From the NCBI RefSeq assembly GCF_013280595.1, contig NZ_JAAATY010000002.1:186001-250000 (forward strand): a DNA stretch of 64,000 bases, in the 5' to 3' direction. Positions within the stretch are counted from its first letter, which is position 1, and every line of letters begins with the position of its first letter. Both the position numbers and the translations under genes were made by a program. A model generated the notes under the pieces. It saw nothing but the letters and a program-made list of their open reading frames with translations, was not told where the DNA came from and ran no database searches. Of the stretch, positions 1 through 64,000 are shown in pieces. The DNA comes from Kibdelosporangium persicum. GTDB lineage: Bacteria; Actinomycetota; Actinomycetes; Mycobacteriales; Pseudonocardiaceae.

Positions 1-522
1 TTCCAAGGGGACCGCGCTGTGCCTGCCGACCTCGAACTCGATCCGTACGACGTGGCCGGCCTCGCCGAACGCGGCTTCGACGTCGCCGTACCCGAGTTCG
101 AACTCCGCGGCCTGTGTGCCGTCCGCGGTGTCCACTGTGACCGGTAGTTCCTCGATGTCGACCTGGACGAGTTCGGCCAGGTCTTCGGCTTCGTACGGGT
201 CGTCCGCCAGCACGACGGCGACCGGTTCGCCGACGTACCGGACCTCGTCGGCGGCGAGCACGGGTTGCAGGTGGTCGTCCAGGTCGATGCCCTGGACCTT
301 CAGGCGTACCGGGATTCGCACGCCCGGCGGCACGTCCTCGGCCGTGATGACGTGCGCACCTTCGGGTTTGCTGATGGAGACCAGCCGGCCGTGGGCCAAC
401 GGCGAGCGCACCACGCGCATCCACAGCTGCCCCGGCCGGTCCTGGTCGTCCCCGAACCGGCCCAGACCACGCAGCAGCCGTGGATCCTCCTTGCGCGCCA
501 GGCGCTCGCCGATCGATGTCAT
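1..522 (-). CDS. Molybdenum hydroxylase large subunit (xanthine dehydrogenase/CoxL family), partial
   Basis: Only the first 174 residues are visible; the frame stays open to the left edge, so the C-terminus is missing. The start MTSIGERLARKEDPRLLRG followed by a G-RF segment is the usual N-terminus of the molybdopterin-binding subunit of xanthine dehydrogenase/CO dehydrogenase-type hydroxylases, and the conserved YVGEPVAVV segment lies near residue 95. The ATG overlaps the stop of the 2Fe-2S gene by 4 bp (ATGA), so the genes are translationally coupled. A second complete large subunit lies upstream in the same operon. The substrate cannot be read from this part. The family call is firm; the specific enzyme is unknown. 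Confidence 0.85.
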   Translation of the reverse strand, partial: MTSIGERLARKEDPRLLRGLGRFGDDQDRPGQLWMRVVRSPLAHGRLVSISKPEGAHVITAEDVPPGVRIPVRLKVQGIDLDDHLQPVLAADEVRYVGEPVAVVLADDPYEAEDLAELVQVDIEELPVTVDTADGTQAAEFELGYGDVEAAFGEAGHVVRIEFEVGRHSAVPLE

Positions 523-998
523 CCCGCGCGCTCCTCGGCGACCTGCCGGACGGCTTCGACGATGCCCTGGTAGCCGGTGCACCGGCAGATGTTGGACGCC
601 ATCACCTCGCGGACCTGCGCCTCGTCCGGCACACCGTCTTGTTCGGACAGGTACGCCTCGGACAGCATCAGGAAGCCCGGTGTGCAGAAGCCGCACTGCA
701 AACCGTGGCAGCGGCTGAAGGCTTTCTGCAGGTCGGAGAGCTCCTCGCCGTCGGAGAGGCCTTCGACCGTGCGGACGTCACAGCCGTCCGCCTGAACGCC
801 GAAGACCAAGCACGCGCGCACCGGCTGGCCGTCGAGCAGAACCGTGCAGGCGCCGCAGATCCCGTGTTCGCAGCCGATGTGCGTGCCGGTGTAGCCCAGG
901 TCGTGCCGCAGCACGTCGGCGAGAGTCCGCCGTGATTCGACCACGATCTCGTGCTCTTCGCCGTTGACCGTCAACGCGATCAGGTGGATGTCCTTCAT
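519..998 (-). CDS. 2Fe-2S subunit of molybdenum hydroxylase (CoxS/XdhC type)
   Basis: 159 residues, normal for the small iron-sulfur subunit that passes electrons from the molybdenum centre to FAD. The plant-type cluster is at residues ~40-62 (CEHGICGACTV and a later Cys), and the second cluster is CGFCTPG with ICRCTGY near the C-terminus. The start MKDIHLIALTVNGE is typical. It overlaps both neighbours by 4 bp (ATGA junctions). It may serve either or both of the flanking large subunits. Confidence 0.95.
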   Translation of the reverse strand: MKDIHLIALTVNGEEHEIVVESRRTLADVLRHDLGYTGTHIGCEHGICGACTVLLDGQPVRACLVFGVQADGCDVRTVEGLSDGEELSDLQKAFSRCHGLQCGFCTPGFLMLSEAYLSEQDGVPDEAQVREVMASNICRCTGYQGIVEAVRQVAEERAG

Positions 999-3307
999 GA
1001 CAGCACGTCCTCCGGCAGTACGGGAATGTGGTCGAACTCGATGCCCCGGTGCGCCAACGCGTCGTTGATCGCGTTGAGCACCGCGGCGGGCGCGCCGATC
1101 GTGCCGCCTTCCCCCATCCCCTTGGAACCGTTCTCGCTGAACTGCGAGGGCGTTTCCAGATGGTGGATCTCGATCGGGCAGATCTCGCCGGCGGTCGGCA
1201 CAAGATAGTCCATCAAGGTCGTACTGGTCGGCTGTCCTTCTTGGTCGAACGTGATCCGTTCGTAGAGTGCGGCCGCGATGCCTTGCGCGACGCCGCCGCG
1301 CACTTGGCCGTCCACTACCAACGGGTTGATGATGACGCCACAGTCTTCCACGACCATGAACTTGCGCGCACGGATCTCACCGGTTCCGGGGTCGACAGAA
1401 ACCAGCACGGCGTGACACGCATTGGAGAACGTACCCGGCGGATCAGCGCTTTCCCGTGCTTCCAGGCCATAACGGCATTCCTCGGGCAGCTGGTGGGTTT
1501 GGAAATGCACTATCCTGGCGAGTTCGCTGATCGGCAGGGAAACGTCCGGCACGCCGCGCACACCGGCCTCGCCCTGCGTCAACTCGACGTCGTCCTCGCC
1601 GACCTCCAGCAGGTGGGCGGCCACTTTCCGGAGCCTGCCCGCGACGGTGCCCGCGGCCTTGCGGGCCGCACCGCCGCCGATCACGATCGACCGGCTGCCG
1701 AAAGTACCCCAGCCGTACGAGGTCAGATCGGTGTCGCCTTGCCGCAGCCGCACCTGGTCGGGATGAATTCCCAGTTGGTCCGCGACGATTTGGGCGAACG
1801 TCGTTTCGTGCCCCTGCCCATGGCCGGATGTCCCGGTGGTCACGATGACCTCGCCGGACGGGTCCATCCGGACGTGTGCGGTGTCGTATCCCGGTGTCAT
1901 CCGCATTCGCCGCTGCGACATGGTGGGCGTGCCGTACGCGGTCCGTTCGGAGAAACACGAGAAGCCGATTCCGGCGAAAAGTCCTTGCTCACGCAAGCGG
2001 TCCCGTTCGGCGTACCACCCGGCCTCGGTGATCTTCTTCTCGGTCAGATCGAGGGATTCCAGGTAACTGCCCTCGTCGTAGGTGATGTTGTTGACGCCGG
2101 TGTACGGGAACTCACCAGGCAGGATCATGTTGCGGCGGCGGATGTCCACCGCGTCGACGCCCAGCCTGGCCGCGGCTTTCTCCATCAGCCGTTCCATCAC
2201 GAGCACGATCTGCGGCCGTGACACACCGCGATAGGGCGCGGTCGGCGCTTTGTTCGTGGCGAACCCGCGGCCGCGGGCCCGGTAGGCCGGAACCTTGTAG
2301 ATTCCGGGCAATTCGGTCGCGGCCATCAGTGGTTCGACCGCGCACGTGAACGGATAGACCGAGTACGCGCCGATGTCGCACCGGATGTCCGCGGACAGCC
2401 CCAGAATCCGGCCGTCGGCGTCGAACGCGGCGGTGACCTCGTATTCCTGCTCGTGGCCGTGCACCGACGCGGTCAGGTTCTCCTGCCGGTCCTCCACCCA
2501 GATCACCGGACGGCGCAGGCGCATCGCGGCCGCGGCGAGAACGACCTCCTCCCGGCTGACCACGCATTTCTGCCCGAACCCGCCGCCGACGTCCGGCGCG
2601 ATCACCCGGACGGACCGTTCCGGGATGCCGAGGGCCTGCGCGATCCCGGACCTGGTCTGGTGCGGCACCTGTGTGGAGGTGTGCACGACGACCTGCCCGT
2701 CGCGGTCGTCCCACTCGGCGAGCGTCGCCCGGCCTTCCATGGGCAGCGCGGAAACCCGGGCGCTGCGGAACGTCGCCTCGATGGTCAGCGGGGCGTTCGC
2801 GAAGATCCCCGGCAACGCCGGGTCGTCGAACATCACCAGATCGACGAGGCAGTTCCCCGTTCCACTGTGCACTTCCGTGGCGGCTTCGAGCGCGGCGGCG
2901 ATGTCCGGCACAACCGGGCCGGTCTCCCACTCGACCTCGACCGCCTCGGCACCGTCCTCGGCGGCGTACGCGTCCTCGGCGATCACCACGGCCACCGGTT
3001 CACTGGCGAACCGGACCCGGTCGGTGGCCAGCATCGGCATCTTGGTCGGGGTGAACTCGTCGCGCTCCAGCACCGCTTGCAGGAACGGGTCACCGAGATC
3101 CTTGCCGGTCAGCACCTCAAGCACACCCTCGACCTGCCTGGCCGCGCTGACGTCGATGGATCTGATCGTCGCGGAGGCATACGGGCTACGGACGAAGCTG
3201 GCGTGCAGCGTGTTCGCGCGGGCCATGTCCGCCACGAAACGTCCCCGGCCCAACAACATCCGGCGGTCCTCTTTGCGGGGTACCCGCGCCCCGACCCAGG
3301 CCGTCAT
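995..3307 (-). CDS. Molybdenum hydroxylase large subunit (CoxL/xanthine dehydrogenase family)
   Basis: 770 residues, full length for the molybdopterin-cytosine-dinucleotide-binding subunit. The N-terminal a/b-hammerhead domain starts with RVPRKEDRRMLLGRGRF; the Mo-cofactor part contains DVGGGFGQK and, near the C-terminus, GEGGTIGAPAAV, where the final E of the GEG-type motif is the expected catalytic base. The active-site loop reads PYRGVSR, not the AYXCSFR loop of true (form I) CO dehydrogenase, so CO is an unlikely substrate; an aromatic or N-heterocycle is more plausible (inference). It lies between the FAD gene and the 2Fe-2S gene with 4-bp overlaps on both sides. Confidence 0.93.
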   Translation of the reverse strand: MTAWVGARVPRKEDRRMLLGRGRFVADMARANTLHASFVRSPYASATIRSIDVSAARQVEGVLEVLTGKDLGDPFLQAVLERDEFTPTKMPMLATDRVRFASEPVAVVIAEDAYAAEDGAEAVEVEWETGPVVPDIAAALEAATEVHSGTGNCLVDLVMFDDPALPGIFANAPLTIEATFRSARVSALPMEGRATLAEWDDRDGQVVVHTSTQVPHQTRSGIAQALGIPERSVRVIAPDVGGGFGQKCVVSREEVVLAAAAMRLRRPVIWVEDRQENLTASVHGHEQEYEVTAAFDADGRILGLSADIRCDIGAYSVYPFTCAVEPLMAATELPGIYKVPAYRARGRGFATNKAPTAPYRGVSRPQIVLVMERLMEKAAARLGVDAVDIRRRNMILPGEFPYTGVNNITYDEGSYLESLDLTEKKITEAGWYAERDRLREQGLFAGIGFSCFSERTAYGTPTMSQRRMRMTPGYDTAHVRMDPSGEVIVTTGTSGHGQGHETTFAQIVADQLGIHPDQVRLRQGDTDLTSYGWGTFGSRSIVIGGGAARKAAGTVAGRLRKVAAHLLEVGEDDVELTQGEAGVRGVPDVSLPISELARIVHFQTHQLPEECRYGLEARESADPPGTFSNACHAVLVSVDPGTGEIRARKFMVVEDCGVIINPLVVDGQVRGGVAQGIAAALYERITFDQEGQPTSTTLMDYLVPTAGEICPIEIHHLETPSQFSENGSKGMGEGGTIGAPAAVLNAINDALAHRGIEFDHIPVLPEDVLS

Positions 3308-4137
3308 GCCGCGGCCTCAGCGAGGGCACGGGCGACCAGCGTGGCCGTCAGTTTCTTGCGGTACGCGCCACTACCGTGCCCATCGGAGGGCGGATCGACC
3401 TGCGCGGCGGCCGCTTCGCCTGCCGCGCGCCAGGTCTCTTCGTTCGCCGGTTGACCGGCCAGGTCCACGTCGACGACCGCCGGTTGCGGCCCGACGCCGC
3501 CGAGCACGATCCGGGACGTCAGGATCTCGTTCTCGGCCAGGTCAAGCCGTGCGCTCGCGGCGACGACGGCGAAGTCACCCTGCCGCTGGGAGAACTCGGT
3601 CAGCGCCGCGTGCGGCGCCGGCCGGGGGAACCGCACCTCGACGATCATCTCGTCGGGTTCGGCGGCGGTCATGAAGAACCCGTGGAAGAACTCAGTCGCC
3701 GGGACTTCGCGCCTGCCGCGCGGTCCCTGCAGCACGATCCAGGCTTCGAGGAGCACCGTGAGGAGGCACCACTCGGCCGTCGAGTCACCGTGCGCGATGC
3801 TGCCGCCGAACGTGCCACGGCAGCGGATCGGGTAGTGGCCGATCCACCTCGCGGCCTTCGACAGCACCTCGAACCCGTCAACCTTGGTCGTCTCCACGGT
3901 CCGGTGCCTGGTCAGCGCGCCGATCCGCAGGCCGCCCGCGTCCTTCGCCAGGAAGTCGAGGCCGCCGATCCGGGTGATGTCGACCAGCGCGCTGGGCCGC
4001 GCGAGCCGGAAGTTCATCATCGCGACCAGGCTCTGCCCGCCTGCCAGGATCTTCGCGTCCGGGCCGAGTTCGGCCAGCTGCGCGATCGTGTCGTTCACGT
4101 CGTACGCGCGGTGATAGGTGAACGCCGCTGGCTTCAC
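3304..4137 (-). CDS. FAD-binding subunit of molybdenum hydroxylase (CoxM type)
   Basis: 277 residues from the chosen GTG. The start V-K-PAAFTYHRA follows a GGAG and is the standard beginning of the FAD subunit; the frame stays open further upstream but that extension has no family likeness and would run into the divergent promoter. The FAD pyrophosphate-binding segments ILAGGQSLVAMMNFR and GGSIAHGDS (usual form TIGGxxAHxxP) are both present. It is the first gene of the minus-strand operon (FAD, large, 2Fe-2S, second large subunit), diverging from the enoyl-CoA hydratase with 64 bp between them. Confidence 0.92.
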   Translation of the reverse strand: MKPAAFTYHRAYDVNDTIAQLAELGPDAKILAGGQSLVAMMNFRLARPSALVDITRIGGLDFLAKDAGGLRIGALTRHRTVETTKVDGFEVLSKAARWIGHYPIRCRGTFGGSIAHGDSTAEWCLLTVLLEAWIVLQGPRGRREVPATEFFHGFFMTAAEPDEMIVEVRFPRPAPHAALTEFSQRQGDFAVVAASARLDLAENEILTSRIVLGGVGPQPAVVDVDLAGQPANEETWRAAGEAAAAQVDPPSDGHGSGAYRKKLTATLVARALAEAAA

Positions 4138-4201
4138 GACACTCCATTCTGTGTCTTTGTCCTCGCTCCGCTCAGACGAACTTGGTATATCATATTTCAC
4201 C
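4138..4201. promoter_or_regulatory. Divergent promoter region with GntR/FCD-like operator
   Basis: This 64-bp gap holds both promoters. At 4182-4194 it reads TTGGTATATCATA, close to the TTGGTATACCAA palindrome bound by FadR-type (FCD) GntR regulators. The 19-bp stretch 4182-4200 matches 7249-7267 at 15 of 19 positions. TATCAT at 4188-4193 would also place a transcription start on the ATG at 4202, so the hydratase mRNA may be leaderless (inference). No GntR gene lies in this part of the window. Confidence 0.45.
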
Positions 4202-4867
4202 ATGCGCCTCGTCCAGGAGCGGTCAGCTGACTTTGTGCGCCTCAAACTGAACCGATCCGAGCGGCGGAACGCAATGGACGAGGCGACAGTGATCGAACTG
4301 CTCGACGCGTTGTCGGCCGATCCGGCCGTGCCCGTCCAGCTGGGCAGCACCGATCCGGCGATCTTCTCGGCGGGTGCCGACCTCCGGGTCTCCGACGCCG
4401 AACGCGCCCGGCTGTCGGATCTGTTGTACGAGTGCTACTCGGTCATGATCAGCCGTCCCGGCCCGGTGATCGCCGTGGTGTCCGGCCCGGCCGTCGGCGG
4501 CGGCGCCCAGCTCGCCGCCGCCGCTGATCTGCGGATCTCCGGCCCCGGAGCCCGGTTCCGGTGGGTCGGTCCGGGACACGGGCTCGCGGTCGGGGCGTGG
4601 ATCCTGCCCACGTTGGTCGGGCGGAGCACGGCGATGGACTTGCTGCTGACTTCCCGGTGGCTGGATGCTGAACAGGCGCATCGACTGGGGTTCACCACGC
4701 TCGCCGATGATCCGTGGGCGGCGGCCGACTCGGCCACCACGCACATCGCCGGTCTCGATCGGGGTGCGGTCGCGCGGATCAAGGCGATCACCGCGTCCGA
4801 CGGGCTGCCGGAACGCCTCGACGCGGAACGGACGGGGAACAGAGCGAGCTGGTCGGGGGCGATATGA
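4202..4867 (+). CDS. Enoyl-CoA hydratase/isomerase family protein
   Basis: 221 residues, shorter than the usual ~260. The crotonase fold is recognisable: an early LNRSERRNAMDE, an oxyanion-hole segment IFSAGADLR (residues ~58-66), and VSGPAVGGGAQLAAAADLRI. The ATG at 4202 is used because the protein then begins at the normal family start; open frame upstream would extend across the divergent promoter. The C-terminal helices are abbreviated. The stop overlaps the start of the synthetase-amidase fusion by 4 bp (ATGA). It would hydrate an enoyl-CoA or act on a ring-derived acyl-CoA; the substrate is not evident. Confidence 0.88.
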   Translation: MRLVQERSADFVRLKLNRSERRNAMDEATVIELLDALSADPAVPVQLGSTDPAIFSAGADLRVSDAERARLSDLLYECYSVMISRPGPVIAVVSGPAVGGGAQLAAAADLRISGPGARFRWVGPGHGLAVGAWILPTLVGRSTAMDLLLTSRWLDAEQAHRLGFTTLADDPWAAADSATTHIAGLDRGAVARIKAITASDGLPERLDAERTGNRASWSGAI

Positions 4868-7278
4868 CAGTTGAGTGGAGCGAGCAGTCGTGGCGCGTGC
4901 ACCTGCCTGACGTGGACGATCCGTTGGCGTACGTGCAGTCGCTCGGGGCGTCGACAGTCCCGTTGCTCGCCCAGGCCAGCGCGGCCCGGTTCCCGGACAA
5001 AATCGCCATGGAGATCGACCGGGATTCGATCACCCACCGGCAGCTCGACACCGAAGCCGCCTCCGCCGCGGGCTGGTTCGCCGCACGTTTCCCGCCTGGC
5101 ACACGGGTTGTGCTGGTCGGGCGTTCGTCCCTGGGTTTCGTGCGGTGCTACCTCGGTGCGCTGCGCGCGGGGATGATCGTCGTGCTGGCCAATCCGGCGT
5201 ACACGCCGGCCGAGTTGGAGCACCTGGTGTCCGACTCGGGTGCTTCGCTGACGCTTTCGGACTTCGCCGAGCCGGTCGGCGACCCGCTGGAGCCGGTCGG
5301 CGGACCCGACGACGTGGCGATTCTGGCGTACACGTCCGGGACGACGGGCAGACCCAAGGGCGTTCCGCTGACGCATCGGAACCTGCTCACGTCGATCCGG
5401 TCGGCGATGGCCGCGTGGCGGTGGAGCCCGGATGACGTGCTCACCCATGCGTTGCCGTTGTTCCACCAGCACGGCCTGAGCGGCGTGCACGCGACCGTGA
5501 TCGCCGGATCGTCGGCACGGCTGTTCTCGAAGTTCTCCGACTCGTTGGTCGAGTCGATGCGTTCGGCTTCCGTGTTGTTCGCCGTGCCGACGATCTACGC
5601 CCGGCTCGTGTCCTCGCCGGACGCGTTCTCGGGCTTGCGGTTGTGCGTCTGCGGCTCGGCTCCCCTCAGTTCCGCGTTGGCCGGCCGGTTGCCGCGCGTG
5701 CCGTTGGTCCGTTACGGCACAACGGAATCCGGGTTGGACACGTCGAATCCCGTTGATTCACCGCGAGCCGACACGATCGGGATTCCGTTGCCCGGTGTCC
5801 ATGTCCGGTTGCAGGGCGAGGAAATCCAGCTGCGCGGGCCGCAGGTGTTCGCCGGATACTGGGGTGACACCGACGATCCGTTCACTTCGGACGGCTGGTT
5901 CCGCACCGGGGACCTCGGCGAGATCGTCGACGGGCACCTGGTGATCAAGGGCCGCAGCAAGGAACTGATCATCAGCGGCGGGATGAACGTGTATCCCCGC
6001 GAGGTCGAACTGGCCCTGGAATCGCATCCCGCCGTTGTCGAAGCGGCCGTCGCCGGGTTGCCTGACCCACAGTGGGGCGAGCAGGTCACCGCCTGGGTCG
6101 TCCTGCGAGAACAGGCGGATCTCATCGAGCACGCGCGAACCGTGCTGGCGCCGTACAAGGTGCCGAAGCAGGTCTTCGAAGTACAGTCCCTGCCCCGCAA
6201 CCACATGGGCAAGATCGACCGCAAACGCTTGGCCTCTCCCGTGCGACGGGCCGCGGACCTGGGTGCGTTCGTCTCGGTTTCCGACGTCGAACAGGGGATT
6301 CCGGTCGCGGTCAAGGACAACATCGCCGTCGACGCGCCCGTGTGGCAGCGGCTTGTCGACGCGGGTTGCTGGTCGATGGGCCGGACGACCATGCCTGAGC
6401 TGGCGTATTCGGTTCTCACGCCCGGCTGCGTGAACCCTTGGGATCCTTCCCGGCACGCAGGCGGATCGAGCGGCGGATCTGCCGTCGCGGTCGCGGTCGG
6501 CGCCGTCCGGTACGCCCTGGGCACCGACACCGGCGGTTCGATCCGTATCCCCGCGGCTTTGTGTGGCGTGGCCGGGCTTCGCCCGACGTACGGCGTCCTG
6601 CCGATGGACGGCATCAAGCCGTTGGCGCCTTCGCTCGACACGGTCGGCCCGATCGCGTTGACCGCAGCGGATTGCCTGTGGATGTTCGAGGCCATGGGCG
6701 GCGCGGTCGCGCCGGTGCCGTCGTCGTTCCGCGTCGGCTACAGCTTGCGGTTCTGCTCCAACGAAGTGCGTTCCGTGCTCGAAACCACGATGGCCGAGCT
6801 GCCTTCGGTTTCCTTCGTCGAGGTCGAGATTCCGGACGCCCGGTTCGCCGCGTCCTCGTTGATGCGGTCCGAGGCACGCGGGCTCTACTGGCCGATCCGG
6901 GATTCCCTGTCGCCGCGGCTGGTCGAAATCCTGGCGGCGGACTCGCCGGTCGTGCCGTTTCCCGGATGGACGTTCCCGGCCGGCCTGGACGCGATCCTGC
7001 TGCCGGTCACGCCGATGCCCGCGGCTCCGGTCGGCACCGAAGGGCTGGAGTCCCAGTACTTCCGGTTCACCGCGCTCGCGTCGATCACCGGTCTGCCCGC
7101 CCTGTCCGTCCCGGCCGGGCTCGCGGACGGATTGCCGGTCGGCGCCCAACTGCTCGGCCCGTCCGGGTCGGAGTCCACGTTGTGCCGGCTCGGGACGATG
7201 ATCGAGGGGACACCGGGCAGCGTGACCCTCGCTTCCGCACGAGCCAATCTGGTATACCAAATATCACGCCCGAGGTGA
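4864..7278 (+). CDS. Acyl-CoA synthetase (MatB-like) fused to amidase-signature domain
   Basis: 804 residues in one uninterrupted frame from the ATG that overlaps the previous stop (GGGGG ribosome site just upstream). Residues ~1-470 are an AMP-forming acyl-CoA synthetase: P-loop YTSGTTGRPKG (~156), RYGTTE, GWFRTGDLG, the hinge KGRSKELIISGGMN and the catalytic Lys in MGKIDRKRL. HALPLFHQHGL and the TESGLDTSNP region resemble malonyl-CoA synthetase MatB. Residues ~475-804 are an amidase-signature domain with the full Ser-cisSer-Lys triad: Lys in AVKDNI (~484), GGSSGGS (~533) and DTGGSIRIPA (~559). The amidase part lacks the usual N-terminal ~70 residues, and the loop after KDNI is shortened. 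The likely logic is hydrolysis of a half-amide to an acid that the other domain activates to a CoA ester (inference). Confidence 0.92.
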   Translation: MTVEWSEQSWRVHLPDVDDPLAYVQSLGASTVPLLAQASAARFPDKIAMEIDRDSITHRQLDTEAASAAGWFAARFPPGTRVVLVGRSSLGFVRCYLGALRAGMIVVLANPAYTPAELEHLVSDSGASLTLSDFAEPVGDPLEPVGGPDDVAILAYTSGTTGRPKGVPLTHRNLLTSIRSAMAAWRWSPDDVLTHALPLFHQHGLSGVHATVIAGSSARLFSKFSDSLVESMRSASVLFAVPTIYARLVSSPDAFSGLRLCVCGSAPLSSALAGRLPRVPLVRYGTTESGLDTSNPVDSPRADTIGIPLPGVHVRLQGEEIQLRGPQVFAGYWGDTDDPFTSDGWFRTGDLGEIVDGHLVIKGRSKELIISGGMNVYPREVELALESHPAVVEAAVAGLPDPQWGEQVTAWVVLREQADLIEHARTVLAPYKVPKQVFEVQSLPRNHMGKIDRKRLASPVRRAADLGAFVSVSDVEQGIPVAVKDNIAVDAPVWQRLVDAGCWSMGRTTMPELAYSVLTPGCVNPWDPSRHAGGSSGGSAVAVAVGAVRYALGTDTGGSIRIPAALCGVAGLRPTYGVLPMDGIKPLAPSLDTVGPIALTAADCLWMFEAMGGAVAPVPSSFRVGYSLRFCSNEVRSVLETTMAELPSVSFVEVEIPDARFAASSLMRSEARGLYWPIRDSLSPRLVEILAADSPVVPFPGWTFPAGLDAILLPVTPMPAAPVGTEGLESQYFRFTALASITGLPALSVPAGLADGLPVGAQLLGPSGSESTLCRLGTMIEGTPGSVTLASARANLVYQISRPR
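7249..7267. promoter_or_regulatory. Second TGGTATACCA operator-like element
   Basis: A perfect 10-bp palindrome TGGTATACCA at 7250-7259 lies inside the last codons of the fusion gene, 30 bp before the SDR start. With its right flank it matches 4182-4200 at 15 of 19 positions. The sequence fits FadR-type GntR operators and could add an internal regulated promoter before the SDR gene. Confidence 0.4.
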
Positions 7279-7288
7279 GGAGTGGTTC

Positions 7289-8086
7289 ATGGACCTGCAG
7301 CTGACGGACAAAGTCGCCTTCGTGACCGGGGCCAGCAAGGGCATCGGCCGGGCGGTCGCCGAACACCTCGCCGCCGAGGGCTCGGACGTGGTGATCACCG
7401 CGCGGACCGCCGAATCCCTTGAGGTCACGGCGAAGGAGATCGCCGCCGCGAGCGGCCGGACGGTCGTGCCGATGGCGGGCGACATGAGCAAGTCCGAGGA
7501 CGTCGAACGCTGCGTCGCGGCCACTCTGGAACGCTTCGGCCACATCGACACGCTGGTCACGTGCGCGGGCAGCTCCCCGGGCGGCCTGCTGGAGGAGCTG
7601 ACCGAAGAGCAGTGGATGTCCAGCCTGAACCTCAAATTCATGGGCTACGTGCGATCCGTGCGCGCGGTCATCCCGCACATGCGCGCCCGAGGCTCCGGCT
7701 CCATCGTTCTCGTCGTCGGCAATGACGGCCTGAAGCCCAGCTACTGGGAGCTGACCGCGGGCGTGGCCAACGCCGCCGACATCAACTTCGCGTCGTCCAT
7801 CGCCGAGCAGTACGGCCGCTACGGCATCCGCGTGAACACGGTGAATCCCGGGCCAGTCAACACGGACCGGTGGGACACCCTGGAAAAGGCGTTCGCCCGG
7901 GACAAGAAGGTCACCCAGGACCGTGCGCACGAACTGGCCACCAGCTCCATCCCGTTCGGCCGGATCTGCGAGCCCGACGAGGTCGCGGCACTGGTCGCGT
8001 TCCTCGCCTCGCCACGGGCTAGCTTCATCAACGGCGCTCACATCCCCGTCGACGGCGGGCAACGTAAGGCACTGATGGATCTGTGA
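7289..8086 (+). CDS. SDR-family oxidoreductase with atypical active site
   Basis: 265 residues with a normal classical-SDR N-terminus: TGASKGIGRAV for NAD(P) binding (~residue 14) and TCAGSSPGG in the NAG position. The later RVNTVNPGPV and GAHIPVDGG blocks are also normal. At the expected Ser-Tyr-xxx-Lys tetrad the sequence reads VVGNDG then AGVAN, so both the Tyr and the Lys seem to be missing. Ribosome site GAGGTGAGG precedes the ATG. It ends in a GTGA overlap with the CoxG-like gene. It may be a noncanonical reductase, a hydrolase-like SDR or a structural partner. Confidence 0.88.
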   Translation: MDLQLTDKVAFVTGASKGIGRAVAEHLAAEGSDVVITARTAESLEVTAKEIAAASGRTVVPMAGDMSKSEDVERCVAATLERFGHIDTLVTCAGSSPGGLLEELTEEQWMSSLNLKFMGYVRSVRAVIPHMRARGSGSIVLVVGNDGLKPSYWELTAGVANAADINFASSIAEQYGRYGIRVNTVNPGPVNTDRWDTLEKAFARDKKVTQDRAHELATSSIPFGRICEPDEVAALVAFLASPRASFINGAHIPVDGGQRKALMDL

Positions 8087-8703
8087 AACTCACGAACGAA
8101 GTCCACATCGCGCAGGACCCGGCGAAGGTCTTCGCGACTCTGCTGGACGTGGAGCGGGTGGCCGGGTGCATGCCCGGCAGCAAACTGACCGGCCGCGTGG
8201 ACGACTCCACGTACAGCGGGGAAGTGAAGGTCAAGGTCGGCCCGCTCGGCGTCTCGTACACCGGGACCGTGAAGTTCCTGTCGGTCGACGAGTCCGCGCG
8301 CACAGCGGTGCTGAAGGCGTCCGGCCGTGAACAACACGGTCAGGGCAACGCCGACGCGCACGTGACTGCGCGCGTCCTGCCCGACGGTTCCGGCTCGAAG
8401 GTGTCGATCGAGACGGACCTGATGATCCGCGGCAAGGTCGCGCAGTTCGGCCGCGGCGTGATCGGCGAGGTGTCGCAACGGCTGATCGACCAGTTCGCGC
8501 AGAACGTGGAGAAGTCCTTCGACACGCCGGACAGGCCCGCGCCGGTGGCTGCCGCCGCGGAGCCGCTCGACGGCGCGGCGCTGGTGATCACGCCCCTGCT
8601 GAAGCGCTTCGCCCCGGTCGCCGCGGGTGTGGCGCTCGGCCTGCTGGCGGGCCTGGGCCTGCGGCGCAGGCGCGTGATCGAGGTGATCATCCGCCACGAG
8701 TAA
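8083..8703 (+). CDS. CoxG-like SRPBCC protein with C-terminal membrane anchor
   Basis: 206 residues from GTG. Residues 1-145 match the carbon monoxide dehydrogenase subunit G (SRPBCC) fold: start KLTNEVHIAQDPAKVFATLLD, then VAGCMPGSKL. A linker rich in Pro and Ala follows, then a hydrophobic segment (~176-194, VAAGVALGLLAGLGL) and an Arg-rich tail. Such proteins anchor molybdenum hydroxylases to the membrane in CO-oxidising bacteria (known for CoxG); the same job here would tie this gene to the divergent hydroxylase operon. Coupled to the SDR by a 4-bp overlap. Confidence 0.9.
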   Translation: MKLTNEVHIAQDPAKVFATLLDVERVAGCMPGSKLTGRVDDSTYSGEVKVKVGPLGVSYTGTVKFLSVDESARTAVLKASGREQHGQGNADAHVTARVLPDGSGSKVSIETDLMIRGKVAQFGRGVIGEVSQRLIDQFAQNVEKSFDTPDRPAPVAAAAEPLDGAALVITPLLKRFAPVAAGVALGLLAGLGLRRRRVIEVIIRHE

Positions 8704-8713
8704 TGTCGGGACT

Positions 8714-9400
8714 ATGGTCCCAATTGTTTTGGTCCACGGCATCCGCGCACACGCGGGTGCCTGGGTCGCGTACTCGTTCGGGCACCCCGTCGACCTACCC
8801 GGTCACGGTGTCCGGCTCGGCGGCACGTTCACCATGCCGTCAGCGGTCTCCGTGGTCGCCGACGCGATCGACTCCCTCGGCGGGCGGGCCTTGGTCGTCG
8901 GCCATTCGATGGGCGGGTACGTCTCGATGGCCGTGGCGGCCGCCCATCCTTCGCGCGTCGCAGGCCTCGTCATCGCCGGGGCGACGACTGTGCCGGACCG
9001 CTTCGCGACCGCGCCGTTCCTGGCGATGTACCGGATGCTGAGCCGCTTGCCCGACGGCGGCGACCGGTTGAGCCGCCGCATCTTCAGCGCCACACTTCCG
9101 TCCGATGTGGCCGCCGCGGTGACCTCCGGTCCAATCGCGACACCCGCGATCCCTTCCGTGGTCGCCGCTTTGCGTTCCTTCGACCCACTGTCCGCCGTGG
9201 CGCGGTACCCCGGTCCCACGTGGTTCATCAACGGCGGCCACGACCACCTCCGCTTCCACGAACGCAAATTCCTCGCCGCAGCACAGAACGGCCGCCTGAT
9301 CGTCATCCCCGGCACCGGCCACTACCTGCCCATGACGCACCCCACGCTCTTCGCACGCCACATCCTCGACGCCGCCGCAGTCGTCCACCACTCCGCCTGA
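8714..9400 (+). CDS. Alpha/beta hydrolase
   Basis: 228 residues. The oxyanion segment LVHGIRAH, the nucleophile elbow GHSMGGY (~residue 63), an Asp in GGHDHLR and the final His in GTGHYLP make a complete Ser-Asp-His triad. It follows the CoxG-like gene by 10 bp, so it is the last gene of the catabolic operon. Expected to cleave an ester, a thioester or a C-C bond; the substrate cannot be told. It ends 87 bp before the left repeat of the island. Confidence 0.9.
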   Translation: MVPIVLVHGIRAHAGAWVAYSFGHPVDLPGHGVRLGGTFTMPSAVSVVADAIDSLGGRALVVGHSMGGYVSMAVAAAHPSRVAGLVIAGATTVPDRFATAPFLAMYRMLSRLPDGGDRLSRRIFSATLPSDVAAAVTSGPIATPAIPSVVAALRSFDPLSAVARYPGPTWFINGGHDHLRFHERKFLAAAQNGRLIVIPGTGHYLPMTHPTLFARHILDAAAVVHHSA

Positions 9401-9487
9401 CGCCGGTGGCCGGCTCACTCACGCGGCAGGTCCGGGCCCGAGCTGTGTAGCGCGACAGGCGATGCCGGCACGAAGATCGCGGACCGG

Positions 9488-9659
9488 CTGTCGGCGTTGA
9501 TCGACCGGCACTGTGGCGAGGGCGACTGTGCGGACAGCACGGCGAGATGGTCTACAACCGGAAGGGGTGCCTCCCGAGATCGGGAAGCACCCCTTCTGAA
9601 CTGCTGAAACTGCAAGAGAGCGGATGACGGGAATCGAACCCGCGTATTCAGCTTGGGAA
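9488..9659. repeat. Left direct repeat of tRNA-Gly island (attL-like)
   Basis: 172 bp identical to 15672-15843 except for two bases (A/G in CTACA-CCGG and A/T in the hairpin loop). It contains a copy of the 3' 40 nt of tRNA-Gly(CCC) at 9620-9659, ending in the anticodon loop, plus the tRNA terminator hairpin at 9562-9595. The break at the anticodon loop is typical for tyrosine-recombinase integration into tRNA genes; 130 bp of extra identity beyond the tRNA end is unusual. Confidence 0.85.
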
Positions 9660-9941
9660 TCAGAACGATCAACAACCGCACCGCCTCCAACCAGCATCGC
9701 CGCCTGGACCCACATGACCGCTGTTGACCGTGGTTGACCAGCGCTAATAGCACGCAGACAGCACGCTACTTCAGGCCTTGTGCGCTTCAGCCCGCGTCGA
9801 TTTCCTGTAGGAGGCGGGCGGACTGCGTTCTCGAAGAGGAAGCGCATGAGACACTGGGATGGGAGCCATACGGTCACCCTCTTATGCGTAACGTATAGCT
9901 CACCCCCCTTCACCCTCCGTTGAGTGAGTTGAAGGGATGCC
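9660..9941. other. Non-coding left end of island
   Basis: No convincing gene. Short direct repeats GTTGACC at 9723-9729 and 9733-9739 (10-bp period) and GCACGC-N5-GCACGC at 9750-9766 lie 60-110 bp inside the repeat. That is where arm-type binding sites of a tyrosine integrase would be expected, though no integrase gene remains next to them. Confidence 0.35.
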
Positions 9942-10100
9942 ATGTTGTTCATGTGGCCCTCGTTGGTCGCTGCCGCCCTGGTGATGGTCGTTGCCGGGAC
10001 AGTGGCTGTACTGCATCCAGACCGTGCACGTCGTGCGGACGCACGACTGGTCATGGCGGCGATTGAGCGGTTGCTGATGCGGCTGAGGTCGCGACGGTGA
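9942..10100 (+). CDS. Small single-pass membrane protein of island
   Basis: 52 residues from an ATG preceded by GAAGGGA. The product starts MLFMWPSLVAAALVMVV, a single hydrophobic helix, followed by a basic, Arg-rich cytoplasmic tail (RARRADARL, RLLMRLRSRR). Short hydrophobic proteins are common in actinomycete integrative elements, some as spread proteins; I cannot assign this one. It is the only reading frame in the left 800 bp of the island with a proper ribosome site. Confidence 0.5.
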   Translation: MLFMWPSLVAAALVMVVAGTVAVLHPDRARRADARLVMAAIERLLMRLRSRR

Positions 10101-10481
10101 AGTAGCTCATTACCGGGCAGAGCTGGGGTGCATCCCTTGGTGTGCCCCGGTGGCCGTTGGCGCGGAGCGTCGACGGGCGTCGATCGCCGTGCCCAGCTCG
10201 ATGAGGTCTGCACGCGGCGATCGTCACGGCGCCGTGCGGCTGGTGGTTCTACTCCTACGCGTCGCCGGTGGCCACCTGCTCACGCGGCAGCTCGGGTCTG
10301 GCCGGGCGGCCGACCGGGCGTAGCGGAGCGGGAGCCCGGTCGTGTCGTGATGGATCGGCCCGAGCTGCGAGCGTGACGCGCGCCGCCACCGGCGGCGCGC
10401 CTTGATCTCATAGAGCCAAATTCGGCAGGCAACTACATGGTCGGGCGCTATAAGGTTTGACAGCACATTGAAAGGAGTGCT
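10101..10481. other. Intergenic region before HNH operon, with hairpin
   Basis: No gene is supported. A perfect inverted repeat GCGCGCCGCC-ACC-GGCGGCGCGC at 10378-10400 could stop transcription entering from the left. TATAAG at 10449-10454 could be a -10 element for the HNH operon; the ribosome site AAAGGAG is at 10471-10477. Confidence 0.4.
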
Positions 10482-11201
10482 GTGGCAAGGAAGTCAGCAA
10501 GACGCGTAGAGCTGTCGCAGCCAGCGAAGGACCGGTTGTGGTCGGAGTCTGGTGGACACTGTCAGAACCCTGAATGCCGCGCTGATCTTCATGGTTTCCT
10601 GAAGCGAAAACACATCGGCGAGTTGGCGCATATTATTCCGGCAAGTTTTGAAGGTCCCCGAGCGGACGAAGCAATGGAGCTTTCGGAGGACGAACGTGCA
10701 ATGCCAGAGAACGTCCTAGTTCTGTGCCCAACATGTCATACTGTGATCGACAAAGCACCAAGCGAATATCCAACTTCCGTATTACGCACGTGGAAGACAC
10801 GCAGCCAAGAAGCTCGCACCACCGCCCATGGAACACCGGTGTTCCATTCCAGATTTGAGGCGCGACAGTTCATTGAAGGGCTACTGGACGCCAATCGCGC
10901 CGTGTTCAACCTATATGGACCGCTTGATAACGCTTATGATAGCACGCGGGCTGAACAGTGGCGCCGCCACGTGAACGGCACGATTATTCCGAATAATCGA
11001 GTAATACTGCGAGTACTGCAAGCCAACCGCCGCCTGTTAACAGATGCAGAAAAGATGACTCTCGGCATCTTTGCTGTTCACGTTCGAGAACTTACAGAAC
11101 GCCACCTAGAGGGAAACTGGACTCCTGGCTCAACCAAGTTTCCCAGTGCTATGGAGTCAATTCTGAAAGAGGACGGATGGGAATCCAGCGCTGGATCGTA
11201 G
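10482..11201 (+). CDS. HNH endonuclease-domain protein
   Basis: 239 residues from GTG. Residues ~27-90 form an HNH/treble-clef nuclease: CQNPEC, then HIGELAHIIPAS carrying the core His, an ENVLVLCPTCH block with the Asn and the second Cys pair, and a final ID. All metal and zinc ligands appear intact. Residues ~120-239 are a separate, mostly helical region with LLDANRAVFNLYGPL and a W...IIPNNRVIL pattern; I cannot name the fold. It is first gene of an AT-rich operon and overlaps the next gene by 25 bp. Probably a DNA-cutting effector of a defence-type system (inference from context). Confidence 0.8.
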   Translation: MARKSARRVELSQPAKDRLWSESGGHCQNPECRADLHGFLKRKHIGELAHIIPASFEGPRADEAMELSEDERAMPENVLVLCPTCHTVIDKAPSEYPTSVLRTWKTRSQEARTTAHGTPVFHSRFEARQFIEGLLDANRAVFNLYGPLDNAYDSTRAEQWRRHVNGTIIPNNRVILRVLQANRRLLTDAEKMTLGIFAVHVRELTERHLEGNWTPGSTKFPSAMESILKEDGWESSAGS

Positions 11202-11869
11202 AACAGCTGCACAAGAGGTTTAATTTTGACCAAGTCGATTTCGGCACGAAGACTCCTTATGCGGTCAAGACGATTGGCGACTACGGGGTGGAGATAACAC
11301 GGCCAGGCAAGTCACCTGCGGTTGCGTATTGCGTAGAGCCGGACAATTTCAACTCATTTACAGTCCAGATGTTCCAGGATGCGATCGATACCCTCCCTCA
11401 AACAGGTATGCTAATAGTCACGCGAAGGGCTATTGATCCCGACGTACTCGACTACGCTCGCCATGTAGATGTATGTGTAGAGACATTTGGCGGTTTCGTT
11501 AACGCCATTTATTCACTAGATGATATTTCGCAGTATGTGGACCCGGAAGAAGTTTACGTCCGCAGGAGACTGAGGGGGACCAGGGCTGTGACATCAATAG
11601 CCCGTCGAGGTCTTCGAGCATTGGAACTCCAACGCATCAAGAACCTTCGACCGTTAATGATAGTTTTTAATAATCGGTATGAGCTAACTGACGACGAGTT
11701 TGCCGAAATGCTCAACCGGTACCCTAAGCTGATCATAGACGCATTGGTCATTACTAACCCAAATACACAGGGTTTCGGAGACCGCGTTGTACAGACCGCC
11801 CGCCATGCAAATGTGCGGCTATATACATTCAACGAATTCATCGCCATGATTCGGAACCCATGGACCTAA
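11177..11869 (+). CDS. Unknown protein with two similar alpha/beta halves, island operon
   Basis: 230 residues; function not recognised. Two halves look alike: TGMLIVTRRAID..V.DYAR..DV.VETFGGFVNAI (~76-114) and DALVITNPNT....RVVQTAR..NVRLYTFNEFIAMI (~187-227). Each has a beta-strand, a helix and a final strand followed by a short hydrophobic helix, the order seen at the end of Mrr/PD-(D/E)XK-like restriction folds. An acidic pair in GDYGVEIT and a Glu in YCVEPD could be remnants of a nuclease site; this is weak. The ATG has AGAGGACGG upstream and lies inside the HNH gene, so translation is coupled. Confidence 0.65.
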   Translation: MGIQRWIVEQLHKRFNFDQVDFGTKTPYAVKTIGDYGVEITRPGKSPAVAYCVEPDNFNSFTVQMFQDAIDTLPQTGMLIVTRRAIDPDVLDYARHVDVCVETFGGFVNAIYSLDDISQYVDPEEVYVRRRLRGTRAVTSIARRGLRALELQRIKNLRPLMIVFNNRYELTDDEFAEMLNRYPKLIIDALVITNPNTQGFGDRVVQTARHANVRLYTFNEFIAMIRNPWT

Positions 11870-12150
11870 AGAGCCAGTGGCCCGTCCTTGATGAAATTTG
11901 TCGATGCGTCGACCGTCTCTCCGGGCTACAGGTTTGGGCATTTGGGTCCATGCTGCGGTCTGGCACGCCGAACGACTTGGACGTTCTGATTGTGTATATC
12001 GATCGAGCTGACGTAGTTGCTTTGCGGGAAATGGGCATGTGGGAGGTAAACTTTCCCCCGGTGGATATGATTGCTATGACGCCAGACGAGGAGCACTACT
12101 ACCAGTTCGTACGCATGACAGGCGCAATACGCTTGTACCCACCGGCCTGA
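11860..12150 (+). CDS. Minimal nucleotidyltransferase (MNT-like)
   Basis: 96 residues. The polymerase-beta-type core is present: AFGSMLRSGTPNDLDVLI gives the GS motif and the DxD pair (~residues 28-43), and PVDMIAM supplies the third Asp. Such single-domain enzymes usually AMPylate or otherwise modify a toxin (MNT-HEPN pairs). Here no HEPN partner is present; the partners are the HNH protein and the unknown protein. It overlaps the upstream gene by 10 bp and has no good ribosome site of its own, so coupling is likely. Confidence 0.75.
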   Translation: MDLKSQWPVLDEICRCVDRLSGLQVWAFGSMLRSGTPNDLDVLIVYIDRADVVALREMGMWEVNFPPVDMIAMTPDEEHYYQFVRMTGAIRLYPPA

Positions 12151-12184
12151 ATCTTATGAGTTAACATTTCCACCGCTCAAGCCT

Positions 12185-12886
12185 TCACACAACATGAAGT
12201 GAAACTAGTAGAATTTGGATTTCCGTAGTGATTGCCGCAGCTTTTGCTTCCATAAGTTGCTCGACCTTACCGGCCTTGTTGGCGTATCCAACAGCTACGA
12301 TTTGAGCGGCGTTGGCAGCTTCGATGTCGGTGGTTGAGTCGCCAACAAGAGTCGACCGAGCGGGTTGCGCTCCAAGCGCGTCGACAGCCTGGCTCACAAG
12401 ATGAGGATTTGGCTTGAGCATCGAAACATTCGCAGCAGTTCGGGCAGCGATGTAATCGACGTATTGGTGGAGATCGTAAAGGTCCAGGTATGTCTCAACA
12501 GCTGTACGTGAGTTATTGCTGACGATGGCGAGGTTGCGATGAGTGCCCTTCCAAGCCTTGATGAGCGCGTGGGCGCCTGGTGTGGGCTCGGCGCTGTGGA
12601 TGGCTTCTACTTCGTGCGCACGGAAGGCGGCGTTGAGGAGCTCGGCTTCTTTACCGCCGAGTGTGGCTGTGTAGTGGAGGAGGTCGAAGGGGTCGGTCGC
12701 GGCAGCCACGTCGGGCGGTAGCACATGACCGGCTTCGGTGAGGATCTCGGCGAGTTGTCTGGCTACGACTGGGGCAGGGAAGCCTGCGAAGACTGAGCAG
12801 ATCGGGCCGTCGAAGTCGAGTAGGAGGGCGTCGGTGTTGGCCAGGATGCGGGCGATGACGTCTGGGTCGTCGACGGGCACGGTCAC
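12185..12886 (-). CDS. HAD-superfamily hydrolase
   Basis: 233 residues from a GTG that overlaps the GntR stop (GTGA). All four HAD motifs are present: D24-F-D26 in LLLDFDGPI (nucleophile and acid), IVSNNS, the Lys in LKPNPH and VGDSTTDIEAAN. The cap sits between motifs I and II (C1 type), as in phosphoglycolate phosphatase-like enzymes. It forms a two-gene unit with the GntR regulator, pointing away from the rest of the element genes. GntR-HAD pairs occur in actinomycete integrative elements; the substrate is unknown. Confidence 0.88.
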   Translation of the reverse strand: MTVPVDDPDVIARILANTDALLLDFDGPICSVFAGFPAPVVARQLAEILTEAGHVLPPDVAAATDPFDLLHYTATLGGKEAELLNAAFRAHEVEAIHSAEPTPGAHALIKAWKGTHRNLAIVSNNSRTAVETYLDLYDLHQYVDYIAARTAANVSMLKPNPHLVSQAVDALGAQPARSTLVGDSTTDIEAANAAQIVAVGYANKAGKVEQLMEAKAAAITTEIQILLVSLHVV

Positions 12887-13725
12887 CGGACGTACTCCCG
12901 GGCGACGGTGGTCCACATGCTGTCGAACCACATGCGTGATTGCTCTACGTATTGACTGCCGGTGCTGGTGTCGTCGTCGCTGATGGAGTGGTGGAAGAGG
13001 ATGGCGTCCTTGCCCATCAGGTCGTAGATCGCTTGAGGTTCGCCGCCCAGGCTGAGGACGTGCTCGCGGACTGGGTAGTAGCCGAAGAAGGCCTCTTCGT
13101 TGTTGATCAGGTAGAGCTTGAACAGCGGGGCTGCTGGGTGGACTCGGATTTCCGCGGTGGCCTTCTCGACCAGGCCGAGTGACGCCAGCTCGGTCACGGC
13201 GTCGACTATGGCCAGGGTGTGGCGGCGCATGATCTCTGTGGCGCGCTCGCGGAAGGCCGGACTGTCTTTGAGGCCCTCGACTGTGACCGGCAACGACCAA
13301 GGCACCGATGGGTCTGGGACCAACATCCGGACGGCGATGGTCTGTGGGGTGAGCCGGCCGATTCGGATCTTGTCGATTGGCTCGGAGATCACTCCGTGCA
13401 GGGTCTCGCCGGAGAATCCTGCAAAGTCGATCCTGACGTGCTCGGCTGAGAAGGCTCGCTCGATGTGGGGACGTAGGCCGACCGGTCGCTCTGTGCGCTC
13501 TCGGACGAAGACCCCGCTCCCCTGGCGCGACACGATCAGACCCTCGTCCCGAAGCTCACGCAAGGCGTTCTGAACGGTCATCGGCGCGACTTCATAGCGC
13601 TTCGCCAGTTCGGTCCTTGACGGCAGCTTGTCGCCTGCCTGGAAAACCTTGGTGAGGATGGCAGCTCTCAAGGCATTCGCCACCTGCACGTATGGCGGAC
13701 GTGGGTCGTCCGGATCGAGTGCCAT
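12883..13725 (-). CDS. GntR-family transcriptional regulator
   Basis: 280 residues. Residues ~10-75 are a GntR winged helix: YVQVANALRAAIL, AGDKLPSRTELAKRYEV, then TVQNALRELRDEGLIV and GSGVFVRE. The C-terminal ~200 residues are neither FCD nor UTRA by eye; they carry FFGYYPV and GKDAILFHHS. It diverges from the 13935 gene, and the gap holds repeated CTTGTCTAG boxes that are its probable operators. Regulators of this kind (KorSA-like) control transfer or replication in actinomycete elements. Confidence 0.88.
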   Translation of the reverse strand: MALDPDDPRPPYVQVANALRAAILTKVFQAGDKLPSRTELAKRYEVAPMTVQNALRELRDEGLIVSRQGSGVFVRERTERPVGLRPHIERAFSAEHVRIDFAGFSGETLHGVISEPIDKIRIGRLTPQTIAVRMLVPDPSVPWSLPVTVEGLKDSPAFRERATEIMRRHTLAIVDAVTELASLGLVEKATAEIRVHPAAPLFKLYLINNEEAFFGYYPVREHVLSLGGEPQAIYDLMGKDAILFHHSISDDDTSTGSQYVEQSRMWFDSMWTTVAREYVR

Positions 13726-13807
13726 ATGCCCTCGTGCCTCCCTTGTCGCAGCGTCTGCTTGATCGGCATCAAGCTTCAGATCCCAACCATCAGACTCAAG
13801 CTTAGAG

Positions 13808-13860
13808 CTTGTCTAGGCCAGCTAGCTAGACAGTCGACCCAGCTTGCTTGACTTGTCTAG
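13808..13860. promoter_or_regulatory. Repeated CTTGTCTAG operator boxes
   Basis: CTTGTCTAG occurs exactly at 13808-13816 and 13852-13860, starts 44 bp apart (about four helical turns). An inverted copy CTAGACAG at 13826-13833 makes a palindrome with the first box. They lie between the divergent GntR gene and the 13935 gene; the latter has GGAGGA at 13921-13926. Probably bound by the GntR protein. Confidence 0.5.
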
Positions 13861-13934
13861 CCAGGCTGGCTAAGCTGGCCACGTCAGACACGCTAGATAG
13901 CTTGGGCTCAACGCCCACCAGGAGGACAACAGTC

Positions 13935-14390
13935 ATGGCGGTTCCGCGCGGTACGCGCTTCGCGATTGAGCACGACACGGTGTTTCCGGATGGGGCTGCG
14001 GTGGTCGGCCCTGTTGCTCCGGACATGGAGTACGTCTCCAACGAGGACAAAGCCAGGGGTAAGCAGCCAAAGCAGAAGGTCGACGAAGTCACCGGGCTTC
14101 CACAGTGGAAGGTGACGGTCTCAGATCCGTCCGCGGAGAAGGACCGGGACAAGTCCGTCTCCGTCGTGCTGCTGGCCAAGGTCCAGCCGGTTCCTCCGCC
14201 TGCCGCTGTGGCGGGCTTCGACCTTCGGCCCGTCGTGTTCGAGGGCTTGATGGTTGAGCCCCGGGTGATGGGCGAGAAGTTCAAGTACCAGGGCTGGGTT
14301 CTGCGGGCCACCGGCATGCGGGATCCGAAGAAGTCCAGCTCGGGTAAGCCTGCTGGTCAGGCGCCGAGTGAGCAGAACAAGGCGGCGTGA
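13935..14390 (+). CDS. Conserved actinomycete integrative-element protein
   Basis: 151 residues from the ATG preceded by GGAGGA. The start MAVPRGTRFAIEHD and the core with QWKVTVSDP, VSVVLLAKVQPVPPP and FDLRPVVFEGL are what I recognise from a small protein family encoded next to transfer and replication genes of actinomycete elements; its role is not known to me. The tail is Lys/Ser/Gln-rich and disordered. It is first of three tightly linked plus-strand genes (1- to 4-bp overlaps). Confidence 0.7.
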   Translation: MAVPRGTRFAIEHDTVFPDGAAVVGPVAPDMEYVSNEDKARGKQPKQKVDEVTGLPQWKVTVSDPSAEKDRDKSVSVVLLAKVQPVPPPAAVAGFDLRPVVFEGLMVEPRVMGEKFKYQGWVLRATGMRDPKKSSSGKPAGQAPSEQNKAA

Positions 14391-14683
14391 TGGCCGCGCG
14401 GCCGTCAAGGGAGGCGGTCGCTCGGTGGAACGACGCGTACTCCGAGCAGACGGCGGCCTTGTTCGCCGCCATGAGGGCACAGCCTCACGACGTTGCGGCG
14501 ATCCGCCGTCTTGCTCGGGGTTACCTGTCTGTCGCTATCGCCTGGCGCAGCTTGGCGGCTGATCTTGCTGTGCCTATGTGGGCGCGGCATGCCTCGGTCA
14601 TCGCTGCTGAGGAGTTCGAGCGGCGGGCACAGCTCGAAGACACCCGCGCTGACTTGGCAAGCATTGAGGGACAAGACCTATGA
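14390..14683 (+). CDS. Small helical protein of island
   Basis: 97 residues, no recognised domain. The composition is Ala/Arg-rich and predicted helical throughout (for example ARWNDAYSEQTAALF and MRAQPHDVAAIRRL). The stop of the preceding gene shares one base with the ATG at 14390; a GTG 3 bp upstream is an alternative start. The stop overlaps the regulator gene by 4 bp. The third-position GC bias and coupling support a real gene. Confidence 0.7.
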   Translation: MAARPSREAVARWNDAYSEQTAALFAAMRAQPHDVAAIRRLARGYLSVAIAWRSLAADLAVPMWARHASVIAAEEFERRAQLEDTRADLASIEGQDL

Positions 14684-15537
14684 CCGCGAGACCAAGCAAG
14701 ATCCCGAACTTCCACGTGCGGCGACTGAGCCGCAAACTCGCCGAACTACGGACCAAAGCTGGTCTGACCCAGAAGGACCCCTACGAGACAACGAAGATCG
14801 ACTTCCGGCGGATCTGGCGGTTCGAGAACGGTGAGCAGATCCCGCGCTTTGTGGAGCTGAACGCCCTGCTCGACCTGTACGGCGTTCCGAGCTTCGAGTG
14901 GGAGCCCTACCACGACATGTGGAATGCGGCCAGGCAGAAGGGCTGGTGGCACGGTCAGCCTCTGCGGAACATCGACTTCGTCGCCAACGAACAGGAAGCC
15001 AGCCACATCCGGGACGTACAACTGACCTACGTACCCGAACTGCTGCAAACAGAGGAGTACGCCCGTCGAGTGCTGGACACCTGCGTACCTCCGATGAGCA
15101 ACAACCGCCTGTCCGTCGAACTGGCCAGCCGTCCAGTGCGTCAGCAGCGGCTCGACGCGGAGAGTCCAGTCAAGCTGCATGCGCTGATCTACCAGCCAGT
15201 CATCCACGCCAGGGTCGACAAGGCGCAACTTCGACTGCTCGCGGACCGGGCCGACCAGGCGAACGTGACGCTGCAAATCCTGCCGCGCATGGATGAACCA
15301 CACGGCGCTCTCGCCGGCTCGTTCACCTTGCTGTCCTTTCCGGACAGGGACGAACCAGACCTCGGCTACACCTCAGAACCCCTCGGCTTGAAGATGTCCG
15401 ATGACCCTGAGATGACCACGGAGCTAGGGCGGATATTCAAGGCCCTCGCACGCCGCTCGAAGTCTCCCGAAGAGTCCCGTGCCTACCTCGACAAGCTGCT
15501 CAACCAGCGACACCTAGCGGGGACCGGCATCCGATGA
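14680..15537 (+). CDS. XRE-family regulator with DUF5753 domain
   Basis: 285 residues. Residues ~10-65 form a helix-turn-helix: RRLSRKLAELRTKAGLTQ then RRIWRFENGEQIPR. The rest is the DUF5753 ligand-like domain: DVQLTYVPELLQTEEYARRV, a PVRQQRL stretch and LQILPRMDEPHGALAGSFTLL. Such regulators are abundant in streptomycetes and relatives and are often paired with small DUF397-type proteins, absent here. It is the last gene before the right repeat. Confidence 0.9.
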   Translation: MTARPSKIPNFHVRRLSRKLAELRTKAGLTQKDPYETTKIDFRRIWRFENGEQIPRFVELNALLDLYGVPSFEWEPYHDMWNAARQKGWWHGQPLRNIDFVANEQEASHIRDVQLTYVPELLQTEEYARRVLDTCVPPMSNNRLSVELASRPVRQQRLDAESPVKLHALIYQPVIHARVDKAQLRLLADRADQANVTLQILPRMDEPHGALAGSFTLLSFPDRDEPDLGYTSEPLGLKMSDDPEMTTELGRIFKALARRSKSPEESRAYLDKLLNQRHLAGTGIR

Positions 15538-15671
15538 CACATCGCCCAAACAGATCGCGAACGAGCACGGCAGCGGCCATCCCGGTCCACAAGAGACAGT
15601 CACGGCGAGTCGTGCGGCAATGACCGGATGGCTCGGATGGGGCTGACGACATGCGGATCGCACTGCTCTAC

Positions 15672-15843
15672 CTGTCGGCGTTGATCGACCGGCACTGTGG
15701 CGAGGGCGACTGTGCGGACAGCACGGCGAGATGGTCTACAGCCGGAAGGGGTGCCTCCCGTGATCGGGAAGCACCCCTTCTGAACTGCTGAAACTGCAAG
15801 AGAGCGGATGACGGGAATCGAACCCGCGTATTCAGCTTGGGAA
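15672..15843. repeat. Right direct repeat of tRNA-Gly island (attR-like)
   Basis: 172 bp, 170 identical to 9488-9659. Its right part is the 3' half of the intact tRNA-Gly gene; its left part is the tRNA terminator (15746-15779) and 70 bp beyond. Recombination between the two copies would remove 6184 bp and leave one intact tRNA. Confidence 0.85.
15746..15779 (-). terminator. Terminator of tRNA-Gly
   Basis: Stem AAGGGGTGCCTCCCG / CGGGAAGCACCCCTT with one mismatch and a TGAT loop, 23 bp downstream of the tRNA 3' end. An equal copy lies at 9562-9595 in the left repeat. Confidence 0.65.
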
Positions 15844-15873
15844 GCTGATGTTCTACCATTGAACTACATCCGC
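15803..15873 (-). tRNA. tRNA-Gly (anticodon CCC)
   Basis: 71 nt on the minus strand. Acceptor stem GCGGATG/CATCCGC with a U discriminator, D-arm GTTC/GAAC, anticodon stem TCAGC/GCTGA around loop TTCCCAA (anticodon CCC), and T-arm with TTCGATT. CCA is not encoded. It stays intact because the island carries a copy of its 3' half. It is divergent from dcd 55 bp away, a common actinobacterial neighbourhood. Confidence 0.95.
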
Positions 15874-15928
15874 AACGCCTGACCGAGCATACACAACATC
15901 AGCTGCGGGGCGCAGCTAGGGTGTGGGC

Positions 15929-16522
15929 GTGCTGCTGAGTGATCGTGACCTGACCAAGGAGCTGGAGTCGGGACGGCTGGGCGTGGAGCCCTACGACCCG
16001 GCGATGTTGCAGCCCTCGAGTATCGATGTGCGACTGGACCGGTTCTTCCGGGTGTTCGACAACACCAGGTACACGCACATCGATCCGGCGCAGCAGCAGG
16101 ATGAGCTGACCTCGCTGGTCGAGCAGGAGGGCGAGGACCCGTTTGTCCTGCACCCCGGCGAGTTCGTGCTCGGGTCGACCTACGAGTACGTCACCCTGCC
16201 CGACGACCTGGCGGGCCGCCTGGAGGGTAAGTCCTCGCTCGGCCGCCTCGGGTTGCTCACGCACTCGACGGCGGGCTTCATCGACCCCGGGTTCTCCGGG
16301 CACATCACCCTCGAACTGTCGAACGTGGCGAACCTGCCGATCACGTTGTGGCCGGGCATGAAAATCGGGCAGCTCTGCCTGTTCCGGCTGTCCAGCTCGG
16401 CCGAGCACCCGTACGGCTCGCAGAAGGCCGGATCGCGCTACCAAGGCCAACGTGGGCCGACGCCATCCAAGGCGTACCTGAATTTCCACCGGGTGGACAC
16501 CAGGCGCGACACAAGCGGGTGA
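15929..16522 (+). CDS. dcd: dCTP deaminase
   Basis: 197 residues. Converts dCTP to dUTP; some actinobacterial homologues go on to dUMP. The start VLLSDRDL is the normal beginning of the family, so GTG 15929 is chosen (GTG 15923 is also possible). [16 protein letters not shown] and [18 protein letters not shown] contain the catalytic Arg/Ser and Glu region; the C-terminal [13 protein letters not shown] lid is complete. Adjacent to the divergent tRNA-Gly gene. Confidence 0.97.
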
Positions 16523-16837
16523 AGCAGCGCTCCTTGCCCCGGTGGACGCTGACGTCACGCGCCCGGGAAAGGGATTGCTCCGGGCTTCCTGACGGCCGTA
16601 GAACCCGCTCCAGGGCCACGGCGACCATACGGGAAGCCACGGGACCCGATTCCGGCAAGGCGATCACGATCTTGTTGAGCGACACCGGATCGAGGAACTG
16701 ATCGAGTACGGCGTGGCATTTCGTTCGACAGGTTGCTCAAGTGAATTCTTTGGAGCCGCCGGTTTTGAAACAATGTCGCTCGGGTAACCGAAGCGATTAT
16801 TCGTGTGTGAATCACCCGGTAAAGCGGCAGACAAAAA
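16523..16837. other. Intergenic, nothing identified
   Basis: About 315 bp between dcd and the terminator of the diguanylate cyclase. Open frames exist on both strands but have no ribosome site and lack third-position bias; I see no RNA gene or repeat. Confidence 0.4.
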
Positions 16838-16872
16838 GTAACCGCCGTCGCACGGAATGCGACGGCGGTTAC
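16838..16872 (-). terminator. Intrinsic terminator of diguanylate cyclase gene
   Basis: Perfect 15-bp stem GTAACCGCCGTCGCA / TGCGACGGCGGTTAC with a 5-nt loop. On the minus strand it is followed by TTTTTGTCTG, a good U-tract, immediately after the 16875 stop. Confidence 0.85.
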
Positions 16873-16874
16873 CT

Positions 16875-18218
16875 TCAGCTCATCATCAGAGCGGTGACGC
16901 TAACCAGGCGTGGCGCCAGGGCCTCTCGGTTAGCCGTGCCGACAACCCGGTTTCGACCGCCTTCTTTGGCCACGTACACGGCCGCGTCCGCCGCGGCGAG
17001 AACCTCGTCGAGCGTCAGGCCGGCGTTCGGATACGCGGCCACGCCGATGGACGCGGTCCGTTCGGTGATCGTCACGGGCGACCCGTCGTTGGTCTGCGTG
17101 GACACGACCAGCTCCGTGATCAGGCCACGGATCCGCTCGGCCGCGGCCAGCGCTTCCAGCTCGGACGCGCCCGCCAGCAGCACCACGAACTCCTCACCGC
17201 CGAACCGGCCGACCAGGTCGTGTGACCTCGTCTCACGTTTCAGCAGGTCGGCGAGGGCGATCAGCATGTCGTCGCCGGCCAGGTGGCCGTACGAGTCGTT
17301 GATCTTCTTGAAGTAGTCCAGGTCGATCATCAGCACGCTGAACTCGGTCGAGGTCCGCGCGGCCCTGGAGACCTCGCGCTCACCGCGGTTGTGCCAGGTG
17401 ACGGCGTTGAGCAGGCCCGTCTTCAAGTCCTTCGACGCCATCTCCTCGAGCTGCTTGGCCAGCATGGAGCGCTGCAGCACGAACATCGGGAAGAACATCA
17501 GCACGGACAGCATCGGCTGGTGCAGCAACACCAGCACCATCAGCCCACCCAGGCACAGGGTGGTCAGCTCGAGGGCGTTGTCGTCGTAGCTACCGAGCAG
17601 CCGCTCGGGCGTCGCCTTGTCCGGTTCGGCCAGGTAGAGGGCGACCACGGTGACCGCGAGGGCGGCCGCGAAGTGGACGACCACGCCGACGATGACGGCG
17701 ATGGCGACGGCCTCGATGTCCACCGTCGTGTCGATCGGCCCGGACAGGAAGAAGCTGGCGGCGAACAGGGCGGCGTAGCAGGACAGGATCATCGTCGTGG
17801 CGTTGGTCACTGTCTTGTGCGCTGCGACGTGCTTCAGGTTGCCCCAGCTACGCACCCCCAGGTGCGCGTAGAAGACGGCAGCGAGCACGGCGACCAGCGG
17901 CGGCGGCAGCAACAGCGCCGCGGGCAGCATCCAGACCGAGGTCATGTTGATGTGCGGCGTCACGTTCAACGTTCGCCGCATACGCTCGATCTTGCGTGTC
18001 GCTTCGGTGTGAACCAGCCCGAGCACCGCGAGAAGCGCGAACACCCCCATGTCGCGCGTGGTGATCGGAAAGACGAGGAAAGCCGCGATGGTCAATCCGA
18101 GCGTAACGGCTTCCGTACTCAGCGTGAAATACACCCAGTGCCGGGGCCGCTTCCACAACGCCCAGTCACGGATCGCGACCCATCGTCGCCTCGGTGGGTC
18201 CTCTGCTTGCCTATTCAT
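16875..18218 (-). CDS. Membrane diguanylate cyclase (GGDEF)
   Basis: 447 residues. The N-terminal ~240 residues hold six or so membrane helices (for example LLPPPLVAVLAAVFYA and LGGLMVLVLLHQPML); the C-terminal ~165 are a GGDEF domain that makes c-di-GMP. The active site reads GGEEF (~338-342), with MIDLDYFKKINDSYGH upstream, both catalytically competent. RSHD five residues before GGEEF fits the RxxD inhibitory site, so product feedback is likely. No EAL domain. Stands alone and ends in a strong terminator. Confidence 0.93.
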   Translation of the reverse strand: MNRQAEDPPRRRWVAIRDWALWKRPRHWVYFTLSTEAVTLGLTIAAFLVFPITTRDMGVFALLAVLGLVHTEATRKIERMRRTLNVTPHINMTSVWMLPAALLLPPPLVAVLAAVFYAHLGVRSWGNLKHVAAHKTVTNATTMILSCYAALFAASFFLSGPIDTTVDIEAVAIAVIVGVVVHFAAALAVTVVALYLAEPDKATPERLLGSYDDNALELTTLCLGGLMVLVLLHQPMLSVLMFFPMFVLQRSMLAKQLEEMASKDLKTGLLNAVTWHNRGEREVSRAARTSTEFSVLMIDLDYFKKINDSYGHLAGDDMLIALADLLKRETRSHDLVGRFGGEEFVVLLAGASELEALAAAERIRGLITELVVSTQTNDGSPVTITERTASIGVAAYPNAGLTLDEVLAAADAAVYVAKEGGRNRVVGTANREALAPRLVSVTALMMS

Positions 18219-18426
18219 GGGCCCCCATTCCCCTCGTCAGCCCCTCTTGCTCGCGCTGGGCGACCAACCCATCTACACACAGTTTCCACCCCAACGCTTC
18301 TTTTGACCAGAGCCAGAGGTGTGTATTTTTATTTCCGCGTCATAAGGAAGGTGAGCAGCATGCGCGGTCGTGACCAGTGAGTGAAACCCGCTGACCCCAG
18401 ATCTCTGGAGTCGATAGCGGTCGTAG

Positions 18427-19695
18427 TCATGCTGGGGTTGTAGGTGTGGTGTCGTCTGGTGTCCACCGCTCCGGGTCTGAGCCGATGGCTCTGAACCATG
18501 CCCATGCCAGCACAGCTGTGAGCAGAATCCCCACAACTCCGAATATCCCTACGGCCGCCTGCGCTCCCACCGTGTCCGCGGCAACACCTCCAATCGCCGG
18601 ACTGAGGCCCATGGCCGTCGTCAGGCCGGTGTTCGACAGTCCCATCGTCTGCGCTCTGCTCGAGTCCGGCACGGCCAACGACAACGACGCAGTCGCCTGC
18701 ATCAGTGCCGCGGTCCCCAGTGCACCGCACACCAGGAACACCACCATCGACGGGATCAGCCCCGGTCTCAGGAACGCCACCAGCATCGGCACTGCCGCCA
18801 GCACGGCCAGCGGGCCGATCAGCTTCGGTCGCGTAGCGGGCTGAACCCAGCGCGTGAACACGAACGCACCGATAACACTACCCAGCGGATCGCTGGCGAG
18901 CAGCAGACCTACTTCGACCGATCCGCCTCCGAAGGCGTGCGCATAAGGTGCGGCCAGTCCTTCGTAGACGGGCAATATCCCGGACACCCAGGTGATGAGC
19001 AGCAGCGTGCGCAGGCCGGAGTCGGCGAACACCAGGCGGCTGCCCTGCCCGATCGAACGGAAGAAGTCTGCCCTTCTGGCCGTCTTCCCGGCCGCCCGCG
19101 CGGCCGGTCTGCCGCGGACGCCGAACCGGACGAACAGCGCCGAAGCGATGAACGTCAGCCCGTCGAACGCCAGCGCCAGGTGCGGGTCGATCGCCGCGAT
19201 CAGCAGGCCGCCGCCGGCGAACCCCAGCAGCTGGGCGGTCTGGTTGGTCATGCTGCGCAGCGCCAGGCCGACGACATAACGGTCGCCGGTCAGCACGTCG
19301 GGCATCAGGGCCAGCTGGGCGGCCTTGAACGGCGGGTTGAGCAGCGACACCCCCGCCACCAGGACGGCGAGCACGGCGAAGGACATGCCGGGGATCGCCA
19401 CCAGCAGGATCAGCACCGCGCGGATCAGGTCGACACCGACCATGACCTCGCGTCGCGGCCACCGGTCGGCCAGGCCGGACAGGAAAATGCCGCCGAGCAC
19501 GGACGGCGCGTAGGTCAACGCGTAGGTGAGCCCGGTCAGTGCCGCCGACTCGGTCTCCTGGAAGACGAGGACGGAAAGCGCCACTCTCGCCAGTTGGTCG
19601 CCAAAGATCGACAACAGCTCGGCGAACCACAGTGCCCGGAATTCCGCGATCGCGAAAACGTCGCGGAACGTGACACGTTGCGGTGCTCTCGTCAC
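18427..19695 (-). CDS. MFS transporter (EntS/MFS_3-like exporter)
   Basis: 422 residues with about 12 membrane helices. The start FRDVFAIAEFRALWFAELLS and the loop LADRWPRREVMV between helices 2 and 3 are typical of the MFS_3 group that includes enterobactin exporter EntS and macrolide efflux proteins. Substrate unknown; no siderophore or resistance gene lies nearby. Single-gene unit. Confidence 0.88.
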   Translation of the reverse strand: MTRAPQRVTFRDVFAIAEFRALWFAELLSIFGDQLARVALSVLVFQETESAALTGLTYALTYAPSVLGGIFLSGLADRWPRREVMVGVDLIRAVLILLVAIPGMSFAVLAVLVAGVSLLNPPFKAAQLALMPDVLTGDRYVVGLALRSMTNQTAQLLGFAGGGLLIAAIDPHLALAFDGLTFIASALFVRFGVRGRPAARAAGKTARRADFFRSIGQGSRLVFADSGLRTLLLITWVSGILPVYEGLAAPYAHAFGGGSVEVGLLLASDPLGSVIGAFVFTRWVQPATRPKLIGPLAVLAAVPMLVAFLRPGLIPSMVVFLVCGALGTAALMQATASLSLAVPDSSRAQTMGLSNTGLTTAMGLSPAIGGVAADTVGAQAAVGIFGVVGILLTAVLAWAWFRAIGSDPERWTPDDTTPTTPA

Positions 19696-19931
19696 TCACC
19701 GACCCCTTATGTACCCAACCCGGCCGTCGCTCACGGAACCTTAGGTGCTTGCCGTCACGAGTCAATCACAAAGCGTCAACCGCTCAGTGCAGTGTCTCCC
19801 AGCCGCGTGTGCTCCAGGCAACTGTTGCCTGGTCTGACGCGGAAACTGGCAAACCGTTCCACGCCGTCCGGCCCAACCACCAGGGCCGTTCGGAGCTTTC
19901 TCACCTCAGCGAAGCGTAGGCGAACAGGACT

Positions 19932-19961
19932 GTGGGCGGGAACGACGCCGTTCCCGCCCAC
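19932..19961 (-). terminator. Hairpin terminator after symporter gene
   Basis: Perfect 13-bp stem GTGGGCGGGAACG / CGTTCCCGCCCAC with loop ACGC, 20 bp past the stop of the minus-strand symporter. No U-tract. Confidence 0.6.
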
Positions 19962-19980
19962 CGTGTGCTTGCCGGTCAGG

Positions 19981-21486
19981 TCACTTGGCCGCGGCGACCT
20001 CCGGGGTCGCCTCGTCCGATTCCAGCGTGTCGATCAGTTCGTCGCGCTGCGTCGTGCGCTCGGGCATGAAGATGCCAAGCAGGACGTAGACCACAGTGGA
20101 CGTCAGGATCGGATAGGCGACCAAGGCCTCTTTGGACACCGTGACGCCGGTCTTCTGCGAGATGAACAGCGTCGCCCAGACACCGAGGCCGAGCAGCACC
20201 GCCGACAGCGCGGCGCGGGGGCCGGAGCGGCGGAACCACGGCAGCAGGCCGAGCATCAGCGGGATGCCGATGACGCCGACGGTCGCCGCGACCACGTCCA
20301 CCACGATCTTGATGACCACGCCGGTGCCGCTGGTGCTGATCGCGATCAGCATGCTGGCCGCGATGAACAGGAAGGTGGTGATCCGGGCCAGTTGCAGCTT
20401 GGCCGCCTCAGCCATCCGGGACGCGCCCTTCCAGATCCTCGGCAGCATGTCGCGGGTGATCACCGCGGAGATCACGTTGGCGTCCGAGGACACCATCGCC
20501 ATCGTGTGCGAGAAGAACCCGGCGAGGACCAGGCCGACCAGGCCGGCGGGCAGCATCTGGATGCCCATCGCGACGTACGCGTCGTCGGCGTTGCCGAGGC
20601 CGGGCACGATCAGGGGTGCCGCCCACATCGGCAGGAACAGCACCAGTGGCCAGACCAGCCACAGCACGCTGGACAGCGCGGCCGAGCGGCGTGCGGCGGA
20701 CCCGTCCGGCGCGGCCATGTAGCGCTGCGCCAGGTTCCACATGCCGCCGTTGTACTCCAGCGTCTTGATCAGGAAGAGTGCCAGGAAGAACGTGATCGTG
20801 TACGGACCGGCGAGCGGCTCGCTGTGCGACGGAGGCAGTTGGCCCCACATCTCCCACATCCAGGAGACGCCGCCGAAGTGGGCGATGACCGCGCCGAGCA
20901 TCGCGAACCCGGCGACGGCCTGGATGATGAACTGGCCGAAGTCGGTCAGCGCGTCCGCCCACAGGCCGCCGATCACCGAGTAGATCATGGTGACGGCACC
21001 GATCAGGATGATTCCCCAGGTGATCGGCACGCCGGCGAAGCCACGCAGCAGAACGGCGACGGCCGCCCACTTGGCCGCGATGTCCACGACCTTGAGCAGC
21101 GAACCCGACCAGGCGAGCACCTGTTGGGTGGGCACGTTGTAGCGCCTGGCCAGGTACTCCAGTGGCGACGCCACGTTGTACTTGGAGCGCAGCCTGTTCC
21201 AGCGCGGCGCGAACAGCCACGCGCCGATCCCGACGCCGACACCGATGGTCAACGCCCACCAGACGTACACCGTCAGGCCATACCGGTACGCCTCACCCGC
21301 GAACGCCACGAACATGACGGCGCTGTAGCCGGACATGTGGTGGGAGATCCCGGAGAGCCACCACGGCATCCTGCCGCCGGCGGTGAAGAAGTCACTCGTG
21401 TTGTTGATGCGGCTCTTCGACCAGACGCCGATAGCCACCATCACGAAGAAGTATCCGACAACGACTGCCCAGTCCAGTGTGCCCAT
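19981..21486 (-). CDS. Sodium:solute symporter (SSS family)
   Basis: 501 residues from the ATG with GGAGGT 4 bp before it (an upstream GTG would add seven residues). About 13 membrane helices. SDFFTAGGRMPWWLSG in the first loop and LKVVDIAAKWAAVAVLL mid-protein fit the SSS family; GGLWADALTDFGQFIIQ is the conserved family core. Takes up a solute with Na+. The substrate (sugar, proline, acid) cannot be fixed from sequence alone. Confidence 0.9.
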   Translation of the reverse strand: MGTLDWAVVVGYFFVMVAIGVWSKSRINNTSDFFTAGGRMPWWLSGISHHMSGYSAVMFVAFAGEAYRYGLTVYVWWALTIGVGVGIGAWLFAPRWNRLRSKYNVASPLEYLARRYNVPTQQVLAWSGSLLKVVDIAAKWAAVAVLLRGFAGVPITWGIILIGAVTMIYSVIGGLWADALTDFGQFIIQAVAGFAMLGAVIAHFGGVSWMWEMWGQLPPSHSEPLAGPYTITFFLALFLIKTLEYNGGMWNLAQRYMAAPDGSAARRSAALSSVLWLVWPLVLFLPMWAAPLIVPGLGNADDAYVAMGIQMLPAGLVGLVLAGFFSHTMAMVSSDANVISAVITRDMLPRIWKGASRMAEAAKLQLARITTFLFIAASMLIAISTSGTGVVIKIVVDVVAATVGVIGIPLMLGLLPWFRRSGPRAALSAVLLGLGVWATLFISQKTGVTVSKEALVAYPILTSTVVYVLLGIFMPERTTQRDELIDTLESDEATPEVAAAK

Positions 21487-21595
21487 CGCACCTCCAACGT
21501 CGACCAAGCGCCCGGCTTGTGACGTACGTCTTACGGACGCGTGACAGCACAGCGGAAGGTCTGGGCCACAACTGAGTCACATTCGTGACTCGATT

Positions 21596-22048
21596 TCATG
21601 TAGATGAACCGTTAGCCTTGCGTAGCGTCGCTACCGCCCGGTCCATCTCCCAGAACGCCCGCAAGGACTTGATCAGGCCGTCCGGCCCGACCCGGTAGAC
21701 GAACACACCTTCGGTGTCCAACCGCATGTCACCGGGCAGAAACGCATGGATGACGCCGACGTTGGCGACCTCGTCGCCCGCCGCGAACGAGTCCACGATG
21801 TCGAACTCGAACCGGTCGACCGTGGCGACCGTTTTGTCCCAGAACGCCCGGATTCCCTCGTGGCCGTGGTGCCCGAGGCCGGTCGGGTCGATCGGCGAGA
21901 CCCCGACCGGGTCCTCGATGACGGCGTCCGGCGCGAACAGCGCCACCCACTCCTCCTTCGCGCCGCGGCTGACCGCGCTCATCGAACGACGCGATGCGGT
22001 ACGGGCCGGGTGCTCGGTCTCGGTCGCCTGCCAGGTCACGGCGGTCAT
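21596..22048 (-). CDS. SnoaL/NTF2-like protein
   Basis: 150 residues with an NTF2-like cone fold pattern: EEWVALFAPDAVIEDPVG, then GIRAFWDKTVATV and DTEGVFVYRVGPDGLIKSLRAFW. Relatives include steroid delta-isomerases and polyketide cyclases. AAGGAGAG precedes the ATG. It lies 10 bp after the LLM oxidoreductase gene in the same direction, so the two probably act on one substrate. Confidence 0.85.
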   Translation of the reverse strand: MTAVTWQATETEHPARTASRRSMSAVSRGAKEEWVALFAPDAVIEDPVGVSPIDPTGLGHHGHEGIRAFWDKTVATVDRFEFDIVDSFAAGDEVANVGVIHAFLPGDMRLDTEGVFVYRVGPDGLIKSLRAFWEMDRAVATLRKANGSST

Positions 22049-22058
22049 GTCTCTCCTT

Positions 22059-22934
22059 CTAGAACTTGTGCAGGATCTCGTCGGCGAAGCGCTTCATGCC
22101 GTCCTTCTTGGCGGCCAGGTCGCCGTCCATGCCCACGCCGTAGAACATCCAGGGCGCGACCAGCACGTCGGTGACGCCGATGTCGGCCTGCTGGCGGTAA
22201 CCGTCGAGACCGAAGCGGTCGATGCAGACGGCCTGGATCTCGAAGGGCACGTCGGCCCGGCCGTACTCGGCCCGCAACCGGCCGAGCCGCTCGATCACGG
22301 CCTTGAGGTCGTCGAACTTGATCATCGCCGAGGTCCAGCCGTCACCGACCCGCGCGGCCCGGCGCAGGCCGCGCTCGGTGTGCCCGCCGACGTAGATCGG
22401 CACGGGCTCGCTCGGCGCGGGGCTCATCCGCAACCGGTCGAAGTCGAAGAAGCGGCCGTGGTACTCGACCATGCCGCCGCCCAGCACGAGCTTGAGCACC
22501 TCGATCGACTCGTCCACCCGCGCGCCGCGGTCGGCGAAGGGCGCGCCGCACCACTCGAACTCCTCGGGCGTCCAGCCGATGCCGACGCCGAGCCCGAACC
22601 GGTTGCCGGTCAGACAGGCGACCGACTGCACCTGCCGGGCGAGCAGCAGCGGATTGCGCGGACCGAGCTTCAGTACCTGCGTGTAGAACCTGATCTCATC
22701 AGTGACCGCGCCCATCGCGGCGGCCGCGACCAGTGGGTCGACCCACGGTGTCTCCTCGTTCCAGAAGCGTGCACCGTCCGGTGTGTACGGATAGTCCTCT
22801 GACACCTTCTCGGAGTAGAAAATCGAGTCCGGCAACGCAATCGCCGAGTATCCGCACTCCTGTGCGGTGCGCGCCAGCTCGGTCAGCTGATCGAGCGGGC
22901 TCAACGCGATGGCGACCGTGAACTTCATCGACAT
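22059..22934 (-). CDS. LLM-class F420-dependent oxidoreductase
   Basis: 291 residues, luciferase-like TIM barrel. Recognisable blocks are YSAIALPDSIF, RNPLLLARQVQSVACLTGNRFGLGVGIGW, GRFFDFDRLRMSPAP and VPIYVGGHTERGLRRAARVGDGW. Family members use coenzyme F420 (or FMN) to oxidise or reduce diverse substrates. First gene of a pair with the SnoaL-like gene. GGAAGGA precedes the ATG. Confidence 0.9.
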   Translation of the reverse strand: MSMKFTVAIALSPLDQLTELARTAQECGYSAIALPDSIFYSEKVSEDYPYTPDGARFWNEETPWVDPLVAAAAMGAVTDEIRFYTQVLKLGPRNPLLLARQVQSVACLTGNRFGLGVGIGWTPEEFEWCGAPFADRGARVDESIEVLKLVLGGGMVEYHGRFFDFDRLRMSPAPSEPVPIYVGGHTERGLRRAARVGDGWTSAMIKFDDLKAVIERLGRLRAEYGRADVPFEIQAVCIDRFGLDGYRQQADIGVTDVLVAPWMFYGVGMDGDLAAKKDGMKRFADEILHKF

Positions 22935-22978
22935 GCCGTCCTTCCGCGTGCTGCCAGGAAGGACAACTGTAACGTGTT

Positions 22979-23272
22979 CTAGTTCTTGCTGTCACCGTCT
23001 GGGCGATTGAGGAACACCACGCCGCGGTCGAGATCTATTAGGTGTGGCGGAGCACCGTCCTGTTCCTCTTCACGCATCAGCGACTGCGTCACGCGCTGAT
23101 CGAGCTCGACCCGCTTGCTGCCGTGGAGGAACGCCGTGAACTCGTCGAAGGCGACACCGGAGAAGGGCGCGCCGGACTCGCGTGTGCGCCGGATCCGGCG
23201 CCAGACCAGTTCCATGATCGCCAGCCCGACGAGCACCAGGGCGAGCGCCGGCAGTGACACCCCCCACATCAT
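22979..23272 (-). CDS. Small membrane protein, DUF6191-like
   Basis: 97 residues from the ATG preceded by AGGGGTGGAG; a longer frame upstream lacks family character. One N-terminal helix (ALALVLVGLAIMELVW) is followed by a basic stop-transfer stretch and a soluble tail with SGVAFDEFTAFLHGSKRVEL and a Glu-rich segment. I recognise it as a small actinobacterial family of unknown function. Confidence 0.7.
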   Translation of the reverse strand: MMWGVSLPALALVLVGLAIMELVWRRIRRTRESGAPFSGVAFDEFTAFLHGSKRVELDQRVTQSLMREEEQDGAPPHLIDLDRGVVFLNRPDGDSKN

Positions 23273-23456
23273 CTCCACCCCTGGCCAACGGCCGGGCGGA
23301 CGGCCCCGTTCCGGCCTCGCCGTCTCAAAACAGGCGTCGGTTATCACCCGCGGGGGTGAGTTTTTGTGTTACCGGCGGTCACAGCGCCGGAGAACGTCAC
23401 GTGTCGGGTGTCCTGACGTCGCACTATCGGACGAGTGACCCGGCGTGGAGGCGTGG

Positions 23457-24194
23457 ATGGCGAACAACACCGACCACCGCCAGGTGCGACCCACAGGGGC
23501 GGTCGTCACCGGGCGGTCGACAGAAGGCGGGCTGGGGATCGCCTTGGTCGACTCGGTTCCGCTCGTCCGCGAAGGCCTGTCCGCGTTGGTGATGCGAACC
23601 CGGGGACTGCGCTGGGTGGGCGCCGCGGGCAGCCCGCACGCCGCGCTGCAACTGTGTGAGCGGTTCCGGCCGCACGCGGTGATCATCGACTCCGGGCTGG
23701 ACCCGCGCTGGCACCTGTCCAAGATGCTGATCGGCAACGACCCGGAGCTCGGCGTGCTGCTGATGATCCGCGAGTCGCAGCGCAACACGCAGTACATCGC
23801 GGGCGCGATCGCCGCGGGCGTGCACGGCGTGATCTCCCGCCGCAGCGAACCCCCGCAGCTCATCCAGGCGATCCAGCGGGTCCACGCCGAGCGGCGGTAC
23901 ATCGACCCGACGCTCGCGCCCGCACTCGGCTCGCCGAAGGGCAAGGGCGGGCCGACCGTGGTCAACCAGGGCCAGCAGCCGCTGTCCCGGCGCGAGTACC
24001 AGGTGCTGCAACTGATCGCCGACGGTCTGGAGAACCAGGCGATCGCCAAGGTGCTGTACGTATCTGTGGAGACCGTCCGCACTCATGTGAAGAGCATCCT
24101 GCGCAAGCTGTCGGCACGGGACCGCACGCACGCCGTGGCGGTCGCGTTCCGGTCAGGGGTGCTGACGGTGAACCAGGAAGATCATCCGTATTGA
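23457..24194 (+). CDS. LuxR/NarL-type response regulator
   Basis: 245 residues; ATG 23457 has GGAGG 5 bp upstream. Residues ~25-145 are a receiver domain with a possible phospho-Asp in HAVIIDSGLD, but the acidic pocket is reduced to one Asp (LVDSVPL), so phosphorylation is uncertain. The C-terminal LuxR helix-turn-helix has PLSRREYQVLQLIADG and QAIAKVLYVSVETVRTHVKSILRKL. No sensor kinase is adjacent, making it an orphan regulator. Confidence 0.9.
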   Translation: MANNTDHRQVRPTGAVVTGRSTEGGLGIALVDSVPLVREGLSALVMRTRGLRWVGAAGSPHAALQLCERFRPHAVIIDSGLDPRWHLSKMLIGNDPELGVLLMIRESQRNTQYIAGAIAAGVHGVISRRSEPPQLIQAIQRVHAERRYIDPTLAPALGSPKGKGGPTVVNQGQQPLSRREYQVLQLIADGLENQAIAKVLYVSVETVRTHVKSILRKLSARDRTHAVAVAFRSGVLTVNQEDHPY

Positions 24195-24273
24195 CGGCCG
24201 AGCCGTCCTGGACGTCCGCGTCCTGACGTAGTCACGTCTGCTTTGCCACATCAGCCGGATCCGCTTGCCCAGG

Positions 24274-24287
24274 TTACTGACAAGTAA
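24274..24287. promoter_or_regulatory. TACT-N4-AGTA operator before fadE5-like gene
   Basis: TTACT-GACA-AGTAA, a perfect 5-bp inverted repeat 68 bp before the start codon and overlapping a TAATAT (24285-24290) that could be the -10. The same arm spacing recurs at 47634 and 51957. Confidence 0.55.
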
Positions 24288-24355
24288 TATCCTGTTGTTA
24301 CCGGCGAGTAGCGCAAGCCTGCCCCGGAAACGCAGACACACAGGGGAGCGACCCA

Positions 24356-26188
24356 ATGGCCCACTACAAGAGCAACGTTCGCGACCTGGAGTTCAACCTC
24401 TTCGAGGTGTTCAAAGTCCAGGAGCGGCTCGGCACCGGCCCGTTCGCCGAGGCGGACGAGGAGACGGCGCGTGGCGTGCTGTCGGAGCTGAACAAGGTGG
24501 CGACCGGCCCGCTGGCCGAGTCGTTCGTCGAAGGTGACCGCGAAGGCACCACCTACGACCCCAAGACCTTCTCGGTCACGCTCCCCGAGAGCTTCAAGAA
24601 GTCCTACCAGACGCTGTGGGACGGCGAGTGGTACCGGCTGGGCCTGAGCGGCGAGCTCGGCGGCCTGGGCATCCCGCCGTCGGTGACCTGGGCGGCGGCC
24701 GAGCTGATCCTCGGCTCGAACCCGGCGATCTTCATGTACATGGCCGGCCCGAACTTCGCCGACGTCATCCACCGCAACGGCAACGACGAGCAGAAGCACT
24801 GGGCCGAGCTGATGATCGACCGCGGCTGGGGCGCCACCATGGTGCTGACCGAGCCGGACGCGGGCTCCGACGTCGGCGCGGCGCGGACCAAGGCCGTGCT
24901 GCAGGAGGACGGCAGCTGGCACCTCGACGGCGTGAAGCGCTTCATCACCTCGGCCGACCAGGACATGACCGAGAACATCATGCACCTGGTGCTGGCCCGC
25001 CCGGAGGGACCGGGAATCGAGAGCAGGCCGGGCACCAAGGGCCTGAGCCTGTTCCTGGTGCCCAAGTTCCACTTCGACTCGCGGACGGGCGAACTGGGCG
25101 AGCGCAACGGCGCCTTCGTGACCAACGTCGAGCACAAGATGGGCCTGAACGCGTCGGCCACCTGTGAGCTGACGTTCGGCCAGCACGGCACCCCGGCGGT
25201 CGGCTGGCTGCTCGGCGACGTGCACAACGGCATCGCGCAGATGTTCCAGGTGATCGAGTACGCCCGGATGATGGTCGGCACCAAGGCCATCGCGACCCTG
25301 TCGACCGGTTACCTGAACGCGCTGGACTACGCCAAGGAGCGCGTCCAGGGCGCGGACCTGCCGAACATGCTCAACAAGGCCGCGCCGCGGGTGACCATCA
25401 CCAACCACCCCGAGGTGCGCCGCAGCCTGATGCTGCAGAAGGCGTACGCCGAGGGCCTGCGCGCGGTTTACCTCTACACGGCCTGCTTCCAGGACCGGAT
25501 CGCGCTCGGCGAGGACACCGACCTCAACGAGCGGGTCAACGACCTGCTGCTGCCGATCGTGAAGGGCGTCGGCTCGGAGCGGGCGTACGAGCAGCTGACC
25601 CAGTCGCTGCAAATCCTCGGCGGCTCCGGCTTCCTGCAGGACTACCCGATCGAGCAGTACATCAGGGACGCGAAGATCGACTCGCTGTACGAGGGCACGA
25701 CCGCGATCCAGTCGCTGGACTTCTTCTTCCGCAAGATCGTCCGCGACAAGGGCCAGGCGCTGGCGCACGTGGCGGGCCAGATCACCGAGTTCCTGTCCGG
25801 CGAGGGCGGCAACGGCAGGCTCAAGGAGGAGCGCGCGCTGCTCAAGCAGGCGCTCGAGGACGTCCAGGGCATGATCGGGGCGCTGATCGGCTTCCTGACC
25901 TCCTCGCAGGAGGACCCGCAGAACATCAACAAGGTCGGTCAGCACACCGTCCGGCTGCTGCTGTCCACCGGCGACCTGCTGATCGGCTGGCTGCTGCTGC
26001 GCCAGGCCGAGGTGGCGCTGCAGGCGCTGTCCGGCGAGGTCTCCGCCCGTGACAAGGCCTTCTACGAGGGCAAGGTCGCCGTGGCGTCGTTCTTCGCCCG
26101 CAACGTCCTGCCGGAGCTCTCGGCCGGCCGCAAGATCGTCGAGGCGGCGGACAACTCCCTGATGGAGCTGCCCGAAGCAGCCTTCTGA
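24356..26188 (+). CDS. fadE5: Acyl-CoA dehydrogenase, FadE5-like
   Basis: 610 residues, the size of mycobacterial FadE5 (about 611), larger than ordinary acyl-CoA dehydrogenases because of N- and C-terminal extensions. Flavin and substrate motifs are [13 protein letters not shown] and [12 protein letters not shown]; the catalytic Glu is in [11 protein letters not shown] (~446). Oxidises acyl-CoA to enoyl-CoA in beta-oxidation. In Mycobacterium tuberculosis fadE5 sits beside fadA2, fabG4 and htdX; here those homologues lie 25 kb away but share an operator-like palindrome. A strong terminator follows. Confidence 0.92.
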
Positions 26189-26230
26189 GCTCGGCGAGCC
26201 GGTAAGCCCCCGCTCCCGCGGCGAGGAGAA

Positions 26231-26266
26231 GGGCGGCGATCCCTGGCGGGGGATCGCCGCCCTTTT
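26231..26266 (+). terminator. Intrinsic terminator of fadE5-like gene
   Basis: Perfect 13-bp stem GGGCGGCGATCCC / GGGATCGCCGCCC, 6-nt loop, then TTTT. Confidence 0.85.
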
Positions 26267-26298
26267 ACGTTCCCGGTCTTCTACCGTTCCCGGAAAAC

Positions 26299-26336
26299 CG
26301 AACAGCCACCCCGGTGAGTACCGGAGTGGCTGTTCG
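26299..26336 (-). terminator. Intrinsic terminator of VanW-like gene
   Basis: Outer stem CGAACAGCCAC / GTGGCTGTTCG with an inner CCGGT/ACCGG; on the minus strand it is followed by GTTTTC. Faces the fadE5 terminator across 32 bp. Confidence 0.75.
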
Positions 26337-26348
26337 TGCGCGCTGCGA

Positions 26349-28256
26349 TCACGCTGGTGGTGGCGGGCAGGTGATCTTCGGCTGCGGGTTGTACTTGACC
26401 GTGCGGTTCTCCCGCCGGATCTCCCGGCCGCCGAGGTCCTTGATGATCCGGGTGTCGGTCACCGTGAAACCGGGCGCGCCGTTGCTCGGCTTGCAGTTCT
26501 CCGCCGGGCCGGCCTTCTCGGTCGGCGGGGTCGGGTTGGTCTCCGGGCCGGTCACCGACTCGACGATGTAGCGCTTGGTCCCCCAGATCTTCACCGTGAT
26601 CGAGCCCGGGCTCCACGCGGTCTGGATGGCGATTCCGGTCTGCGCGTCGTTGGTGAACTTCAGGTCGATCACGCTGCGGCCGGCGTGGTCCTGGAACACC
26701 GTCGCCTCGCGAGCCTTGTGGTACCGGCTGATGTAGTAGCTGTGCTCCTTGTGACCGGCGTCCTTCATGCCCGCGAAGTACGCCGCGTTGTACAGCGTCG
26801 TGGCGAACTGCGAGATACCGCCGCCCACTTCACGGCCGGGGGCGCCGTCCTTGATCACGCCTGCCTCGACGTACCCCTGCGCGGTGCCGCGAGGACCGGT
26901 GAACCCGTTGAGGCTGAACGTTTCGCCGGGTTTCACGATCGCGCCCTGGACCTTCTGCGCCACGGTGCGGATGTTCACGCCCGAGTCGGGAGCGAAGCCA
27001 CCGGTGGTGAACTCGCCGATGACCTCCTTGATGCCCAGCGCGTTGGCCTGCTCGGTGGTCACCTTCGCGGGCTTGACCGTGTACTGCAGCTTCAGTTCCC
27101 GGCCGTCCTGCTTCTGCGCGACCTCGGCGAAGGTGGCCAGGCTCGGGTCCCAGTTGACCGTCTTGCCGTCCTCGGAGGGATGCACGGCCGGCCGGCCGCC
27201 CTCGAAGACGATCGTGGCGTCCTTGCCTTCCTTCTCCGTGGACTTCAGCTGCGGACCGGCCACCTCGACGATCTTGGCGTTGTCCACCTTGGCGACGAGG
27301 TTGTTGTCCTCCGGTTCGAACCGCAACGCGGTCGCGATCTGCGTGGGCGTCAGCGTGACGTCCTTGCCCTCGCCCTTGAGCACCAGCGGGCCGGACGTGG
27401 CGACCTTGGCCTTCTCCAACGCCGCCTGCACGGCCTCCGGGGCGATCTTCACCGGCGTCGTGGCCACCGGCAGCTCGATCGGCTGCCCGTTGACCCACTC
27501 GGCGACGATCTGGTCCGACGCGCCCTTGGCGTCGAGCTTGCGGCCCTGCTTGGCCTCCACCACCGACGGCGTGGCGCCGTCGAACTTGATGCTGCCCTCG
27601 ACCGGGTCCTGGTCGACCTTGGCGCGGACCTGCTCGACGGCGCCCTCGAGCGCCTTCTGGTCGGTCTGCGTCGCGAAGCCGACCTCTCGGTCGCTGAAGA
27701 ACGACGTCAGCCGGGTGATCGGGTTGATCGGCTGCTCACCCGCGGCGTCGAGGGTCCTGGCCCAGTCCGGCGCCAGCCCGGCCTTGGCCGGCTCCAGCTC
27801 GGTGGTGAAGTCGCCCGCCTTCAGCTGGATCGGCTGGTTGAGCCGCGGCTCGATCTCCTCACGCAGCTTTTTCTCCGCCGCCGCCCGGGTCATCCCGCCG
27901 ACCTCGACACCGGCGACCGTGACGCCGCGCGGCACGTCACCCTGGCTGACCAACACGTCGACGAGGTAGAGGACGCCGAGCACACCGAGCACAGCGCCGG
28001 CCGCCATCGCGGTCTTGCGCAGGTTCTTCTTCTTACGGCCGTTACCGTCGGTGCCGTCGGCCGGCTGTTCGGCCGCAGGCTGCTGCTGGTCGCCCCACCG
28101 CACCGTCGGCTCGTCGTACGCGGACGTGGCCTGGAAGGCCGGCACGCCGTGCACGACCGTGTGGTCGACGCCAGGCGTGGACGGCTGAACATTGACGGCC
28201 GGTAGCACATCGGTCTGCTCGCTGTGCGACTCCGGCCAGTGGTGCTGTTCCGGCAA
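26349..28256 (-). CDS. VanW-family membrane protein with peptidoglycan-binding repeats
   Basis: 635 residues. A disordered N-terminus (~1-78) and basic NGRKKKNLRKT precede one membrane helix (AAGAVLGVLGVLYLVDVLV), so the bulk is extracytoplasmic. Residues ~105-390 are two or three repeats of the PG_binding_4-type domain (GGMTRAAAEKKLREEI; KIAPEAVQAALEKA). The VanW domain follows with GEFTTGGFAPDSGVNIR, KPGETFSLNGFTGPR and GGGISQFATTLYNAAYFAG. VanW accompanies vanB-type glycopeptide resistance but its activity is unknown; homologues are housekeeping envelope proteins in actinomycetes. Confidence 0.9.
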   Translation of the reverse strand: MPEQHHWPESHSEQTDVLPAVNVQPSTPGVDHTVVHGVPAFQATSAYDEPTVRWGDQQQPAAEQPADGTDGNGRKKKNLRKTAMAAGAVLGVLGVLYLVDVLVSQGDVPRGVTVAGVEVGGMTRAAAEKKLREEIEPRLNQPIQLKAGDFTTELEPAKAGLAPDWARTLDAAGEQPINPITRLTSFFSDREVGFATQTDQKALEGAVEQVRAKVDQDPVEGSIKFDGATPSVVEAKQGRKLDAKGASDQIVAEWVNGQPIELPVATTPVKIAPEAVQAALEKAKVATSGPLVLKGEGKDVTLTPTQIATALRFEPEDNNLVAKVDNAKIVEVAGPQLKSTEKEGKDATIVFEGGRPAVHPSEDGKTVNWDPSLATFAEVAQKQDGRELKLQYTVKPAKVTTEQANALGIKEVIGEFTTGGFAPDSGVNIRTVAQKVQGAIVKPGETFSLNGFTGPRGTAQGYVEAGVIKDGAPGREVGGGISQFATTLYNAAYFAGMKDAGHKEHSYYISRYHKAREATVFQDHAGRSVIDLKFTNDAQTGIAIQTAWSPGSITVKIWGTKRYIVESVTGPETNPTPPTEKAGPAENCKPSNGAPGFTVTDTRIIKDLGGREIRRENRTVKYNPQPKITCPPPPA

Positions 28257-28275
28257 GGCTCAATCCTCCGCGGGA

Positions 28276-28596
28276 CTACAAGTACAGCCCGGTTCCGTGT
28301 TCGGTGCGTTCGCTGGCGATGGCGTGCACGTCGCGCTCACGCATGACCAGGTAGGTCTGCGCCTGCACCTCGACTTCGAGCTGGTCCTCGGGGTTGAACA
28401 GCACCCGGTCGCCGACCTTGACCTGCCGGACGCTGTTGCCTACCCCCAGTACGTCACCCCACGCGAGCCTGCGCGCCATCTGCGCGGTTGCCGGAATGAC
28501 GATGCCGCCTGTGCTTCGCCGTTCCCCATCCTCGGGTGAGATCCGCACGAGCACGCGGTCGTGCAGCATCTGGATCTCGAGTTTGAGTTCGGACAC
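28276..28596 (-). CDS. GroES-like co-chaperonin
   Basis: 106 residues from GTG. The GroES barrel is clear: MLHDRVLVRI, the mobile-loop region ERRSTGGIVIPATAQ, WGDVLGVG, VKVGDRVLFNPED and YLVMRERDVHAI. No groEL is adjacent, so this is an orphan paralogue; the essential groES usually sits with groEL1. It lies 19 bp after the VanW gene start in the same direction and 53 bp from the NHL-thioredoxin stop. Confidence 0.85.
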   Translation of the reverse strand: MSELKLEIQMLHDRVLVRISPEDGERRSTGGIVIPATAQMARRLAWGDVLGVGNSVRQVKVGDRVLFNPEDQLEVEVQAQTYLVMRERDVHAIASERTEHGTGLYL

Positions 28597-28649
28597 AACG
28601 CGAATCGTACTTGTCCGTGCCGAGGGCCTGAACGGCGCACGGCACCTTA

Positions 28650-30524
28650 TCAGTCGTCCATTCCGCCCAACATCAACGGCAAACGCCGGAGACCGCCGTC
28701 CTGCATCCGGATCGGAACCCCCCAGTCCTGCCTGGTCAGGCGGCATGCGGGGTGCTCGATGGCGGGGTCGTCGTCGCAGCTCGCGGCCTGGGCGACGACA
28801 TGCAGCACACCCATGTCGACACCGTCGGCCACCACAAGCCGCCGAGTGAGTGTCGTGCTCGTTCCGGCGCCTTCGACCAGCAACTCCGGCGGTGACGACG
28901 TGATCTCCAACCGGGTCGACGGGCCGTACCGCTCGTCGAGTTTCTGCCCCGGCGGCGGCTGGAAGACGACGGTCAGCTCGACCTCGCCGGGCGCCAGCAC
29001 GGTCGGCGGCCGCTTGACCTGATGCGCCTTGCCCGCGACGAGCTGTTCGTTGTCGCCCGGCGAGATCGGCCGCTCAAGCCGGTGCGCGGCCGACGCGACG
29101 ACAACGAGTTCGCCGTCGACGATCGCCGCGCCAGACGGCTCCTTGATGCCGTCGGCGAGCGTCGACACCTGTCCGGTTTCCGGGTCGTACCGCCGGATCG
29201 CTCCGTTGTAGGTGTCCGCGATCGCGACACTGCCGTCGCCGAGGACCGTGACGCCGAGGGGATGCTGTAGCAACGCTTGGTCACCGTCGCCGTCGCGGTG
29301 CCCGAAATCGAACAGGCCCTTGCCGATCGCGGTGTGCACGACGTGCTCGGTGTCGATCCACCGCAACGCGGACGTTTCGGAGTCGACCAGCCACAGCCGG
29401 TCACCGGCTGCGGCGAGGCCGGACGTCTGCGCGAAGAACGCCTGTTCCGCAGGACCGTCGTGCAGTCCTTCGACCGTCGTGCCCGCGTAACGGGAAACGG
29501 TCCCGGCGATGGGATCGAACGCGCTGAGGGTGTGGTTGCCCGCCATCGCGATGATGACCTTGCCGTCCCACCAGGCGACGTCCCACGGGCTGGAGAGGTC
29601 GATCTCGGTGGCCGGGCCGTCAGTCGGGCCGTCGCGCCACTGTTCACCAGTCCCGGCGATCGTGGTGACCACACCGGTGTCCAGGTTCAGCCCGCGCAGC
29701 AGGTGGTTGACCGTGTCGGCGACGACCGCCTGGTAACCGGTCCGCTCGGCGATCTCGGTTGGCAGCAAAGCGATGCCGGACGGCTCGGAGAAGCTGGGAC
29801 TGTCCCCGTCAGACCGTCCTCTGTGGCCGGTCCCGATCCGGCGGACCAGCGTTTCGCCGTCCGCCTCGAGCTCGGCGATGCTGTGGTTGGCGGCGTCCGC
29901 GACGAGCAGAGTCCCTTGGGGCGTAACGACAACCTTCGACGGGAACCGCAACTCGGTACGCTGCCGCTCAGGCGGCTCGTACGGGCCGTCACCCCGATGC
30001 AGCGTGCCTTTGGCCTCGTGCTCTTTGACCAGCTCACGGATGACACGGCTAAGCGCCTCCGCGTGCCCCTCGCCCGCCGCATGGTGCACGACGTAGCCCT
30101 CGGGGTCGATGAGGACAAGCGTCGGCCACGCCTTGACCGCGTAGTTCTGCCACGTGGTCAGCTCAGGGTCGTCAAGCACCGGGTGATGGACCTCGTAGCG
30201 CTCGACCGCAGCCGCGAGGGCGTCCGGGTCGGCCTCGTGCACGAACTTCGGCGAGTGCACCCCGGCCGTCACCAGGACGTCGGCGAACTCCTCCTCCAGC
30301 GGCCGCAGTTCGTCCAGCACGTGCAGGCAGTTGATGCAGCAGAACGTCCAGAAGTCCAGCAGCACGATCTTGCCGCGCAGGTCCTTCAGGTGGACGTCCT
30401 TGCCGCCGGTGTTCAGCCAGCCGCGGCCGGCGAGCTCCGGTGCCCTGACCCGGGCCTTCCGCTTGATCGAAGAGGTCACACCTACAGTGAACACCGCCGC
30501 GGTCGCAATCGTTCCGATGCCCAC
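28650..30524 (-). CDS. Thioredoxin-like domain plus NHL beta-propeller protein
   Basis: 624 residues. Residues ~26-165 are a thioredoxin/TlpA-like fold with the unusual redox motif FCCINC (Cys62, Cys63, Cys66) and a cis-Pro in VKAWPTLVLI. Residues ~190-500 are NHL repeats (for example VVADTVNHLLRGL and VAIADTYNGAIRRYDPETG). The arrangement matches NHLRC2-type proteins; the reaction is unknown. The start is uncertain: GTG 30524 gives a hydrophobic N-terminus, while GTG 30479 removes it. Confidence 0.88.
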   Translation of the reverse strand: MGIGTIATAAVFTVGVTSSIKRKARVRAPELAGRGWLNTGGKDVHLKDLRGKIVLLDFWTFCCINCLHVLDELRPLEEEFADVLVTAGVHSPKFVHEADPDALAAAVERYEVHHPVLDDPELTTWQNYAVKAWPTLVLIDPEGYVVHHAAGEGHAEALSRVIRELVKEHEAKGTLHRGDGPYEPPERQRTELRFPSKVVVTPQGTLLVADAANHSIAELEADGETLVRRIGTGHRGRSDGDSPSFSEPSGIALLPTEIAERTGYQAVVADTVNHLLRGLNLDTGVVTTIAGTGEQWRDGPTDGPATEIDLSSPWDVAWWDGKVIIAMAGNHTLSAFDPIAGTVSRYAGTTVEGLHDGPAEQAFFAQTSGLAAAGDRLWLVDSETSALRWIDTEHVVHTAIGKGLFDFGHRDGDGDQALLQHPLGVTVLGDGSVAIADTYNGAIRRYDPETGQVSTLADGIKEPSGAAIVDGELVVVASAAHRLERPISPGDNEQLVAGKAHQVKRPPTVLAPGEVELTVVFQPPPGQKLDERYGPSTRLEITSSPPELLVEGAGTSTTLTRRLVVADGVDMGVLHVVAQAASCDDDPAIEHPACRLTRQDWGVPIRMQDGGLRRLPLMLGGMDD

Positions 30525-30548
30525 CCAGCGAGACCAGGACGGCGTAAT

Positions 30549-30598
30549 CCCTCGTGAGTGTTTATCGGTGTTCTAACCCTGATAAACACTCACGAGGG
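30549..30598. repeat. 50-bp palindromic element, copy 1 (terminator)
   Basis: An 18-bp perfect stem CCCTCGTGAGTGTTTATC with its inverse and a 14-nt loop. It matches 43204-43253 with one loop difference (G/A). The right arm contains the last codons and TGA of the 30590 gene. Confidence 0.85.
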
Positions 30599-30973
30599 GC
30601 GGACTGTGCTGGGGCCGAGCACGGAGGCGCCGAGTTCGGTGACGCGGGCCTTCAGGCCACGGTCGGCGGTGACGACGTAACAGGACCGGTCCGCGCCCTC
30701 GGTGCGGACGAGCTCGACGATCGCGTCGTCACCATCACCGGAGGCCGGGGCGGGGATGACGCGAATGGTGTCCGAAGAGGGCACGTCACGGGCCTTGCCC
30801 TCGACGACCATCACGACGTCGACGGGTGGCTCCACGCCCGGAACGCCGGAAACGGGCAGCGAGGCCAGTTTGTCGCGAAGGCGTTCGGTCGCGCCGAACC
30901 GGTCGCGCCACCAGCCGTCGGGCACGGAGCCGACGACGTTGGCGGCGTCGATGATCAGCAGCGGCGCGCTCAT
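30590..30973 (-). CDS. NYN/PIN-like domain protein
   Basis: 127 residues. LLIIDAANVVGSVP at the start carries the first conserved Asp/Asn; GDGDDAIVELV and YVVTADRGLKARV carry the later acidic residues, the pattern of NYN/PIN-fold ribonucleases. A GGAGGC lies just before the ATG. The final Pro-Ser-stop is encoded by the palindromic repeat. Probably an RNase or nucleotide-binding protein; targets unknown. Confidence 0.8.
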   Translation of the reverse strand: MSAPLLIIDAANVVGSVPDGWWRDRFGATERLRDKLASLPVSGVPGVEPPVDVVMVVEGKARDVPSSDTIRVIPAPASGDGDDAIVELVRTEGADRSCYVVTADRGLKARVTELGASVLGPSTVRPS

Positions 30974-31038
30974 GCCTCCGCCTCTCCTTCAGGCGCCGCA
31001 GGGTGCGGGCGATGTGCGGTGGGTTCCACGGTGTCCCC

Positions 31039-33174
31039 CTAGTTACGCCTGAGCATCCGGGTCAGGCCCGCCGCCGCGGTGGTCGCCAGGATCCACCCGG
31101 TCGCGATCAGCCCGGTCGCCACCCATTGTGAGGCGCCCGGCGCCTGCCAGCGATTCTTGTTGCCGAAGTCGATGATCGGCACGATCAGGTCCAGTGTGTA
31201 CAGCACCGGATTCCAGATCAGCGTGTCGTCGGAGTTGATCTCGTTCGGTTCACCGCGGAGCGCGAACCAGACACTGCCCAGCACCAGGACCACCAGCAGC
31301 CACACCAGGGCACGAGTCGGCCGGTAGCCGTAACCGACCATGGAACGTTGCAGCCAGCTCCATAGCCGCACGCCCGGCCACAGCACGCGCATACCGTCGG
31401 CGAGGGCGACGTAACGCCATCGGTGCTTCTCGATCAGCACTGTGGCCGCGTGTTCCTCGTTCCCTGTCGCCCGGAACACGGCCGCGAGCTGGTCGTACGG
31501 GCCTGGACTGTAGTGCCCCTGCATCGAGTTGCGCAGCCAGCGCAGCCGCGTGCGGACCTTCTTGTCGTCCTTCAGGTCGATGGGGACGGCCAGTGCCTCG
31601 TACCGGAAGTCCTCCAGGTCGATCCGGCCGGTGCCGTCCCAGAACTTCTCGTTGTCCGCCAGCGAGGCACAGCGCGCATGCCGCAGGGTCACGCGTCCGC
31701 GCGGCGCCTGGCCCACGGTCAGCACGAGCTCCAACGCGACCATGCCGTGCGCGTTCAACGCGGTCCCGCCGAGGCCGGAGCCGAGGATCGCTCCGTCGAA
31801 GTTGGCCTCCCGGCCGATCTCCGCACGGTGCATCCGCACTCCGCCGTGTGCGGCGAACGGGCGGTGTCCCGCGGCGAGGATGAGGTCACGGCCGATGGTC
31901 GCGGCCCGGATGTCGACCGACGGGGACACGTCGCCGGTCCGCATGTTCTTGCCCGGCTCGACCAGCCGGGTGCCACGCAGGTCCATGTTCGCGCCGATCT
32001 TGGCGCCCTGGAAGGAAAGGCAGCCCGCCGCCTCGACGAACCGGCCGTCCAGGTTGCCGCCGACGCCGCACCGCCTGCCGAGGACCACGTCCGACTCGGG
32101 GTTGCGCAGGTTCGCGCCGTCCAGCATCAGGTTGCCGCTGATCGACACGTCGACCATCCTGGCCTGCCCGGCCAGCCGCATGGACCGGGCGTCGAAATCG
32201 CCGCTGACCTGCGTTCCGTCCAGGTGCAACGCCCGGTGCGGCCACGGCGGTTCCTGCTCGCCGGACACGTCTATGTCCGCACTGGACAGTCGCAACGAGC
32301 CGCCGATCACGCCGTTGACGATCCGCAGCGTGCCGTTCGAACGCAGGCCACGGTCCAGTTCGAGGTTCCCCTCCACCCTCAGCCGGTCGGCGATCAACGT
32401 CGCGGTCACGTCGAACCCGGGATCGCCGGTGATGTCGACGCCGGTCGTGTCGCCGTGGTTCAACTCCGCGCCACGCAAGGAGAAATCACTCTCCACCCGG
32501 GTCGCGGGCAGGAACAGCCAGCCGGTGGACGAGAACCGGGCGCCGGTCGTGACGTCTATGCCGCACAACAGGTTTCCACCGACCTGCATGCCGTAGCCGT
32601 TGAGCGCGTAGCCATCCGCGTTGTCGAGCACAGCGCCCGAGAAGTTCACGTTGCCGCCCGCGCGCAGCCCCGGCATCCGGATTTCGCCGCGCGCCACCAC
32701 GTTGTTGGCCAGCAGCGCGCCCGCGAGCACGAGCCGGTCGGCGAGCAGGGCGCGCCCGGTGTGGTTGCCGATCTTGCTGCCGGTCAGGTTCAGCGACCCC
32801 TCGATGTGGGTGTCGACCAGGTCGACCGGTGCACCGTCCACTGTGCTCGACACGAGCACGAGGTCGTTGTCGCAGCGCATGTTCTTGGCCTGCAGGCCGG
32901 GCAACCAGCAGTCCCGGAACTCCAGCCCGGCCAGTTTGGCCTGCCGCAGGTCGGGCGGGAGTTCGAACCGGCAGCGCAGGAACTCCAGCACGTACGGGAA
33001 CTCCAGGGCCCGCAGGTTCAACGTGCCGGTCAGGAACCGGTCCTCGACCACGATGACCGGCGGGCTGGCGGGCCTGCGACGGAACCGCAGGCCCGCCCCG
33101 TCCGGTTCGACGACCCGGCGGATCACGTCGGCCGCGGCCATGTGCGCCCATCTGCCCGGCCGTGGGTCGGACAC
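31039..33174 (-). CDS. Beta-helix repeat membrane protein (membrane-associated oxidoreductase-like)
   Basis: 711 residues from GTG 33174 (a TTG at 33231 is possible but lies beyond a terminator hairpin). Residues ~40-530 are ~20-residue repeats such as EGSLNLTGSKIG, GGNVNFSGAVLDN and GANMDLRGTRLVE, expected to form a right-handed beta-helix like bactofilin or pentapeptide proteins. The C-terminus has two or three helices (ALVWLLVVLVLGSVWFAL, WVATGLIATGWILATTAAA). Often annotated as membrane-associated oxidoreductase, but I see no redox or cofactor motif, so that name is doubtful. Confidence 0.75.
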   Translation of the reverse strand: MSDPRPGRWAHMAAADVIRRVVEPDGAGLRFRRRPASPPVIVVEDRFLTGTLNLRALEFPYVLEFLRCRFELPPDLRQAKLAGLEFRDCWLPGLQAKNMRCDNDLVLVSSTVDGAPVDLVDTHIEGSLNLTGSKIGNHTGRALLADRLVLAGALLANNVVARGEIRMPGLRAGGNVNFSGAVLDNADGYALNGYGMQVGGNLLCGIDVTTGARFSSTGWLFLPATRVESDFSLRGAELNHGDTTGVDITGDPGFDVTATLIADRLRVEGNLELDRGLRSNGTLRIVNGVIGGSLRLSSADIDVSGEQEPPWPHRALHLDGTQVSGDFDARSMRLAGQARMVDVSISGNLMLDGANLRNPESDVVLGRRCGVGGNLDGRFVEAAGCLSFQGAKIGANMDLRGTRLVEPGKNMRTGDVSPSVDIRAATIGRDLILAAGHRPFAAHGGVRMHRAEIGREANFDGAILGSGLGGTALNAHGMVALELVLTVGQAPRGRVTLRHARCASLADNEKFWDGTGRIDLEDFRYEALAVPIDLKDDKKVRTRLRWLRNSMQGHYSPGPYDQLAAVFRATGNEEHAATVLIEKHRWRYVALADGMRVLWPGVRLWSWLQRSMVGYGYRPTRALVWLLVVLVLGSVWFALRGEPNEINSDDTLIWNPVLYTLDLIVPIIDFGNKNRWQAPGASQWVATGLIATGWILATTAAAGLTRMLRRN

Positions 33175-33188
33175 GTCCAGACGTCGCT

Positions 33189-33218
33189 GTGGTGGCTCCT
33201 CGGACGAGGAGCCACCAC
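33189..33218 (-). terminator. Hairpin terminator of amino-acid ABC operon
   Basis: Perfect 12-bp stem GTGGTGGCTCCT / AGGAGCCACCAC with a 6-nt loop, 20 bp after the ATPase stop. No U-tract. Confidence 0.6.
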
Positions 33219-33237
33219 GGTTGACCGACAAGGTCCG

Positions 33238-34008
33238 TCAGTCCTTCCTCAGCACCCGGGACAGGAACGCCTTGGTGCGCTCGTGCTTCGGCGACCGGAT
33301 CACGTCCTCCGGGTTGCCCGCCTCGACCACGACACCGCCGTCCATGAACACCACGGAGTCGGCCACCTCACGGGCGAACTCCATCTCGTGCGTGACCACG
33401 ACCATGGTCATGCCGTCCTTGGCCAGTTGACGCATCACGCCGAGCACCTCACCGACCAGTTCGGGGTCGAGCGCGGACGTCGGCTCGTCGAACAGCATCA
33501 GCTTGGGCCGCATCGCCAGTGCCCGGGCGATCGCGACGCGCTGCTGCTGGCCGCCGGAGAGCTGGCGCGGGTAGCTCTTCGCCTTGTCGCCGAGACCCAC
33601 CTGGTGCAGCAAAGCCGTGCCGAGCTCGCGCGCGGCGGCCTTGCTCTCGCCTTTGACCTGGATCGGCGCCTCGATCACGTTCTCCAGCGCGGTCATGTGC
33701 GGGAACAGGTTGAAGCGCTGGAACACCATGCCGATCTCACGGCGCTTGTGCGCTACCTCGTTCTCTTTCAGCTCGTAGAGCTTGTCGCCCTTCTGCCGGT
33801 AGCCGACCAGTTCGCCGTCCACCGACAGCCTGCCCGCGTCGACCTTCTCCAGGTGGTTGATGCAGCGCAGGAACGTCGACTTGCCCGACCCGGACGGCCC
33901 GATGATGCACGTCACCTCACCGGGCTGGACCTCCAGGTCGATGCCCTTGAGCACCTCCAGGTTGCCGAACCGCTTGCACACGCCTTCGGCCTTCACCATC
34001 GCGGTCAC
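33238..34008 (-). CDS. Amino-acid ABC transporter ATPase (GlnQ/HisP type)
   Basis: 256 residues from the GTG that overlaps the permease stop by 4 bp (an ATG 9 bp later is also possible). Walker [10 protein letters not shown] (37-45), Q-loop [13 protein letters not shown], signature [15 protein letters not shown], Walker [15 protein letters not shown] and the H-loop VVVTHEM are all intact. Drives import of a polar amino acid with the two upstream genes. Last gene of the operon. Confidence 0.95.
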
Positions 34009-34919
34009 GGGCGCTCCTTCGGCCGACCGAACCGGAACCCGAACATCCGGCTGGCCCATCCGGTCGTCCGGACCGTGGACGGGCTGAACTTGCGCTCGAT
34101 CCAGGACTGGAACACGGTCAGCACGCTCGTGCAGACCAGGTACCAGATGGCCGCGACGATCAGCAGCGGGATGACCCGGTAGTTCTGTGCGTAGATCTGC
34201 TGGACGACGACCGTGAGCTCGGTGTACCCGATCACCACGACCAGCGAGGTGGTCTTCAGCATCGAGATCAGCTGGTTGCCGGTCGGCGGGATGATCACCC
34301 GCATGGCCTGGGGGAGCACGATCCGGCGCAGGGTCTTGCCCCGGGTCATGCCCAGCGCGCCTGCGGCCTCGGTCTGACCTTCGTCGACCGACGAGATGCC
34401 CGCCCGGACGATCTCGGCCATGTACGCGGCCTCGTTGAGACCGAGGCCGAGCAGTGCCGCGACCGGCACCGTGATCGTCGTGGTCGTGTGCCAGGTGACG
34501 AACTCGGGACCGAACGGGATGCCCAGGCCGAAGCTCGGGTACAGCGCGCCCAGGTTGGCCCAGAAGATCAGCTGGGTGATCAGCGGGGTGCCGCGGAACA
34601 GCCAGATGTAGACGCCCGCGGCACCGGAAAGCACCGGATTGGGTGACAGCCGCATCACCGCGAGGATGACCCCGCCGACGATGCCGATGGCCATCGACGC
34701 CACGGTCAGCCACAGGGTGGTGACCAGCCCATTGGCGATTCTGGTGTCGAACAGGTACGGCCCGACCAGCTCCCAGTGGAAATTCGGGTTGACGATGATG
34801 CTGCGGACCGCGAGCGCGGCCAGCGCGAGGACGACCGCGCCCCCGATCCAGCGGCCGTAGTGCCGCACCGGAACCGCTTTGATCGGTTCCGGGCGGCGCT
34901 CTTCGGTTGACGATGACAA
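34005..34919 (-). CDS. Amino-acid ABC transporter permease (HisM type)
   Basis: 304 residues from TTG with GGAG 6 bp before it. About five membrane helices; the EAA loop is [29 protein letters not shown], where the permease meets the ATPase. The polar amino-acid signature [16 protein letters not shown] is present. A single permease gene, so a homodimer is expected. Thirteen bp separate it from the binding-protein gene. Confidence 0.94.
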
Positions 34920-34932
34920 CAGAGACTCCAGA

Positions 34933-35862
34933 TCAGCCAGCAGGCGCCGGGTTCACCTCGGACTTGGTGATCGCGCCCTGCTGCACGCCCCACTTCTCCA
35001 GGATCTTCTTGTACGTGCCGTCGTCGATCAAGGACTGGATCGCGCCCTGGACGGCCTTGGCGAAGTCACCCTTGGCCTTCGGCAGCGCGAGGCCGTAGGG
35101 GGCGGAGTCGTAGACCTGCCCGAACTGCTCGAGCTGGCCGTTGGTCTGCTTGATCGCGTAGTCGACGACCGGCGAGTCGGCCAGCATCGCCTGCACGCGC
35201 TTCGAGGTCAGCGCGAGGTTGGCGTCGGTCTGGTTCTGGAACTGCTGGACGTTGATGTCCGGCTGGCCCGCCTGCTTGCACTTGGCGGTGCGCGCCTCGA
35301 GGTCGTCGACCTGGACGGTGCCCTTCTGCACGGCCACGTTCTTGCCGCAGAGGGTGTCGAGGGTGAGCTTGTCCGGGTTGCCCTTCAGCACCGCGCCCGA
35401 CGTGCCCGCGGTGAAGTAGGTCACCATGTCGACCTCTTTGATGCGGTCCGCGTTCACGGTGAACGACGACATCGCGGCCTCGTAGCGGCCGGACGCCAGG
35501 CCCGCGATCAGGCCGTCGAACGCGGCGTTCTCGAAGCTGAACTCGGTGCCGAGCTTCTGCCCGACCGCCTTGCCGAGGTCCACGGCCATGCCGGTGACCT
35601 GGCCGTTCTCCACGAACTCGTTCGGCGGGTAGCTCTGGTCCTGGCCGACGAGGATCTTGCCGTCCGACTTGATGTCGGCGGGCACCATCGCCGCGAGCGC
35701 GTCGTCCTTGCTCACGGTCGGGATCGCCGACTGGGTGTTGCCGGGCGCCCCGCCACCGCCACCGCTGGGGTTGTCTTGCACGGTTCCGCACGCGGCACTC
35801 AGTGTCGCCAAGGCCAGCGTCGGCAGCAGGGCGAGCAACTTGTGCCTGGTCCGTAGCGCCAC
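34933..35862 (-). CDS. Amino-acid ABC transporter substrate-binding lipoprotein
   Basis: 309 residues from GTG. Signal peptide with lipobox LSAAC (Cys25), then a Gly-rich linker. The periplasmic-binding fold (family 3) shows ILVGQDQSYPPNEF, VDLGKAVGQKLG and FDGLIAGLASGRYEAAMSSFT. Ends with DDGTYKKILEKWGV, typical of the family. First gene of the importer operon; binds a polar amino acid, which one is not evident. Confidence 0.94.
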   Translation of the reverse strand: MALRTRHKLLALLPTLALATLSAACGTVQDNPSGGGGGAPGNTQSAIPTVSKDDALAAMVPADIKSDGKILVGQDQSYPPNEFVENGQVTGMAVDLGKAVGQKLGTEFSFENAAFDGLIAGLASGRYEAAMSSFTVNADRIKEVDMVTYFTAGTSGAVLKGNPDKLTLDTLCGKNVAVQKGTVQVDDLEARTAKCKQAGQPDINVQQFQNQTDANLALTSKRVQAMLADSPVVDYAIKQTNGQLEQFGQVYDSAPYGLALPKAKGDFAKAVQGAIQSLIDDGTYKKILEKWGVQQGAITKSEVNPAPAG

Positions 35863-35973
35863 AGGTCACTCCTTCTCTTGGTCAAGTGCCCGCATACTGC
35901 CACTACTGGGCGCTCGTTCCCAGCAAGCACCCGTTACGACCTGGTCACCACGCAGGCGGTTGGCGAAATCGCT

Positions 35974-36000
35974 TTGCCGTATCGGTGTGTCGCCTACGAT
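35974..36000 (+). promoter_or_regulatory. Candidate promoter of ADP-ribosylglycohydrolase (leaderless)
   Basis: TTGCCG (35974) and TACGAT (35995-36000) with a 15-bp spacer; the -10 ends 7 bp before GTG 36008, which would make the mRNA leaderless. No Shine-Dalgarno sequence is present. Confidence 0.3.
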
Positions 36001-36007
36001 TCCTCCA

Positions 36008-37105
36008 GTGACGCGACGTTCGCTGCCGCCTTCGAAGGTGCTCGGATCGATGCTCGCCGGCGCGGTCGGCGACGCGCTCGGTTCGCCGATCGAGTTCACC
36101 TCCATGGACGACATCCGGGACCGGTTCGGCGAGGCGGGCCTGCGGGACTACGCCGGCGAGCACGGCGGCAAGGGCAAGATCACCGACGACACCCAGATGA
36201 CCCTGTTCACGCTGGAAGGCCTGATCAGGGCGCACGCCGGGCTCCGCCGAGGCACCGAAACCGACCTCACCATGGTCCTGCAGCACGCCTACCAGCGCTG
36301 GTACCTCACCCAGGGCCAGCCGTGGGAACGGTGGGGCGGCGTGTTCGCGCAGCGCTCACCTGAGCCGGACGGGTGGCTGATCACCAACCGCGGCCTGTTC
36401 CACCGGCGGGCGCCGGGCGGGACGTGCATGGCGTCGCTGCGGACGTTCGCGACCACCGGCGAACCGGGCACGCCGGACAACCGGATCAACGACTCGAAGG
36501 GCTGCGGCGGCGTGATGCGGGCCGCGCCGGTCGCGTTCTGGTCGGAGGACCCAGCCGAGATCTTCAGGATCGCCGTGCGGAGCGCCGCGCTCACCCATGG
36601 CCATCCCAGCGGCTTTCTGTCGGCGGGCGTGCTCGCGGTGATCGTCAGCGAGTTGCTCGAAGGCACGGAACTGCCGGACGCGATCACGGTGGCGCGTGAG
36701 CACCTGATGCGCTGGGACGACCACCAGGAACAGCTGGACATCTTGGACAAAGCAGTCGAACTGTCACAGCACAAGCCGGACCCGGAGACCATCACGGCCC
36801 AGCTCGGCGGCGGCTGGGTCGGCGAGGAGGCGCTCGCGATCGCGGTGTGCGCGGCGCTGGCCGCCGACGACATGGCCGAAGGACTGCTGATGGCCGTCAA
36901 CCACTCCGGCGACAGCGACTCGACCGGGGCGATCTGCGGCAACATCCTCGGCGCGGCGTGGGGCATCGACGCGATCCCGCCCGAGTGGCTGGCCGAGCTC
37001 GAACTGCGCGAGGTGATCGAACGGCTCAGCCTGGACGCGGTGATCGAGTTCGGCCCGCGGCCGTTGCGCGACCCGGCCTGGTACACGCGATATCCGGACT
37101 GGTGA
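36008..37105 (+). CDS. ADP-ribosylglycohydrolase family protein
   Basis: 365 residues. Start chosen at GTG 36008 because the family fold begins at KVLGSMLAGAVGDALGSPIEF. Metal ligands are visible in KITDDTQMTLFT and NHSGDSDSTGAICGNI, the two Asp clusters that bind Mg2+ in DraG/ARH enzymes. Removes ADP-ribose from proteins or other targets. Divergent from the amino-acid importer; followed 7 bp later by endonuclease V, so the two may be a repair-related pair. Confidence 0.92.
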   Translation: MTRRSLPPSKVLGSMLAGAVGDALGSPIEFTSMDDIRDRFGEAGLRDYAGEHGGKGKITDDTQMTLFTLEGLIRAHAGLRRGTETDLTMVLQHAYQRWYLTQGQPWERWGGVFAQRSPEPDGWLITNRGLFHRRAPGGTCMASLRTFATTGEPGTPDNRINDSKGCGGVMRAAPVAFWSEDPAEIFRIAVRSAALTHGHPSGFLSAGVLAVIVSELLEGTELPDAITVAREHLMRWDDHQEQLDILDKAVELSQHKPDPETITAQLGGGWVGEEALAIAVCAALAADDMAEGLLMAVNHSGDSDSTGAICGNILGAAWGIDAIPPEWLAELELREVIERLSLDAVIEFGPRPLRDPAWYTRYPDW

Positions 37106-37112
37106 GCACGGC

Positions 37113-37880
37113 GTGCTGCCCGAACCCGTGCCCGGCGACGACGCCAAGCCGGTCGCCGATCTTCCTGAAGTCCGGCGGACTGACTCTGCCCGAAGCCGTC
37201 TGACGGCGGCCGTCAGTCCGGAGGAGGCCGTCGTGCTGCAGCTTCAGTCGGCTCATCTGGTCGAGCGGACCACACCGGACGGGTTCGCGCCGAAGATCGC
37301 GGCCGGGCTGGACGTGGCGTACACGCCGGACTCGGACAGGCTGGTGGCCGCCGCGGTCTGCGTCGACATCGCGACACTGGCCACTGTGGACAGTGTCGTC
37401 GTCCGGGACGTCGCCGGTTTCCCTTACATCCCAGGGTTGTTCGCCTTCCGGGAGCTGCCCGCGCTGATTCCCGCGCTGGACAGGCTCACGGTGGAACCGG
37501 ACGTCCTGGTGTGTGACGGCCAAGGCCTGGCGCATCCCCGCAGATTCGGGCTCGCCTGCCATGTCGGCGTGCTGACCGGGCTGCCCACGATCGGCGTCGG
37601 AAAGCAGGCGCTCGGCCGGTACGAGCCGCCCGGGCCGGACCGCGGTGACTGGAAGCCGTTGGTGGACAACGGCGAAACGGTCGGCCGGGCGCTCAGGACA
37701 CAGCACGGCGTCAAGCCGGTGTTCGTCTCCATTGGACACCGGATCGACCTGGACACCGCCTGCGACCTGGTGTTGCGGCTCAGCCCGGAGTACCGGCTGC
37801 CCGAGACCACCCGGGCAGCCGATCACCTGGGCCGCGAGGTGTCAGCGGGTCGCGTGCGCGTTCAGGACGTGGGCGACTGA
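37113..37880 (+). CDS. nfi: Endonuclease V (deoxyinosine 3'-endonuclease)
   Basis: 255 residues from GTG. Cuts DNA near deaminated adenine (inosine). Active-site Asp in GLDVAYTPD (~67), the wedge segment PYIPGLFAFRELPAL with its Glu, and CDGQGLAHPRRFGLACHVGV with the second Asp. It has an N-terminal extension of about 30 residues over typical enzymes, so a later start is possible. The 3' end overlaps the convergent peptidase gene by 39 bp. Confidence 0.93.
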   Translation: MLPEPVPGDDAKPVADLPEVRRTDSARSRLTAAVSPEEAVVLQLQSAHLVERTTPDGFAPKIAAGLDVAYTPDSDRLVAAAVCVDIATLATVDSVVVRDVAGFPYIPGLFAFRELPALIPALDRLTVEPDVLVCDGQGLAHPRRFGLACHVGVLTGLPTIGVGKQALGRYEPPGPDRGDWKPLVDNGETVGRALRTQHGVKPVFVSIGHRIDLDTACDLVLRLSPEYRLPETTRAADHLGREVSAGRVRVQDVGD

Positions 37881-39260
37881 CGCGGTCACGCGGACGGCCT
37901 GGCCGAGGTGCAGCCACTCGTCCGGCACGTGGATGTTGCTGTCCGAGCCGAGCGCGCCGGTCACCACGAACTGCGCCGACGGGTAGGTCTCGGCCAGCAG
38001 GCCCATGAACGGGATCGAGCCGCCCAGGCCGATGGACCCCCACGGCGCCTCGAAGATCGTCTTGCTCACGTCGTCCAGCGTGGTCCGCAGCCAGGGCGCC
38101 AGCTCCGGCGCGTCCCAGCCGTCGGCCAGGTCCGAGCGGCTCAGCTCGACCTGGGCGCCGTAGGGCACGTCCGTGGTCAGCGCCTTCTTCAACGCGGCGA
38201 GCGACGCGGCCGAGTCCGCGGTCGGCGGCAGGCGGAAGCTCAGCGACAGCGTCGTGAACGGCCGCAGCACGTTGCCCGCGTCCAGCGGCTGGGGCAGGCC
38301 GGAAGCGCCGATCACCGACATGGTCGGCCGCCAGCTGTTGTTCAGGATCAGCTCAAGGTCGTCGTCGGCCACCGGCCGGACGCCGTCGGCCAGCGGGAAC
38401 GCGGTGGCCGCCCGGCCGGGTGCGGCCGCGGCGCTGGTCCGGGCCTCTTCGAGGCGGTGCGCGGGGATCTCCACGTTCATCTCCGGCAGCAGGATCGCGC
38501 CGGTCTTCGAGTCCTCCAGCCGGTCGAGCAGGGTCCGCAGGACCCGGAACGAACTCGGCACGACTCCGCTGGCCAGGCCGGAGTGGGCGCCCGCGTCGAG
38601 CACGCGCACGGTGACGTCCACCGAGACCAGCCCGCGCAGCGAGGTCGTCAGCCACAGCCGCGAGTAGTCGTTACCGCCCGAGTCCAGGCAGATCACCAGG
38701 GTCACGTCACCGAGGCGCTCACGCAGGTGCTCAAGGTAGGGCGCGAGGTCGGGGCTGCCGGATTCCTCGCTGGTCTCCAGCAGGATCACGCACCGGGCGT
38801 GTGAACCGCCGCCCGCCCGTACGGCCTCGATCGCCGCCGTGGCCGCGTAACCCGAGTAGCCGTCGTCAGCGGCGCCACGGCCGTACAGCCGACCGTCGCG
38901 GATGACCGGCGTCCACGGGCCGAGGTCCTCGCTCCAGCCGCCGACGGGCGGCTGCTTGTCCAAGTGGCCGTAGAGCACGACAGTTCCGGCGTCCTCGGCG
39001 CCCGGAGCCGCCGGGACGTCCACCATCACCAGCGGTGTCAGACCGTCCAGCCGCACTATCTCCACGGTCGCGCCCGGCAGGTCGCGTCCGGCGATCCACT
39101 TGCCGACGTGCGCGGCCGCGTCGTCCAGGTGCCCGTTCGCCGCCCAGGCCGGGTCGAACACCGGCGACAGCGCGGGGATCGTGACCAGCTCGGACAGGCT
39201 TGGCAGGATCTCCGCGGCCCAGAGCCAGCTGACAGTCGTGTTCAGGGTGTTGTGCTCCAC
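37842..39260 (-). CDS. M20-family metallopeptidase (dipeptidase type)
   Basis: 472 residues. Zinc ligands: His/Asp in VLYGHLDKQPP, the bridging Asp in GRGAADDGYSG, Glu pair in LLETSEESGSP, Asp in ICLDSGGND and a C-terminal His in GSDSNIHVPDEWL. The dimerisation insert starts near SVDVTVRVLDAGAHSG. This is the CNDP/DapE-like dipeptidase group; it cleaves small peptides or amides in the cytoplasm. Convergent with nfi. Confidence 0.93.
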   Translation of the reverse strand: MEHNTLNTTVSWLWAAEILPSLSELVTIPALSPVFDPAWAANGHLDDAAAHVGKWIAGRDLPGATVEIVRLDGLTPLVMVDVPAAPGAEDAGTVVLYGHLDKQPPVGGWSEDLGPWTPVIRDGRLYGRGAADDGYSGYAATAAIEAVRAGGGSHARCVILLETSEESGSPDLAPYLEHLRERLGDVTLVICLDSGGNDYSRLWLTTSLRGLVSVDVTVRVLDAGAHSGLASGVVPSSFRVLRTLLDRLEDSKTGAILLPEMNVEIPAHRLEEARTSAAAAPGRAATAFPLADGVRPVADDDLELILNNSWRPTMSVIGASGLPQPLDAGNVLRPFTTLSLSFRLPPTADSAASLAALKKALTTDVPYGAQVELSRSDLADGWDAPELAPWLRTTLDDVSKTIFEAPWGSIGLGGSIPFMGLLAETYPSAQFVVTGALGSDSNIHVPDEWLHLGQAVRVTASVAHVLNAHATR

Positions 39261-39620
39261 CCCCCGATCCTGTCACGAACGGCCGCGTGGCCCAGATCAC
39301 ATTCCCGGCCGGGAGGTGTTCAGCCGACCGGACGCGCCGGGTCCCCCGGACGGGTTCTGGCATGCGCGGCGCGGGTCCTCGCTAGGCAGCCCGATCATCG
39401 GGGTTCCTACGGTTTCGCCTGTTCAGGACCGTTTTGAGATGAACGAGTACGGCCGCCTGACTCACCAGATCGGGCGACGGCATGCCAGGATGGAATGCGA
39501 CAGCAGTCAACGCCGACCGCCGCTGTCCGCCTTCCAACCCGAGGTGGCGAGCGCGGCCGGAGTGGCCGCCAGGCGCCGTCACGAGCGATGCCGTGGCCTC
39601 GAACACGAGGAGAAAGCCGC
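39261..39620. other. Intergenic region upstream of 2-oxoacid dehydrogenase operon
   Basis: About 360 bp between divergent genes. Must contain the operon promoter, but no clear -10/-35 or palindrome stands out. No gene for the Lrp-type regulator often found near such operons is present. Confidence 0.35.
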
Positions 39621-40829
39621 ATGTCGTCCCCAGAACAGTGGACGCACCCGGAGCCGGGGGGCGGGCCAGCCGCCACCGCGGCCAAACCGACCCCAGAACA
39701 GGTGATCGCGGGTTTGCGTGCGACCAACGAAGGCGGCGCGGAGCTGGTCGAGCTCCTGACGCCGGAGGGTGAGCGAGTCGCCAACCCCGAGTTCGACCAG
39801 TATGTCGACGACATCGGTGCCGAACAGCTGCGCGGTCTCTACCGCGACATGGTCCTCGTCCGCCGCGCCGACCGTGAGGGCAACGCGCTGCAGCGGCAGG
39901 GCCAGCTCGGCATCTGGGTTCCGTTGCTCGGTCAGGAAGCCGCGCAGATCGGCGCGGGCCGTGCGTTGAAACCGCAGGACATGGTCTTCCCCAGTTACCG
40001 CGAGCACGGCGTCGCGTGGTGCCGGGGCGTCAAGCCGGAGCAGATCCTGGCGACGTTCCGCGGCACGCAGCACTCCGACTGGGACCCGGTCGAGCACCGG
40101 TTCCACCCGTACACGATCGTGATCGGCAACCAGGTCCTGAACGCGACCGGGTACGCCATGGGCCAGAAGTTCGAGGGCAAGGTCGGCAACGAGCCGGACG
40201 CCGAGGCCACCATGGTGTTCTTCGGTGACGGCGCGACCAGCCAGGGTGACGTGCACGAGGGCTTCGTGTGGGCCGCGGTGTACGACGCGCCGGTCGTCTT
40301 CTACTGCCAGAACAACCAGTGGGCGATCTCCGAGCCGACCGAGCGGCAGAGCCGGCTCCCGCTGTACCAGCGCGCCCGCGGTTACGGCTTCCCCGGTATC
40401 CGCGTCGACGGCAACGACGTGCTGGCGTGCCTCGCGGTGTCCCGCTGGGCGTTGGAGCAGTGCCGGTCGGGCAACGGCCCGGTGCTGATCGAGGCGTTCA
40501 CGTACCGGATGGACGCGCACACCACGTCCGACGACCCGACCCGCTACCGCCTCTCCGACGAGCTGGAGGCGTGGAAGCTCAAGGACCCGATCGAGCGGGT
40601 CCGGGTGCACCTGGTCCGCAGCGGCATGGCCGAGCAGGAGTTCTTCGACGAGGTCCAGCTCGAGGCCGACCAGCTGGCGTCCGAGCTGCGCGCGTACTGC
40701 TTCAACATGCCCGATCCGCCCGCCGAGCGGATCTTCTCGCAGGTCTACGCCGGGGGAAATCCGTTGCTGGAACGGCAGCGGGACGAATACGTGCAGTACC
40801 TGGCCGGTTTCGAGGGGGGTGCGCACTGA
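39621..40829 (+). CDS. 2-oxoacid dehydrogenase E1 component, alpha subunit
   Basis: 402 residues from the ATG preceded by GAGGAGAAAG. The thiamine diphosphate motif is FFGDGATSQGDVHEGFVWAAVYDAPVVFYCQNN (GDG ... NN). RMDAHTTSDDPTRYR near the C-terminus is the phosphorylation-loop region of branched-chain-type E1. Works with the next two genes to convert 2-oxoacids to acyl-CoA. The two-subunit E1 suggests branched-chain 2-oxoacids (bkd) or pyruvate (pdhABC as in mycobacteria); the sequence does not decide. Confidence 0.95.
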   Translation: MSSPEQWTHPEPGGGPAATAAKPTPEQVIAGLRATNEGGAELVELLTPEGERVANPEFDQYVDDIGAEQLRGLYRDMVLVRRADREGNALQRQGQLGIWVPLLGQEAAQIGAGRALKPQDMVFPSYREHGVAWCRGVKPEQILATFRGTQHSDWDPVEHRFHPYTIVIGNQVLNATGYAMGQKFEGKVGNEPDAEATMVFFGDGATSQGDVHEGFVWAAVYDAPVVFYCQNNQWAISEPTERQSRLPLYQRARGYGFPGIRVDGNDVLACLAVSRWALEQCRSGNGPVLIEAFTYRMDAHTTSDDPTRYRLSDELEAWKLKDPIERVRVHLVRSGMAEQEFFDEVQLEADQLASELRAYCFNMPDPPAERIFSQVYAGGNPLLERQRDEYVQYLAGFEGGAH

Positions 40830-40830
40830 T

Positions 40831-41850
40831 ATGGCGGCACCAGTGATGGACCAGAGGACGGCCGTGACGGCGGCATCCACCAAGCTGACCATGGGCAAGG
40901 CGATCAACAGCGGGCTGCGCGCGGCGATGGAGCGCGACCCGAAGGTGATCGTGATGGGCGAGGACGTCGGCAAGATGGGCGGCGTCTACCGGATCACCGA
41001 CGGCCTGCAGAAGGACTTCGGCGAGCACCGCGTGCTGGACACCCCGCTGGCCGAGTCCGGCATCGTCGGCACCGCGGTCGGCCTGGCCGTGCGCGGTTTC
41101 CGGCCGGTGTGCGAGATCCAGTTCGAGGGCTTCATCTTCCCGGCGTTCGACCAGATCAACAGCCAGGTCGCCAAGCTGCACTACCGCACGCAGGGCATGC
41201 TCAAGGTGCCGCTGGTGATCCGGGTGCCGTTCGGCGGCGGGGTCGGTGCGGTCGAGCACCACTCCGAATCGCCCGAGTCGCTGTTCGCGCACCTGCCGGG
41301 GATCAAGGTCGTCTCGTGCTCGAACCCGGTGGACGCGTACTGGATGATCCAGCAGGCGATCGAGTGTGACGACCCGGTGCTGTTCTTCGAGCCGAAGCGG
41401 CGCTACCACGAGAAGGCCGAGGTCGACACCGAGGCGACGCCGTACCCGCTGTTCCGCTCCCGCGTGGTGCGTGAGGGGTCGACGGCGACGCTCGCGGCGT
41501 ACGGCCCGATGGTCAAGACGTGCCTGGACGCGGCGAACGCGGCCACGGAGGACGGGCACGAGCTCGAAGTGATCGACCTGCGCACGTTGTCCCCGCTCGA
41601 CCTGGACCCGGTGTTCGAGTCGGTGCGCCGCACCGGGCACCTGGTCGTGGTGAGCGAGGCGCCGGGCGAGGTGTCGATCGCGTCCGAGATCGCCGACCGG
41701 GTGCAGCGGGAGTGCTTCTACTCGCTGGAAGCCCCGGTGCTGAAGGTGACCGGCTTCGACACGCCGTACCCGCCGTCGAAGGTCGAGGAGGAGTACCTGC
41801 CCGACCTCGACCGCGTGCTGGACGCCGTCGACCGATCGCTGGCGTGGTGA
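40831..41850 (+). CDS. 2-oxoacid dehydrogenase E1 component, beta subunit
   Basis: 339 residues from ATG 40831 (GAGGGGGG 11 bp upstream; GTG 40819 would overlap the ribosome site). Family blocks: MGEDVGKMGGVYRIT, DTPLAESGIVGTAVGLA, GFIFPAFDQI and the C-terminal transketolase domain with EVIDLRTLSPLD. Pairs with the alpha subunit as an alpha2-beta2 thiamine enzyme. One base separates the genes. Confidence 0.95.
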   Translation: MAAPVMDQRTAVTAASTKLTMGKAINSGLRAAMERDPKVIVMGEDVGKMGGVYRITDGLQKDFGEHRVLDTPLAESGIVGTAVGLAVRGFRPVCEIQFEGFIFPAFDQINSQVAKLHYRTQGMLKVPLVIRVPFGGGVGAVEHHSESPESLFAHLPGIKVVSCSNPVDAYWMIQQAIECDDPVLFFEPKRRYHEKAEVDTEATPYPLFRSRVVREGSTATLAAYGPMVKTCLDAANAATEDGHELEVIDLRTLSPLDLDPVFESVRRTGHLVVVSEAPGEVSIASEIADRVQRECFYSLEAPVLKVTGFDTPYPPSKVEEEYLPDLDRVLDAVDRSLAW

Positions 41851-41853
41851 GCC

Positions 41854-43185
41854 GTGCCGAACTACAAGCACTTCCCCCTTCCTGACGTCGGTGAGGGCCT
41901 GGTCGAGGCGGAGATCCTGACCTGGCACGTGCAGCCGGGCTCGAAGGTCAAGGTCAACGACATCTTCGTGGAGATCGAGACCTCGAAGGCCGCGGTCGAA
42001 CTGCCCGCGCCGTACGAGGGGGTGGTCACCGAACTGCTGGCCAAGCCGGGCGAGACGGTCGAGGTCGGCACGCCGATCATCGTCTTCGACATCGACCCGG
42101 ACGGCCCGCAACAGTCCTCTTCGGACAACGGTGACGGCGGCGGGACCAAAATCGGCGAGGAGAGCGCGGACGGCCGGATCCAGAGCCTGGTCGGCTACGG
42201 CCCGAAGACCGGTGCCGCGAAACGCCGGGCCCGCAAGGGTTCCACGCCCGCTCCGGCTCCTGTCGCGGTCCAGCCCGAGCCTGTCGCGGTCCAGCCCGAG
42301 CCCGAACCTGTCGCGGTGGCCGCGCCGACCGGTGGCTACGTCCCGTTGGCCAAGCCGCCGGTGCGCAAGCTGGCCAAGGACCTCGGCGTGGACCTGCGGT
42401 CCCTGGCCGTCGAAGGCCAGGTCATCACACGCGACGACGTCGAACGAGCGGCCGCACCCGCTGAGGCGGCACCGGTCGCGGTGTCGTCGGGTGAGCGGGA
42501 ACGGCGTGTGCCGGTTCGCGGTGTCCGCAAGGCGACCGCGAAGGCCATGGTGGACAGTGCCTTCACCGCACCGCACGTCACCGAGTTCATGACCGTCGAC
42601 GTCACGCCGATGATGGAGCTGCGGGCGAAGCTGAAGAACCACCCGCGGTTCCGGGACGTGAAGCTGACGCCGTTGACGTTCGCGGCGAAGGCGGTGCTGC
42701 TGGCGATGAAGCGCACGCCGGACATCAACGCGGTGTGGGCGGGCGACGAGATCGTCTACAAGTCCTACGTGAACCTGGGGATCGCCGCGGCCACCCCGCG
42801 TGGCCTGGTCGTTCCCAAGATCCACGACGCGGACCAGCTCACCCTGCGTGAGCTCGCGCAGGCCCTGGAGGCGTTGACCACCAAGGCCAGGGACGGCAAG
42901 ACCACCCCGGCGGAGATGGCGAACGGCACGTTCACCATCACCAACATCGGCGTGTTCGGAGTGGACACCGGGACGCCGATCATCAACCCCGGCGAGTCGG
43001 CGATCCTCGCGCTCGGCACGATCCGGGACATGCCGTGGGTGGTCGACGGCCAGATCGTGCCGCGCAAGATCTGCCAGCTGTCGCTGAGCTTCGACCACCG
43101 CGTGATCGACGGTCAGCAGGGCTCGGAGTTCCTCGCGGACGTGGGCACCCTGCTCGCCGACCCCAGCATCGCGATCACGTACTGA
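41854..43185 (+). CDS. 2-oxoacid dehydrogenase E2 (dihydrolipoamide acyltransferase)
   Basis: 443 residues from GTG. One lipoyl domain (1-76) with Lys45 in EIETSKAAVE, a Pro/Ala linker with repeated PVAVQPEP, a peripheral-subunit-binding domain (VRKLAKDLGVDLRSL) and a catalytic domain ending with DHRVIDGQQGSEFL, which holds the catalytic His and Asp. Forms the complex core. No E3 gene follows; lipoamide dehydrogenase must come from elsewhere. Confidence 0.95.
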   Translation: MPNYKHFPLPDVGEGLVEAEILTWHVQPGSKVKVNDIFVEIETSKAAVELPAPYEGVVTELLAKPGETVEVGTPIIVFDIDPDGPQQSSSDNGDGGGTKIGEESADGRIQSLVGYGPKTGAAKRRARKGSTPAPAPVAVQPEPVAVQPEPEPVAVAAPTGGYVPLAKPPVRKLAKDLGVDLRSLAVEGQVITRDDVERAAAPAEAAPVAVSSGERERRVPVRGVRKATAKAMVDSAFTAPHVTEFMTVDVTPMMELRAKLKNHPRFRDVKLTPLTFAAKAVLLAMKRTPDINAVWAGDEIVYKSYVNLGIAAATPRGLVVPKIHDADQLTLRELAQALEALTTKARDGKTTPAEMANGTFTITNIGVFGVDTGTPIINPGESAILALGTIRDMPWVVDGQIVPRKICQLSLSFDHRVIDGQQGSEFLADVGTLLADPSIAITY

Positions 43186-43203
43186 CGTCGGAAGGCTCAT
43201 CAA

Positions 43204-43253
43204 CCCTCGTGAGTGTTTATCAGTGTTCTAACCCTGATAAACACTCACGAGGG
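43204..43253. repeat. 50-bp palindromic element, copy 2 (bidirectional terminator)
   Basis: Same 18-bp stem and 14-nt loop as 30549-30598 with one loop base changed. It sits between the convergent E2 gene and the 43245 gene; on the plus strand the stem is followed by GTTTCGG. The minus-strand gene takes its last Ser codon and TGA from it. Confidence 0.85.
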
Positions 43254-43814
43254 GTTTCGGCCGGTGAGGCCGAGGATTCGGTCCAGCAGCGGGGCGTCTG
43301 CGGGTACGGGCACTTCCGGCCCGTAGACGCCCATGTCCCGGCCCCACTCGACGCCGGCCTCGACCTCCTTGTGCACGAAGGCGAGCAGGTCCTCGTCGAA
43401 CTCGATCGGCTGGCCGGTGGCACGGGCCAGGTCCGTGCCGTGGATGACGATCTCGCCGACGACCATGCCGCCGACCATCGCCGCGGGCAGCTCGGTCGGG
43501 CCGCCCATGTGCGTGGTGCCTTCCCATGCGGCCTGCTCACTCCACGACTCGGTGAGCTTCGCCAACTGGGCCACCAGCTTCGGCCGCCAGTCGTCCGGGA
43601 TGTCCACCTCGGACTCCGGGGTCACCGGCGGCGGCACGGTCTGCTTGTGGGCGGCGCCTTCCAGCGAAGGACCCCAGTACAGCAGGTGGTTGAGCAGCTT
43701 GCGGACGTCGAACTCGCTGCACGGCGTCGGCGCGCCGAGCTGGTCCGGCCTGATGCCGTCGACGACGTCGATCACAGGCGCGGTGGCGTACTTGAACAGC
43801 TGGTTCCCTGACAT
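43245..43814 (-). CDS. TIGR03086-type DinB-like protein
   Basis: 189 residues from ATG 43814. LGAPTPCSEFDVRKLLNHLL is the family N-terminal helix with the metal-type His, and GEIVIHGTDLARATGQ is the conserved mid-domain block. Related to mycothiol-dependent maleylpyruvate isomerases; may use mycothiol or a metal. The C-terminal Asn-Pro-Ser-stop runs into the palindromic element. Divergent from the AraC-type regulator 51 bp away. Confidence 0.87.
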   Translation of the reverse strand: MSGNQLFKYATAPVIDVVDGIRPDQLGAPTPCSEFDVRKLLNHLLYWGPSLEGAAHKQTVPPPVTPESEVDIPDDWRPKLVAQLAKLTESWSEQAAWEGTTHMGGPTELPAAMVGGMVVGEIVIHGTDLARATGQPIEFDEDLLAFVHKEVEAGVEWGRDMGVYGPEVPVPADAPLLDRILGLTGRNPS

Positions 43815-43865
43815 GCGCACCACCGTAAGGTGGGCTTGAGACCGTGTATTGAACAAAGGCGACGG

Positions 43866-44600
43866 ATGCGGCGGGACCCACGGGAGCTGGCCTGGCGGAA
43901 GTTCCAGAGCCACGAGTTCGCCGCGCCCGCACCGGATCTGGCGCCGTTCGTGGCCCGGTACTGGATGGTCGAGTGGGACTACGAGGAGCCCTACCGGCAG
44001 CTGATCGTGCCGTATCCCAACGTGCACCTGACCTTCCACGAGGATTCGGCCACCCTGAACGGCGTCTCCAGCGGTCACGTGTTCCAGGTCCTCGACGGAC
44101 GCCGGAGCGTGTTCGGGGTCGCTTTCCGGCCGGGCATGTTCCGGCCGTTCCTGGGCCGGTCGGTCTCGACGATCACCGACCGGGTCATCCCCGCGAGCGA
44201 GGTCTTCCACGGCCTGCCTGCGAAGTACGCGGTGCCGGAGGTCGAGGACTTCCTGCGGGCCAACCTGCCTGAGCCGGACCCCAGGGCGGAGCTAACCGCG
44301 CAGGTGGTCGACCGGATTTCCGCGGGCCCGGACGTCATGCGGGTCGACGCCCTGGCCAAGGAGTTCGCCGTGACCGTCCGGCAGTTGCAACGGCTCTTCG
44401 CCGAGCACGTCGGCGTCGGGCCGAAGTGGGTGATCCGGCGCTACCGGCTGCACGAGGTGACCCAGCGGATGGCGGGCGGGGACCGGATCGACTGGGCGGG
44501 CCTGGCCGCCGATCTCGGCTACGCCGACCAGGCCCACTTCACCAGGGACTTCACCAGGATGTTCGGCGAGACCCCGACGCACTACGCGCAGCGTTACTGA
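43866..44600 (+). CDS. AraC-family transcriptional regulator
   Basis: 244 residues; ATG 43866 chosen (AAAGG upstream). The N-terminal ~140 residues include APFVARYWMVEWDY and VFGVAFRPGMFRPFLG, as in regulators with a DUF6597-type sensor. The C-terminal double helix-turn-helix has VTVRQLQRLFAEHVGVGPKW and LGYADQAHFTRDFTRMFGETP. Likely controls the divergent TIGR03086 gene. Overlaps the convergent reductase gene by 7 bp. Confidence 0.9.
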   Translation: MRRDPRELAWRKFQSHEFAAPAPDLAPFVARYWMVEWDYEEPYRQLIVPYPNVHLTFHEDSATLNGVSSGHVFQVLDGRRSVFGVAFRPGMFRPFLGRSVSTITDRVIPASEVFHGLPAKYAVPEVEDFLRANLPEPDPRAELTAQVVDRISAGPDVMRVDALAKEFAVTVRQLQRLFAEHVGVGPKWVIRRYRLHEVTQRMAGGDRIDWAGLAADLGYADQAHFTRDFTRMFGETPTHYAQRY

Positions 44601-45544
44601 TCCAGTACGGCCAGGTGTTCCGGCGCGAGCTCCAGATCGAACGCGGGCACGTAGGCCTGGTAGTGGTCCCAGGTACGCGGGCCGACAATGGGCACGACCT
44701 GCGAGGACTGCTGGAGCCACGCCAGCACGACCTGGCTGCCCGTCACGCCCAGCTCCTGCGCCACCTTCGCGACGGCCGCAAGCCGCCTGTCCGTGTCCGG
44801 ACCCACGTACTGCTCGTACATCGGGATATCCGTACGGCCTTCGTAGACACCACGCAGGATCGGCGAATACGCGGCCAACGTGACATCCGGGTTGCGGCGC
44901 AACCATTCGATCATGTCCGGACCCGCGACGTTGCGCCCGCCTGTTCGTGGTGGCAGATACGAATACTGTTGCTGCACAACGACAGGGACAGTCCAGCCGT
45001 TCTCCCGGCACAAGGTCCGCATCTGCTCGAGGCGCCAGGTCCAGACGTTGCTCCAGCCGATGTACCGGACCTTGCCCGCCCGCACGATCTCGTCGAGCGC
45101 CTGCAGCGTCTCCTCCAACGGAGTCGCCATGTCGTCCACGTGGATGTAGTACAGGTCAACGTAATCCGTACGCAGGCGACGCAGGCTCGCGTCGATACCG
45201 CGCCGGATCACCTCCGCGCTCGCACCTTCGTAGTATGGCTCCGCACTGGGTTCCGTGCGTCCGGCCGTGTAGTCCGTGAGCTGAGCGGACACCTTGGTCG
45301 CCAGGAAGACCTTGTCCCGCCTGCCTGTCAGCAGCTCGCCGAGCAGTTCCTCGCTGTCGCCGCCCTCGCCTTCCTGCTTGGTCCACCACGCGTAGCAGTC
45401 CGCGGTGTCCAGGAAGTCCCCGCCCGCGTCCAGGTAGGCGTCGAGGATGCGGGCCGAGGTCTGCTTGTCGGTGAGGGTGCCCATCACCATGCATCCCAGC
45501 GAAATCTGGCTGACGGTCTGATCGCCGAGTCGGACTCTCTTCAT
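44594..45544 (-). CDS. Aldo/keto reductase
   Basis: 316 residues. Catalytic Asp/Tyr in LDTADCYAWW, Lys in FLATKVSAQ and His in DLYYIHVDD; NADPH-binding region VPIVGPRTWDH. TIM-barrel family that reduces aldehydes and ketones. Divergent from a MocR regulator; MocR proteins often govern vitamin B6 genes, and some aldo/keto reductases reduce pyridoxal, so this is a candidate role (inference). GGAGG lies only one base before the ATG. Confidence 0.9.
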   Translation of the reverse strand: MKRVRLGDQTVSQISLGCMVMGTLTDKQTSARILDAYLDAGGDFLDTADCYAWWTKQEGEGGDSEELLGELLTGRRDKVFLATKVSAQLTDYTAGRTEPSAEPYYEGASAEVIRRGIDASLRRLRTDYVDLYYIHVDDMATPLEETLQALDEIVRAGKVRYIGWSNVWTWRLEQMRTLCRENGWTVPVVVQQQYSYLPPRTGGRNVAGPDMIEWLRRNPDVTLAAYSPILRGVYEGRTDIPMYEQYVGPDTDRRLAAVAKVAQELGVTGSQVVLAWLQQSSQVVPIVGPRTWDHYQAYVPAFDLELAPEHLAVLDQ

Positions 45545-45590
45545 GCCTCCGACCCTAGAAGCGATCGGTCTGCCATTACAGTCCACTTGC

Positions 45591-46949
45591 GTGACCGGAT
45601 CACAGACCAATCTGAGCTGGGACGTACTGCTGGACATGTCCGGCCCCGGCGCACAGCACGAGCAACTCGCGCGTGCGCTGCGCAACGCGATCCGGGACGG
45701 CGTGCTGCGCAAGGGCGCGACACTGCCGCCGAGCCGCAAGCTGGCCGGGGATCTGCAGTGCTCGCGATGGGTGGTCACGCAAGCGTATGCACAGCTGGTC
45801 GCGGAGGGATATCTCGAGGCCAGGGCCGGTTCTGCCACCCGCGTGCACTGCTGGGCGGACGAGGTCTGGAAGCCCGTGGCGCCGAGGGCGACCCCACCAC
45901 CACCGCGGTACGACCTCGCCCCGGGACTGCCCGACCTACGCGCGTTCCCGCGAAGGCGTTGGGCCGACGCGGTTCGTGACGCGTTGGTGACGGCACCGCA
46001 CACCGACTTGGGCGTACCGGTCGCGGGCGGTCATCCCCGGTTACGCACGGTCCTGGCCGAGTACCTACGCCGAACCCGAGGCGCGGTCACCAGTGACGTG
46101 TTGATCTGCTCCGGCGTCTGCCAGGGCGTCACGTTGGTCGGCCGGGCGCTGCACGCGGCGGGCATCACGCGGATCGCGGTGGAGGAGCCCGGCTGGACTC
46201 GCGTGTGGCGTGCCGCGGAGGATGCCGGTCTTGAGGTCGTCCCGGTGCGGGTCGACAGCTCCGGTCTTTGTGTCGACCGGATTCCCGCCGGTGTTCGCGC
46301 GGTGATCGTGACGCCCGCGCACCAATTCCCTTCCGGTGTCGTCCTCACGCCGGAACGGCGGGCCGCGTTGCTGACGTGGGCGCGTGACGTCGACGGGGTG
46401 ATCCTGGAAGACGACTACGACGCCGAGTTCCGTTACGACCGTAAGCCCGTCGGAACCGTGCAAGGCATGGATCCGCGGCGAGTCGTGCTGCTCGGGTCGG
46501 TCAGCAAGACCTTGAGCCCGGCGCTGGGCATCGGCTGGTGCGTCGTTCCTCCACAGTGGACCGTCCCGACGGCGGCGCCGTCGGTCGTCGACCAGTTGGC
46601 GCTGGCCACTTTTGTCGAGAAGGGCTGGTACCACCGGTACCTCCGGGCGGCACGGCTGCGGTATCGCGCCCGCCGGGACGCGTTGCTGGACGCCCTTGGC
46701 CCGCTTGACGTCTCTGGCGCCGCGGCGGGACTGCACCTGTTGCTGCACCTGGACCGTCCGGCCGACGAGGTCGTACGCCGGGCGGCGTCCCAAGGGCTGA
46801 AGCTGGTCAGCCTGGATGCGTATCGCCGCACGCCAGGCGATCCCGCGCTGGTCCTCGGTTACGGCAACCTGGCGGACAGTTCGGTGGCCGACGCGGTGGC
46901 CGTGCTCAAGGACTCGATAGGTCGAAGTGGTTCGGGACGTTCGCGATGA
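45591..46949 (+). CDS. MocR/PdxR-family regulator (GntR plus aminotransferase domain)
   Basis: 452 residues from GTG 45591; an ATG at 45543 would overlap the divergent gene. TACAGT at 45577-45582 fits a leaderless start. Residues ~12-78 are a GntR helix-turn-helix (LARALRNAIRDGVL, TLPPSRKLAGDLQCSR). The rest is a fold-type I aminotransferase domain with ILEDDYDAEFRYD and the PLP Lys in LLGSVSKTLSPALG. Binds PLP as an effector; likely target is the divergent aldo/keto reductase. Confidence 0.9.
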   Translation: MTGSQTNLSWDVLLDMSGPGAQHEQLARALRNAIRDGVLRKGATLPPSRKLAGDLQCSRWVVTQAYAQLVAEGYLEARAGSATRVHCWADEVWKPVAPRATPPPPRYDLAPGLPDLRAFPRRRWADAVRDALVTAPHTDLGVPVAGGHPRLRTVLAEYLRRTRGAVTSDVLICSGVCQGVTLVGRALHAAGITRIAVEEPGWTRVWRAAEDAGLEVVPVRVDSSGLCVDRIPAGVRAVIVTPAHQFPSGVVLTPERRAALLTWARDVDGVILEDDYDAEFRYDRKPVGTVQGMDPRRVVLLGSVSKTLSPALGIGWCVVPPQWTVPTAAPSVVDQLALATFVEKGWYHRYLRAARLRYRARRDALLDALGPLDVSGAAAGLHLLLHLDRPADEVVRRAASQGLKLVSLDAYRRTPGDPALVLGYGNLADSSVADAVAVLKDSIGRSGSGRSR

Positions 46950-46980
46950 ACGGGCTGCCGCCGTCGGCCCGGCCGGTGCC

Positions 46981-47616
46981 TCACGGCTTCGGCAGGTCGA
47001 ACATGTGCAGCATGCCCGCCGCGAACGGCAGGTCGCCGCGCACCTTCAGCTTGCCGGTCATGAACAGCACCGGCGCCGAGGCGTTCGACGTGATCAGCCG
47101 CAGGAAGTCCTGCGGCGGCATGGTGATGGTGACGCGACTGTCCCTGGTCATCTCCTGGTTGATCGCGCAGGTCCGGTTCTCGATGACGGTCTCGTAGCGG
47201 TCGTAACCGTCTTCGTCGGTGCCGCCGGTGAACCGCCAGTGGATCACGCCGTCCACCGCCTTCTCCGGGCGAAGGTGCGTCCGCATCCGCCGGAAGATCT
47301 CGCCGAGGATGAGCTTGCGCAGTTCGGGACGGCCGAGCACCTCTTCGAGCTGGTCCTTGGACGCACCGGCGATCAGCCTCGCGAACGTCCGTGGCCCGAT
47401 CCTGGCGAGGTCGACGCTGACGCCGGAAAGCCGCTGCAGGCCACTGATCAGGCGGACGAACTCGTCCCCGGGCAGCTTGGCCGGGTCGATACGCTGGGCG
47501 ATCGCGTCGATGTCGATGTCGGCGAGCCCTTCGGTCCCGGGATCAAGCTGGTCGATGAGCGTGACCAGCTCGCTCGGACTGAGCCGGCTGACGGCTTCGA
47601 CACTGAGGTCGGGCAT
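46981..47616 (-). CDS. SCP2 sterol-carrier domain protein
   Basis: 211 residues. The N-terminal ~90 residues are helical (SPSELVTLIDQLDPGTEG). The C-terminal ~115 are an SCP2 fold: VIHWRFTGG, RDSRVTITMPPQDFLRLITSNASAPVLFMTGKLKVRGDL, ending FDLPKP. Binds lipid or acyl-CoA. Divergent from TetR, with a TACT-N4-AGTA palindrome in between; together with fabG4, htdX and fadA2 this fits lipid metabolism. Confidence 0.88.
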   Translation of the reverse strand: MPDLSVEAVSRLSPSELVTLIDQLDPGTEGLADIDIDAIAQRIDPAKLPGDEFVRLISGLQRLSGVSVDLARIGPRTFARLIAGASKDQLEEVLGRPELRKLILGEIFRRMRTHLRPEKAVDGVIHWRFTGGTDEDGYDRYETVIENRTCAINQEMTRDSRVTITMPPQDFLRLITSNASAPVLFMTGKLKVRGDLPFAAGMLHMFDLPKP

Positions 47617-47633
47617 GAGCGCCTCCTCTTACC

Positions 47634-47645
47634 TACTCGTGAGTA
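47634..47645. promoter_or_regulatory. TACT-N4-AGTA operator between SCP2 and TetR genes
   Basis: TACT-CGTG-AGTA in CTACTCGTGAGTAAG, 18 bp before the SCP2 start and 57 bp before TetR. The position allows repression of both genes. Confidence 0.6.
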
Positions 47646-47701
47646 AGAATACGGTCGGGTAGATACGATGGCAATCTCAATGACGTCGAGGGGTGGATAC
47701 C

Positions 47702-48349
47702 GTGAGCGTGGAGGACAAGCGAGTCAAGCGACTGCCACGGGAAGTCCGGGAGAAGCAGATCCTGGACGCCGCGGTCCGCGTGTTCTCCGAGCACGGCTAC
47801 CACGAGGCCTCGATGGACGAAGTGTCCGAGGTCGCGGGCGTGTCCAAGCCGATGATCTACGCGTACCTCGGGTCGAAGGAGGACCTGTTCGCGGCCTGTA
47901 TCCGTCGTGAGGCAGGCCTGTTGATGGAGGCGATCGCCGGCGGCGTCGACCCCGACCTGGCACCGGACATGCAACTGTGGATGGGCCTGCGGTCGTTCTT
48001 CGAGTTCGTGGCTTCGAACAAGCAGAGTTGGCGCGTGCTGCACCGGCAGGTCATCTCGCAAGGCGGCCCGTTCAGCGAGGAAGTCCTCGCGATGCGTACC
48101 CGCGCCATCAACCTGGTGGACGCTCTGCTGTCGCGTGTGGCCACCAAGAAGGGCATGGACGACCACGCCCAGAAGAGCACCGAGGCGATGTCCGCGGCTC
48201 TGGTCGGCGCCGGGGAGTCGTTGGCGGACTGGTGGCTCGACCACCCCGCGGTGCCGACGCGGACCGTCGCCTCCTGGCTGATGAACCTGGCCTGGATGGG
48301 CTTCGGTGACATGGTCGAGGGCAACGTCTGGACGCCTTCCGCGCATTAG
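47702..48349 (+). CDS. TetR-family transcriptional regulator
   Basis: 215 residues from GTG 47702 (GAGGGG 8 bp upstream; GTG 47693 is also in frame). Helix-turn-helix at residues ~15-60: REKQILDAAVRVFSEHGYHEASMDEVSEVAGVSKPMIYAYLGSKEDLF. The ligand-binding part is hydrophobic with WLDHPAVPTRTVASWLMNL. Likely binds the adjacent palindrome and the same motif before fadE5 and between fabG4 and fadA2 (inference), responding to an acyl-CoA. Confidence 0.92.
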   Translation: MSVEDKRVKRLPREVREKQILDAAVRVFSEHGYHEASMDEVSEVAGVSKPMIYAYLGSKEDLFAACIRREAGLLMEAIAGGVDPDLAPDMQLWMGLRSFFEFVASNKQSWRVLHRQVISQGGPFSEEVLAMRTRAINLVDALLSRVATKKGMDDHAQKSTEAMSAALVGAGESLADWWLDHPAVPTRTVASWLMNLAWMGFGDMVEGNVWTPSAH

Positions 48350-49332
48350 GCCTGGTCGCGGGACGACGCTCGGTAGCTGGCGGCGATCGCGGCGGCACGG
48401 TCGCGCAGCGAGGTACGCAACCACTGCGGGGCCAAGGCTTCCGCGTTCGTGGCGAGCTGCCACAACGCCCATTCGGCGTGTCTTGAATCCTGAAAGGTGG
48501 CCTCAAGCCGCAGCCAGCCGTCCGAGTCGGTTTCCTCAGCGCGAACGGCCAACGCTGTGCCCACCAGTTCTTCGCGTCGCGCCGGGTTTACCCGTAGCAG
48601 CACCGTGACCTGGTCACCGCCGGTCCGGAACCGCGTGCCACGTTCCCGCCATGCCCGGTCGAGATCGACCCGGTCCGGTCGCTGTGCGGGTTCGGCGAGT
48701 TCCTCCGCGGCCAGGACCCGGGACAGCCGGTAGGTGCGGTCCGCGCCAGACCTTGTGGCCAGCAGGTACCCGTGGCCGCGCACGGTGACCAGGCCGATCG
48801 GGTCCACCGTGCGCCACTTCGGGGCCTGGCCCGCGGCCGCGTAGTGGATTCGCAGCTTGTGGCCGGCGAACACCGCGCGCCGGATCTCGCCGGCCACGGT
48901 GTCGGGAACCTCCTCGGCGACCAGCCGGCGTGACAGCAGATCGGTCTCCGGGTCGATGAGTAATCGTTGCGCCGCACCGGCCGCGGTCGCCCGATAGCTT
49001 TCGGGGAGCGCGTCGACCACCTTGCGCATGGCCGAGGCGAGCGCTGAGCCGAGGCCGAACGCATGCGCACCGCGCCGCGATCCGGCGACCAGCAAGGCAA
49101 GCGCCTCGTCGTGGTTCAGTCCGGTGAGCTCGGTCTGGAAACCGGGCAGCAACGCGAACCCGCCGTGCCTGCCGCGTTCGGCGTACACCGGGACACCGGC
49201 CGCGGACAGCGCCTCGATGTCGCGCAGCACGGTCCGGGTCGACACCTCCAGCTCACGGGCCAGCGTGGCCGCGGACAGCCGACCGTGCTGACGGAGCAAC
49301 AGCACCAGCGAGACCAACCGGTCGGCGCGCAT
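48346..49332 (-). CDS. YafY-type regulator (HTH plus WYL domain)
   Basis: 328 residues. HTH_11 at ~5-55 (VSLVLLLRQHGRLSAATLARELEVSTRTVLRDIEAL), then a WYL domain with RIHYAAAGQAPKWRTVDPIGLV and YLLATRSGADRTYRLSRV. The ligand is unknown. Divergent from a small SnoaL-like gene, with CACGACA-N5-TGTCGTG between them as the probable operator. Its 3' end overlaps TetR by 4 bp. Confidence 0.9.
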   Translation of the reverse strand: MRADRLVSLVLLLRQHGRLSAATLARELEVSTRTVLRDIEALSAAGVPVYAERGRHGGFALLPGFQTELTGLNHDEALALLVAGSRRGAHAFGLGSALASAMRKVVDALPESYRATAAGAAQRLLIDPETDLLSRRLVAEEVPDTVAGEIRRAVFAGHKLRIHYAAAGQAPKWRTVDPIGLVTVRGHGYLLATRSGADRTYRLSRVLAAEELAEPAQRPDRVDLDRAWRERGTRFRTGGDQVTVLLRVNPARREELVGTALAVRAEETDSDGWLRLEATFQDSRHAEWALWQLATNAEALAPQWLRTSLRDRAAAIAASYRASSRDQA

Positions 49333-49352
49333 GCGAAAACTCTAGAGGAATA

Positions 49353-49371
49353 CACGACACAGGATGTCGTG
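49353..49371. promoter_or_regulatory. Inverted repeat operator between WYL regulator and SnoaL-like gene
   Basis: CACGACA-CAGGA-TGTCGTG, perfect 7-bp arms, centred in the 61-bp divergent gap. YafY-type regulators commonly control such divergent single genes. Confidence 0.5.
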
Positions 49372-49393
49372 ATTCGTTGGCAGGCTGACCGGC

Positions 49394-49747
49394 ATGACAA
49401 GCAAGACCGTGGCCACTGAGCCGAACGACCTGGGCAAGTACTTCATCGAGCGCGGTAACGCGGGCGATGTCGACGGGCTGGTGGCGTTGTACGAGCCGGA
49501 CGCCGTGCTGGCGTTCCCGCCCGGCAACATCGCGACCGGACATGCGGAGATCCGCAAGGTGTACGAGGAGTTCGTCGCGGCCGCCCCGGTGCTCACGCCG
49601 GGAAGGCAACACCCAGCGCTGGTGAGCGGCGACCTGGCGCTCACGGCGTCCACACTGACCACCGGTGAGATAACCGTCGAGATCGCCCGACGCCAGCCCG
49701 ACGGGTCGTGGCTGTGGGTCGTGGACCAGCCGGTACTCGTGCCGTAG
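49394..49747 (+). CDS. SnoaL/NTF2-like small protein
   Basis: 117 residues. The NTF2-like pattern is GNAGDVDGLVALYEPDAVLAFPPG, then GHAEIRKVYEEFVAA and a final strand WLWVVDQPVLV. No cofactor or catalytic motif beyond the fold. Divergent from the WYL regulator. Function unknown. Confidence 0.82.
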   Translation: MTSKTVATEPNDLGKYFIERGNAGDVDGLVALYEPDAVLAFPPGNIATGHAEIRKVYEEFVAAAPVLTPGRQHPALVSGDLALTASTLTTGEITVEIARRQPDGSWLWVVDQPVLVP

Positions 49748-49767
49748 CGCGGTCGCGGACCTCCGCC

Positions 49768-50616
49768 TCAAGCCGAAGTGATCTCGCCGGTGAGGTGCGG
49801 CTTTCCGTTGCGGGCGTTGAAAAGCTCAAAACTCCAGCCGTCGTCCGCGCGGTCGGTGGTGAAGCCGGCCTTGGCGGGCAGCAGCACGGGGAGCTTGAAC
49901 TTCACGTCGACCGTGTACGCCTCGGGAAGCCTGCCCTCGAAGGCCGCCAGGCACCGGGCCTTCGTCCACATGCCGTGGGCGATCGCCCGGGGGAAGCCGA
50001 AAAGCTTGGCGGCCAACGGGTGCAGGTGGATCGGGTTGCGGTCGCCCGCGACCTCGGCATAGCGGCGGCCGATGTCGTCGGGCACGGACCAGACGGCTCC
50101 TGGCTGCCGGACGACCACGTCCTTGTCCGCGGACGAACCGCCGGAACCGGTGCGGCGCAGGTACGTGCTGGTGCTGTGCCAGGTCACCGAATCACCGGCG
50201 AAGACCGTGGTGACCATGTCGAACTGCCTGCCTTTGGCATGGTCACGCAGGTTCTCCACGTGGACCTGCACCCGGAGGACGTCCGTGGTGTGCAGCGGCC
50301 GCAGCTGGGTGATGCGGTTGGCGATGTGCACCGAGCCGACCAGGGGGAAGGGGAAGTCGTTGTCGGTCATCAGCTTGACCTGCAACGGGAAGCCCAGGAC
50401 GTGTGGGTACGTGATCGGCAGCTGGTCGGTCAGCCGGAAGCCGCACACCTTGTTGTACGCGGACAGGTGCCCGGGATCGACGGCAAGCGGGGATCGGCTG
50501 TACACAGTGGACGGTAAGGCTGAGCCGTGCCGGGTGAAGCCGGTCAGGACTGCTTTGCCGAACAGCACGGTGAGGTTCGGGGTCGAGTCGAGTTCCCGGG
50601 TGGGTGTGGCCGTCAT
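49768..50616 (-). CDS. htdX: HtdX-like (R)-hydroxyacyl dehydratase (MaoC, double hotdog)
   Basis: 282 residues, the length of mycobacterial HtdX (Rv0241c). The C-terminal hotdog has the hydratase-2 motif YAEVAGDRNPIHLHPLAAKLFGFPRAIAHGMW with the catalytic Asp and His. The N-terminal half is a degenerate hotdog. It lies one base after fabG4 in the same order as in Mycobacterium tuberculosis. Dehydrates 3-hydroxyacyl thioesters in fatty-acid metabolism. Confidence 0.9.
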   Translation of the reverse strand: MTATPTRELDSTPNLTVLFGKAVLTGFTRHGSALPSTVYSRSPLAVDPGHLSAYNKVCGFRLTDQLPITYPHVLGFPLQVKLMTDNDFPFPLVGSVHIANRITQLRPLHTTDVLRVQVHVENLRDHAKGRQFDMVTTVFAGDSVTWHSTSTYLRRTGSGGSSADKDVVVRQPGAVWSVPDDIGRRYAEVAGDRNPIHLHPLAAKLFGFPRAIAHGMWTKARCLAAFEGRLPEAYTVDVKFKLPVLLPAKAGFTTDRADDGWSFELFNARNGKPHLTGEITSA

Positions 50617-50617
50617 G

Positions 50618-51928
50618 TCAGGCTCCCAGCAGGCTCTGGCCGCAGACCCGCACGACGTTGCCGTTCACGCCGCCGGACGCCGGGCTGGCGAACCACGCGA
50701 TCGTTTCCGCGACGTCGACCGGCAGGCCGCCCTGGGACATGCTGTTCATCCGCCGGCCGGCCTCGCGGATGAACAGGGGCATCGCGGCGGTCATCCTGGT
50801 CTCGATGAAACCCGGTGCGACCGCGTTGATCGTGCCGCCCCGCTCGGCGAGCAGGTCCGCGTAGGCGTTCACCATGCCGATCACGCCCGCTTTGCTCGTG
50901 CCGTAGTTGGTCTGGCCGACGTTGCCGGCGATTCCGCCGATGGACGAGACGCCGACGATCCGCCCTCCGGTGCGGAGTGTGCCGTCCAGCAGGGCGTCGT
51001 TGATGCGCAGCTGCGAAGCCAGGTTCACCGACAGCACCGCGTCCCATTGGGCTTCGGTCATCTTGGCCAGGGTCTTGTCGCGGGTGATCCCGGCGTTGTG
51101 CACGACGATGTCGACGCCGCCGTGCCGTGCCGTGAAGTAGTCGACGAGTTGCGCGGGCGCCTCGGGTGACGTGATGTCGAGCTGGAGAGCCGAACCACCG
51201 ACCCGGTTCGCCACGGCCGACAACTCTTCGCCCTGCGCGGGGATGTCCAGCGCGACGACGTGCGCGCCATCGCGGGCCAGCACGTCGGCGATCGACGCGC
51301 CGATGCCGCGCGAAGCTCCCGTGACCAGGGCGACCTTGCCCGTCAACGGCGTCAGCCAGTCCTCCGGGCGCGCGACGAGGCCGTCTCCGACGCGGATGAC
51401 CTGGGCGTCGACGTAGGCGGACTTCGCCGACAGCAGGAAACGCAGCGTCGACTCGATGTCCGCGTCACCGGACACGTAGACCAGCTGCGCGGTGGCGCCG
51501 CGCTTGAGCTCCTTGCCGACGGACCGCGTGAAGCCTTCCAAGGCCCGCTGGGGGATCGACTCGCGGGAACCGTCCGGCGTGGCGCCGAGAACGACCACCC
51601 GGCCGCACGCCGCGATGCCACGGATTCGTGGGTGGAAGAAGTCGTACAGCTCGCGGAGGCGTTCGGCGTGGTCGATGCCGGTCGCGTCGAAGACCAGCGC
51701 ACCCGGCCGTTCCGCGGTGTCGACGACGTCGATCCCGGACTGGCCGAGGACCTTGCGGACCTGGTCCTCCAGACGACCACCTTTGGCCGACCCGACAACC
51801 GCGGGACCGGGCAGTGGCGGCTGGCCTGGACGGTACCGCCGCAACGGCACCGGGTTGGGCAGCCCGAGCCTGCCGACCAGGAACTTTCCCGGGCCGGAAC
51901 GAGCGAATCGCTGGTAGCCATCGGTCAT
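50618..51928 (-). CDS. fabG4: High-molecular-weight 3-oxoacyl reductase FabG4
   Basis: 436 residues from ATG 51928 (GGGAGG 7 bp upstream), close to mycobacterial FabG4. Residues ~1-195 are a flavodoxin-like N-terminal domain; ~200-436 are an SDR with TGASRGIGASI, HNAGITRDKTL, SSIGGIAGNVGQTNYGTSKAG (Ser, Tyr, Lys tetrad) and APGFIETRMT. NADH-dependent reduction of 3-oxoacyl-CoA. Divergent from fadA2; both share an upstream palindrome. Confidence 0.92.
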   Translation of the reverse strand: MTDGYQRFARSGPGKFLVGRLGLPNPVPLRRYRPGQPPLPGPAVVGSAKGGRLEDQVRKVLGQSGIDVVDTAERPGALVFDATGIDHAERLRELYDFFHPRIRGIAACGRVVVLGATPDGSRESIPQRALEGFTRSVGKELKRGATAQLVYVSGDADIESTLRFLLSAKSAYVDAQVIRVGDGLVARPEDWLTPLTGKVALVTGASRGIGASIADVLARDGAHVVALDIPAQGEELSAVANRVGGSALQLDITSPEAPAQLVDYFTARHGGVDIVVHNAGITRDKTLAKMTEAQWDAVLSVNLASQLRINDALLDGTLRTGGRIVGVSSIGGIAGNVGQTNYGTSKAGVIGMVNAYADLLAERGGTINAVAPGFIETRMTAAMPLFIREAGRRMNSMSQGGLPVDVAETIAWFASPASGGVNGNVVRVCGQSLLGA

Positions 51929-51956
51929 CGGCACGCCTCCCTACTCGCGGTAATAC

Positions 51957-51968
51957 TACTTGCGAGTA
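51957..51968. promoter_or_regulatory. TACT-N4-AGTA operator between fabG4 and fadA2
   Basis: TACT-TGCG-AGTA inside CTACTTGCGAGTAG, in the 78-bp divergent gap. A partial second copy TACTCGCGGTAA lies at 51942-51953. Confidence 0.6.
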
Positions 51969-52006
51969 GGTTAGGATGGCCAGTACCACCGAACCGGGAG
52001 GGCCAG

Positions 52007-53287
52007 ATGGCGCCAACAGGCTTCAGGCGGGTCGCGATCATCGGCGGGAACCGGATCCCGTTCGCCCGGTCGAACGGCCCCTACGCCACCGCTTCGAACC
52101 AGGACATGTTCACCGCGACACTGGACGGACTGGTCAGCCGGTTCGCACTGCAGGACGAACGGCTCGGCGAGGTCGCCGCGGGCGCGGTGCTCAAGCACAG
52201 CCGTGACTTCAACCTGGCGCGCGAGTCGGTGCTGGGCAGCAGGCTGTCCCCGGAGACCCCGGCGTACGACGTCCAGCAGGCGTGCGGCACCGGACTCCAG
52301 GCGATCATCCAGGTCGCGAACAAGATCGCCCTCGGCCAGATCGACGCCGGGATCGCCGGCGGCGTGGACACCACCAGCGACGCGCCGATCGGCGTGCACG
52401 AGGACCTGCGCGCGATCCTGTTGCGGCTCAACCGGACCAAGAGCGTCGGCGGGCGGCTGCGACTGCTGGCCAAGCTGCGGCCGGGCCACATCGTCCCGGA
52501 CATCCCGCGCAACGCCGAGCCGCGCACGGGCCTGTCGATGGGCGAGCACGCCGCGATCACGGCCAAAGAGTGGCACATCGAACGCGCCGAGCAGGACGAA
52601 CTGGCCGCGGCGAGCCACCGGAACCTGGCCGCTGCCTACGAACGCGGCTTCTTCGACGATCTCGTGACGCCTTATCTGGGCCTGCAGCGCGACCAGAACC
52701 TGCGGCCGGACTCGTCGGTGGAGAAGCTGGCGACGCTGAAGCCGACGTTCGGCGGTCCCGACGGCACGATGACCGCGGGCAACTCGACTCCGCTCACCGA
52801 CGGCGCCTCCGCTGTCCTGCTTGCCAACGAACAGTGGGCGAAGGCGCGGCGGCTGCCCGTGTTGGCGTACCTGACGTTCTCCGAGACCGCGGCCGTCGAC
52901 TACGTGCACGGCGGCGAAGGGCTGCTGATGGCTCCGGCGTACGCAGTGCCGCGGATGCTCGCCAAGGCCGGAATCTCGTTGCAGGACTTCGACTTCTACG
53001 AAATCCACGAGGCCTTCGCCTCGCAGGTCCTTGCGACGCTCAAGGCCTGGGAGGACCCGGCGTTCGCCAAGGAGCGGCTCGGCCTGGACGAACCGCCGGG
53101 AGCGATCGACCGGAGCAAGCTCAACGTCAACGGCTCGTCGTTGGCGGCCGGGCACCCGTTCGCGGCGACCGGCGGCCGGATCGTGGCGACGCTGGCCAAG
53201 CTGCTGAACGAGCGCGGCTCCGGCCGTGGGCTCATCTCGATCTGCGCGGCCGGCGGGCAGGGCGTGACCGCGATCCTGGAGAAGTAG
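52007..53287 (+). CDS. fadA2: Acetyl-CoA acetyltransferase, FadA2-like
   Basis: 426 residues from the ATG preceded by CGGGAGG. Thiolase active sites: Cys in VQQACGTGLQAI, His in FYEIHEAFASQ and the second Cys in CAAGGQG. GRIVATLAKLL and NVNGSSLAAGHPFAATGG near the C-terminus complete the family pattern. Cleaves or forms 3-oxoacyl-CoA. Divergent partner of fabG4-htdX, as in mycobacteria. Confidence 0.93.
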   Translation: MAPTGFRRVAIIGGNRIPFARSNGPYATASNQDMFTATLDGLVSRFALQDERLGEVAAGAVLKHSRDFNLARESVLGSRLSPETPAYDVQQACGTGLQAIIQVANKIALGQIDAGIAGGVDTTSDAPIGVHEDLRAILLRLNRTKSVGGRLRLLAKLRPGHIVPDIPRNAEPRTGLSMGEHAAITAKEWHIERAEQDELAAASHRNLAAAYERGFFDDLVTPYLGLQRDQNLRPDSSVEKLATLKPTFGGPDGTMTAGNSTPLTDGASAVLLANEQWAKARRLPVLAYLTFSETAAVDYVHGGEGLLMAPAYAVPRMLAKAGISLQDFDFYEIHEAFASQVLATLKAWEDPAFAKERLGLDEPPGAIDRSKLNVNGSSLAAGHPFAATGGRIVATLAKLLNERGSGRGLISICAAGGQGVTAILEK

Positions 53288-53292
53288 CGTTG

Positions 53293-53330
53293 TCTACGGC
53301 TCTCTAGTTTTGAAGCTAGATTGCCGTAGA
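53293..53330. terminator. Imperfect stem-loop after fadA2
   Basis: TCTACGGCTCTCTAG / CTAGATTGCCGTAGA with two mismatches and an 8-nt loop, 6 bp past the fadA2 stop. Could also act as an operator for the next gene. Confidence 0.4.
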
Positions 53331-53405
53331 TGCCTTGATGGACGACACGCCGTACGGATGTATCCGGGAATATCGGATCGACGCTAGACAGGCCGATACC
53401 TTCCG

Positions 53406-54602
53406 ATGATGGACCCGGTACGCAACCCGTTCGCCCCGGGCGCGGGCCAGCGCCCTCCCGAGCTCGCCGGCCGGGACAAGGAACTCGCCGCCTTCGAGGT
53501 CGTGCTGGAACGGGTCGCCCGCGGGCGACCGGAACGCAGCCTGGTGCTGACCGGGCTGCGCGGCGTCGGCAAGACGGTGCTGCTCGGTGAGCTGCGGTCG
53601 ATGGCGCTGAAACGCGGGTGGGGCGCGGGCAAGGTCGAGGCACGGCCGGACGCGGATCTGCGACGGCCGCTGTCCGCCGCCTTGCACCGCGCGGTCCGGG
53701 ATCTCGCCGTGCGGCACCGTGCTCCGGAACGGGTCGAGTACGTGCTCGGCGTGCTGAAAGCGTTTGCGCTCCGGGCGGCGCCCGAGGGCGCGAAGCTCCG
53801 TGAGCGCTGGCAGCCCGGCATCGACGTGCCCGCGGCGAACGGGCGCGCGGACTCCGGGGACATCGAGATCGACCTGGTCGAACTGTTCACCGACGTCGCC
53901 GAGCTCGCCCAGGACGTCGGCACCGGGGTCGCGCTGTTGATCGACGAGATGCAGGACCTGTTGCCGGACGACGTGTCGGCGTTGTGCGCGGCCTGCCATG
54001 AGCTGTCCCAGAACCAGGCGCCTCTGGTGGTCGTCGGCGCCGGGCTGCCGCATCTGCCCGCGGTGTTGTCGGCGAGCAAGTCGTACTCGGAGAGACTGTT
54101 CCGGTACGTCCGGATCGACCGGCTGTCCAAGGAGGACGCGCACCAGGCGATTCTCGCGCCCGTCACCCGTGAGGACGCCGACATCACCTCCGATGCCCTG
54201 TCGGCGTTGTTCGAGGCCTCCGGCGGTTATCCGTACTTCATCCAGGCGTACGGCAAGGCCGCGTGGGACGCCGCGCCGAGCGATCCGATCACGGCCGAGG
54301 ACGTCAGCGTGGCCGCCCCGGAAGCCGAGGCCGAGCTGGCCGTCGGCTTCTTCGGCTCACGCTACGAGCGCGCCACGCCCGCCGAGCGGGAGTACCTGCG
54401 GGCGATGGCCGAGCTCACCGAAGGCCGCGACGAGGGCACGAGCACCGCGGACATCGCCGTTTTCCTGGGCCGCAAGCCGTCGTCGCTGTCGCCCGCCCGG
54501 GACAGCTTGATCAAGAAGGGCCTGGTGTACTCCGCCGAACGCGGTCGGATCGCGTTCACCGTGCCGCACTTCGGCCGGTTCCTGCTGGGCCGTGACGAGT
54601 GA
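53406..54602 (+). CDS. AAA/STAND-type ATPase with C-terminal winged helix
   Basis: 398 residues. Walker A GLRGVGKT (50-57), Walker B in VALLIDEMQDLLPD, sensor region VVVGAGLPHLP, and ARP-like PYFIQAYGKAAWD. The C-terminal ~80 residues are a winged helix with STADIAVFLGRKPSSLSPARDSLIKKGLVYSAERGRIAFTVPHFGRFL. Similar ATPases occur in signalling and replication-like roles; I cannot assign one. Stands alone. Confidence 0.85.
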   Translation: MMDPVRNPFAPGAGQRPPELAGRDKELAAFEVVLERVARGRPERSLVLTGLRGVGKTVLLGELRSMALKRGWGAGKVEARPDADLRRPLSAALHRAVRDLAVRHRAPERVEYVLGVLKAFALRAAPEGAKLRERWQPGIDVPAANGRADSGDIEIDLVELFTDVAELAQDVGTGVALLIDEMQDLLPDDVSALCAACHELSQNQAPLVVVGAGLPHLPAVLSASKSYSERLFRYVRIDRLSKEDAHQAILAPVTREDADITSDALSALFEASGGYPYFIQAYGKAAWDAAPSDPITAEDVSVAAPEAEAELAVGFFGSRYERATPAEREYLRAMAELTEGRDEGTSTADIAVFLGRKPSSLSPARDSLIKKGLVYSAERGRIAFTVPHFGRFLLGRDE

Positions 54603-54789
54603 TCTCTAACGGAATCTAGAACTTCAGGTAGACAACCAGATAGGAGGACATGTCCGGCGCGGTACCCAGTTGACCGACGAATCATCGGCGTGTGCCTGAC
54701 ATCACCGGATAATCGGGTGCATCAGCGCGAGCGGGCGCGCATAATAGGTACTGAGCAACCGAGACACAACCCGAGGGGTGCAAGTACCT

Positions 54790-54933
54790 GTGAACATCAC
54801 CGCCAAGATTCGTGCCCGCCGCGCCGAGGCTCGTACCCGGCGGGCAGTCAACCGTGCGATCGACAACGCCGCCACGCCGGCGATGCGCCACGAGTTGATC
54901 ATCATCGCGCAGCAGCAGGGCAACCTCCGCTGA
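54790..54933 (+). CDS. 47-residue conserved basic protein
   Basis: Starts GTG; GAGGGG lies 11 bp before, and CATAAT at 54741-54746 may be the -10. The product is Arg-rich at first (KIRARRAEARTRRAVNRAI), then DNAATPAMRHELIIIAQQQ. No cysteines, no membrane helix. Codon bias matches the genome. A second in-frame GTG at 54778 is too close to the ribosome site. Function unknown. Confidence 0.6.
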   Translation: MNITAKIRARRAEARTRRAVNRAIDNAATPAMRHELIIIAQQQGNLR

Positions 54934-55351
54934 CTTCGCGGGTCGGCACCCTCAGCGGCCGGCCATCCACCTACAGCTGAAAAGTTCACTCGAAAGAGTG
55001 ACACGGAACACACCGTGGACCCCAGTAACACCTTGGTCCAGACCGGCGATGTTCCCCATGACCCCGAGATGCTGGCGGACCCCCGACCTGGCAGCATCCC
55101 GGGGTCTTCCATACCCGGGCAACAACGAGAAGCAGGCGAGCGAAGCGAGCCGTGCGACTCGGTGACGGGTATCCGCGCGTGTCTGCCGTACCGGCATGGC
55201 GAGTTGAACGCGCGAGCGGCGAACAGCGAGAACCAACCCGGCTGGAAGCGAGTCGAGCAGTTTGACTCGCCGTGCCGGTGGGGCGGACACGCGGAAAACC
55301 GATTCGACCAGCCCAGCTGGGCCAGAAGCGAACCCGAACCGCAACAGCGGG
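54934..55351. other. Intergenic region before tandem repeat
   Basis: About 420 bp with no supported gene. Open frames on both strands lack ribosome sites and show composition unlike neighbours. The right end leads into the 22-bp repeat array. Confidence 0.35.
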
Positions 55352-55527
55352 CACGGGGTGCCGCAACGGCGGACACAGGGTGCCGCAGTGGTGGACACAG
55401 GGTGCCGCAGTGGTGGACACAGGGTGCCGCAGTGGTGGACACGAGGTGCTGGAACGTGACACACGGGGTGCCGGAAAGTGCAACTCGGGGTGTCGGAGTG
55501 GTGGGCACGGTGAGCGACCGGTGGAGG
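55352..55527. repeat. 22-bp tandem repeat (eight units)
   Basis: Units begin at 55352, 55374, 55396, 55418, 55440, 55462, 55484 and 55506, always 22 bp apart. Three central units are identical (begin CACAGGGTGC, end GTGGTGGA); outer units diverge, the eighth most. The array ends about 30 bp before the ROK gene. Confidence 0.85.
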
Positions 55528-55555
55528 TCCAACGTCCCTCGTTAGGGTGTCCTTC

Positions 55556-56458
55556 GTGGGTATGACCGTTCTGGCGCTGGACATCGGCGGGACCAAGATC
55601 GCCGCGGGCGTCATCGACGAGCACGGTGAAGTGCTCGGCCACACCACCCGCCCGACCCCGTTGCACGATCTCGCCGACACCTGGCAGGCCGTACTCGATG
55701 CCGCGGCGGAAGTTCTCGGCGACCGGGCGATCAACGGCATCGGCGTCGCGTGCGCGGGTCCCGTCGACGTCACAGCGGGCACGGTCAGCCCGATCAACGT
55801 GCCCTGCTGGCAGAACTTCCCGCTGGCCGCGCGGCTGCACCAGACGTTCGGCGTCCCGGTCCGGCTCGCCGGTGACGGGGTCTGCATGGCGCTCGGCGAG
55901 CACTGGACAGGTGCGGGCAGAGGCGCCGACTTCCTGATCGGCCTCGTCGTGTCGACCGGTGTCGGCGGCGGTCTCGTGTTGCACGGCAAGCCGTACGGCG
56001 GACGCACCGGAAACGCCGGGCACATCGGTCACATCGTCGTCGAACCCGAAGGCGTGCCATGCACCTGCGGCGGTCGTGGTTGCGTGGAAACGGTCGCGGG
56101 CGGGCCGCATCTCGTGCGCTGGGCACGGCAAAAGGGATGGCGCGCACCCGACAACGCTGACGCGGCCCACCTCGCCGCCTCCGCGCTGGCTGGGGACGAG
56201 GTCGCGTTGGCCGCGTTCGACCGTGCCGGGCGTGCGGTCGGGATGGCGATCGCCGCGACGGCCGCCCTGTGCGATCTGGACCTCGCGGTGGTCGGCGGCG
56301 GCATCGCGCAGGCCGGCGAACTGCTCCTGAATCCCGTTCGTGAGGCGCTGACCGACTACGCGAGGTTGTCCTACGTCGACACCTTGCGGGTGGTGCCCGC
56401 CGAGCTGGGCGGTCAGGCCGGGCTGGTGGGTGCCGCGGCGCTGATCATCGGCGGTTGA
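55556..56458 (+). CDS. ROK-family sugar kinase/regulator
   Basis: 300 residues from GTG 55556 (AGGG 8 bp upstream; ATG 55562 is equally possible). ATP motif LALDIGGTKIAAGVID, catalytic region GDGVCMALGEHW and GNAGHIGHIVVEPEG, and the ROK zinc motif CTCGGRGCVET. No N-terminal helix-turn-helix, so a kinase (glucose, N-acetylmannosamine or similar) rather than a repressor. The usual ND pair of the active site reads GD. Its promoter must lie in or beside the 22-bp tandem repeats. Confidence 0.9.
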   Translation: MGMTVLALDIGGTKIAAGVIDEHGEVLGHTTRPTPLHDLADTWQAVLDAAAEVLGDRAINGIGVACAGPVDVTAGTVSPINVPCWQNFPLAARLHQTFGVPVRLAGDGVCMALGEHWTGAGRGADFLIGLVVSTGVGGGLVLHGKPYGGRTGNAGHIGHIVVEPEGVPCTCGGRGCVETVAGGPHLVRWARQKGWRAPDNADAAHLAASALAGDEVALAAFDRAGRAVGMAIAATAALCDLDLAVVGGGIAQAGELLLNPVREALTDYARLSYVDTLRVVPAELGGQAGLVGAAALIIGG

Positions 56459-56471
56459 CGGACCGGATATA

Positions 56472-56507
56472 TTTGACCGCGTCAAAGGATTGTTTGAGGT
56501 GGTCAAA
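56472..56507. promoter_or_regulatory. Two MarR-type operators over start codon
   Basis: TTTGACCGCGTCAAA (56472-56486) and TTTGAGGTGGTCAAA (56493-56507), centres 21 bp apart. The second ends on the A of the ATG, so binding would block both promoter and ribosome site: autoregulation. Confidence 0.65.
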
Positions 56508-57436
56508 TGGTTTCCGATGCCCGGGTCCAGGCAGTCCGGCGGTTCAACCGGTTCTACACGCGGATCCTCGGCGTGCTCGCTGAAGGCATGAACAACACGC
56601 CCTACTCCCTGACCGAGGCGCGAGTGCTGTTCGAACTGAGCCAGCGCGAGCACACCGAGGTCACCGCACTGCGCCGGGATCTGGGTCTCGACGCCGGGTA
56701 CCTCTCCCGGCTGCTTGCCAGGTTCGAAAGCGACGGCCTGGTCAGCCGGGACAAGTCGGCGACCGATGGCAGGCGCCAGGTGGCCGGGCTGACCGAAGCC
56801 GGTCACACGACCATGAAGATGCTCAACGAGCGGTCCGAGGCGCAAGTGCGGGCACTGCTCGATCCGCTCGGCGAAGAGGACCAACGCAAACTCGTCGCCG
56901 CGATGGAGACGATCCGCGAACGCCTTGACCGGACACGCAAGCACGGCAACACAGTCGTCCTGCGCCCGCCCGGGCCCGGTGACCTGGGCTGGGTGGTCGA
57001 GCGCAACGGCGCGCTGTACGCACAGGAGTACCAATGGGGCCCGGGGTACGAAGCGCTCGTCGCGCGGATCGTCGCCGACTACGCCGAGAACCATGATCCC
57101 GCGCAAGAAGCGGGTTGGATTGCGGAAATCAACGGTGAACGGGTCGGAAGCATCTTCTGTACACGTAAGGACAACACAACGGCAAGGCTCCGGTTACTAC
57201 TGGTTGAACCGAGTGCACGAGGTATGGGTGTCGGCGGGCGATTGGTGGACGAGTGCCTGCGGTTCGCGACTTCGATCGGCTACCGAACAATTGAACTGTG
57301 GACCATCAGCGTGCTGACCGCGGCCCGCCGGATATACCAACAGCGTGGTTTCAGCCTGGTGTCAACCGAGCCACACGACGCCTTCGCCCCAGGTCAGACG
57401 GCTGAAACCTGGCGCAAGGAACTTATCGACCGGTAG
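56507..57436 (+). CDS. MarR-type regulator fused to GNAT acetyltransferase
   Basis: 309 residues. Residues 1-145 are a MarR winged helix (YSLTEARVLFELSQ, LGLDAGYLSRLLARFESDGLVSR, DGRRQVAGLT). Residues ~150-309 are a GNAT domain: GWIAEINGERVGSIFC, then RLLLVEPSARGMGVGGRLVDECL (acetyl-CoA loop GMGVGG) and AARRIYQQRGF. A known actinobacterial architecture; the acetyl acceptor is unknown. Two palindromes before the start suggest autoregulation. Confidence 0.92.
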   Translation: MVSDARVQAVRRFNRFYTRILGVLAEGMNNTPYSLTEARVLFELSQREHTEVTALRRDLGLDAGYLSRLLARFESDGLVSRDKSATDGRRQVAGLTEAGHTTMKMLNERSEAQVRALLDPLGEEDQRKLVAAMETIRERLDRTRKHGNTVVLRPPGPGDLGWVVERNGALYAQEYQWGPGYEALVARIVADYAENHDPAQEAGWIAEINGERVGSIFCTRKDNTTARLRLLLVEPSARGMGVGGRLVDECLRFATSIGYRTIELWTISVLTAARRIYQQRGFSLVSTEPHDAFAPGQTAETWRKELIDR

Positions 57437-57564
57437 TCGAAATCGCGCGCGACGCAATTACGGCAACCAGTTGAACAAATCACACTCGAACGCAGCATCG
57501 ACTAACCGCGCGAACAGTGGTTTGGTGGTCACCTGGGAGATTTCCGCTTCGCTAGGAGGCAGGC

Positions 57565-58065
57565 GTGCCTGTTCGCGCCCTCACCGGTGTCAGTTCGGCG
57601 ATGCTCGCCACGGCGATGGTCGCCGCCTGCGGTGCGGTCAACGAGCAGTGGGACCTGCCCATGTCGCCATTGCAACGCCCGTCCGACATCCCTTTACAGA
57701 ACCGGGATGTCTGCGCGGCGCTGCGGGCCGACCGGCTGAGCGCCGGGTGCCACCTGATGGCCGAGAACGGCTCGGCGGAGATCCTGATCTTCCCCCGGCT
57801 GGACGGCGGTTTACAGCGCTACTCCGACGCCGTGGACGGCGACACCGTGCGGTGGCTGGGAATCGACCGGTTTCCCGCGATCCAGCTGACCGGCTCCGGC
57901 AGTGACGGCGTCGCCTCCTGCCGGATCGCCCTCGACGTGGCGCCCGGCCAGGTGCTGCTGATCGTCTACCGCCAGCGGGCCGCCGATCCGAAGCTGGCGC
58001 CGTGCAAACCCGCAAGGGACTTCGCCTCGACGTCGCTGTCCGCCTTACGCAACCGCTCCGCATGA
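57565..58065 (+). CDS. Putative lipoprotein, DUF3558-like
   Basis: 166 residues from GTG with AGGAGG upstream. Signal peptide with lipobox MVAACG (Cys22). The mature part has three further Cys (NRDVCAALRADRLSAGC, VASCRIAL, LAPCKPA) likely forming disulfides. Resembles the DUF3558 lipoproteins of actinomycetes. Function unknown. Confidence 0.8.
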   Translation: MPVRALTGVSSAMLATAMVAACGAVNEQWDLPMSPLQRPSDIPLQNRDVCAALRADRLSAGCHLMAENGSAEILIFPRLDGGLQRYSDAVDGDTVRWLGIDRFPAIQLTGSGSDGVASCRIALDVAPGQVLLIVYRQRAADPKLAPCKPARDFASTSLSALRNRSA

Positions 58066-58123
58066 CAAAACCGGCCGATCCGTCCGAAGTGGACAGACCG
58101 GCCGGTTCGCCGTCATCGGGTCG

Positions 58124-59767
58124 CTAGTGGACCGCGACCTCCTTGAGCCTGGGATCTCCTTCGTCGGCGTGGTAGTCGGCGTCCTGCGTCTGGTCGATGC
58201 CGTTGTCCACGTTGCGGGCCCGCAGGATCCAGGTCACCAGCACCGCCACCACCAGGTTGACCAGCAACGCCACGAAACCGACGTAGATCTGCGTGCTCAC
58301 CCCGCTGAACGGGTGCCAGCCGAAGATGCTCAGCTGGCCGAGCGACAGTGCCGAGCCACCGAAGTGCGCCTTGCCCGCGGCCGGGTTCGGGATCTCGTAG
58401 AGCATCGCGAAACCGGCCACCATGCCGACCACCCAGCCCGCGACCAGCGCCCACCGGTGGAACCACCGGGTGTAGAGCGAGATCGCCACCGCGGGCAGCG
58501 TCTGCAGGATGATCACGCCGCCGATCAGCTGCAGGTCGATGGAGAACTGCGGGTCGACGAACAGGATGAACAGCACCGCGCCGAACTTCACGATCAGCGA
58601 CGCGAGCTTGGCCTGCTTGGCTTCCTGCTTCGGGTCGGCGTCCTTCTTGATGTACTCCTTGTAGATGTTGCGCGTCCACAGGTTGGCCGCGGCGATCGAC
58701 ATGATCGCGGCGGGCACCAGCGCGCCGATGCCGATCGCGGCGAACGCGATACCGGTGAACCACGCCGGGAACTGCTGGTCGAACAGCACCGGGACGATCG
58801 TGTTGGTGTCCGGCCGTCCGGTCGCCTGGTTCACGATCGGCTTCGACGCCGCCTGGATGGCCACGAAGCCCAGCAACGCCAGCAGACCGAGCAGCAACGA
58901 GTACGCGGGCAGCGCCACCATGTTGCGCTTGATCACGTTGCGGCCGCGCGACGCGAGGGCGCCGGTGAGCGAGTGCGGGTAGAGGAACAGGGCGAGGGCC
59001 GAACCCAGCGCCAGCGTCGCGTACTGCAACTGGTTGGTGGGGCTCAGCAGCACACCGTCGCTGGCCGCGGGCGTCGCGGCGAACTTGGCCTCGGCCGAGT
59101 TGAAGATCGTCTCCCAGCCACCGAGCTTGGACGGCAGGTAGAACACCGCGACCAGGATGACGATGTAGATCAGGATGTCCTTGACGAACGCGATCAGCGC
59201 GGGCGCCCGCAGGCCGGACTGGTAGGTGTAGACCGCCAGCACGACGAACGCGATCAGCAGCGGCAGGTGCCCGAGGAAACCGGCACCGTTGAAGCCCATC
59301 GTGCGCAGCACGGCCTCCAGGCCGACCAGTTGCAGCGCGATGTACGGCATGGTGGCGACGATCCCGGTGATCGCGACCAGCAGCGCCAGCAGGCTGGAGC
59401 CGTAGCGGCCACGCACGTAGTCAGCCGGGGTGACGTAACCGTGCACACGCGACACCGACCACATCCGCAGCAGCGGAAGGAAGACGATCGGGTACAGGAT
59501 CACCGTGTACGGCAGGGCGAAGAAGCCCATCGCGCCGGCGCCGAACACCAGCGCGGGCACCGCGACGAAGGTGTACGCGGTGTAGAGGTCACCGCCGACG
59601 AGGAACCACGTGATCCACGAGCCGAACTTGCGGCCGCCGAGGCCCCATTCGTCCAGGTGGTCGAGGGTGCTGCCGGCCTGCCAGCGGGCCGCGACGAACC
59701 CGAGGACGGTGACGACGAGGAAGAGGATCGCGAAGACGACGATCTCTGTCCATTGCAGGTTGGTCAC
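58124..59767 (-). CDS. Monocarboxylate sodium symporter (MctP-like, SSS family)
   Basis: 547 residues from the GTG overlapping the DUF3311 stop (GTGA). About 13 membrane helices; GGRKFGSWITWFLVGGDLYTAYTFVAVPALV, RVHGYVTPADYVRGRYGS and ALFLYPHSLTGALASRG are SSS blocks seen in MctP and acetate permease-like carriers. Takes up monocarboxylates such as pyruvate or lactate (family inference). Paired with the DUF3311 gene, a common two-gene unit. Confidence 0.9.
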   Translation of the reverse strand: MTNLQWTEIVVFAILFLVVTVLGFVAARWQAGSTLDHLDEWGLGGRKFGSWITWFLVGGDLYTAYTFVAVPALVFGAGAMGFFALPYTVILYPIVFLPLLRMWSVSRVHGYVTPADYVRGRYGSSLLALLVAITGIVATMPYIALQLVGLEAVLRTMGFNGAGFLGHLPLLIAFVVLAVYTYQSGLRAPALIAFVKDILIYIVILVAVFYLPSKLGGWETIFNSAEAKFAATPAASDGVLLSPTNQLQYATLALGSALALFLYPHSLTGALASRGRNVIKRNMVALPAYSLLLGLLALLGFVAIQAASKPIVNQATGRPDTNTIVPVLFDQQFPAWFTGIAFAAIGIGALVPAAIMSIAAANLWTRNIYKEYIKKDADPKQEAKQAKLASLIVKFGAVLFILFVDPQFSIDLQLIGGVIILQTLPAVAISLYTRWFHRWALVAGWVVGMVAGFAMLYEIPNPAAGKAHFGGSALSLGQLSIFGWHPFSGVSTQIYVGFVALLVNLVVAVLVTWILRARNVDNGIDQTQDADYHADEGDPRLKEVAVH

Positions 59768-60039
59768 TTGGCGTCCCCTTCGTCCAGGTCGTCCACGCTC
59801 AGCCGGTCCGGCTTGTGGCTGACCGGTTCGTCCTTCGTCTTGACGTAGACGATCCATACGCACAGCACACCGACGATCACGAAGGCGAACTGCGACCAGT
59901 AGAAGAACGGCATGCCGAACAGGTGCGGGCCATCGAAGTTGATCAACGGTGTGATCAGCATGACCAGCGGAACCAGCAGCAGCAGGTTCCAGTTGTTCCA
60001 CCGCAGGCCGTACCCGGGCTTCCCAGGTGACTCAGACAT
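59764..60039 (-). CDS. DUF3311 small membrane protein
   Basis: 91 residues from ATG 60039 (GAGG upstream). Two membrane helices (NWNLLLLVPLVMLITP and FAFVIVGVLCVWIVYVK) with GMPFFYWSQ between them, the DUF3311 pattern. Found upstream of MctP-like symporters and probably an accessory subunit. Overlaps the symporter start by 4 bp. Confidence 0.9.
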   Translation of the reverse strand: MSESPGKPGYGLRWNNWNLLLLVPLVMLITPLINFDGPHLFGMPFFYWSQFAFVIVGVLCVWIVYVKTKDEPVSHKPDRLSVDDLDEGDAK

Positions 60040-60213
60040 CGACGTCCTCACTCGCGTCAGGCCAGTACGTTCGCCGGATCGTAGACATGACAAGGCATCG
60101 GATGCATCACAATCCGGGCCCTACGTCACGTCCGGCCGCAGTCAACCGGCGGGAGTATCCGAATCGTGACTTCACGCCGTCACAGAACGCATCGCGGCCG
60201 GTACCGTCGCGGC

Positions 60214-61053
60214 ATGCGGATCGCTTGGCGGCTGGCCGTGGGCACGGCCCTGCTCGGCATCGCCGCGTGTGAACCGGCCGCCACCCCGCAGCCGCCGCCG
60301 GCGGCGACCAGTGGTCGGATCACTGTGCCGGGGAACATGTACGGCGCGAATCCGCCGAAGCCGGGTCAGTGCCTCGACACCCGGAACGCGAGCGTTGTGG
60401 ACTGTGCCGGACCGCACGACGCCGAAGTGATCAACACCGGCAAGCTGACCGCGACGACGATGCCGGACGAGGCGACCGCGGCGACCCTGACGATCCCGCC
60501 GTGCCGGGAGAAGATGGCCGAGTACCTCGGCAGCCCGGACATGGACGCGACCAACCTGGTCGCCATGCCGCTGTGGCCCAACGACCAGCAGTGGGCCAGG
60601 GGCGAGCGGTGGTTGCTGTGCACCGTCGCGGAGGTCGGCGCGGACGAGAAGCCCTTGCACCGCACGGGTTCGCTCGAAGGCGCGTTGCAGGGCAACGAGT
60701 TCTTCCGGTTCCAGACGTGTTCGGTGTCCTCGCCGTCCCGCGAAGCCAGGGTCCGGCGCGGGCCGTGTGACGGGCCGCATCTCGGCGAGGCCCTGCCCGG
60801 GGTGATCAGCCTCGGCAGGCCCGGGTCGCCGATGCCCGGGACGGACGCGATGAACAAGATCGCCGGGGAGAAGTGTCCCGGTCTGGTGGCGAGGTATCTC
60901 GGCGGGAACAGCGGAGAGGTCTCGACGGCCTGGCGGCTGCCCAACGGCGAATCGTGGAACCGCGGGTACACGAACCTGGTCTGTTACGCCGAGGCGTCGC
61001 GCCCGGTCCGGGTCCGGCTGCGCAACCTAGGCCAGGGCCCGCTGCCGGGCTGA
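60214..61053 (+). CDS. Putative septum-formation-family lipoprotein
   Basis: 279 residues from ATG 60214. TACCGT 6 bp upstream fits a leaderless promoter; there is no ribosome site. Lipobox GIAAC (Cys22) is followed by a Pro-rich linker. Two similar Cys-containing halves, each with a Cys near the start, a C-GPH-E stretch (VVDCAGPHDAE; RGPCDGPHLGE) and a WxxG-type end, resemble septum formation domains. Surface protein; function unknown. Its 3' end overlaps a short convergent gene by 27 bp. Confidence 0.78.
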   Translation: MRIAWRLAVGTALLGIAACEPAATPQPPPAATSGRITVPGNMYGANPPKPGQCLDTRNASVVDCAGPHDAEVINTGKLTATTMPDEATAATLTIPPCREKMAEYLGSPDMDATNLVAMPLWPNDQQWARGERWLLCTVAEVGADEKPLHRTGSLEGALQGNEFFRFQTCSVSSPSREARVRRGPCDGPHLGEALPGVISLGRPGSPMPGTDAMNKIAGEKCPGLVARYLGGNSGEVSTAWRLPNGESWNRGYTNLVCYAEASRPVRVRLRNLGQGPLPG

Positions 61054-61200
61054 AGGGCGGAGCCCGTCACGCACAGGCGCGACGGGCTCGGCGTTGTTCG
61101 CGGGCTCCTGGTCGGTGTCTGTTGACGTCAAAACGACCATCAACAAGGCGGCCAGTGCCAGCACCATCATGGCCAGTCCGGCGACGATCACTTCTGACAC
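61027..61200 (-). CDS. Small single-pass membrane protein
   Basis: 57 residues from GTG 61200 with AGGAGAGG upstream. One hydrophobic helix (IVAGLAMMVLALAALLMVVL) then a hydrophilic tail with VAPVRDGLRPSARQ. Convergent overlap with the lipoprotein gene. Supported by the ribosome site and helix only. Confidence 0.45.
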   Translation of the reverse strand: MSEVIVAGLAMMVLALAALLMVVLTSTDTDQEPANNAEPVAPVRDGLRPSARQRALA

Positions 61201-61262
61201 CACCTCTCCTGTGTTCCTTGTCTCTCTATGACGCGAAGGACAGGGTCCTCGTTGCGGGTGGC

Positions 61263-61418
61263 TGTGGACAACTGAGTTTCGGGACGGTCTCGATGTGGTC
61301 TCGTCCCCAGGCTGTGCACAGACTTGTCCACAAGCTGTGGACAAGTTCGGGGACACCCAGCTCAGCTCGGTGCACCAATCGTCACAACGGTCACAGGGAC
61401 CCCACCGCCTGTGGACAA
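61263..61418. promoter_or_regulatory. Cluster of DnaA boxes
   Basis: Exact 9-mers TTGTCCACA/TGTGGACAA at 61263-61271, 61324-61332, 61336-61344 and 61410-61418, with a near match TGTGCACAG at 61313-61321. Boxes two and three form an inverted pair 3 bp apart. No dnaA or dnaN gene is nearby and there is no AT-rich unwinding region, so this is a non-oriC cluster. Confidence 0.7.
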
Positions 61419-61505
61419 CTCCAGGTCTCGGCCCGACGGGAACCGGCGGGGCCTATCGTGAGTCCAACTCCGCGAAACGAGACCTACTTCACCCGAGGGG
61501 GAGCG

Positions 61506-62171
61506 GTGTACGACGACGCCGACCAGGACAACACCACCAGCGCCGGTCATGGCGACGAGATGACCGTGACCGTCGACGGTGAGCAGTACGAGCTCGAGAC
61601 CGAATTCGACCTCAACAAGGACGGCGACAACGACACCGCGATCGTCACCGCGGACGACGGCAGCCAGGTCGCCTTCACCGACTCCGACAACGACGGCGAC
61701 GCCGACGTGGCGGTGGAGCTGGACGACAAGGGCAACGTCGTCGGCGCCGCCCGTTACGACAGCGCCAGCGGCGAATGGGTGCCGATCGACCCGAAGACCG
61801 GTGAGGCCACCACCGGCTCCGGCGGCGCGGGCCACGAGTCCGGCGCGGGCTCCGGCGGCCCGGCGTCGGCCGCGGGCGAGGACATCACTGTGGACGTTCC
61901 GGACGAGGCCGAGGACATGAGCGCCGGAGCGGCCACAGTGGACATGAACAAGGACGGCAAGAACGACACAGCGGTCGTGCAGTCCGAGGACGGCGACCTC
62001 TACGCGTTCACCGACGCCGACGGGGACGGCGAAGCCGACCAGATGACCGTGATCGAGTCCGATGGCAGCGTGACGATCTCGCAGCACACCGGCGAGGACG
62101 AGTGGGCCGAGGTGGAGAAGGGGCACCTGGACTCCCAGGGCAACTACGTCCCGGACACCCAGCGCGGCTGA
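61506..62171 (+). CDS. Acidic Asp-rich repeat protein (EF-hand/thrombospondin-3-like)
   Basis: 221 residues from GTG with GAGGGGGAG upstream. Two copies of a ~50-residue unit: FDLNKDGDNDTAIVTADDGSQVAF with TDSDNDGDADVAVE, and VDMNKDGKNDTAVVQSEDGDLYAF with TDADGDGEADQMTV. Each has DxDxDG-type loops that should bind Ca2+. A Gly/Ser-rich linker divides them. No signal peptide, so its location is unclear. Extremely acidic. Its promoter region contains the DnaA-box cluster. Confidence 0.8.
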   Translation: MYDDADQDNTTSAGHGDEMTVTVDGEQYELETEFDLNKDGDNDTAIVTADDGSQVAFTDSDNDGDADVAVELDDKGNVVGAARYDSASGEWVPIDPKTGEATTGSGGAGHESGAGSGGPASAAGEDITVDVPDEAEDMSAGAATVDMNKDGKNDTAVVQSEDGDLYAFTDADGDGEADQMTVIESDGSVTISQHTGEDEWAEVEKGHLDSQGNYVPDTQRG

Positions 62172-62181
62172 CCTGACCCCG

Positions 62182-62214
62182 ACGGCCCGTTCGTGCGAGT
62201 CACGAACGGGCCGT
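62182..62214. terminator. Hairpin terminator after acidic-repeat gene
   Basis: Perfect 14-bp stem ACGGCCCGTTCGTG / CACGAACGGGCCGT with a 5-nt loop, 10 bp past the stop. No U-tract. Confidence 0.7.
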
Positions 62215-62659
62215 TCGTGACTCCGGGTCCGATTCGACGCAATAGCCTTGCAGCACAAGGGAACTTGACGAAGTGGCGGCGGCCACAATGCTTTCGCCGG
62301 ACTCCGGCAAAAGCATGATGAAACTCCGCGAATCAACTGAACCGATTTCCTGAACCGATCCGGAATGCACGGCCGACCGGAAGATTTCCCGGACAACCCG
62401 GGTCATGTGGGAAAGCACACGTACGCATTCGAGTGCTGAATCGATCCCCTTATCGGTCCGGTGAGGCAACCCACACGCCAGCTGTCGTTTAAGTGGCCGT
62501 CACCTGGTTAACCTCGCTTCATCCCTTTTCACGGCACGCCCATCTCCTCCTCCAGGTGGGTGGGCGAAGCCATTGGTGAGGACGTCGAAGTCCCCGCGCT
62601 AGCAAGACAACGGCGTCTGTCGCGGGCTTTGAACTCCCAGGTTCAGGAGACGAGGCGAG
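62215..62659. other. Intergenic region upstream of pckG
   Basis: About 445 bp. An imperfect hairpin at 62289-62315 (TGCTTTCGCCGGA / TCCGGCAAAAGCA, one mismatch) may be regulatory. A minus-strand open frame (62200-62469) has weak codon bias and no ribosome site and is not called. pckG promoter not identified. Confidence 0.35.
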
Positions 62660-64000
62660 ATGACCGCATTGGCCATTCCAGGTCTGGATACCGCACCGAC
62701 GACGCACCAAAGGCTTCTCGAGTGGGTGCACGAGGTCGCCGAGCTGACCACACCGGACCGAGTGGTGTGGGCGGACGGTTCGGACGAGGAGTGGGACCGG
62801 CTCACCGCGAAACTTGTCGAAGCCGGAACGTTCACACCGCTCAAGCAGAAACCCAACTCGTTCTGGGCCGCTTCGGATCCCGGCGACGTCGCCAGGGTCG
62901 AGGAGCGGACGTTCATCTGTTCGGTCGACCCGCAGGACGCGGGCCCGACCAACAACTGGATGGACCCGGCCGAGATGAAGGCCACCATGACCGAGCTCTA
63001 CCGGGGCTGCATGCGTGGCCGCACCATGTACGTGATCCCGTTCTGCATGGGCCCGCTCGAGGCGGAGAAACCCATGCTGGGTGTGGAGATCACCGACTCG
63101 GAGTACGTCGTCGTGTCCATGCGAGTGATGACCCGTATGGGTTCGAAGGCGTTGGCCAAGTTCGGTGAGGACGCGGACTTCGTGCCGTGCCTGCACTCCG
63201 TCGGCGCGCCGCTCGAAGACGGCAGGCAGGACGTCGCGTGGCCGGCGAACGAGACCAAGTACATCAGCCACTTCCCGGAGACCCGCGAGATCTGGAGCTA
63301 CGGCTCCGGCTACGGCGGAAACGCGTTGCTGGGCAAGAAGTGCTACTCGCTGCGGATCGCCTCGGTGATCGGCCGCGACGAGGGCTGGCTGGCCGAGCAC
63401 ATGCTGATCCTCAAGCTGATCTCGCCGGAGAACAAGGTCTACTACATCGCCGCGGCCTTCCCCAGCGCCTGCGGCAAGACGAACCTGGCCATGCTCGAGC
63501 CGACCATCCCCGGCTGGCGGGTCGAGACGCTCGGCGACGACATCGCGTGGATGCGGTTCGGTGAGGACGGCCGGCTGTACGCGGTCAACCCGGAAGCCGG
63601 CTTCTTCGGCGTGGCACCGGGCACGGACTGGCACACCAACCCGAACGCGATGCGCACCATCGAGCGTGGCAACACGGTCTTCACCAACGTCGCGCTGACC
63701 GACGACGGCGACATCTGGTGGGAAGGCATGGGTGAGCCGCCCGCCCACCTGACGAGCTGGAAGAAGCAGGACTGGACGCCCGACTCGGACGAGCCGTCCA
63801 GCCACCCGAACTCGCGGTACTGCACGCCGATGGCACAGTGCCCGATCCTGGCACCGGAGTGGGACGACCCGAAGGGCGTGCCGATCTCGGCGATCTTCTT
63901 CGGTGGCCGCCGTAAGGACACCATCCCGCTGGTGACCGAGTCCCGCGACTGGAACCACGGCACCTTCATGGGCGCGACGCTGTCGAGCGAGACGACAGCG
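62660..64000 (+). CDS. pckG: Phosphoenolpyruvate carboxykinase (GTP), partial
   Basis: First 447 residues; the right edge cuts off about 160 more. ATG preceded by AGGAGACGAGGCGAG. GTP-type enzyme: [13 protein letters not shown] holds the P-loop and reactive Cys, [18 protein letters not shown] and WMDPAEM are family blocks. Converts oxaloacetate to PEP for gluconeogenesis, fitting growth on fatty acids or acids supplied by MctP. Single gene on the plus strand. Confidence 0.96.

Follow-up and report, generated by a model that had tools for sequence, protein, structure and literature searches.

An HNH nuclease, a predicted tandem pseudo-nuclease and a minimal nucleotidyltransferase form a widespread three-gene operon with a probable role in defence

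INTRODUCTION

Three described systems lie close to the operon that we report here, one because of where it is found and two because of what they are made of. The first is a set of three genes, active against phage P1, that Rousset et al. 2022 described; it is presumably the one that DefenseFinder calls Rst_3HP. The second is CBASS, in which a diffusible nucleotide signal activates effectors such as Cap5 that act through an HNH domain. The third is HepT-MntA, in which a minimal nucleotidyltransferase (NTase) modifies its protein partner, instead: excerpts of PMC7641770 state that MntA, by way of a GSX10DXD motif, puts three AMPs on Tyr104 of HepT, and that changing its D39 and D41 to E abolishes this modification.

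The genomic setting matters as much as the chemistry. Rousset et al. 2022 define the gpA-gpQ interval of P2-like prophages as an anti-phage hotspot; beyond old-tin, eight systems were cloned from it, and three were active (PMC9122126). The operon discussed below came to notice elsewhere, in a 64-kb stretch of actinobacterial DNA that we call the window. An HNH nuclease, an ‘unknown’ protein and an NTase, encoded side by side on a putative mobile island, were proposed there to be a candidate new defence system. We describe the island, the relatives of the trio and the three proteins, and then ask how the proteins might work.

THE LOCUS AND ITS ISLAND

The three ORFs are where the original prediction placed them, all on the same strand, and they do overlap: HNH and middle genes by 25 nt, middle and NTase genes by 10 nt (Table 1). 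They were also said to be lower in GC than their surroundings, and they are. The HNH, middle and NTase genes have 53.3, 49.1 and 54.6% GC, and the trio as a whole 51.8% versus 67.0% for the window, in which only four of 312 overlapping 1,669-bp pieces are as low or lower.

Table 1. Features of the island and its target, in window coordinates
Feature	Position	Strand	Remarks
Left island repeat	9488-9664		177 nt
Partial tRNA-Gly copy	9618-9659		inside left repeat
HNH nuclease gene	10482-11201	+	239 aa, GTG start
Middle gene	11177-11869	+	230 aa, ATG start
Minimal NTase gene	11860-12150	+	96 aa, ATG start
HAD hydrolase	12185-13300	-	within island
GntR regulator	12883-13725	-	within island
HTH-DUF5753 regulator	14680-15537		within island
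Right island repeat	15672-15848		overlaps tRNA-Gly
tRNA-Gly (ccc)	15802-15873	-	apparent insertion target of island

That the island is mobile, as predicted, is confirmed by its ends and by its distribution. The direct repeats that flank its ~6.2 kb, 177 nt each, are 98% identical, and the right one overlaps the tRNA-Gly gene. When seven congeners were searched with both flanks, the left flank proved to lie only 76–163 bp from the tRNA-Gly in four of them (G003, G004, G006 and G007), and the island is therefore absent from these; in G006 and G007 the hydrolase gene at 8714-9400 has no match either. Among the other three congeners, the site in G001 is taken up by a different insertion, ~4.6 kb long, that includes a partial tRNA copy, G002 has ~1.4 kb between the flanks, and G005 is not colinear. 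The G001 insert (L152), at the same tRNA-Gly, is related to the window island and carries the HAD gene together with what looks by eye like the C-terminal fragment of an integrase; none of the trio ORFs is in its ORF list. No integrase was recognized on the window island (9488-15848), which appears to be what is left of an integrative element.

CONSERVATION AND DISTRIBUTION

A scan of GTDB genomes with the HNH alignment returned 154 relatives, and we retained the 80 best; selection was by the HNH gene only. Complete trios, in the same order, are present at 76 of these 80 loci, from eight phyla, which bears out the three-gene operon that had been proposed. Every complete trio that was read has its NTase gene in third place. 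Seventy-three loci pass a length filter—63 with a long (~213-aa) middle gene and 10 with a short (~129-aa) one—and in all 73 the third ORF possesses the FGS…DxD motif. L011, L017 and L052 were found to be complete on inspection, the NTase gene of L017 starting with GTG or TTG. The four incomplete loci comprise a fusion (L018, discussed below), a partly deleted middle gene (L039), a locus broken near a contig end (L021) and one at a contig end (L062).

By record titles, the 80 loci belong to Pseudomonadota (48), Actinomycetota (14), Bacteroidota (11) and Acidobacteriota (2), with single loci in Omnitrophota, Chloroflexota, Armatimonadota and Thermodesulfobacteriota and one unassigned. Many are from metagenome bins. 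The 73 filtered trios cover the same eight phyla. Across these 73 and the trio of the window, the junction between HNH and middle genes never exceeds 20 nt (74 of 74), and middle and NTase genes abut or overlap in 69 of 74; overlaps are favoured here by construction, because start codons were chosen near the upstream stop, but the order of the genes is unaffected by this. Judged by sequence, it is this order, kept across phyla, that places the trio beyond chance. On a tree of the HNH proteins the short middle type needs only one change, and the window protein clusters with actinobacterial copies (99% SH-aLRT).

HNH matches at E ≤ 1e-8 occur in four of 396 genomes of the window's phylum (taken as Actinomycetota), and in two of these, the window's own genome and G258, the C-terminal part of the protein is matched as well. 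The middle gene is present in one of 100 related genomes, the window's own. Among 299 genomes from the phylum to which the Stutzerimonas genome of L076 belongs, 12 have HNH matches at E ≤ 1e-20. Five of the 12 are long: those of the centre genome G491, of G590, G681 and G723, and of G605 (positions 14-208). The middle profile matches the first four, in each case beside the HNH gene, and G701 marginally, at a contig edge. Since HNH always adjoins the secure middle matches, the middle gene is not securely seen without the HNH gene in these 299 genomes. The HNH relative of G605 (L114) lies in a 370-aa frame, with no middle gene detected in the genome, and might represent a divergent architecture.

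Relatives occur on plasmids and viral contigs, too. Full-length relatives of the HNH protein occur on plasmids, and we read eight such loci, five with the long middle gene (Vibrio, Phaeobacter, Rhizobium, Ensifer and Polymorphobacter) and three with the short (Klebsiella, Acinetobacter and Novosphingobium). The NTase motif lies downstream in all eight, within short frames of 72–74 aa at L008 and L004. Viral contigs yielded 14 HNH loci; eight were matched over the C-terminal part, and each of these eight has the NTase motif downstream.

THE THREE PROTEINS

The first protein comprises a Cap5-type HNH domain (residues about 8-115) and a C-terminal domain (about 122-228) that is helical in the predicted structure. 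Its HNH domain is specifically like that of CBASS Cap5, and by analogy it would be expected to cut DNA. The active site, claimed earlier to be intact, is so throughout the family: H50, N77, H86 and the cysteines at 27, 32, 82 and 85 do not vary among the 74 aligned copies, the window copy counted, although the invariance of the cysteines and H86 is partly selected because they fall within the peptide patterns that fetched the relatives. H50 and N77, and the NTase residues discussed below, lie outside these patterns. The best PADLOC match of the domain, component A of PDC-M68 (E 3e-22), is a partial one, residues 12-113 of 239 aligning with positions 6-109 of 253 in the model. Pfam names HNH in the window copy, NCBIfam names neither HNH nor NTase there, and the HNH protein of E. 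coli ATCC 8739 narrowly passes the Pfam HNH_2 cutoff (21.4 versus 21 bits). The best PDB profile match is 9om4, a solved ‘HNH endonuclease’ of 435 aa (E 6.5e-23, profile positions 9-116).

What follows the HNH domain is harder to place. No SAVED domain is matched; matches of the window protein to effector and SAVED_HNH models are confined to residues 3-113. The original prediction held that HEPN is missing from the operon. This may or may not hold: no Rx4-6H motif was recognized by eye in the helical domain, and the domain is a helical bundle that gives only weak, generic structural matches (VIA-align). A match to AbiQ on the E. coli copy (E 0.0028) is weak, and we treated it as chance.

The middle protein, formerly just ‘unknown’, can now be described more closely. 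AF2 predicts two tandem PD-(D/E)XK-like units for it (pLDDT 95.1), and the two halves are homologous to each other (prob 98.8). In an alignment of 64 rows no pair of columns has the [DEQ]xK motif in 25% or more of them. On this model the protein is built of PD-(D/E)XK-like units in tandem, both catalytically degenerate, and the notion that it is an active restriction nuclease was rejected, the catalytic motif being absent. One residue is invariant besides Met1: Tyr168, kept in 77 of 77 copies. The window protein belongs to no Pfam, NCBIfam or PADLOC family and has one sub-threshold NCBIfam match; at E ≤ 0.1 the 64 members match 11 PADLOC and 9 Pfam families, each in only one to three members. 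Neither a PDB profile search (no convincing match) nor tblastn (no plasmid or phage match) found relatives of this protein, all of which were reached solely by way of the neighbouring HNH gene. In an actinobacterial MAG (L018:5956-7196) the N-terminal half of the middle protein runs directly into the NTase core; this fusion, unless it is an assembly error, has lost the second pseudo-nuclease unit, and Tyr168 with it.

The third protein has the motif residues F28-G29-S30, D39 and D41, a third acid at D69, and E77. The claim that its active site is intact is upheld by FGS and DxD, which are invariant in 74 of 74 NTases at a spacing of GSX7-11DXD (nine in 38 of them). E77 is E in 72. The third acid varies—D in 44, H in 26 and E in 4—and at least 12 changes at this position are needed on the HNH tree, which suggests that classical catalysis may not be strictly required. 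At E ≤ 0.1, Pfam NTP_transf_2 (PF01909) matches 64 and Polbeta (PF18765) 56 of the 74 members; the window copy is below cutoff (E 0.079). The PADLOC models PDC-S09, PDC-M05A and PDC-M63A match some of the NTases, up to 40 of 74 at E ≤ 0.1 and with a best E of about 1e-6, and do not match the window's. Against the PDB, the family profile finds minimal NTases, among them 1ylq, 2rff, 1no5, 1wot and MntA itself (5yep), and by sequence the window NTase belongs with these. It had been called too small for a CBASS cyclase. At 96 aa it is far too small, and among the first 25 of 27 families listed, no PADLOC cyclase model matches more than three of the 74 NTases at E ≤ 0.1. In Cryobacterium (L052:7294-8172) the NTase frame runs on for ~190 residues, ParB-like by eye, possibly another fusion.

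GENOMIC CONTEXT

Of 5,426 E. coli genomes, 16 contain a trio of Enterobacter type, and in 14 of these the match extends over at least 80%. Five loci of this main type were inspected, in strains ATCC 8739, 14EC007, LR-29-1, F374 and STEC17-183, and all five occupy the gpA-gpQ interval of a P2-like prophage, between the replication endonuclease and portal genes. The trio of ATCC 8739, a culture-collection strain, spans NC_010468.1 3046693-3048361 (ECOLC_RS14930-14920). The gene upstream is different at each of the five loci, and five other P2 prophages have different cassettes at the site. In most of the E. coli copies all three products are annotated as hypothetical. A second type of trio was found in one strain, I4 (L096:7989-9615), where it lies not in P2 but on an island that carries yfj/ypj genes; two more genes annotated as HNH endonucleases lie near it. 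The trio of the window, on its tRNA-Gly island, is outside the hotspot as well.

On plasmids, defence-type genes are present within the 6-kb flanks at five of the eight loci: Shedu (L003), DUF1837, which we take to be Hachiman HamA (L004), DUF4238 (L005), ABC-three-component (L006), and Drt3 together with an NTase-HEPN protein (L009). No annotated defence gene lies within 6 kb of the other three (L002, L007 and L008). When 140 of the 161 ORFs that flank 54 loci were scanned with PADLOC, 216 models were matched at E ≤ 1e-10, a descriptive count with no control set. Among the 25 of these models listed are mad3 (three ORFs), AriA (two), and GajA, LmuB and LmuC (one each), and also, with one ORF each, AbiEi/AbiEii, a type III methyltransferase and a type I specificity subunit.

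Recurrence across phyla, together with the prophage hotspot of E. coli, thus makes the trio probably an uncharacterized anti-phage system. A defence role of some kind, judged by location, seems likely to us. As to the ‘candidate new defence system’ of the original prediction, the hotspot and the plasmid neighbours speak for the defence; some doubt, weighed below, attaches to the newness.

HOW MIGHT THE PROTEINS WORK?

The model that we prefer, with a probability of roughly 0.4, is a three-subunit mobile defence module in which an HNH nuclease is controlled by nucleotidylation, Y168 of the middle protein being the most likely acceptor. As effector, the HNH protein would be a DNase like Cap5; its domain and its active site are read from sequence and model, and the cutting from Cap5. 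The middle protein, if the modelled fold is a guide, would dock both HNH and NTase and would probably contact nucleic acid or sense infection, all three proteins forming one complex. The NTase would act upon a partner rather than a small molecule because ~96 aa leaves no room for an acceptor domain, and it might modify that partner as MntA does, most likely by placing AMP on Y168. In healthy cells this nucleotide mark would keep the nuclease off. Infection by another phage would stop or reverse the marking, and the HNH domain, once freed, would degrade phage DNA, host DNA, or both.

Several of the findings fit this model. The three genes are coupled in genomes (76 of 80 loci), on plasmids (8/8) and at the viral loci that match in the C-terminal part (8/8), and the inspected E. 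coli loci of the main type are all at the P2 hotspot (5/5). A pseudo-nuclease that has no [DEQ]xK column and yet keeps its tyrosine in 77 of 77 copies, beside an NTase that keeps FGS and DxD in 74 of 74 and counts MntA among its solved relatives, is consistent with a scaffold and a modifying enzyme. Other findings fit less well. The third acid of the NTase is not fixed (D 44, H 26, E 4), and an invariant tyrosine can be structural. The NTase gene comes last, unlike MNT antitoxin genes, which are almost always first according to excerpts of PMC3710099. G605 has an HNH relative but no detected middle gene, and the L018 fusion has no Y168. The I4 copy lies outside the P2 hotspot, and around three of the eight plasmid loci no defence gene is annotated. 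A bolder generalization is doubtful at present: that the trio represents a hitherto undescribed class of immunity whose minimal NTase attaches one or more nucleotides to the invariant tyrosine of a tandem pseudo-nuclease and so switches a Cap5-type HNH DNase—a CBASS nuclease rewired from a diffusible to a covalent, protein-bound signal—and which has been spread by prophages, plasmids and islands.

Among the alternatives the likeliest, though we think it improbable, is restriction-like. The tandem pseudo-nuclease would recognize some feature of the DNA, such as a modification, ends or a replication intermediate, and direct the HNH nuclease to it; the NTase would only bind nucleotides, as a regulatory or sensor subunit. 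But GS and both aspartates of DxD persist in 74 of 74 NTases, which is unusual for a purely structural subunit, and a lone invariant tyrosine seems an atypical signature for DNA binding.

Slightly less likely again is that the trio is already known, Rousset et al. 2022 having described it as their three-gene anti-P1 system; the two were compared by description only. The gpA-gpQ site is common to both, most E. coli copies of the trio are indeed annotated as three hypothetical proteins, and Rst_3HP is, in excerpts of PMC9090908, mostly prophage-encoded. Excerpts of PMC9122126 describe it as having ‘no clear predicted domain’, however, whereas the HNH protein of ATCC 8739 passes the HNH_2 cutoff by 0.4 bits. 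Moreover, another three-gene cassette with no above-cutoff Pfam match resides at this site in 21 of the 5,426 genomes versus 16 for the trio, counts that come from different search modes. Because the HNH_2 cutoff is passed and the other cassette is slightly more frequent, we rate the identity low. That cassette (L101:3592-5810) encodes proteins of 368, 139 and 221 aa with no Pfam match above cutoff and no PADLOC match at E ≤ 0.01, and is a better candidate than the trio for the anti-P1 system.

The trio might, instead, be a toxin–antitoxin or addiction module that stabilizes mobile elements and has no direct anti-phage role, the HNH protein acting as toxin and the middle protein and NTase as antitoxin. 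This would be in keeping with the small size and adjacency of the genes, with their presence on islands, plasmids and prophages, and with the relation to MNT, but the effector gene is first and the NTase gene last, and the trio recurs, with varied neighbours, at a validated antiviral hotspot; we consider this reading improbable. A CBASS-like one, in which a nucleotide signal made by the NTase activates the Cap5-like effector, draws on the HNH domain that the trio shares with CBASS Cap5 effectors, yet is very improbable and was rejected on the size of the NTase, 96 aa and matched by cyclase models in at most three of 74 members each (25 of 27 families listed), and on the unmatched SAVED domain, effector matches ending near residue 113 and the C-terminal part being helical.

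COMPARISON WITH KNOWN SYSTEMS

That the trio was not recognized as a named system has held up in the searches made. No named system for it was found in PADLOC 2.0.0, Pfam or NCBIfam, and no model of theirs covers the middle gene. No description was found in the literature searched, and the trio is absent from the passages available of PMC9519451, PMC12839542, PMC3710099, PMC9090908, PMC13249269, PMC7641770, PMC12409345 and PMC9122126. PDC-M68 in PADLOC resembles the trio in the HNH domain only, and for the middle protein PADLOC has no model with recurrent matches. Rst_3HP shares with it the number of genes and the hotspot, and is set apart by its description as being without clear domains.

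With CBASS Cap5 the trio shares the HNH domain, but it has no matched SAVED domain and no CD-NTase, the C-terminal half of the nuclease is helical, and the partner genes differ. With HepT-MntA it shares a minimal NTase with FGS…DxD and perhaps, if the candidate Y168 is what it seems, a tyrosine acceptor in the partner. The spacing is GSX7-11DXD (mode 9), versus GSX10DXD in MntA, the partners are an HNH nuclease and a pseudo-REase, and the NTase is encoded at the end of the operon; because of this order and these partners we rejected a plain HEPN-MNT reading. Compared with other PD-(D/E)XK nucleases and pseudo-nucleases—Can2, EndoMS, the N-domain of RPB5, and FANCM/FAAP24—the middle protein lacks (D/E)xK and has a tandem duplication and an invariant tyrosine, instead.

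Each part of the trio, then, is of a known kind; the combination is a widespread, coherent operon that we did not find in the libraries or literature searched. The model makes precise mechanistic predictions, which centre on Y168, D39/D41 and H50. If it is true, it would explain a cluster at a validated antiviral hotspot whose three products databases still list as hypothetical, and it would join a Cap5-type HNH effector of CBASS to protein nucleotidylation of the MntA type, with a pseudo-nuclease as the go-between.
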